Of a stretch of DNA of 25,815 nt, positions 1 to 25,815 are shown piece after piece. Each line of letters begins with the position of its first letter. The stretch's first letter is position 1. The stretch is from a virus. Both the position numbers and the translations under genes were made by a program. Location of the stretch: positions 1-25,815 of the IMG/VR virus record IMGVR_UViG_3300042868_007840; one strand, given 5' to 3'. The notes beneath the pieces were generated by a model. The model ran no database searches, was not told the origin of the DNA, and saw nothing but the letters and a program-made list of their open reading frames with translations.

Positions 1-59
1 ATGCGCCCTAACCCCGAGGGGCTATCTTTATCTGTAGGGTTCCCATGCGGGGTCATCAT
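1..59 (-). CDS. Possible partial small protein at left edge
   Basis: An open frame starts with two consecutive ATG codons and reads MMTPHGNPTDKDSPSGLGR before leaving the window, so its length is unknown. The start overlaps the stop of the tiny ORF before it in a CCATGA arrangement, which is the coupling style used throughout this genome. The end of the visible part contains a short GC-rich inverted repeat (about positions 10-23). I do not recognise the product. It could equally be untranslated sequence after the DUF3102-like gene. Confidence 0.3.
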   Translation of the reverse strand, partial: MMTPHGNPTDKDSPSGLGR

Positions 60-121
60 GGCAGTATCATAACGCGCCTGCCATTGCCCGCCTTGCTATC
101 CTTGTAGCAATTCTTATTCAT
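56..121 (-). CDS. Possible 21-residue coupled mini-ORF
   Basis: The frame encodes MNKNCYKDSKAGNGRRVMIL plus a final proline. Its ATG overlaps the stop of the DUF3102-like gene (ATGA) and its own stop overlaps the next ATG in the same way. Such double coupling is the main support, because the peptide is too short to judge by composition. It is basic and has no recognisable domain. It may serve only to carry ribosomes to the next gene. Confidence 0.3.
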   Translation of the reverse strand: MNKNCYKDSKAGNGRRVMILP

Positions 122-636
122 ACACCACCTCCCGCCCTTTTATACAGCAAAACCATAGGCTCCAGCGTATCGGCTAAAGCCTTGCGCTCAAACGGTTGCC
201 AAGTCTCAATCGGCCTTGTGCTGTCTAGCCCCCGGAAGTGTTGCGCGATATGGCCCGCCCACTTAATCCAGCGCGTGCCATCCGCCTTCTGTCCTAAGCT
301 ACTGCCGCCGCTGTCAGCAACCTCGTCATTACCGATGATGCCGATAAGCTTAAGCTGGCGCGTATCCGCTTCAAGACATTCGCGCTTCTGCCTTACCTTG
401 TGAATGCCATGGTAAACATCGGCCTGTTCAGCGGTTAAGCTTGGAACGTGTTCACGAAGCCATTCATGCAACCTGCCGTGATATTGGTCCTTTGCCTTGT
501 CGATAAGCGTGCCAACATCAGCGGCGGCATTTAGCGCCTTGTCGATGTTCTGGCGTGCCTCTGTGGCAATAGATAGCGCCTCCTGGTGCTTGCTGGCGAT
601 TTCTCCGGCTAGGCTTGTGGATAGTTCTTGGTTCAT
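118..636 (-). CDS. DUF3102-like phage protein
   Basis: The 172-residue protein starts MNQELSTSLAGEIASKHQEA and has a long N-terminal helix (about residues 1-50). The segment around residues 40-75 (VGTLIDKAKDQYHGRLHEWL) resembles the DUF3102 pattern of an iEiGrxLxxAK stretch followed by HGxFxxWL, which is common in phages and plasmids and has no established biochemical role. The region 80-105 is charged and probably helical, and the C-terminal part contains WIKWAGHI. The ATG overlaps the stop of the HTH gene by ATGA, so the two are probably co-translated. A weak AAGG lies eight bases upstream of the start. Family assignment is by eye and moderate. Confidence 0.7.
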   Translation of the reverse strand: MNQELSTSLAGEIASKHQEALSIATEARQNIDKALNAAADVGTLIDKAKDQYHGRLHEWLREHVPSLTAEQADVYHGIHKVRQKRECLEADTRQLKLIGIIGNDEVADSGGSSLGQKADGTRWIKWAGHIAQHFRGLDSTRPIETWQPFERKALADTLEPMVLLYKRAGGGV

Positions 637-959
637 AGATTTGCCTTCATGTAGGGACTTGCGGGAAGCTGGTGTCTGCGGCAGAAATCGACCGCCCGAT
701 AAGAAATAAGCGCCCTCGTGGTGCCTAAGTTGGCGGCGATCTCCGACATGGACCTGCCCGCTAAATTGTTTGAGCCAATAGCGTAAGCCACCCCAAACTT
801 CTCGGGACAGTCGGGCATTTCGTCGATTACAGCCGAAAGAATGGCCATCATTTTCCGCGCTACTTCGATCTCCTCAGTCGGATAATCGTCCTCATCTTCA
901 TAAGGATGCCTCCAGTGCGTATCGGCTAAATCTTGCTGCACGCTCGCTTTGTCCGGCAA
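633..959 (-). CDS. Small helix-turn-helix DNA-binding protein
   Basis: This protein of up to 108 residues has an acidic N-terminal part (HPYEDEDDYPTEEIEVA) and a C-terminal helix-turn-helix near residues 75-100, with SMSEIAANLGTTRALISYRA fitting the sigma-region-4 or small-terminase type of HTH. Its position just before the region that should hold the packaging genes makes a late regulator or packaging-linked protein possible, but this is inference. No ATG is available near the 5' end. The TTG at 959 gives the full frame, and a GTG about seven codons later is an alternative. A TTGACA hexamer lies about 15 bases upstream of the TTG without a good -10 box. Confidence 0.7.
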   Translation of the reverse strand: MPDKASVQQDLADTHWRHPYEDEDDYPTEEIEVARKMMAILSAVIDEMPDCPEKFGVAYAIGSNNLAGRSMSEIAANLGTTRALISYRAVDFCRRHQLPASPYMKANL

Positions 960-972
960 ATCGCGCTATCTG

Positions 973-1068
973 TCAAACTTGAATATCCGGAGGACAGTCA
1001 GAGTTGGCAATGGCCTCGGCGCGCGGGATTGCAAGCTTCAGACCGGTTGCGGTGGCGACGGGTGACAT
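973..1068 (-). CDS. Possible 31-residue ORF upstream of the HTH gene
   Basis: The ATG frame reads MSPVATATGLKLAIPRAEAI and then ANSDCPPDIQV. The open frame continues upstream of this ATG for about 26 more codons (including ASRLPLDSAQVFGK) with protein-like composition, but there is no ATG or GTG there. Either the gene is short, or a frameshift or unusual start is involved, or it is a decayed remnant. It ends 14 bases before the HTH gene. I do not recognise it. Confidence 0.25.
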   Translation of the reverse strand: MSPVATATGLKLAIPRAEAIANSDCPPDIQV

Positions 1069-1139
1069 CTTGCCAAAAACCTGCGCGGAATCAAGCGGCA
1101 AACGGGAGGCAACAAAGTTACTGGCCGTAACAATCCCGT

Positions 1140-1159
1140 GTTGGAGGCTAACCCATTAA
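1140..1159. repeat. Direct repeat copy 1 (GCTAACCC-centred)
   Basis: The 20-base unit GTTGGAGGCTAACCCATTAA matches the unit at 1295-1314 at 16 of 20 positions. The shared core is GCTAACCC followed by RTTRA. Two copies 155 bases apart flank the low-complexity tracts, as iterons or paired regulator sites would. Confidence 0.45.
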
Positions 1160-1206
1160 AAATCATGGCGGGAAGCCCCATACTACTACCTACAACTAAA
1201 TAAAGA

Positions 1207-1224
1207 TAGTAGTAGTAGTAGTAG
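1207..1224. repeat. TAG trinucleotide microsatellite
   Basis: Six perfect TAG units are followed at once by CT-rich tracts up to about 1264. An inverted TACTACTACCTAC tract at 1181-1193 can pair with it, so the transcript could form a hairpin with a short AT-rich loop. Confidence 0.7.
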
Positions 1225-1294
1225 GCTCTCTCATAGGGCCTCTCTCTCTGAATTTCTCTCTCTATTTAATAGGGGCTGTCTTCCGGAAATTACC

Positions 1295-1314
1295 GTTGTA
1301 AGCTAACCCGTTGA
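1295..1314. repeat. Direct repeat copy 2 (GCTAACCC-centred)
   Basis: The unit GTTGTAAGCTAACCCGTTGA is the partner of 1140-1159. In this copy it abuts the AT-rich ATTATTA that could serve as a -10 element on the minus strand. Confidence 0.45.
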
Positions 1315-1342
1315 TTATTAGCGAAAATGCCGTAACAAACAA
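1314..1342 (-). promoter_or_regulatory. Possible sigma70-type promoter for the left-end genes
   Basis: On the minus strand TTGTTT (1337-1342) is followed after 16 bases by TAATAAT (1314-1320). It lies just downstream of the terminator at 1353-1386 and points at the HTH and DUF3102-like genes, which otherwise lack a visible promoter. The -35 match is partial. It differs from the three shared early promoters. Confidence 0.35.
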
Positions 1343-1352
1343 CAACAGCCCA

Positions 1353-1386
1353 CAAAAAAGCCCGACCCCGGTGAAGGGATCGGGCT
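1353..1386 (-). terminator. Strong intrinsic terminator after the SSB-like gene
   Basis: On the minus strand the sequence AGCCCGATCCC, a short TTCAC loop and GGGGTCGGGCT forms a GC-rich stem that runs straight into six T residues. It starts about 20 bases after the SSB-like stop codon and should end the transcript that starts at the 2.75 kb promoter. Confidence 0.85.
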
Positions 1387-1405
1387 GAAAAATCCTGCGC
1401 CGAAA

Positions 1406-1744
1406 TCAAAACGGGATGTCATCGCCGTCATCCGTGGCCAGCGCGGTTTGCTCCGGCGGAGGTGCCGCAGCTGCCCGCCCGACGGGCTTAAAGTTGCCGA
1501 CAATCGGCCCCTTTTCACCGGCTTCCCGCCGCTCTTTAGTGAGGTTGACGGCGGCGAATCCGGTGTATCCGTATTTATCGGGTCCGTCTCGATTCGGAAC
1601 CAGGGTCAGCTCCAAATAGCGGCCTTTCTCACTGACGTGGACGGCATTGGCTTGGAGCGGAATTGCGACGAACGCGGCGCCGTCCTTGGCCGTAAATAGG
1701 CGGGCTCCAGTGAGCTTCAGTAGGTCAATTTTCAGCGATTGCAT
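1406..1744 (-). CDS. SSB-like single-stranded DNA-binding protein
   Basis: The protein has 112 residues from MQSLKIDLLKLTGARLF. The body is short and beta-rich, compatible with an OB fold, and the C-terminus is a proline/alanine linker followed by DDGDDIPF. That acidic tip ending in IPF is the hallmark of bacterial and phage SSB proteins, where it recruits replication and repair partners. The N-terminal body is not a textbook SSB, so it may belong to a phage-specific SSB family. The ATG at 1744 was chosen over an upstream extension because the frame before it overlaps the preceding gene and looks unlike protein. It lacks a Shine-Dalgarno site and has an AACACCACC leader. It is the last gene before a strong terminator. 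Confidence 0.65.
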   Translation of the reverse strand: MQSLKIDLLKLTGARLFTAKDGAAFVAIPLQANAVHVSEKGRYLELTLVPNRDGPDKYGYTGFAAVNLTKERREAGEKGPIVGNFKPVGRAAAAPPPEQTALATDDGDDIPF

Positions 1745-1763
1745 GGTGGTGTTTGGCAGTAGA

Positions 1764-2114
1764 TCAAACGAGAGATGCTGCGTCAACGTCGGCAAATTCA
1801 CGGCCAACCGGTGCCAATTCGCATCGGTCGCGGCACTCGGCTGGGTCAGCGCATCCGCAGCGCGGGCATTCACCAGGCGCTGGCAAGCGTGCGATAGCGT
1901 CGCGGATCGTTCGGTTGCTGCGAACGAATCCATCGGCAAGCGCGTCCTCGTGGACGCCTTGCGCATAGGCAAATCGAATCGCATGGTTGCGGGCCGCGCA
2001 GGCGGCGTAGTCGTGACGATGCGGATCGTGGACGGCGGAAGGCTTTAACCCGGCTGCTTTCGCGGCCTCACGGATGCACTCCCGAATGATAAAAGCGACT
2101 TGTGTGGTGGTCAT
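1764..2114 (-). CDS. DnaA domain IV-like protein with Cys cluster
   Basis: The 116-residue protein starts MTTTQVAFIIRECIREAAKA. Residues from about 10 to 75 resemble the DNA-binding domain IV of DnaA: an entry helix with AAGLKPSAV, then YAACAARNHAIRFAYAQG, then ALADGFVRSNRTIRDAIARL, which parallels the aRxiamyl, IGxxFgxRdHtTV pattern. The AAA+ ATPase of DnaA is absent. The C-terminal part has CPRCGC followed by two further cysteines, a possible zinc site. Related small proteins in phages may bind DnaA boxes or regulate replication; for this one that is inference. It precedes the SSB-like gene by 19 bases. The ATG with a CCCAACCCC leader is preferred over an upstream start. Confidence 0.6.
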   Translation of the reverse strand: MTTTQVAFIIRECIREAAKAAGLKPSAVHDPHRHDYAACAARNHAIRFAYAQGVHEDALADGFVRSNRTIRDAIARLPAPGECPRCGCADPAECRDRCELAPVGREFADVDAASLV

Positions 2115-2183
2115 GGGGTTGGGAAAATTGCCACTGTGCCGGGCTGCTCCCGACATGGGACCGGCATCAGCGGCGCTGGAAAA

Positions 2184-2393
2184 TCAGGGAAGCGGTGGTA
2201 ATTCGATGCAGTGGCAAGCAATGCGGTCATCGTTCGGGTGTAAATCGGCAATTCGATACTTGTCGATCTCGCATTCAAACGTCAAGTCCGTGGCAATAAT
2301 CCATTCACCTTTCCAGTTAATGGTTTCCACATTTTCACCCTCCGCAAACGCGGTGATCATCGGCAGCATTTTTTTGGCGTGTTCTCTGGTCAT
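2184..2393 (-). CDS. Small conserved-type phage protein
   Basis: The 69-residue product begins MTREHAKKMLPMITAFAEGE. It resembles a widespread class of small phage proteins that start with TREEAxKLLPIIxAFAEGK and end in a beta-rich region, whose function is unknown to me. ATG at 2393 is chosen because the only longer form needs TTG and adds basic, low-quality sequence. The leader before the ATG is A-rich (AACAATAAAAAC) without a Shine-Dalgarno site. Confidence 0.65.
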   Translation of the reverse strand: MTREHAKKMLPMITAFAEGENVETINWKGEWIIATDLTFECEIDKYRIADLHPNDDRIACHCIELPPLP

Positions 2394-2522
2394 GTTTTTA
2401 TTGTTGAAAGGTTTCCGGGCTGTCGTGGGCAATCCGCCTCGGACGAGGTTGAAACGACTGGCAATGTGCCGCCCGGTTTCTCACTGGAGAAAATCTTGCG
2501 CGTATCCCGTCGCGCCCCGGTG

Positions 2523-2544
2523 GCCCGCCGGGTTAGCGGCGGGC
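2523..2544. other. Perfect 8-bp hairpin between small genes
   Basis: GCCCGCCG at 2523-2530 pairs exactly with CGGCGGGC at 2537-2544 around a six-base loop. It lies just after the stop of the 52-residue gene. No T-run follows on either strand, so it may slow polymerase or protect RNA rather than terminate. Confidence 0.6.
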
Positions 2545-2552
2545 TGGGTGGG

Positions 2553-2711
2553 TTAGGCAGAGGCCGGAAGCATCGCTTTGTATTTATTGAGGAGGATTTT
2601 CATCCTCTTGAGTCTCACCATGGCTTCCGGCGTCGCGGCGCTCCAGTCGCCGGAAATTGCGTGAGAGAGTTGCCAGATTTGGAATTCGATTTCTTTCTTG
2701 GTGGTTTGCAT
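2553..2711 (-). CDS. 52-residue protein, first gene after the 2.75 kb promoter
   Basis: The frame reads MQTTKKEIEFQIWQLSHAIS, then GDWSAATPEAMVRLKRMKIL and ends in LPASA. It is helical and amphipathic, with a basic second half. The start is fixed by the CGAACCAACCA leader that abuts the ATG and by the promoter 15 bases further upstream. An overlapping frame on the same strand (2584-2769) has poor composition and would start inside the promoter. I do not recognise the family. Confidence 0.65.
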   Translation of the reverse strand: MQTTKKEIEFQIWQLSHAISGDWSAATPEAMVRLKRMKILLNKYKAMLPASA

Positions 2712-2725
2712 TGGTTGGTTCGTTT

Positions 2726-2767
2726 GGTTGACGGCGCAAACCTACCGCGCCGTTGCACTTATGCAAC
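2726..2767 (-). promoter_or_regulatory. Early promoter P3 with palindromic operator
   Basis: On the minus strand TTGCAT (2761-2766) is the -35 box and TAGGTT (2739-2744) the -10 box with a 16-base spacer, followed six bases later by GTCAACC (2726-2732). The perfect inverted repeat GTTGCATAAGTGCAAC (2752-2767) covers the -35 box. The same layout occurs at 12.28 and 16.25 kb. It should drive the small genes up to the terminator at 1353-1386. Confidence 0.65.
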
Positions 2768-2784
2768 ACAATTCTGAATTATTC

Positions 2785-5445
2785 TCAAAACGGCACCGAA
2801 ACAGCCCGCTGCCGTATGTTAAGGCCGAAATTCAGGACCTCGTGCTTTTCATGCCCGGGCACCCGCTCAAGCTGCTGCCGCCATTTCGCGCCGGCCCACG
2901 GCGTTTCCGCGAAGATCCGCTCCAGGGCTGGATGGCGGTTGGCGATGCTGGCCCGGCCATCTTTGATCAAAATGCCATGCCGGCGGAGAGCCTCGCGGGT
3001 CTGGTTCCGCTCGCCGAGCTGCTGCTCGGTGGCATAGTTGTCCGACAGGCTGGCAATGGCCACTGACTCGGATACCGATCGAGTCACCGGGCGATCATGC
3101 ATCTCGTAACGGATTGAGGCGGCGAATAGGTGGCTCAAGCATTGGTTTTCGTCGTTGTCGATCTCCTCGGACTTGAAGCCGGTCCAGTCCTGTTTGGCCA
3201 TCCAGTCCTTGGCAAATTCCTCAGTGGCGATCCGCGTCGAGGTGAGGGAAAACGCGCCGGCCAGCAGGGTGCCGAGTTGGTCGGCGGATCGCTTGTCGCC
3301 GGTGAATTGGACGGCGACGCAAGAAAACGTTTCTGCATTCGCCCGCAGCGTTTTGGCGTTGGCGAGCGACCGGGCGCGGATTTGATCGGCAAAGCCTTTG
3401 CGTTGCACTGTGTCCAACCATAGCGCCTTGACGATCTCGAAATGCTCCTGGGAGCCGGGGCCGTTGTTTTTGCGAAGCTGTAGGACGGTGATGCGTGATA
3501 CGTCAGCTTTCTTGACAGCTGCAACGCCGATGGAGGCAAAAAGGAAACAGGAGCGAACCATATAGTCAATCGCGCCGCCGCCTGCGCTGCCTTTGGTTAT
3601 CCGGGCCTTGCTCTCGCTCGACGCTTGGCGAGCAAGTTCCAGCACGCCCTCAAGCCGTTGCTGGCCGCGCTTGTCCTCGCTCTCCGCCTCATCAAAGACG
3701 ACGGGCAGCGCGTCGGAGCCGATCTTTTGTCTCAGTCCGGCCTCAGTTGTCGCGCCCTGCACGTGGATCGCGGAGTCGCCGACGATGGGGGAGATGATGT
3801 TGGCCACGCTCCAGCTCTTCCCGGATCCGGACGGCCCGGTTAGCCACAGGTGCGGCCTCCAGACCAGCGCTCCGCAGATCGGCGCGATGGCGAGCCACCC
3901 GGCGAGCAACTTGCCGTATAGCGGCCGTTCCCAGCTTAACATTTCGCAGAGTTCGATCATGCGGGCAGCGGTGCGGTTATCGGCCCCGTCGCCGGAATCG
4001 ACCGGGATCTCGAGCGCGCCTTCGTAGATCGCCCGGACGGTTGAGGAGAACTGCGGGATCGGCCTCGCTTCGCCGTTGATGACAAGCCGGTCGCCGGCAT
4101 GATAAACCACATCGTCACCGTCGATCCAGCATCCACGTCCGCGAATCCGCTGCGGGTCGAATTTTGGGAGTGACTGCGACCGCTGGATAAGCGCGTTTAC
4201 GGCTTGGTCCCAGCCTTTGCCTGTTAGATCGCCACCTCCGCCATAGCCTGACTCCCACGCGTTTAGCACCGCCAGCCGCATGAGATTATTTTTAGTATGC
4301 GAGGATGCCGTAAGGTTGACGACCTGCTGCCCACGGTCAGGCATGTAAAAAAACGAGTCACCGTCCACACCGAGCAAGCGGAACGGGAGGTCTTCGATCC
4401 TGTCGTCTTGCTTCGTGGGAGGCAATGCCGAAGGAACTCCCTGCTGAACCCACTTTGACTGCCACGGCTCAACCTCGTCTTGCGTCGGCTCTTGCTCAGG
4501 CATCGGATCGGCCCTTGGCGTCATGGCCTCGATCAACCGCGCACGGTCCCAGCCTTCGGCCACCGCGTCTGCTAAATCCCAGCCGTCATCCGGGCCGGTC
4601 GGAGGTGTGATGATTCGGACCTTCGCAGCGATCCCGGCGAGAGCCTTCAAGATGGCTCGTGCGGCTTCGATGCCGGGAGCGTCACGGTCCGGCCAGATGA
4701 GGACTTTGCGGCCAGCGAGCGGCGACCAGTCAGTGTATTTGACAGCCTTCGATCCGCCCGGCCAAGTCACCACGATGCCGGGCGAGATGGTGCGGGCGGC
4801 GTCAGCGGCCTTCTCTCCCTCGACGATCAGCACGCCGGCTTCGGGATTGGCTGCGAGCAGGTCAAGGCCGTAGATCGGTCGGGGTTTGGCAAACGAGAGC
4901 CAGCGCCATTCGGTGCCACCAAGAGCGTGCCGCGCCCATGTCAGCGGCACCACCTGCTTCGAGCCGTCCGGTAGGTCGAAGCGGCAGACGGCACCGAACA
5001 GGCATCCGGCAGCATCACGGTATTCCCAAACACCGGACGGTGTAGCGAAGCGGTGGTGCTGGATGATTGCCGGCAGGCATGTGCCTTGCGGCGCGGTTGT
5101 CGGAGTCCACTCATCATTGGCAACCTTAGTCTTTGGTGCGGCTGTCACGCCTTGAGACTCAATCCCGGTCCGGAACCGCTCGCCGATCTCGATGGCGGCG
5201 TCCTTCATCGAGCACGACCGGATCGCGGCGAGCAGCGAGACGGGATCGCCGCCACCGGCGTCGCTTGAGAAATCCTTCCAGACGCCGCTGCGCGTGTTGA
5301 TGCTGAGCGATCGGCCAGGCTCGCCGGACAGGGAGCCGATCTTGAACTCATGGCCCTCGATGCGCCCGTGCGGAAACCACTCGTAGAGCAGGGATTCGAG
5401 CGATGAGAGTGCGGCAGCGTTAATTGCCGCGAAGTCGATTTTCAT
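2785..5445 (-). CDS. Primase-helicase-type replication protein (Toprim plus P-loop ATPase)
   Basis: The 886-residue protein has three parts. Residues 1-95 resemble the N-terminal region of phage primase-helicases, with GVWKDFSSDAGGGDPVSLLA (54-73). Residues about 204-275 form a Toprim domain with IVEGEK (207-212) and WPDRD (251-255), the acidic metal-binding residues used in primases and topoisomerases. Residues 530-760 form a P-loop ATPase with GPSGSGKS (537-544) and VVFDEAE (582-588), like the DUF927 or superfamily 3-type helicase domains paired with Toprim in phages and plasmids. It should prime and unwind DNA at the phage fork. The ATG directly follows an ACCAACC leader, 15 bases after the preceding stop. 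Function is solid at domain level; exact enzymology is inferred. Confidence 0.88.
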   Translation of the reverse strand: MKIDFAAINAAALSSLESLLYEWFPHGRIEGHEFKIGSLSGEPGRSLSINTRSGVWKDFSSDAGGGDPVSLLAAIRSCSMKDAAIEIGERFRTGIESQGVTAAPKTKVANDEWTPTTAPQGTCLPAIIQHHRFATPSGVWEYRDAAGCLFGAVCRFDLPDGSKQVVPLTWARHALGGTEWRWLSFAKPRPIYGLDLLAANPEAGVLIVEGEKAADAARTISPGIVVTWPGGSKAVKYTDWSPLAGRKVLIWPDRDAPGIEAARAILKALAGIAAKVRIITPPTGPDDGWDLADAVAEGWDRARLIEAMTPRADPMPEQEPTQDEVEPWQSKWVQQGVPSALPPTKQDDRIEDLPFRLLGVDGDSFFYMPDRGQQVVNLTASSHTKNNLMRLAVLNAWESGYGGGGDLTGKGWDQAVNALIQRSQSLPKFDPQRIRGRGCWIDGDDVVYHAGDRLVINGEARPIPQFSSTVRAIYEGALEIPVDSGDGADNRTAARMIELCEMLSWERPLYGKLLAGWLAIAPICGALVWRPHLWLTGPSGSGKSWSVANIISPIVGDSAIHVQGATTEAGLRQKIGSDALPVVFDEAESEDKRGQQRLEGVLELARQASSESKARITKGSAGGGAIDYMVRSCFLFASIGVAAVKKADVSRITVLQLRKNNGPGSQEHFEIVKALWLDTVQRKGFADQIRARSLANAKTLRANAETFSCVAVQFTGDKRSADQLGTLLAGAFSLTSTRIATEEFAKDWMAKQDWTGFKSEEIDNDENQCLSHLFAASIRYEMHDRPVTRSVSESVAIASLSDNYATEQQLGERNQTREALRRHGILIKDGRASIANRHPALERIFAETPWAGAKWRQQLERVPGHEKHEVLNFGLNIRQRAVSVPF

Positions 5446-5460
5446 GGTTGGTGCGTGCGG

Positions 5461-7683
5461 TCAGATGAGACGCAGTGTCTGCTGCGCTGTTGCATTTGCA
5501 AGATTCCCACAAGCCTGATTGAAATAAGACTCTTTTAGTTCGCTGCCGGTAAACTTTCGGCCAAGCTCAAGCGACATGACACCTTCACTTCCAATGCCCG
5601 TGAACGGCGAATAAACCAGGTCGCCAGGATTTGACCAAAGCGTCACGGATCGTTCGATGACATCGAGCTGGAGTGGGCAAAGGTGTTTTTCGTCGGAGGG
5701 GCATCGAGCGGCCCTTACGTTAAGGACGTTAGTTTGCCGAATGTCCATCCAAACGGGAGAGGCCCATTGCTGCCACTGATCCAATGGGAAATCCTCGCGG
5801 GAATGCGTCACCGGGTTTTCCTTCATTTCCTCGGGATCACCCCACTTGCGGAAGATCATCAGATACTCCGCCATGCCGGTGCGCGTGTATTTCGAGTTGC
5901 CGCGAAGCTGCTTGTAAAGCAAGCCTTGCGCTTTCGTCCGCTGCATCTCAATCACGGGGTCTTTCCAGATTGTAACCTCGGCATGGTAAGCCCATCCAAG
6001 CTCAACGTGGGCGCGGATGATTTCGCCCCGAAAGTCTCGCATTCCCGCCTTGCCGTCCCGGTTCGTGTAGTTCACAAGGTTCTTGCAATGCACAGCGGAA
6101 AGGCAACCGGGTTTTGTGATTCGCATCTTTTCAGCGATCAGGAACTTGTAATGCTCCATAAACTCCGCGTCATTGGAACAATTCCCCATGTCCTGCGCAT
6201 CGGCGCTGTAGATGTAGAGCGAGGCGAACGGCGGCGAGTAGATTGAAAAGTCAATCGAGTTGTCGGCTAGCGACCGCGCATAGCGGACGCAATCGGCATT
6301 GGCCACAGTCCACCCGTCGCCCGTTTTTGTAGTAATGTCAGTTTTCATTGTCAGCTGTTTGTCGTCTTCGTTTCTCAGGTATTTTGCAGCTTGTTTCATC
6401 GCGACCTGCATTTTCCGGTGAGCATCAATCTTCGTGTTGACCACGGAAAGAATGCTTTGCTCATTCGGTCCTTGGATCACCCATGCCGTCACCGGAAGCT
6501 TTTGGCCGAAGCGGTAGGACCGGCGAAGCGCCTGGTAGAACTCCTCGAAAGAGTAGGTCAACCCGACGAAAACCACCGTGCTGCAATGCTGCCAATTCAG
6601 GCCGTGGCCTGCGATTCCAGGCTTTGTGATGATGACCCGTGACGAGCCGGTCGTGAACGATTCCAGCTTGGACTCCTTTTGCACCGAGGTGTCACTACCC
6701 CTCACCTCAATGGCTTCAGGGATCAATCTTTGCAGCTCGTCCGCTTCGTAATTCGTGTTACACCAAACAATAACCGGCCCGTCAGTGAATGCCACGATGC
6801 GCGCAGCTTCCTTGCAGCGAGCTGGGCAGGAAATCCGCATTTCCTTGTGAATCGTCGTAGCGTTCAATTCCGGGTTGCGGAAAAGCTCGCCGTCATTCGC
6901 GCCTTGCGTTTCGTCGATTTCCACAAAAACCGGAGTCATTGTAAGTTGAGGAAGGACGTAAGCAGACCCGTCGAATCCAATGTCTTCCGGGTTGGAAACG
7001 CAAGCGGCCCAACCCGAAACCCATTCCCAAAAGTCAGCCTCCGCGTGGCCCTTGAGTCGGTAGCTGCCAAAGTTCATCGTGTCGTTGATGAACCAGCGGG
7101 AAAGCATTTCATTCGACGGCATGACGCCAAGGAACTCGGCGTGCTGGCCAAACTCCATGAAGTCATTCGGCGCTGGCGTAGCAGTGCAACAGAGTCGGTA
7201 GGGATGATTGGCGAAAGTATCAGTCAGGAGCTTTCGGGTCTTTCCGGTGAAGTTCTTGAGGATTGAGCTTTCATCAAGCACGACTCCGACAAATTGCGAA
7301 GCGTCGAAGTGTTCCAGCTTTTCGTAATTGGTGATGAAGATTCCGCTGCCTGCGCACTCCGACTGGTCCTTCACGACTCTGGCAGCAATTCCAAACTTCG
7401 TCGCTTCCTTCATGGTCTGATGAGCAACTGCAAGCGGAGTGAGGATTAGCACCATGCCGTTCGTGTGCATGGCAACCTGATGCGCCCATTCAAGCTGCTG
7501 AAGAGTTTTCCCGAGCCCGCAATCCTCAAATAATGCGGCGCGACCTTGTTTGACTGCCCATTTTACAACGTGAGCTTGCCAGTCGAAAAGAGGAGCGGTG
7601 ATCGGCATCGGATTAAAGCCTTGAGACTCTGCCTTGCGGCTTTTTGTTTGAATGAATTGGTCGTATTCTTGCGTCGGTGTCAT
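5461..7683 (-). CDS. SNF2-type helicase fused to a DNA N4/N6 methyltransferase
   Basis: The 740-residue protein joins two enzymes. Residues 30-440 form a SNF2/superfamily 2 ATPase: DCGLGKT (54-60, motif I), VLDESS (135-140, motif II with DESS), TATP (167-170, motif III) and QALRRSYRFGQKLPV (384-398, motif VI). Residues 450-740 form an amino-methyltransferase: SPPF (483-486, catalytic motif IV) comes before FTGIGSEG (694-701, the SAM-binding motif I), the beta-class order. The S-P-P-F form is typical of N4-cytosine enzymes but also occurs in N6-adenine ones. It could modify phage DNA against restriction, with translocation coupled to methylation. No restriction nuclease domain is visible. The ATG abuts an AAACCAACCA leader. 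Confidence 0.88.
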   Translation of the reverse strand: MTPTQEYDQFIQTKSRKAESQGFNPMPITAPLFDWQAHVVKWAVKQGRAALFEDCGLGKTLQQLEWAHQVAMHTNGMVLILTPLAVAHQTMKEATKFGIAARVVKDQSECAGSGIFITNYEKLEHFDASQFVGVVLDESSILKNFTGKTRKLLTDTFANHPYRLCCTATPAPNDFMEFGQHAEFLGVMPSNEMLSRWFINDTMNFGSYRLKGHAEADFWEWVSGWAACVSNPEDIGFDGSAYVLPQLTMTPVFVEIDETQGANDGELFRNPELNATTIHKEMRISCPARCKEAARIVAFTDGPVIVWCNTNYEADELQRLIPEAIEVRGSDTSVQKESKLESFTTGSSRVIITKPGIAGHGLNWQHCSTVVFVGLTYSFEEFYQALRRSYRFGQKLPVTAWVIQGPNEQSILSVVNTKIDAHRKMQVAMKQAAKYLRNEDDKQLTMKTDITTKTGDGWTVANADCVRYARSLADNSIDFSIYSPPFASLYIYSADAQDMGNCSNDAEFMEHYKFLIAEKMRITKPGCLSAVHCKNLVNYTNRDGKAGMRDFRGEIIRAHVELGWAYHAEVTIWKDPVIEMQRTKAQGLLYKQLRGNSKYTRTGMAEYLMIFRKWGDPEEMKENPVTHSREDFPLDQWQQWASPVWMDIRQTNVLNVRAARCPSDEKHLCPLQLDVIERSVTLWSNPGDLVYSPFTGIGSEGVMSLELGRKFTGSELKESYFNQACGNLANATAQQTLRLI

Positions 7684-7721
7684 TGGTTGGTTTGGTTAGT
7701 GGTTGGTGAGGGATTGAGGCT

Positions 7722-7946
7722 CTAACTTGGCTTGCGCTGGCTGGCAAGCTCTCTCTGATTCATGCTGTCACCCTCGTCCCAGCCTGCCTCGTAGGCATAC
7801 CAACGAAGCGAGCGGGCCGGGTAAGCGTTGTCCCAGTGGCCCCGGCGGGCGTCGTCGAATCCGGTTTTTAGGATCGGCTCCAGGGCCTTCCAATGCGGCG
7901 AGCGCTGGAGTTGTTCGAGGGTGGGCGGAATGGGTGGTTGCGGCAT
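7722..7946 (-). CDS. Small protein with Rmf/CrpP-like pattern
   Basis: The 74-residue protein has a proline-rich N-terminus and the segment GFDDARRGHWDNAYP followed by WYAYEAGWDEGD (about residues 29-60). The pattern G-x-A-x-x-G, N-x-Y-P and W-x-x-G-W is that of the small Rmf/CrpP fold found in ribosome modulation factor and in many phage proteins. Its target here is unknown. It starts two bases after the preceding stop and has no Shine-Dalgarno site. The family call is tentative, but the gene itself is well supported by its tight packing. Confidence 0.65.
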   Translation of the reverse strand: MPQPPIPPTLEQLQRSPHWKALEPILKTGFDDARRGHWDNAYPARSLRWYAYEAGWDEGDSMNQRELASQRKPS

Positions 7947-7948
7947 GA

Positions 7949-8194
7949 TCAGAGGTCAGGGCTGATCGGGTAGTAAATGTCGATGCCGCAGTGGCCATGC
8001 TTGTAGGCTTGTGACTCCATGTCCGCAATCAACTGCAATCCGGCCTTCCAAAATTTCACAGCAGATTTCCCTGCTTGCGAAGTTTTCCCGCAGGCGTTTG
8101 GGATGTCGCACCGGATCTTGAGTGCGATAGGATTCCGCAAAAATTCAGCGATTGCCTTGTGCTCTTCGAGCGTCATGTTTTGTTTTTTAGTCAT
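7949..8194 (-). CDS. Small protein of unknown function
   Basis: The 81-residue protein starts MTKKQNMTLEEHKAIAEFLR and contains two cysteines in CDIPNACGKTSQAGKSAVKF and a C-terminal HGHCGIDIYYP. The composition is normal for a real protein and it is packed between the VRR-NUC gene (3-base gap) and the Rmf-like gene (2-base gap). I do not recognise a family. A second ATG six codons in is an alternative start. Confidence 0.65.
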   Translation of the reverse strand: MTKKQNMTLEEHKAIAEFLRNPIALKIRCDIPNACGKTSQAGKSAVKFWKAGLQLIADMESQAYKHGHCGIDIYYPISPDL

Positions 8195-8197
8195 TGG

Positions 8198-8545
8198 TCA
8201 GAGTGGTTTGATAATCCCCAGCGCATCGTCAACGGTCCGAGCCACCCCCGCAAGTCCTCCGTCTGCTTTGACCCGGCCGATGAAGTTGCGCTGGTGGTCG
8301 GTCACGCGAGTCCGCTCGCCCTTGACCTCGATGGCGACGAAGATCGCGAGCTTCTGGCCGATCATGTCGGGTGTGACAGTGAGCGATCGCCAGCCAATCA
8401 GGTCGGAGCCGCCTGGATTGGCGACGCCGTAGCGGATGAGTCGGCCCTCGGCATCCTTGAGCGCGCCGCAGTTGTTGCGGAACAGGCGGACGCCGGGAGT
8501 CGAGAGGCCAAGCATGATGGCCCGCAGACGGTTCATTTCGGTCAT
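8198..8545 (-). CDS. VRR-NUC domain nuclease
   Basis: The 115-residue protein is almost entirely a VRR-NUC (PD-(D/E)XK superfamily) domain. Visible residues are GGSDLIG (45-51, catalytic Asp48), AIEVKG (71-76, Glu73 and Lys75) and TDHQRNFI (82-89, the usual Gln). Stand-alone VRR-NUC proteins of this size are common in phages near helicases and primases and are related to the nuclease domain of FAN1; they act on branched or flapped DNA. The start overlaps the stop of the DUF3310 gene by ATGA. Its place between helicase genes fits a role in replication or recombination intermediates. Confidence 0.85.
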   Translation of the reverse strand: MTEMNRLRAIMLGLSTPGVRLFRNNCGALKDAEGRLIRYGVANPGGSDLIGWRSLTVTPDMIGQKLAIFVAIEVKGERTRVTDHQRNFIGRVKADGGLAGVARTVDDALGIIKPL

Positions 8546-8763
8546 GGCTTGTCCGGGTAAAGTTCCAGAAGTAGGTCGATTTCATGGCGGGCTTTGAGCA
8601 AATCCTCCCGGCCCTTGCCTCCCCGCCTCCACCGGCAAAGCCGCTTGATGACGCACCCTTCAAGGAAGGATAAGTCGTTGGCTTCGGCGAAGATCGCGGG
8701 CTGTATCGGGAGCGACTTGTAGTGGTCGCCGCCGATCTGGAGTTCGGATGGCTTGGTCTCCAT
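8542..8763 (-). CDS. DUF3310 family phage protein
   Basis: The 73-residue protein matches the DUF3310 (SaV-like) pattern: GGDHYKSLPIQPAIFAEANDLSFLEGCVIKRLCRW followed by KGREDLLKARHEIDLLLEL, given here in two parts because the family pattern is HYxxLPIQPxEFxxxN, LSFxEGxVIKYxxR, and EDLxKAxxYxxxL. The family is widespread in phages and its function is not established, though it is often found beside nucleotide metabolism genes. It starts with METKPSELQ nine bases after the stop of the preceding gene, behind a CGCTACC leader, and its stop overlaps the VRR-NUC start. Confidence 0.85.
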   Translation of the reverse strand: METKPSELQIGGDHYKSLPIQPAIFAEANDLSFLEGCVIKRLCRWRRGGKGREDLLKARHEIDLLLELYPDKP

Positions 8764-8772
8764 GGTAGCGGG

Positions 8773-9075
8773 TCAGAATAGGTCGGGTTGCGGGGTTGGT
8801 TGAGCAGGCGGCGCTTCTTCGGCCACCGGCGGGTTCGCGATCTGCTCGCAAACATCCATCGCGTAGCCGCTCAGTTCGTGGATGAGTTCGGCGAGGGTTT
8901 GGCCGGGGTCGGGTTGGAGGTTGGCGATGGATTCGAATGTCTTGTGGGACTGATTAAGGCTCGCCAGCCATGCTTTGAATGATGATCCGCCTTCTTTGGT
9001 GAATTGGATTTTGCGGTTTCTTCGGCGTTTCTGCTCGGCTCGTCGCGCCCTACTCTCCTCCGGTGTCATGCTCAT
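8773..9075 (-). CDS. Basic protein with C-terminal clamp-binding-like motif
   Basis: The 100-residue protein starts MSMTPEESRARRAEQKRRRN, so its N-terminus is strongly basic. The middle (GGSSFKAWLASLNQSHKTF) is helical, and after a proline-rich linker the protein ends exactly in PQPDLF. Q-x-D-L-F is a classic sliding-clamp (DnaN) binding pentapeptide and a terminal location makes it accessible. The rest is not a family I recognise. The ATG overlaps the helicase stop by ATGA, so it may act together with that helicase. Clamp binding is inference from the motif alone. Confidence 0.7.
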   Translation of the reverse strand: MSMTPEESRARRAEQKRRRNRKIQFTKEGGSSFKAWLASLNQSHKTFESIANLQPDPGQTLAELIHELSGYAMDVCEQIANPPVAEEAPPAQPTPQPDLF

Positions 9076-10451
9076 CGCATCACCCCCTTCCGCGAGTTCC
9101 AGACGTGCTTCGCCCAAACATCCGGCGAGCGGTAGCCACGGGCGCGGCCAAGCGCGATCAAGTCATTGAGCGTCTGCGCGCTGCCCTGCTCCTGCTTTTT
9201 CCGTCGGGCGATTTCCTTCGGGTCAATTTCCACCAGCTCGCCTTCGGCCTGCTCGATCTCGCGCTCCTTTTTTGGATACTCAAACCCGCACTCCGGACAA
9301 ACCGGTGCGGGCGGGTGGCAGCAGTAGCACTCCCCGCATTGCAGCTGCTGGATTTCGTCCTCGTCGGTGGCCTTGCGCTTCTTTTTTTTCCGGCCATCCA
9401 GCGTCCAGTCTCGGATGTCCTCCGCGAAACCGTGGCGGGAGAGGTTGCCTACGTGGTCAAGGATGATCGCCTTTGCCTTGCCTGGTGCCGGACGAAGCAC
9501 GCGGCCAATCTGCTGGAGGTGTAGTCCGAGGCTTTTCGTCGGACGAAGCAGGATCGCAGCGGTGACAAGCGGCAAGTCAAATCCCTCGTTGATGATCTCG
9601 CACGAAGTCAGCACGTCGAGTCGCCCGTCGCCAAGCGCCCGCACAACTTCCCGGCGGGCATCGCGGTCCATCGTGCCGTCAATCGTCGCGGCCCGGTAGC
9701 CCGCGGCGTTGAACTGGTCGGCGACGTGCTGGGCGTGTTTGACTGAGCAGCAAAACGCAACGGCCGGCGCTCCCCGGCAGATGCGCGAGTAATGATCCAC
9801 CGCGTCGCCGGTAATCGTCGGCCTGTCCATCTCCTCGGCAAGTTGGTCCTGGGCAAAGTCACCGCCGCGAGTGCCAATGTGCGAGAGGTCAGCGACAACA
9901 GGCGGCGCGTAATAGACCGGCGGTGCCAGGTGTCCACCTGCAATCAGGTCGGCCACTTCAGGCCCACGAATCAGGTCATCAAACACGTCCTTTAGCCCCC
10001 GGCCGTCGAGCCGCTGCGGCGTTGCCGTCACGCCAAGGACGCGAGCCTGCGAGTGGTGCGCGATGACTTTTCGCCAGTTTCCAGCTGTCGCGTGGTGCGC
10101 CTCGTCAGCGATGATTAGCGCCGGCCGGAATGAGTCTAGCCGGCGGACGTAGGTCTGGACGCTGGCCACCTGCACCGGAAGCGAGCGATCCGGCGAGCGA
10201 CCGGCAGCAATCACGCCGTGATCGACACCGAATGCGCGGAGCGTGCGGCACGTCTGATCGACAAGCTCTTGCCGATGCACAAGGATAACGACGCCGTTGC
10301 CTTTTGCTGCCGTCCCCTGGGCGATGTAAGAAAATAACACCGTCTTTCCGGAGCCCGTCGGTGCCACAACAAGCGGCGACCGCTTGCCGGATCGGTAGGA
10401 TCCTCGAACGCCATCGACGAGATCGAGCTGATAGTCTCGGAGTTGGATCAT
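9072..10451 (-). CDS. Superfamily 2 DEAH helicase with zinc-finger-like C-terminus
   Basis: The 459-residue protein has the full set of superfamily 2 motifs: RDYQLDLV (5-12, Q-motif-like), APTGSGKT (30-37, Walker A), ADEAHH (115-120, DEAH box), TATPQR (142-147, motif III), SCEIINEGFDLP (283-294) and QQIGRVLRP (313-321, motif VI). Residues 372-389 contain CGECYCC and CPECGF, a probable zinc ribbon. It resembles phage and prophage helicases of the ResIII/UvsW type that remodel forks and recombination intermediates. An AAGGAG Shine-Dalgarno site lies five bases before the ATG at 10451, and the start overlaps the previous stop; the longer upstream frame is therefore not used. Confidence 0.9.
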   Translation of the reverse strand: MIQLRDYQLDLVDGVRGSYRSGKRSPLVVAPTGSGKTVLFSYIAQGTAAKGNGVVILVHRQELVDQTCRTLRAFGVDHGVIAAGRSPDRSLPVQVASVQTYVRRLDSFRPALIIADEAHHATAGNWRKVIAHHSQARVLGVTATPQRLDGRGLKDVFDDLIRGPEVADLIAGGHLAPPVYYAPPVVADLSHIGTRGGDFAQDQLAEEMDRPTITGDAVDHYSRICRGAPAVAFCCSVKHAQHVADQFNAAGYRAATIDGTMDRDARREVVRALGDGRLDVLTSCEIINEGFDLPLVTAAILLRPTKSLGLHLQQIGRVLRPAPGKAKAIILDHVGNLSRHGFAEDIRDWTLDGRKKKKRKATDEDEIQQLQCGECYCCHPPAPVCPECGFEYPKKEREIEQAEGELVEIDPKEIARRKKQEQGSAQTLNDLIALGRARGYRSPDVWAKHVWNSRKGVMR

Positions 10452-10675
10452 GGCGACTCCTTGGATGCGGCTGCTTTTGCTTTTAGGTCTTGATACTCGC
10501 ACCACCAATTGATCGACGTTTCGTCGAAGTAATCTAGCTCGGTTGCGAGTCGCTTGGATTCGTGCTTCCAGACGGTGACCTCGCGCTCCATCTCCTGTGC
10601 GAGGTCGCGAAGCACGAAGCTCCACTGGCCGTCAGATGCGGCGATTGCTGCGTCGGTTCTCGGCGTGTCACTCAT
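10448..10675 (-). CDS. Small phage protein of the SDTPRTDAA type
   Basis: The 75-residue product starts MSDTPRTDAAIAASDGQWSF. Many phages carry small proteins that begin with (T/S)DTPRTDAA and continue with a predicted coiled helix containing AQEMERE; their function is unknown. The remainder here is helical and ends in a lysine/alanine-rich tail. It has a perfect AAGGAGG Shine-Dalgarno site (10682-10688) six bases before the ATG, which is rare in this window, and it overlaps the previous gene by eight bases. Confidence 0.75.
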   Translation of the reverse strand: MSDTPRTDAAIAASDGQWSFVLRDLAQEMEREVTVWKHESKRLATELDYFDETSINWWCEYQDLKAKAAASKESP

Positions 10676-11045
10676 GGCGGGCCTCCTTCCATGCTGCCAG
10701 TGCTACGTCGTGTTCCGGGACAAACTGGATCATCTCGCCAGCCAGCAAGTCGTAATTGTAGAGCGTAAGCACGCTTGCCAGCCTGTCCGCAAGCGCCCGC
10801 TCGGCGGAAAGCTCAGCCCTCGCGTCGTTCCGCTCGCCTAGTGCGCGGATGGTATCGAGGTCGGCCTGCTTGCGGTCTTGGCGCTCTTGCTCTAGCTGTC
10901 GCTCGAGCTCTTCCAGCCGTTCGGCGGCGGCGTCGAGCATCAAGCCAATCTCTGCCGGGTGAGGCTGCTCTAGCGTCTCATCGCCTCGTCGCCAGCGATT
11001 GAATTGGCGAATCTGGGCGGACAGCTCTTTTGTCTCAGTTTTCAT
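10668..11045 (-). CDS. Coiled-coil small protein
   Basis: The 125-residue protein starts MKTETKELSAQIRQFNRWRR. Residues 35-90 form a charged coiled coil (AAAERLEELERQLEQERQDR and onwards). The C-terminal part reads FVPEHDVALAAWKEARHE. The pattern resembles phage Ea22-like or similar modular hypothetical proteins. A perfect AAAGGAGG Shine-Dalgarno site (11052-11059) lies six bases before the start, and the ATG overlaps the preceding stop by ATGA. Function unknown. Confidence 0.7.
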   Translation of the reverse strand: MKTETKELSAQIRQFNRWRRGDETLEQPHPAEIGLMLDAAAERLEELERQLEQERQDRKQADLDTIRALGERNDARAELSAERALADRLASVLTLYNYDLLAGEMIQFVPEHDVALAAWKEARHE

Positions 11046-11500
11046 GCTCCGCCTCCTTTCACTCTGGCAATAGCGGCGCGGATCAACCGGATTTCCCTAA
11101 CGGTGATTTCGCAATACGCCGTGTTTCCGTTCCACGATTCTTGAATCTCATCGTTCGGAAATGGGTCAATCCTTTGCATCGCCTCTAGCAGCTCGTCGCG
11201 CTGGCGGAGTATCCGCTTACATGCTTCCAAGACAGTCTCGTTTGGGCGCTTAATGGCCTTCCATACGGCCAAATAATCATCCTCATGCTCAACATTTCTT
11301 CGCTCGGCCTGCTTTAATCGGAACTCCATTTCGAGCGCGGCATCTTGCGCCTCGTCGCGTTGGCGCTCCATCTTCCTTGAGTGATCGCTCATCGCGGTTG
11401 CGTATGCCCAAATGGAAACCCGCGAGTCATACATGCCGCTTGGGAGGCGAGAAACAGCATCCCACGCTTCTTTAGTCTCCGGTGTTGGTCGGTCACTCAT
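11042..11500 (-). CDS. Helical phage protein of unknown function
   Basis: The 152-residue protein starts MSDRPTPETKEAWDAVSRLP, and the N-terminal half has a heptad-like charged helix (SRKMERQRDEAQDAALEMEF). The C-terminal half reads DPFPNDEIQESWNGNTAYCE and a final helix. The N-terminus recalls the next-but-one gene (SDTPRTDA), as if small phage genes of one modular type were stacked. The ATG at 11500 overlaps the HTH gene's stop by ATGA, which decides it against an upstream start at 11521. Confidence 0.7.
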   Translation of the reverse strand: MSDRPTPETKEAWDAVSRLPSGMYDSRVSIWAYATAMSDHSRKMERQRDEAQDAALEMEFRLKQAERRNVEHEDDYLAVWKAIKRPNETVLEACKRILRQRDELLEAMQRIDPFPNDEIQESWNGNTAYCEITVREIRLIRAAIARVKGGGA

Positions 11501-11682
11501 GGTGCTGGTGGGGTTGCGCAAGCAAGTTCGATGTTAATGCGCGCGAGGCTGGATGCACGCGGCTGGAATTTGCCAGTCTTCCAGCGCCACCAGGTAACGC
11601 GGTTGATGCCGGCCAGGAGAAGGACGCCGGTGATGGTGTAGCCTGCCGCCTTGACGCGGGACTCGATCTCGGTGGTGGTCAT
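11497..11682 (-). CDS. Small Cro-like helix-turn-helix protein
   Basis: The 61-residue protein starts MTTTEIESRVKAAGYTITGV. The segment TGVLLLAGINRVTWWRWKTG looks like a helix-turn-helix whose recognition helix holds NRVTWWRWK, as seen in small phage regulators that pair a short N-terminal helix with a W-x-R-W-K tail. It may regulate one of the three shared early promoters, but nothing in the sequence proves this. The leader CATCCAACC abuts the ATG and also encodes the C-terminus of the upstream gene. Confidence 0.65.
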   Translation of the reverse strand: MTTTEIESRVKAAGYTITGVLLLAGINRVTWWRWKTGKFQPRASSLARINIELACATPPAP

Positions 11683-11798
11683 GGTTGGATGATGCGAGCA
11701 GGCCCCCGCACGTCGGCATCGCCGGGCCCGGGGTTGACGTAGTTGATCAGGGCGACGGCCGCGTAGAGCGCGGAGGCGAGGAGGAAAAGTCGGGTCAT
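11679..11798 (-). CDS. 39-residue single-pass membrane or signal-like peptide
   Basis: The frame reads MTRLFLLASALYAAVALINY then VNPGPGDADVRGPARIIQP. Residues 3-20 are hydrophobic, so it is either a one-pass membrane peptide or a short secreted peptide. Both ends are ATGA-coupled to neighbours, and its last four codons (IIQP) are the CATCCAACC leader of the HTH gene. It is too short for homology recognition; coupling and composition are the support. Confidence 0.55.
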   Translation of the reverse strand: MTRLFLLASALYAAVALINYVNPGPGDADVRGPARIIQP

Positions 11799-11941
11799 GG
11801 CTTTGGCAGGTTGCGGAGTTCAAGGCGGGCAGCCACGGCCTGCTCGATGTGCCAGCGGCGGGCATTGGGTTTACCCATGCGGCGGGCGTGACGGGCGAGC
11901 GCCAGTCGGTCGCGGATCTCAGAGTGGAGGTCGGTGGTCAT
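11795..11941 (-). CDS. 48-residue basic small protein
   Basis: The frame reads MTTDLHSEIRDRLALARHAR then RMGKPNARRWHIEQAVAARL and ends in NLPKP. It is strongly basic and probably helical. The ATG follows a CCACCACC leader, and the stop overlaps the next ATG by ATGA. The direct neighbours are equally small genes, so a nucleic-acid-binding accessory role is possible but unproven. Confidence 0.55.
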   Translation of the reverse strand: MTTDLHSEIRDRLALARHARRMGKPNARRWHIEQAVAARLELRNLPKP

Positions 11942-11956
11942 GGTGGTGGCTTATGT

Positions 11957-12220
11957 TCAGGCGAGGATTGCGGCAACAACGCGGTCAAAACGCTCCAAAG
12001 CGTCGTCACCGGCTGGCATGGATGCGATCTTGGCCAGGATCGGCAGCGCTTTGGCTTGATCAGCAAGAACCGCCTTGTGCTCGGCGGTCATCATGTGGGC
12101 CAGCGACTGGAGCATCCCGGCGGCGGCAGCTTGCTCGGCGGTCATTCCGGCGCGGTCGGCCATGGCATCAAACTTGGCTTTTCCGTCGAGTCCGAAAATC
12201 AGTTGGGCGATGGTGGTCAT
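11957..12220 (-). CDS. Helical protein, first gene after promoter P2
   Basis: The 87-residue protein starts MTTIAQLIFGLDGKAKFDAM and is alanine-rich and helical throughout, with AGMTAEQAAAAGMLQSLAHM and a C-terminal ERFDRVVAAILA. I do not recognise it. It is the first gene of the P2 transcript, and its start codon directly abuts a run of seven and a half CCAA units (GGTT on the given strand, 12221-12250), so its translation may depend on that repeat's length. Confidence 0.65.
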   Translation of the reverse strand: MTTIAQLIFGLDGKAKFDAMADRAGMTAEQAAAAGMLQSLAHMMTAEHKAVLADQAKALPILAKIASMPAGDDALERFDRVVAAILA

Positions 12221-12250
12221 GGTTGGTTGGTTGGTTGGTTGGTTGGTTGG
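12221..12250. repeat. GGTT tetranucleotide microsatellite at a start codon
   Basis: Seven and a half perfect GGTT units occupy 30 bases and end exactly at the ATG of the 87-residue gene (which is read from the minus strand, so the RNA carries CCAA units). A further diverged GGTTGG follows at 12252-12257. Repeats of this type are prone to copy-number change by slippage. Confidence 0.9.
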
Positions 12251-12261
12251 TGGTTGGTGTC

Positions 12262-12304
12262 GGTTGACGGCGTGAAACTAGCCCCCCCGTTGCGTAAGTG
12301 CAAC
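12262..12304 (-). promoter_or_regulatory. Early promoter P2 with near-palindromic operator
   Basis: On the minus strand TTGCAC (12298-12303) and TAGTTT (12275-12280) are 17 bases apart, followed six bases later by GTCAACC (12262-12268). GTTGCACTTACGCAAC (12289-12304) is a dyad with one mismatch covering the -35 box. It should drive the gene array from 12220 to the primase. Confidence 0.65.
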
Positions 12305-12312
12305 AAGAAAAA

Positions 12313-12371
12313 GCCCGCCCGCAAAAATAAATTCACCGGGGCCAGCCAGGTCAAACAAGGAGCGGGAGGGC
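12313..12371 (-). terminator. Possible weak terminator before P2
   Basis: On the minus strand GCCCTCCCGC can pair, with one mismatch, to GCGGGCGGGC about 40 bases later, followed by five T residues. The long loop makes this weak. It would reduce read-through from the recombination operon into the P2 unit. Confidence 0.3.
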
Positions 12372-12388
12372 AACACCAGGAGCATCTG

Positions 12389-12844
12389 TCATGATCTTTT
12401 GCGACGGAGTCCGGCGGTATCTGCGCTATTGCCTTCGGCAGAGGGATTGCATCCATAGCCAGGGAGGTGGCCATACATTGAGATTCTGGCGACCACGCTG
12501 CCCGTGGTGTAAAAGCTAAGATTCCCGAGCGTTTCGGGCTTTGCGTAGCGTCCACATTGGGGGCATTTCCTTCCGCCCTCAGTCGCCATAAATGTTCCGT
12601 AGTCCATGCCGTGATCCGGCTTGCTCCCAACGGACAACAATACATCGCTCGCAACCATGACCCGCTCCGAGTTCGGAGCGGGCTTTTCGTGCGTCACGGA
12701 ATCACACGCGAACAATGCAGAACAACACGGTGCCATCAGTCCTTGTTCGGCCAAGAAGTTATTGAAGTCACTCCCTCGGTGCGGATTCGGTGTCATGGCG
12801 GGCGCGTCCTGCGTGATTTCGACCGTGAAGGGTGCCGCGTCCAT
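12389..12844 (-). CDS. Protein with Cys pair and DFNNFLAEQGL motif
   Basis: The 151-residue product starts MDAAPFTVEITQDAPAMTPN. Residues 18-34 (PNPHRGSDFNNFLAEQGL) resemble the (H)xGSxFDDFLxEEGI motif found near the N-terminus of many small antitoxin or regulator proteins. The C-terminal half has CPQCG and later a single Cys in GYGC, a possible metal site, and a positively charged end. No enzyme motif is seen. The ATG at 12844 lies four bases after the previous stop; a start at the internal MTPNPHRG is possible. A perfect hairpin with a plus-strand T-run lies inside the gene (12661-12687). Confidence 0.55.
   Translation of the reverse strand: MDAAPFTVEITQDAPAMTPNPHRGSDFNNFLAEQGLMAPCCSALFACDSVTHEKPAPNSERVMVASDVLLSVGSKPDHGMDYGTFMATEGGRKCPQCGRYAKPETLGNLSFYTTGSVVARISMYGHLPGYGCNPSAEGNSADTAGLRRKRS
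12661..12687 (+). terminator. Plus-strand intrinsic terminator-like hairpin inside a minus-strand gene
   Basis: CCCGCTCCGA (12661-12670) pairs perfectly with TCGGAGCGGG (12673-12682) around two bases and is followed by CTTTT on the plus strand. No T-run follows on the minus strand. It would stop a plus-strand, antisense transcript. Confidence 0.5.
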
Positions 12845-12848
12845 GACG

Positions 12849-13142
12849 TTATGCGTTCGGCGCCTCCATATTGTAGTTCGCAGCATCCAGCCGCATACGC
12901 GCCTCTGCGGTAATCCTCCAAAACGGCCAGCCGTTGCGGTTGTCTTCGGGCCGAACAAGCCCCTTAGCCTTGAGGACGGCCACAACGGCCATTGGATCTC
13001 TAGAGCAATGATGCAGCGCGGCCTTGATGTCTGGTGACTGCGCCTTGCCCTTCATTTCGGCAATGACTCCGAGGGCAATGGCTTCGCGTGCGCCGACTCC
13101 GATGGCGGCAAGCATTTGTCCGGCTTGAATTAGCGTTTGCAT
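12849..13142 (-). CDS. Small winged-helix-like protein
   Basis: The 97-residue protein starts MQTLIQAGQMLAAIGVGARE. The second half, AVVAVLKAKGLVRPEDNRNG followed by WPFWRITAEARMRLDAA, looks like a winged helix with its recognition helix and beta wing, as in small phage and MarR-type regulators. It overlaps the upstream gene by 13 bases, and the ATG at 13142 is preferred to a start far upstream. Ligand and target unknown. Confidence 0.6.
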   Translation of the reverse strand: MQTLIQAGQMLAAIGVGAREAIALGVIAEMKGKAQSPDIKAALHHCSRDPMAVVAVLKAKGLVRPEDNRNGWPFWRITAEARMRLDAANYNMEAPNA

Positions 13143-13345
13143 CGGTTTGAGCGGTTGATGTGGCGTTTTCGGTCGGCGTATTCTGCGGCTGCGAGGTTGA
13201 GCGCCTGCACGCCAGTCACCGCAAAGACCAGCGAAGGCCATGACGGCCCGGTGGCAAATGCTCCAATGATCAGGATGATGCAGCAGGCGAGGAGGATGCG
13301 AGCAAGCATAAGGCAGTTGCGCGCTTGAAGATCGTGATAGTTCAT
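13130..13345 (-). CDS. Small two-helix membrane protein
   Basis: The 71-residue protein starts MNYHDLQARNCLMLARILLA. A hydrophobic segment at about residues 12-32 and a second at 37-53 are separated by a short GPSWP turn, and the C-terminal tail is basic (RKRHINRSNRCKR), suggesting both ends face the cytoplasm. It starts with a TAATG overlap with the coiled-coil gene. It could be an inner-membrane accessory protein; no family recognised. Confidence 0.6.
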   Translation of the reverse strand: MNYHDLQARNCLMLARILLACCIILIIGAFATGPSWPSLVFAVTGVQALNLAAAEYADRKRHINRSNRCKR

Positions 13346-14229
13346 TATCGTTTCACTTTCAAGTTTTGGAATATGCGCAACCCTGCGACTTCCGGCAACT
13401 TGCCGTTGCGCTCGAAGGATTTCTTAAGTGCCGCCAGCACATCGGCCCGCTTTGGCTCGATCCGGCAGAGCTGCGGGAATTTTGCGACAAATGCCAAGAT
13501 GTCCTCGACCTCGAAGTCGATCTCCTCGCGGACGCCGGCGGGAGCTGGTGCCGCAATAACCGCATCCGCTGCGGCGATCCGTGCCGCAGCGTAGCAATCC
13601 CGAGCTGCGGCGGCGTCAGCTTCAGCCTGGAGGCGCGCGGCTTCGGCTCGCGCCTCGGCCTCGCGTTGCGCTGCCAGTGCTTTTTCCTGCGCCTCACGTG
13701 CCGCCTTTTGGCCCTCCTCCGATTGCGCGGCCTCGGCTTTTAGTCGGGCGATCTCCGCTTCGTGCGCGGCCCGTTCCGCGACCTGTCGCTCGCGCTCGAT
13801 CCGTGCGGCTTCGCGCTGCGCTGCCATCTCGGCTTCGTGGCGCTCGCGCTCGACGCGCTGGCGCTCCTGCTCGGCGGCGAGTTCGGCGATGCGCTTGATC
13901 CGCTGCTGTTCGCGGGCGTATTCGGTGACGAGGCCGGACAGGCGGGCCTCCTCGGCAATCACCTCGGCCACGAAATCGGATGCAATGCCGTCAATGCGTT
14001 TGCCCAGGTCAATGACCGGTGCCTTGACGATCTTGCGGCTGCTCTCGACCGCGTTGCGGACGCTGGCGAGGCTGCGGAGCCGGGACTGTGCGATGTCGCA
14101 GCTGTCGGCATCGGTAACGGCTATGACGGCGCGGGCGGCACTGATGATCGCAGCTTTTTGCTTCTCAGCTTCGGGCGTGATTGTGATCTGGTAACCATCT
14201 CCGAGGATGGCAAGTGCGTTGGTGCTCAT
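13345..14229 (-). CDS. Long coiled-coil protein next to the recombinase genes
   Basis: The 294-residue protein has a globular N-terminus (1-95, including QITITPEAEKQKAAIISAAR), an alanine/arginine/glutamate-rich coiled coil from about 100 to 215, and a C-terminal domain (about 230-294) with GVREEIDFEVEDILAFVAKF. Similar proteins are found beside RecT- and exonuclease-type genes in phages, but no function is established. The neighbours suggest a helper in recombination. The ATG directly follows a CAACCAACC leader, and the stop shares bases with the next ATG. The coiled coil is low complexity, so domain boundaries are rough. Confidence 0.75.
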   Translation of the reverse strand: MSTNALAILGDGYQITITPEAEKQKAAIISAARAVIAVTDADSCDIAQSRLRSLASVRNAVESSRKIVKAPVIDLGKRIDGIASDFVAEVIAEEARLSGLVTEYAREQQRIKRIAELAAEQERQRVERERHEAEMAAQREAARIERERQVAERAAHEAEIARLKAEAAQSEEGQKAAREAQEKALAAQREAEARAEAARLQAEADAAAARDCYAAARIAAADAVIAAPAPAGVREEIDFEVEDILAFVAKFPQLCRIEPKRADVLAALKKSFERNGKLPEVAGLRIFQNLKVKR

Positions 14230-14360
14230 GGTTGGTTGATGGTGTCGAGCGGCAGCTCGGGATGGGTGTCAAACGATGCTTCGAGGATCGTCGTGAGTTC
14301 GGAGAGCTTGTCGATAATGTCGTCAAGCTTGTCGATCAGTGCTTTTTGTGCGGTTGTCAT
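14226..14360 (-). CDS. 44-residue protein upstream of the coiled-coil gene
   Basis: The frame reads MTTAQKALIDKLDDIIDKLS then ELTTILEASFDTHPELPLDT and INQP. It is an amphipathic helix with heptad spacing, compatible with a small oligomer or partner of the coiled-coil protein after it. It is supported by an AATACCAACC leader abutting the ATG and an ATGA overlap at its end. Its last four codons form the leader of the next gene. Confidence 0.65.
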   Translation of the reverse strand: MTTAQKALIDKLDDIIDKLSELTTILEASFDTHPELPLDTINQP

Positions 14361-14416
14361 GGTTGGTATTGGTTTGGTGTTGTCCGCGTGTAGGATGCGC
14401 GGCCCCCGGCACTATT

Positions 14417-15142
14417 TCAGCCGAAGATGTCGCCGTCGTCGGTGGTGGCAGGCGCTGCGGCCTGCACTGCCTCAGCCTTCACCGCCTTCGCCTTCTTCGC
14501 CGGCGGCAGCACCTCAACCTCTGCGACTGGTGCCGGTGACTGCGCGTCGTCAAGGATTGGCGGCTCTGCGCGGGCAGTCACGTTGCGCGGACGGTCGCCG
14601 ATGTCCTCCACCTCCTCGGTGGCGTGCATCCCGTTAAGGACGTCGGGAGCGTAGAGCCGTCCGAAAAACGCGGCAGCGCGATAGCGCAGCATGAGTTCCG
14701 GCATCGTCTTCCACTTCGATCCATTTTTGGCGTGCCAGCCTTCCGCCTTGGCCATCGCAATCGACGCTGGCGGGCCTTCGAGTCGCTCGCCGGTCTTGTC
14801 GGTCGTCCAGGCGATGCACGATCGGTCGTCGCCCTCGCCAGTCACCTCGAAACGAACCGGAGCGAACCGACCGCAACTGTTAAGAGCAGCGATGATAAAC
14901 GTCGAAGACCAGCTGGGCCGGCCGTGGATAATGTTGAGATTTTGCATCACCGCGAGCGGCGAGGCTCCGATGCGCTGCGCCATCTCCAGCGCCACGATGG
15001 CATTGCCAATGTTGTCTTTTCCTCGGTATTGCTCCGGGACGATGTTTGACGAGACGAGCGCCAGCGCCATGCGCTGGGCGGACTCAAAAGATGCGGCGTT
15101 GGAAAACGCGGTGGTGGTGGTGGTAACGATGTCGGTTGTCAT
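14417..15142 (-). CDS. RecT-like single-strand annealing protein
   Basis: The 241-residue protein starts MTTDIVTTTTTAFSNAASFE. The central block (residues 40-170) with NIGNAIVALEMAQRIGASPL, NLNIIHGRPSWSS, then AKAEGWHAKNGSKW and MLRYRAAAFFGRLYAPDVLN, ending in TEEVED, is that of a phage annealing protein of the RecT class. A proline/lysine/alanine linker leads to an acidic tail DDGDIFG. It should anneal complementary single strands made by the exonuclease encoded just upstream. The ATG at 15142 is preferred over an upstream start because AATACCAAC abuts it. Annealing-family identity is by pattern, not alignment. Confidence 0.75.
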   Translation of the reverse strand: MTTDIVTTTTTAFSNAASFESAQRMALALVSSNIVPEQYRGKDNIGNAIVALEMAQRIGASPLAVMQNLNIIHGRPSWSSTFIIAALNSCGRFAPVRFEVTGEGDDRSCIAWTTDKTGERLEGPPASIAMAKAEGWHAKNGSKWKTMPELMLRYRAAAFFGRLYAPDVLNGMHATEEVEDIGDRPRNVTARAEPPILDDAQSPAPVAEVEVLPPAKKAKAVKAEAVQAAAPATTDDGDIFG

Positions 15143-15176
15143 GTTGGTATTGGTTGGCGTTGCGTTGGGGAGAAAA

Positions 15177-15977
15177 TCAGGCCCATTTCGGGAGGTCAAT
15201 CGTCAAGGGCGCATCGGAGTAGCCGGGCCAAGTGTCGGCATCTTGGCACCGACGGAAGGTGTCGAGATCAGTCTGGTATTCGATCCGGCCACGGCTGGTC
15301 ATTGTTTCGCTGGCCACATAAACGGCCACCAGGTAGGGAGGCTCGGTCTCGACGGCGATGAATACAAACCCGCGCGGTGCCTCGCCGAACGCGGCCCGGT
15401 AACCGTCGCTATAAAACGCGGCCTGCACGTGGTAGCGGTATTGCGCGATTGATTTCGCGAACCCCTCAGGCGAGGCATCGCGAGTCGTCTTGAGATCGAC
15501 GATGACGCCACGCTCGGTCACGGCATCCGGCCTGCAACGGCACGCGATGCCGTCGGCATCCCAGAATATTGACTGCTCGATTGTCGGATTGCCCGCCAAG
15601 GCCTTTGCGGCGGCTGGGTGGGATCGCACTGCGTCGCGGATCGCTGCGAGCTTGGTCCACTCCTCGTTGGTGATAATCTCGCGTCCCTTAGCCTCAATCT
15701 CAAACGCGGCCAAGTCGGCTTTGCCAACGCTGGTGCGGCGGTCAATGCCTTCGGGCCGAACGGCAGTCTCCTGCTCAAACAAGTCCGGCTCCAAAACGAC
15801 GGTGTGGGTGAGGCTGCCAAGACGCATCGCGGGCGTCTGCTCGGTGGGGTTGGCCTGCCTCCAGCGGTAAAATGCCGGAGCGCGGCGGATGAGATCCAGC
15901 CCGCTCTTCGAGATCGCGGGCGAGGCGTGGTATTCGGCATTGGTCAGGTCGTGCCTGATCGTGGTTGGTGTGGTCAT
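15177..15977 (-). CDS. RecE-like PD-(D/E)XK exonuclease
   Basis: The 266-residue protein matches the phage PDDEXK-like exonuclease family (PF12684, the RecE C-terminal type). Visible elements are GSLTHTVVLEP (54-64, His58), CRPDAV (148-153, catalytic Asp151), VIVDLKTT (158-165, D-x-K) and YHVQAAFYSDGY (182-193, the Gln and Tyr of the motif). Such enzymes degrade one strand from a double-strand end to give the substrate of the annealing protein encoded downstream. ATG at 15977 follows a CCTACCAACC leader; a longer frame from 16049 would overlap the upstream gene and hairpin. Confidence 0.85.
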   Translation of the reverse strand: MTTPTTIRHDLTNAEYHASPAISKSGLDLIRRAPAFYRWRQANPTEQTPAMRLGSLTHTVVLEPDLFEQETAVRPEGIDRRTSVGKADLAAFEIEAKGREIITNEEWTKLAAIRDAVRSHPAAAKALAGNPTIEQSIFWDADGIACRCRPDAVTERGVIVDLKTTRDASPEGFAKSIAQYRYHVQAAFYSDGYRAAFGEAPRGFVFIAVETEPPYLVAVYVASETMTSRGRIEYQTDLDTFRRCQDADTWPGYSDAPLTIDLPKWA

Positions 15978-15994
15978 GGTTGGTAGGCGGATAA

Positions 15995-16017
15995 GCGCCG
16001 GGGATGGAACCCGGCGC
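15995..16017. other. Perfect 8-bp hairpin before the exonuclease gene
   Basis: GCGCCGGG (15995-16002) pairs with CCCGGCGC (16010-16017) around seven bases, between the stop of the 63-residue gene and the exonuclease start. There is no T-run, so it may set relative expression or RNA stability within the operon. Confidence 0.6.
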
Positions 16018-16027
16018 GGTGGGTGGG

Positions 16028-16219
16028 TTAGGCCGCAGCCTTGTCCCATGCCATTTGGCGTTTAAGCCAGAGCTTTGAGAAAAAGTGGGCGTCATTGTAT
16101 GACAGCCCCTGCCGATTGTTGCGACCGAGAATTTTGGAACCCTCCCAGGATTCCCAAGTCCAACCATTGAGGTCAGAATCGAATAAAATGAAAAGGTTGT
16201 ATTTGGTGTCGGCGGTCAT
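16028..16219 (-). CDS. 63-residue protein, first gene after promoter P1
   Basis: The product starts MTADTKYNLFILFDSDLNGW and continues with TWESWEGSKILGRNNRQ and an aromatic, basic C-terminus. It has several tryptophans and looks like a small folded domain, but I do not recognise it. It is the first gene of the P1 transcript, with an ACACCAACC leader abutting the ATG. A longer frame would run through the promoter, so ATG at 16219 is chosen. Confidence 0.7.
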   Translation of the reverse strand: MTADTKYNLFILFDSDLNGWTWESWEGSKILGRNNRQGLSYNDAHFFSKLWLKRQMAWDKAAA

Positions 16220-16229
16220 GGTTGGTGTT

Positions 16230-16271
16230 GGTTGACGTGCGGACCCTACCCCTCCCGCAGCGGAGTGCAAC
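16230..16271 (-). promoter_or_regulatory. Early promoter P1 without a complete operator dyad
   Basis: On the minus strand TTGCAC (16265-16270) and TAGGGT (16243-16248) are 16 bases apart, followed six bases later by GTCAACC (16230-16236). The -35 half-site matches P2 and P3, but the other half (CGCAGC, 16256-16261 on the plus strand) does not pair with it. This may make P1 less regulated than P2 and P3. Confidence 0.6.
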
Positions 16272-16291
16272 AAAATAAATCCACCTGCCTC

Positions 16292-16326
16292 AAAATAAAA
16301 TTCCCGCCCCCTTGCAAGGGCGGGAA
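16292..16326 (-). terminator. Strong terminator at the end of the late module
   Basis: On the minus strand TTCCCGCCC and GGGCGGGAA (16318-16326 and 16301-16309 on the given strand) form a perfect nine-base stem, followed by TTTTATTTT (16292-16300). It should end the lysis transcript before promoter P1. Confidence 0.85.
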
Positions 16327-16343
16327 TCAATGACACGCACGAA

Positions 16344-16433
16344 TTACCCCGGAAAATGGATGCCCGCCCTCATCGCTAGCTTGCGCATTACGGCGTAGAG
16401 GGCGAGCTCGGTACCAACCAAGGAACCGGCCAC
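16344..16433 (-). CDS. Possible 29-residue GTG ORF between endolysin and terminator
   Basis: A GTG frame reads VAGSLVGTELALYAVMRKLA then MRAGIHFPG, with a hydrophobic helical middle and coding-like third positions. It lies before the terminator. A competing ATG frame in another phase (16327-16443) has poor composition. A tiny lysis accessory such as a spanin fragment is conceivable but unproven. Confidence 0.2.
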   Translation of the reverse strand: MAGSLVGTELALYAVMRKLAMRAGIHFPG

Positions 16434-16465
16434 AGAGTTTCATGGCTCAGCCAGTTGTCAAGCCG

Positions 16466-17134
16466 TCACTGGGTGGCCTGGAAGTGCATTGCGTCGCGGC
16501 CGATCAACCAGCCGAGGCCAACCCATCCCTCCCGCGCGAAGGCCTCCATTACCTCTAACGGCATCGTCGCCGAGACCGGCCACGACTGCGAGAGCCGGTT
16601 GGTATCTGCGGCCAAGTCGATCGCGGCGCCGCGAGCGTGGAGACTCGGCAGGCTGCCGCCTCGCATCGTGCGATTGTTATAAACTCCAGCGTATTGCGCG
16701 AGGATGTCGGGATGAGACTTGGCCAGTGACTCCAGCGCGCGCTTGAGGCTGTCGGCAACCTTGTCATGGCATCGGAGGCTCTTGACTGGCTTACCGTCAT
16801 ATTTCAGGCCGAGTCCTTCGACGTTGACGCTGACCAGTTTCGACTCATCGCCGGGCGAGCCGTAAAATCCCTGTAGCGACTCCTGCGATGGTCGCGGCCA
16901 GTTGGATTCCGCAGGCATCAGCGATCGCAGATAGGACTGGCAAGCGGCAATGGATTTCGGCCCCCAAAAGCCGTCCACCTCGACGCCGATTTTGCTTTGG
17001 ATTGATTTGATGCGGTCGCGTGTCATGATCTCTTGAGGCGTGAGGTAGCTGATTATCAGAGTCGGCTCCGGCGGGAAGATCGCGTCCCCGATCCGGCCAG
17101 CCAGCCAGGCCGAGAGCTCGACGAAAAGATTCAT
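16466..17134 (-). CDS. Endolysin with peptidoglycan-binding and M15 peptidase domains
   Basis: The 222-residue protein has a hydrophobic N-terminal stretch, a peptidoglycan-binding-1-like segment (about 36-72, with IKSIQSKIGVEVDGFWGPKS), and a C-terminal M15-type peptidase. The peptidase shows SLHARGAAIDLA (164-175) with zinc ligands His166 and Asp173, and the closing HF at 217-218 as the third His, a layout of L-alanyl-D-glutamate endopeptidases in phage lysis. It cuts the cell wall peptide at the end of infection. The N-terminal hydrophobic region (residues 3-20) might be a membrane anchor or signal-arrest segment. ATGA overlap with the holin candidate ties the two into one lysis pair. Confidence 0.88.
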   Translation of the reverse strand: MNLFVELSAWLAGRIGDAIFPPEPTLIISYLTPQEIMTRDRIKSIQSKIGVEVDGFWGPKSIAACQSYLRSLMPAESNWPRPSQESLQGFYGSPGDESKLVSVNVEGLGLKYDGKPVKSLRCHDKVADSLKRALESLAKSHPDILAQYAGVYNNRTMRGGSLPSLHARGAAIDLAADTNRLSQSWPVSATMPLEVMEAFAREGWVGLGWLIGRDAMHFQATQ

Positions 17135-17466
17135 GGATTCTTCAGCACCTCCTTGACGGTGCTTAGGATCTCGGTTGCGCTGCGAAGGACGTTTGAGTTT
17201 TGCTCCACGACGGTGATGAGGCTCTTGCGGTCAGCGTCGCGCTCGTCTTCGCGCTTGTCCGCTTTGGCTTCGGCTTTGTCTAATCGTTTGCTCATCCACC
17301 ACAAGCCAAGGGCAAGCCCGATGAGCGCCCCGAATGGACCTTGCAACTGCTGTATCCAGTCCGGTGCGGGGACTTGAGAGAGGAGATCGGGCAGGGCCTG
17401 GGAGCCGACGATGCCCGCCACGATCGCGGTCAGGCCGGACAGGGTATGGTCGATGACTGGGTGCAT
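17131..17466 (-). CDS. Holin candidate
   Basis: The 111-residue protein has two predicted membrane segments: TLSGLTAIVAGIVGSQALPD (8-27) and GPFGALIGLALGLWWM (about 43-58). The remainder is a charged helix (RLDKAEAKADKREDERDADR) with coiled-coil potential. Size, topology and position directly upstream of the endolysin with an ATGA overlap fit a class II-type holin or holin-like protein, which makes the membrane hole that releases the endolysin. Sequence alone does not exclude another small membrane protein of the tail module. Confidence 0.65.
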   Translation of the reverse strand: MHPVIDHTLSGLTAIVAGIVGSQALPDLLSQVPAPDWIQQLQGPFGALIGLALGLWWMSKRLDKAEAKADKREDERDADRKSLITVVEQNSNVLRSATEILSTVKEVLKNP

Positions 17467-17469
17467 AAA

Positions 17470-17871
17470 TTAAGACTCGGGCTCGGGCTCGGGCTCAGGC
17501 TGCGGCATGTCTGCCACCACGAAAGCGTCGTCGCCGAACTCAAGCGCGCGGCCCTGCGCGGCGAGCTTGCTGGCCACGCTGCGGATGTCAACGCGGCCGA
17601 GGCTCAAGTATGCCAAGCCAGCGGCGTCCTCGGATAAGGCAGCCGCAAAATTGAGCGCGCCGCCGGTTTCTTCGTGGCTGGCAAACTCGGCAAGCCGCTG
17701 CGCCAGCGGGCGGGCGTTAAGCCACTCATTGATCTCGGTAGTCGTCAGATCCAACACGTGGCCGGTGATCCTGTTGGCGAGGGTTATCGCGTTTCGGAGG
17801 TGGCACGCAAGAGCGCCTGCATCCGAGGAGATGGCGGCGGTGACGGATTCGGTAGGTGTGAGTAGGGACAT
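17470..17871 (-). CDS. Acidic-tailed helical protein upstream of the holin
   Basis: The 133-residue protein starts MSLLTPTESVTAAISSDAGA and is mainly helical, ending in a PEPEPEPES repeat. Its place between tail fibre genes and lysis genes is common for small tail-fibre assembly or lysis-regulating proteins, but no family is recognised. The CTAAACACC leader before the ATG has no Shine-Dalgarno site. The repeat (codons PEPEPE) is low complexity and could vary in copy number. Confidence 0.65.
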   Translation of the reverse strand: MSLLTPTESVTAAISSDAGALACHLRNAITLANRITGHVLDLTTTEINEWLNARPLAQRLAEFASHEETGGALNFAAALSEDAAGLAYLSLGRVDIRSVASKLAAQGRALEFGDDAFVVADMPQPEPEPEPES

Positions 17872-17876
17872 GGTGT

Positions 17877-19238
17877 TTAGGATATTTTAGTTAGCCGCAG
17901 CCATGAGTGGGCGCTTCGGCTTGCTGTTTGAGCCGCATCTGTAGTGTTCTGCGCCCACTGGAGCGATAGAGACCCAGCACTCGCTCCAGTCCGAAATATA
18001 AGAAATCCCGAATAGGTATATCCAGAGGTTGCCGATGATGTTCGCGTAATCGTATCCAATAATCCGGTGGACCCTGTTAAATATAACGGTAGCAGAGTTG
18101 CCCCTGGTGTTGCGGCGGTCCCGCAATGATATTGGATGTGGGATGAGCAGCTGGTCGCATTAAACCGCCATCGGAAGCCCGATGATGCGCTGGCAAAAAG
18201 CGCAAAATTGAAATCAATAAGGTAATTGGTATTCGCCTCAAGCGTCATTCCTGCGAGTACACTGTCATCAGCGAGAGTGTTGTTGTTGCGGGTCGCTGAT
18301 GCACTTGGCGCGCTCAACAGGGTTATCCCTAGCGACTCGTTAGCCGCTGCCGCCGTCGCCGCCCCAAACAGCGTCGCGCCGGTGGTCCCTGCGCCGAGGG
18401 CAATGCGGTGCGCGGAGGCTGCGCCGGTGCCGTAGGTGTAGGCGGTAGAGTTAAATGCTATGCTAGAGCCAGCCTCAAAGGTGCTGCCTACCAGTGGGTC
18501 AACGGCAAACATTCCAGCGTCAAAAGAAGTTGAGGCCACAAGGTCTGAAAACTGAGCCCCGCCACTTGCATCCCGCAGCACCAGCGTGTTGGCCGTGGCG
18601 GCCGATGCGGACAGTCCGTTGACCTTTACGATTATTGCGCCATTGGTGCCATTAGCCCGCTCGACTCGCGCCACCGGTTGCGCCCGCCCTGTCGGTGGTG
18701 TCACGGCAAGCCCGCCGCCGGCTGCAACGTAAAGCTCCGCGTTGATGCTATAGCCCACCGTGTTGAGTTCGGTGATCGTGCCAATGATTACCATGTGACC
18801 GTTGGCGTTGTTCGCGACAGCCGCGTCCATGATGCCGATTGCAGGCATTTTCGCGGCGTTGCTGGCGTCGGCCTTGGAAACGATGGGAATCAGCGTCGAG
18901 CCGCTGCCGTGCGAGCCTGAGACGTAGACGGGATCGCCCTTGGCAAGTGTCTCGCCTGCGCGGACATGGCCGTAGACATTTCCGGCCAGGTTGCCGTGGA
19001 TGTGATCGGCGGTGAGAGTTCCGCTGACGGTTGCCGTCGCCGTCGTGACGTTGGACAGCGAGAGATCCGCCGTGCCATCGCTGGTTGTCGCGCTGGTGAT
19101 GGAGCTTGATCCGCCACCAGCCGGTCCAGCCGGTCCACGCGCTGCGGTGTTGATTTCGGCGATTATCGTCTCGTCCTCAACCACGATGGTCGCGGTGATC
19201 GTTTCGACGTTGGTCGTGAGATTCGCGGTGACGCTCAT
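17877..19238 (-). CDS. Tail fibre-like protein with short collagen-like segment
   Basis: The 453-residue protein has a short N-terminal beta part, a GPAGPAGG collagen-like stretch (about residues 35-42), a repeat-rich central region, a GETLAKGDPVYVSGSHG segment (about 95-111) shared with phage surface proteins, and a C-terminal beta-rich region ending in AHSWLRLTKIS that looks like a fibre head. Threonine, serine and alanine dominate, as in trimeric fibres. It probably binds the host surface, which is inference. It overlaps the upstream gene by ATGA. No chaperone motif is seen. Confidence 0.75.
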   Translation of the reverse strand: MSVTANLTTNVETITATIVVEDETIIAEINTAARGPAGPAGGGSSSITSATTSDGTADLSLSNVTTATATVSGTLTADHIHGNLAGNVYGHVRAGETLAKGDPVYVSGSHGSGSTLIPIVSKADASNAAKMPAIGIMDAAVANNANGHMVIIGTITELNTVGYSINAELYVAAGGGLAVTPPTGRAQPVARVERANGTNGAIIVKVNGLSASAATANTLVLRDASGGAQFSDLVASTSFDAGMFAVDPLVGSTFEAGSSIAFNSTAYTYGTGAASAHRIALGAGTTGATLFGAATAAAANESLGITLLSAPSASATRNNNTLADDSVLAGMTLEANTNYLIDFNFALFASASSGFRWRFNATSCSSHIQYHCGTAATPGATLLPLYLTGSTGLLDTITRTSSATSGYTYSGFLIFRTGASAGSLSLQWAQNTTDAAQTASRSAHSWLRLTKIS

Positions 19239-19582
19239 GGTGTCGAGTCGGCTATGATGGTGATCGTCCCGACCATGTAATCCTGCACACTTGGCGAGGC
19301 CGCACTGCTGGTCGTTTCAACCGCCCAGGAATGGACGCCAGCGGAAAGGGTGAGGCGGGAGATTGGGTTTACGTAAAACTCCCATGCGTTCGCGTCGGTG
19401 ATGGTGATTTGCGACGCTGCACTGGTCAGCGTCAGTGACTCAGCGCCGGTGAGTTTGAACGTCATCTTCACGGACGCGAGGCTGTCATCGAACGTTGTGC
19501 CGTCCGATGACAGAGATGCGGTCAGACCGTCCCATGTCTTGTCAGTTTTTGCTTCGGGGAGAGTGAAGAATGCAGGTGTCAT
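19235..19582 (-). CDS. Beta-rich small tail-associated protein
   Basis: The 115-residue protein starts MTPAFFTLPEAKTDKTWDGL. Its alternation of hydrophobic and polar residues (KMTFKLTGAESLTLTSAASQ and later SWAVETTSSAASPSVQDYMV) suggests an all-beta, immunoglobulin-like or BppU-like domain of the kind that links receptor-binding proteins to the tail tip. It lies between two adhesin-like genes and is ATGA-coupled to the next. Family not certain. Confidence 0.6.
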   Translation of the reverse strand: MTPAFFTLPEAKTDKTWDGLTASLSSDGTTFDDSLASVKMTFKLTGAESLTLTSAASQITITDANAWEFYVNPISRLTLSAGVHSWAVETTSSAASPSVQDYMVGTITIIADSTP

Positions 19583-19585
19583 GCG

Positions 19586-20455
19586 TTAGGTGCTAAAAAA
19601 CAGAGTAACTAAGGTTTTGGAGTATCCCGATGAACCGGTTAAGGTCAGCGTTCCGCCGCCGGTTTGCATGGTGTCCAGCCCATCCTCAGGGTCAGATGTG
19701 AGCTTCTGCACGATTTCTCCGTTGTGGATTATATCCTCAAACCCGTCCGATGATACGATGGCTGCCCGTCCCGGACCCGCTGTTCCTTTTGCGCAAAATC
19801 CGTAGACGTTTTGAGCAGCCGCAAAGTTTGCGCCCTCAAAATTATCACCCGAATAGCTTGTTCCGCTGATCCGGTAGCATTTTGCGGGGTTGACTCCTGC
19901 GGTTGTGCCTACGCTCGTCGCGGCTGGCGTGATGCCCGTGCAAGTCCCGTTCGCCAAGCTAATGTTGAGAGTTGAATCGTTGTAGCGTGCAACCGTTCGG
20001 GTCAGTGTGATTGCCGTTGTCGATCCGCCGACCGTGTAGAGCGAGGCAATCGCTGAAACGGCACCAAGCGCGGTTCGCACTTTTTGCGCCCATGCCGATG
20101 CGGTGTCGGTGTTGAGAACCGCAACGGAAACGGTCAGCGGGCTTCCAACGATGTCGTCACCGGTAACTACGACGGTCGCGTTTCCGCTCGCCGTAATCGT
20201 TCCCGCAGCGGTCGCGGTTTCAACCTGATTGACGCCCGCGCCGGTGATCGTTGCCGTAATTGCCTCAAGGTCAATTTCGACATCGTGGCCTGTGTCCAAC
20301 TCGATTCCCAGAACAATGGCCTCTGTTGCGCTTGCCAGCGTCGTCACCGTCTGACCCTGCCCGATACTGAGCGTGCCGGTCGTTCCCTCGCTTGTAGGCT
20401 CTGCGTTAGCCTGCAATCCGTAATAGGCGCGGGCGGAATTTGCGGTGATTGCCAT
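19586..20455 (-). CDS. Adhesin-like beta-repeat protein, paralogue-like of its neighbour
   Basis: The 289-residue protein is rich in Thr, Ala, Gly and Val. It has an N-terminal part (AYYGLQANAEPTSEGTTGTL) that resembles the start of the upstream neighbour, an immunoglobulin-like stretch (TATAAGTITASGNATVVVTG), and a C-terminal part with two cysteines and GFEDIIHNGEIVQKL. It is probably a tail-tip or virion surface protein. The spacing of 73 bases from its neighbour and a weak TACAAT box hint at a separate promoter, with a TTGC/GCAA dyad at 20479-20490, but this is faint. Confidence 0.65.
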   Translation of the reverse strand: MAITANSARAYYGLQANAEPTSEGTTGTLSIGQGQTVTTLASATEAIVLGIELDTGHDVEIDLEAITATITGAGVNQVETATAAGTITASGNATVVVTGDDIVGSPLTVSVAVLNTDTASAWAQKVRTALGAVSAIASLYTVGGSTTAITLTRTVARYNDSTLNISLANGTCTGITPAATSVGTTAGVNPAKCYRISGTSYSGDNFEGANFAAAQNVYGFCAKGTAGPGRAAIVSSDGFEDIIHNGEIVQKLTSDPEDGLDTMQTGGGTLTLTGSSGYSKTLVTLFFST

Positions 20456-20528
20456 GGCGTTTTACTATTGTAATCGGGTTGCGTTTGCAAGGATGGATTC
20501 CCGCCTTTGCTTTTGGGTGGTGTCAAAA

Positions 20529-21320
20529 TCAGTCTCTGGCCCGCACGATCACCTTGGCGACGGTGTTGACCGCTGCGCTGGTGATGACGAGGTTTTCAAG
20601 CAGGTCAGTGCGGCCTGGGACGCTCCAAGTCTGGAATCCGTTGGAAACGCTGACCGTGTCCTTGACGATGGTGGTGATGACTGCCGTTACCGATCCGCTG
20701 GTGCAGGTCACTTGGACGCCGTGGATGGCCGAGCAGGTCGGGATGGTATCGCCCAATGCGTCCACGCCGTCGCCGGTGATGACGACTTTGTTGACTCCGC
20801 CGGTCAAGGTGCCGCTTCCGCTGACTGAAGTGTTACTTGCGGCTTCCGTCAGGGTGATTGCGTTGCCGTAGGTGCCAGTATTGGCGGCGGAAATTGTGAC
20901 GACGCCGGCAACCGAAACGGCATTAACAGCGGGATCGTTTAGCTCAATCTTGCTGGCTGCGTTGCTCGCCGTTGCGGTTACGTTGGCTCCGATGGTGATC
21001 TGGGTTGCAGTCGATGCCGACGCTTTGAAGGTGTAGGTGATGGCGTTGACGGTGATCGTTTCGTCTGCAACAGGCGCAGCGGTGAATGTGATTGTCCCGG
21101 TTGCTTGGACTCCCGCCACATCGCCAGTCGCGGTCCCGTTGTCGAGGTTGATCGTCACCGCGTCTCCGCTGCCGTCGAATGCGATGTTGACCTCATAAGC
21201 GACATCGGCAAGCGGCATGGATGCGCGTGTTTGGTTCCCGACGGTCCCGGTGAATCCGGTGCTTGCTTCGGTTTCGGTGGCCACAAGGCCGTAGATTGAT
21301 GCGTGGTTTCGTGAGGCCAT
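20529..21320 (-). CDS. Adhesin-like protein with phage surface-repeat domain
   Basis: The 263-residue protein starts MASRNHASIYGLVATETEAS. Residues about 70-170 (ATGTITFTAAPVADETITVN, then AITYTFKASAS with TQITIGANVTATASNAASKI) match the recurring beta domain of many phage surface and tail proteins, of the form TGTLTLSGNPAAGDTVTIGGVTYTF. It probably contributes to a tail tip or fibre; the exact site is unknown. The start is supported by an A-rich ACAATC leader and a close end of the preceding gene. The next gene shares its overall layout. Confidence 0.7.
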   Translation of the reverse strand: MASRNHASIYGLVATETEASTGFTGTVGNQTRASMPLADVAYEVNIAFDGSGDAVTINLDNGTATGDVAGVQATGTITFTAAPVADETITVNAITYTFKASASTATQITIGANVTATASNAASKIELNDPAVNAVSVAGVVTISAANTGTYGNAITLTEAASNTSVSGSGTLTGGVNKVVITGDGVDALGDTIPTCSAIHGVQVTCTSGSVTAVITTIVKDTVSVSNGFQTWSVPGRTDLLENLVITSAAVNTVAKVIVRARD

Positions 21321-21332
21321 GATTGTAAATGA

Positions 21333-22622
21333 TTATGGTGTAAGCTCGAAAAGATCCTGCTCGACGAGTCCAGCTGGGGGAATTCCGCCAACGTCTGGAT
21401 TAGCATTGCCGACATAAAGCCCATTCCTCCAGTAAAGTTTTTGCTTTAGGGATGGTGCCCATGTCCAAGTCCCTCCAGAAATCAAACTTGAAACGTCGAG
21501 GTAATAGATTGAAAGATTGAGGTTTTTTCCGGTTTGCTCCTTTGGCGTAAAAGCGGCAACAAGACCGTCAATAACTTCAATGTCGAACAATCCAACGTCT
21601 GAATGGATTTCATTAACGCTGTTTCCGGTAACTTCAATATACCCGCGCTTTTCTCCGTCTGCAAGTTCGCCTGATTCCTTTTCCTCGACTTTGATTTGAG
21701 CGCCTGTTTGCCGCTCTGAAATGGTTCGCCACCGGATATAGTCGCCAGCTTCTTCAGCTGGAATGGCGGGCGTCCCGGGCGTCACCACTGTTCCTCCTGC
21801 ATCAGTCACAGGCGGAACCGCTGGAACCGCTGGCGCAAGCGGTTCGATGATCGCCACGCCAGGTGTCTGCTGTTGCAAGACCGTCCGCAAGTCGTGCTTG
21901 TCGAGCGCCACATCGTAACCCTTGTAAACCTCTTGCCGGCCAGCCTCGCTTTCCTCGCCAAGGTTGAGGATCTCAATCAACTGGTTCGGCATCTCGCGGT
22001 TGCCAGTGATCCGCCTTTCGGCAACGGGGCGAGCTGGTGTGCCTCCGTCCGATTTGGTCTTGAGGATGAGAAAGAAGTAGTCGCCTTCTTCCTCGTCGCT
22101 TTCGGGTGACAATCGGATGTGGTGGATGGACTCCTGCGCCTCGTCGAAAGCTTCAACTGTCACATCGCCGTCTTTCGGGAATCCGTCAACGTCGGTCTTA
22201 ACGCGGAGGTAAACCCACGACTCGTTTGCTGGAAGCGGGAGCTTGGGAATTTCAGTTGCCGGGTCAGTTTGCGGGATCGGCGGCTCCATCGAAACGCCAG
22301 CGATGGTCGGGACGATCCAGCCGGTAGTTCCTAGATCGCTCGCCTGCGCGGCGGGGGTGTTACTCTGGTATGAGAGATAGCCAAGCGTGACGCTGACTTG
22401 ATACTCGGCGGGGTCGGAGTCGGGGACTTGGGAAATGGTCGTCCAAAATGGCGGCTTGCTTCCTCCCGCCGGCCCCCGCCCGACATTGGCCGTCGGCATC
22501 CGCGCTTCAAGCTGCCGGATCGCCGTGCGCGTCTCGTTAGCCCACGCCGCGAAGGTCGGATCGGTCGACTTGATGGCGAACGGAATCTTGACCGGGTTGG
22601 ATCCTTTGCGGATTGGCGTCAT
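21333..22622 (-). CDS. Tail-tip or baseplate-like protein
   Basis: The 429-residue protein starts MTPIRKGSNPVKIPFAIKST. It has a helical N-terminus (AWANETRTAIRQLEARMP, about 25-44), a middle with many aspartates and glutamates (SPESDEEEGDYFF), a proline-rich linker (PAVPAVPPVTDAGGTVVTPG) and a C-terminus ending in WRNGLYVGNANPDVGG. The mosaic layout fits a structural protein that joins the tail tube to fibres. No family is recognised. It overlaps its upstream neighbour by ATGA. Confidence 0.6.
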   Translation of the reverse strand: MTPIRKGSNPVKIPFAIKSTDPTFAAWANETRTAIRQLEARMPTANVGRGPAGGSKPPFWTTISQVPDSDPAEYQVSVTLGYLSYQSNTPAAQASDLGTTGWIVPTIAGVSMEPPIPQTDPATEIPKLPLPANESWVYLRVKTDVDGFPKDGDVTVEAFDEAQESIHHIRLSPESDEEEGDYFFLILKTKSDGGTPARPVAERRITGNREMPNQLIEILNLGEESEAGRQEVYKGYDVALDKHDLRTVLQQQTPGVAIIEPLAPAVPAVPPVTDAGGTVVTPGTPAIPAEEAGDYIRWRTISERQTGAQIKVEEKESGELADGEKRGYIEVTGNSVNEIHSDVGLFDIEVIDGLVAAFTPKEQTGKNLNLSIYYLDVSSLISGGTWTWAPSLKQKLYWRNGLYVGNANPDVGGIPPAGLVEQDLFELTP

Positions 22623-23449
22623 GGTTCTTCGTAAAGGAATGTGTCATGCCCGCCCTTTTCGGAGAGCGTCCACTCAAGATCGGTTGTGAACATCTCGCCG
22701 TTCTGCTCCTGGAATGCGCTTGTTAGCATCCAGTCCCGTGTTCCTGCCGCTTCTGGCGGATCGCCTCGTGGCGTCGAGATGTTGCCAAGCTTGTTGAGCT
22801 GCGAGTTCGTCAAGCCATCGGTTCCTTGCGCTGATTCGGTCCATGTGATGACCGGTCGCGAGTAGGTGGTTTCTCCGCGTGCTATGCGTTTGCAGAACTC
22901 GATGGCGTCGCCGGTTAGTGTGATTGGCGCGCTAGATGTATCCTTCGCTGGAGTGAAAAAATCCTCTTCGTCGTAGGTTCCGACTTGGGTAAACTCCTTC
23001 GATGGCCGCAAGTTCCCGTTGATCAGTTCGCCTAGCGCCCACTTGAAAGAATCTGAGAGCGCAGCCCATTTAGAGTGCAAGGAAAGCGGCGCATCCTGAA
23101 GCTGGCCACTCAATCGGTATGTCGGGTCGGGTGCTTCGCCGCTCTCTCCGTAGGATGCTCCCTGCGCCCCGGAAAGCGATACTGATACAATCGTGATGTC
23201 GCCTTCTTCGCTGACAACTTCCGCCTCGACGACTTTTAGAAATGCCCACGAAAAGGAAAGGTCTGGATCAAGCGAGGTTATCGAAGTCCCCTTTGCGAAC
23301 TGGCCGGTGACGTTGCTATTTCCCCACGCGGTGCGTCGGATGGCAAACGAGTGCCGCCCGATGTATCCGCCGTTCTCTTGGCGGGTTGCGGTGAATCCTG
23401 GTTGCGGAACAACGTCGGCAAACCCTAGTCCTTTGATTGTTGCGCTCAT
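22619..23449 (-). CDS. Unknown tail module protein
   Basis: The 276-residue protein starts MSATIKGLGFADVVPQPGFT. It has a mixed beta-rich layout with several glycine/tryptophan turns (AWGNSNVTGQFAKGTS, SKWAALSDSFKWALGELI) and ends in a TLSEKGGHDTFLYEEP tail. It sits between the tape measure and the baseplate-like protein where siphoviruses encode distal tail and minor tail proteins, so such a role is inferred. The ATG overlaps the tape measure stop by ATGA. Confidence 0.6.
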   Translation of the reverse strand: MSATIKGLGFADVVPQPGFTATRQENGGYIGRHSFAIRRTAWGNSNVTGQFAKGTSITSLDPDLSFSWAFLKVVEAEVVSEEGDITIVSVSLSGAQGASYGESGEAPDPTYRLSGQLQDAPLSLHSKWAALSDSFKWALGELINGNLRPSKEFTQVGTYDEEDFFTPAKDTSSAPITLTGDAIEFCKRIARGETTYSRPVITWTESAQGTDGLTNSQLNKLGNISTPRGDPPEAAGTRDWMLTSAFQEQNGEMFTTDLEWTLSEKGGHDTFLYEEP

Positions 23450-24738
23450 CGTGAAAACATTGCTCCTCGCTCTTTGCGTGCTTCAGCGTTTCGGTAAAGC
23501 ATCACCAGAGTCTCTTGAGCGGTTCTGGTCTTTTTTGCCTCTTCCAATAATTGCGTTCCGCCGACTCCGCTTTTTCCTGTTAAGTTTTCTAAAACTTCCA
23601 CGGCTCTCACAATGCTGCCTGATTCGCCTTGGATGGTTTCAGCCATCGACGTTCTAGGCCCCAGTATGCTGTTGATCCCCGCGTTAATGGCAGCGCCCGC
23701 CCCTTGGGTTGCTTTGTCTCCGGTGATGTGTCCTCCGAGTGCGATGTATCCACCGAGTCCGTCACGGATTAATGAAGACGCGCCGATTTTGATAGATGCA
23801 CGGACACCCGCCATAATGGTTTCGCCGATTACTGTGCCCACTGCGGATAGCATTTCATGGTTACCCGCCACGGAATGCTTGATTGCAAGGCCTAGCATCG
23901 CGCCCGCTTTGGAAAACTTTTCCTCAAGCGTCGGAAGGAAATTGTTTGTCGCGTCCAGTGCGGATTTCAGTCCGTCGTTAAATCCAGTGCCGAATGCAAC
24001 TTTGAGGTTATCAACGGCGTCCTTCATGTTCGACACCTTGCCTTTCGTCGTCGTAGAAAGCCGCTCCATCGCGCCCGCCGTTTTGGAGAAGACTCCCTGC
24101 AAAAGCGTCATCGCTTGCGTCTGCGTCAGGATCGGCTTTTCACCTTTTTTCTGTGCCGCTGCCAAAGCTTCAAACTGAATCTTCACCTTGCCGGTCATCA
24201 GCCCCAACTCTTGCAGTCGGCCAATGGATTCGCCCGCGCTGGTTCCGCTGGTGATGGCGTTGAAAAGCCGACCGAAATGCAGTCCGACTTCTTGGATCGG
24301 TTGGCCGGCAATCGCCGCTGCATCCCCAACCATTCGCAATCCCGCGCCCGTCGCAAGCATGTCGCCGCCAAGGGTTTGAAGCAACTTGGAAGTCTCGGAA
24401 AGGTTCGCCACCTCAAACGGAGTGGACGCGGCGAATCGTTTAATTTCTTCCATCCGGTCCTTGGCTTTCGCCGCGCTTCCAAGGAGCGTCTCAAATTGCA
24501 TCGTCAGCGACTCGATGCCTGCTGCCTTGCCGGATGCGTCTTTAATGAATGCCAGTCCCGCGCCAAGAGCAACAGCGCCAGCGGCAGCGGCGGTAAGTGC
24601 AGCGCCAAGCCCGACCGATCCGACCGCGCTTCCAAGCTTGCCAATCACGCCGGCCAACCCGCTAGCCTGCACCTCAACGCCCGCGATAGTTCGCCGGAAT
24701 TGTGTGGCATCAGCCCGGATGTTAATAGTCAGCGCCAT
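23446..24738 (-). CDS. Short tape measure protein
   Basis: The 430-residue protein starts MALTINIRADATQFRRTIAG and is mostly helical with a hydrophobic stretch (AALTAAAAGAVALGAGLAFI, about residues 45-65) and a middle with LTMQFETLLGSAAKAKDRME and later NMKDAVDNLKVAFG, the style of the phage tape measure (TMP) family. It lies directly after the tail chaperone, its invariant position in siphophages. Tape measure length sets tail length; 430 residues is short compared with the lambda protein of about 850, so a short tail is expected. The C-terminal region with EARKERG is charged. Confidence 0.85.
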   Translation of the reverse strand: MALTINIRADATQFRRTIAGVEVQASGLAGVIGKLGSAVGSVGLGAALTAAAAGAVALGAGLAFIKDASGKAAGIESLTMQFETLLGSAAKAKDRMEEIKRFAASTPFEVANLSETSKLLQTLGGDMLATGAGLRMVGDAAAIAGQPIQEVGLHFGRLFNAITSGTSAGESIGRLQELGLMTGKVKIQFEALAAAQKKGEKPILTQTQAMTLLQGVFSKTAGAMERLSTTTKGKVSNMKDAVDNLKVAFGTGFNDGLKSALDATNNFLPTLEEKFSKAGAMLGLAIKHSVAGNHEMLSAVGTVIGETIMAGVRASIKIGASSLIRDGLGGYIALGGHITGDKATQGAGAAINAGINSILGPRTSMAETIQGESGSIVRAVEVLENLTGKSGVGGTQLLEEAKKTRTAQETLVMLYRNAEARKERGAMFSR

Positions 24739-24739
24739 A

Positions 24740-25320
24740 CTAGGTCACAGTGTCAAAGATTGCTCGCGCCCGATCCCGCAGACTTGCGGTCGGCCCTTCC
24801 TGCTTCGCCGCTCCCTTGATCGTGCGAAGTCCTTTCCGGTAGAGCAACGCGTGAAATAGCTCGGCCTTTTGGTCGGGCGGAAGGTCGATGATGTAGGCGA
24901 TTGGCCATCCGTATTCACTGGCGAAAAGGTCGATTTCAAAAGCTTCATCCTCGGGCGGATCTCCACGGTCTAAGGCTTTCCCGGCGAGTCATCGACTGTC
25001 ACCTGTGCCGCCTCGGTTCGCTGGTTCACGGCTCCGATGTATTCCGCAACGGCGGTTAGATCCTCGGCGGAAAGTTCCATGTCGGCGGTCCCGACTTCGC
25101 GGTTGAATCGCGCCTCGTCGTTCACGGCGTCGAAGGCATCGGCGGGCGGCAGGCTGTAGATCGCAGCGAAGGCAACCACAAAAGCGCCCGCCTTCTCGTT
25201 CTCGTCCTCGACGTTGGAAAGCTGCGCCAGGATTCGACCGACGCCGCGCCCGAATGGCCGGAGCTTGGTCTGCTTGCCGCGAATCGTGATCGCCGGCGGT
25301 TCTGCTTGGAATGAGGTCAT
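24740..25320 (-). CDS. Tail assembly chaperone G-T, made by -1 frameshift
   Basis: A 193-residue fusion results if ribosomes read the G frame to AAG at codon 115, slip back one base on GGGAAAG and then read the -1 frame to the TAG at 24740-24742. The 78 extra residues begin ALDRGDPPEDEAFEIDLFAS and include EYGWPIAYIIDLPPDQKAEL, a normal protein composition like the T domain of siphophage chaperones. The -1 frame has no ATG and no useful GTG in this part, so it cannot start on its own. The tape measure ATG follows one base after its stop. Confidence 0.85.
24970..25320 (-). CDS. Tail assembly chaperone G
   Basis: The 116-residue protein starts MTSFQAEPPAITIRGKQTKL. A beta-rich N-terminus with KLRPFGRGVGRILAQLSNVE and a helical middle (EKAGAFVVAFAAIYSLPPAD) fit siphovirus tail chaperones that coat the tape measure during tail assembly. 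The G product ends at the TAG right after the slippery site, as in lambda G. Its ATG lies five bases after the stop of the upstream gene, behind an A-rich leader. Confidence 0.85.
   Translation of the reverse strand: MTSFQAEPPAITIRGKQTKLRPFGRGVGRILAQLSNVEDENEKAGAFVVAFAAIYSLPPADAFDAVNDEARFNREVGTADMELSAEDLTAVAEYIGAVNQRTEAAQVTVDDSPGKP
24976..24982 (-). promoter_or_regulatory. Slippery heptamer GGGAAAG for -1 frameshifting
   Basis: In the G reading frame the codons GGA AAG are preceded by G, giving G GGA AAG, exactly the heptamer used by lambda G/T. It is placed four bases before the G stop codon, and the -1 frame continues for 78 codons. No hairpin directly downstream is obvious; as in lambda, one may not be needed. 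Confidence 0.85.
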
Positions 25321-25324
25321 GTTG

Positions 25325-25815
25325 TTATTTTCGGTAGAGTAGCCGGTCGAGTTGGTTGATTTGGTCTTTCGTCATGTCCGCGCCGACGTATGCAGTCCTC
25401 CCTCGATGCTGAACGGCGGCAAACTGCGGGCCTTTGTCCTTGATGAAATCCACCATTACGCGGTGATTGTCGAAGGCGCACCAAAGGTAAGAGATCAGAG
25501 CATCCGGCAAACGTCGCTCAATCTCGCCAGGTGGAAGCGTCCACAATGCAAAATCCGCCGCTGCCGATTGTGAAAAGCGGAACTTGTATCCGCTCGTCCC
25601 GTAGGCGACTCCGATGATCGGGTGGCCGAGCTGCTCCATCGCTGCCGCCGTTTGCGTGTGGTGCGTCTCAATGAATGGAACCGAAGGCGCGAACAGGTGA
25701 ATCGTTCCCTGCTGAATGTCGCGGACAAGTTCGGCGTAGCGAACGAATGCCGCTTTCATGCGGACAATCGGGCAATCTGGATTCGCTTTCGCGTATTCCT
25801 GATCGTCCCAAACCT
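25325..25815 (-). CDS. Tail module protein, incomplete at right edge
   Basis: The frame stays open to the right edge, so the gene may begin outside the window. The visible part before the internal ATG at 25759 reads VWDDQEYAKANPDCPIVR, after which MKAAFVRYAELVRDIQQGTI follows without a break, so at least 162 residues are present. The rest includes HTQTAAAMEQLGHPIIGVAY and ends DQINQLDRLLYRK. It sits just before the tail chaperone, where siphophages often hold tail completion or tube genes. I do not recognise the family; a start at 25759 (144 residues) is the alternative. Confidence 0.65.
   Translation of the reverse strand, partial: VWDDQEYAKANPDCPIVRMKAAFVRYAELVRDIQQGTIHLFAPSVPFIETHHTQTAAAMEQLGHPIIGVAYGTSGYKFRFSQSAAADFALWTLPPGEIERRLPDALISYLWCAFDNHRVMVDFIKDKGPQFAAVQHRGRTAYVGADMTKDQINQLDRLLYRK

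Follow-up and report, generated by a model that had tools for sequence, protein, structure and literature searches.

Evidence for a probable programmed −1 ribosomal frameshift in a putative tail-chaperone gene from an uncultured tailed phage

Does the short gene that precedes the tape measure gene in IMG/VR virus record IMGVR_UViG_3300042868_007840 end at its own stop codon, or is it continued in the −1 frame to give a second, longer protein? The DNA analysed here, referred to as the window, is the whole stretch of 25,815 nucleotides (positions 1 to 25,815 of that record). We consider it very probable that the putative tail-chaperone gene at this locus, which comes from an uncultured tailed phage, is subject to programmed −1 ribosomal frameshifting. 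Elsewhere the window encodes a primase, a helicase, a methyltransferase, an exonuclease and an endolysin, as expected for a tailed phage, and one ORF (5461-7683) has both a SNF2-like helicase and an N6/N4 DNA methyltransferase domain. In the direction of transcription, the features of the locus are as follows.

25325..25813, minus strand: 3′ portion of the gene preceding G (232 aa in L005, a relative), without a family match (ORF call and family scans).
24970..25320, minus strand: ORF of 116 aa in the 0 frame, a putative G-like tail assembly chaperone, which adjoins the T extension and the tape measure gene on their upstream side (ORF call; pN/pS 0.11 over relatives).
24976..24982, minus strand: putative slippery heptamer G_GGA_AAG, invariant in 9/9 relatives and within a 20-nt invariant stretch.
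24740..24982, minus strand: T-like extension in the −1 frame, 80 codons from GGG, with its terminal TAG (pN/pS 0.16, vs 1.25 and 2.6 in the other frames).
Predicted G-T junction peptide: TEAAQVTVDDSPGKALDR.
23446..24738, minus strand: tape measure protein gene, 430 aa (PHROGs, Pfam and tblastn matches).

The 0 frame is a minus-strand ORF of 116 codons (25320-24970) with the 3′ end ...TCG CCG GGA AAG CCT TAG. The heptamer GGGAAAG, reported near this end in an earlier note made from the letters of the window, is present on the minus strand (24982-24976) and is read in the 0 frame as G_GGA_AAG, followed by CCT TAG. From GGG AAA onwards the −1 frame holds 80 sense codons, 78 of them past GGG AAA as previously claimed, and it closes with TAG (24742-24740), leaving a spacer of one base before the tape measure ATG at 24738. 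As to the efficiency of slippage, we infer that most ribosomes would terminate at the TAG of the 0 frame and release a 116-residue G-like protein, while a minority would slip back one base, the tRNA pair moving from GGA AAG to GGG AAA, and would go on to make a G-T fusion. Translation gives this predicted fusion the 193 residues that had been proposed, with the junction sequence ...DDSPGKALDR.... The same note held that ordinary annotation would place a spurious ORF, in the same frame as G, in the gap before the tape measure gene; such an ORF does exist (24966-24745, 73 codons, GTG start); in relatives its translation shows little conservation, and in L009 it is interrupted by a stop.

The identity of the downstream gene is supported by several searches. 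The gene at 23446-24738 matches PHROGs tape measure families (E down to 4e-13), has tblastn matches to annotated tape measure proteins, and matches Pfam TMP_3 with an E of 7e-7, under the gathering score. Mosaicism is evident in this tape measure gene: most relatives share a similar first part and diverge in the middle, and identity over the whole protein is 41-83%, compared with about 88-96% for G-T in the same contigs. The spacing between T and the tape measure ATG varies, the two being 1 base apart in the window and overlapping in L006 and L008. In L009, an additional ORF of 209 aa separates the T stop from the tape measure gene, and its ATG overlaps the TAA of T; that T has remained intact here counts in favour of the frameshift reading. 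This ORF (L009:4584-5213) is missing from the window, and its C-terminal HHVDHIHPL...N...NL...N has an HNH-endonuclease-like look without a Pfam match. Among the genes upstream of G in L005, no tail tube family match and no confident family match of any kind was obtained; one of them weakly resembles Phage_attach, below threshold (PF05354, E 0.01).

Taken alone, neither the number of heptamer copies nor the open frame goes beyond chance, and it is the comparative evidence that carries the claim. Two copies of GGGAAAG are present in the window where shuffling predicts 4.0, and the chance of an 80-codon open frame at the window's composition is about 0.05-0.13. Across the 16 listed minus-strand genes there are eight in-phase X_XXY_YYZ sites (YYY being AAA or TTT), of which only that of G lies less than 20 bases from the stop codon of its gene.

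Relatives were sought in IMG/VR with the fusion protein, which yielded nine separate metagenome contigs encoding both the G and the T parts. In each of these contigs G again spans 116 codons and closes with the 0-frame stop, GGGAAAG occurs at the same base, and the −1 extension is retained; the joint conservation of extension and heptamer in related phages, named in the earlier note as potential support, was thus indeed found. The opposite case, an extension retained after the heptamer had been destroyed, did not turn up in collection scans with T alone or with a DNA pattern in which the heptamer letters were unspecified; both scans recovered the same nine contigs only, and every contig from the heptamer-unspecified scan retains GGGAAAG. 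No relatives of the fusion were found in isolated phages, plasmids or bacterial genomes, and a search for more divergent G-T pairs via the neighbouring genes returned the same contigs, plus two that end before G.

The frames themselves were resolved by comparing the window site by site with six relatives, these seven sequences being the ones that differ from one another over the region examined. Upstream of the heptamer, third positions of the 0 frame account for 67 of 87 variable sites; downstream of it, third positions of the −1 frame account for 33 of 48. Over the relatives, pN/pS is 0.11 for G, whereas the T region gives 0.16 in the −1 frame and 1.25 and 2.6 in the other two frames; these values, like the site counts, ignore the shared ancestry of the sequences. 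Such a pattern indicates purifying selection on the −1 frame, and the open extension is conserved as protein. A maximum-likelihood change-point fit placed the phase switch at alignment base 348-358, with a support interval of 327-361 and the heptamer at 338-344, and the model with no switch was worse by 42 log units. Substitution periodicity thus changes frame at the heptamer or within about 20 nt of it. The longest run of invariant positions, 20 nt, includes the heptamer; because the relatives are close (about 88-96% identical in G-T), this block is unable to single out the heptamer base by base.

These data also bear on the other ways in which two adjacent conserved frames might be expressed. 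The −1 frame could be a separate gene, translated by reinitiation or from an internal start past the G stop, and start-like codons within it, together with an ATG at codon 31 of the extension in L008 and L009, would suit that explanation. The earlier view that the extension has no start of its own is right for ATG in the window and too strong for weak starts, the earliest of which is a TTG 45 codons in. Nevertheless, ATG, GTG and TTG are all absent from the first 44 extension codons in the window and from the first 30 in any relative, whereas purifying selection on the −1 frame begins close to the heptamer, well ahead of any candidate start, and we therefore regard a separate T gene as very improbable. 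Equally little credence is given to the frames being joined through slippage during transcription or a different ribosomal shift nearby (+2 or single-tRNA slip). The comparative data do leave an uncertainty of about 35 nt in where the switch lies, and with it room for such events, but homopolymer runs in this interval (about 24993-24959) are never longer than three, so that transcriptional slippage is unlikely, and against another kind of shift stands a canonical X_XXY_YYZ site within the interval, in exact phase and invariant. That one ordinary gene was split by a sequencing error or a frame-disrupting mutation is the least probable explanation of all, since it has nothing in its favour but the shape of two adjacent frames and is opposed by nine further contigs with the identical arrangement and synonymous differences among them.

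A programmed −1 frameshift, most probably at the heptamer, is therefore the reading we adopt; we call the product a tail chaperone on the strength of where the gene lies and how it is built, and not through a match to a known family. Scans with G and T against Pfam, and with these two and the fusion against PHROGs and NCBIfam, produced no meaningful hit and matched no tail-chaperone model; therefore, the proposed function rests on anatomy, that is, on the tape measure neighbour, the heptamer and the predicted product of two lengths. A sequence search of the PDB returned no match. AlphaFold models were of too low quality (pLDDT 60 and 50) to argue from the fold, and searches with them gave no significant match, although two tail assembly chaperones were among the first five fold hits of G (E 0.1 and 0.3). 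Downstream of the heptamer, no stimulatory RNA structure beyond chance (z +0.2 to +1.6) and no convincing covariation were detected. It is possible, though we hold it doubtful, that G and T are a tail-chaperone family unrelated in sequence to the known ones, in which the same slippery site was kept or independently acquired and works without a stimulatory RNA structure.

The kind of phenomenon is already well known, and the present locus is a real but ordinary case of it, as first proposed. It adds a clean, comparatively supported example of the G-T frameshift from an uncultured phage group whose chaperones are missed by current family models, and it indicates that genes of this type, where their extension escapes annotation, can be recognised from frame-resolved conservation combined with a neighbouring tape measure gene.

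In phage lambda, the G and GT products are made at a 30:1 molar ratio, the tape measure protein is bound by the G part and the tube subunit by T (PMC5009743); by analogy, the G part of the window fusion may bind the tape measure protein and its T part may recruit the tail tube subunit. The heptamer G_GGA_AAG is highly shift-prone in Escherichia coli (PMC5009743). Lambda G/GT, run as a control with the same script, shows the identical heptamer, equally phased, close to the 3′ end of G and upstream of H; in both phages the tape measure gene follows immediately after T, the −1 extension of G. The likeness to lambda claimed in the earlier note thus holds for position, heptamer and order, and it does not extend to sequence: lambda GT and the window G-T have no detectable similarity, and the alignment to lambda G/GT that the note had suggested detected no homology (hhalign probability 0.4%, not significant). 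The dimensions differ as well. G has 116 aa here and 140 aa in lambda, the fusion 193 aa against about 279 aa, and the heptamer is 3 bases from the 0-frame stop instead of 15; T ends 1 base before the ATG in the window, whereas in lambda T and H overlap by 8 bases. Among long-tailed phages the G-T frameshift is widely conserved, and low sequence similarity between phages has been described for the G/GT chaperone class (PMC5009743). As far as the class of long-tailed dsDNA phages is represented by Xu, Hendrix and Duda (2004, cited in PMC5009743), its low G-T similarity between phages is as seen here. Unlike that class, the window proteins form a family that no model of Pfam, PHROGs or NCBIfam matches, and they belong to an uncultured phage group. 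The place before the tape measure gene and the product of two lengths, predicted here, are common to both (Xu, Hendrix and Duda 2004, as cited in PMC5009743).
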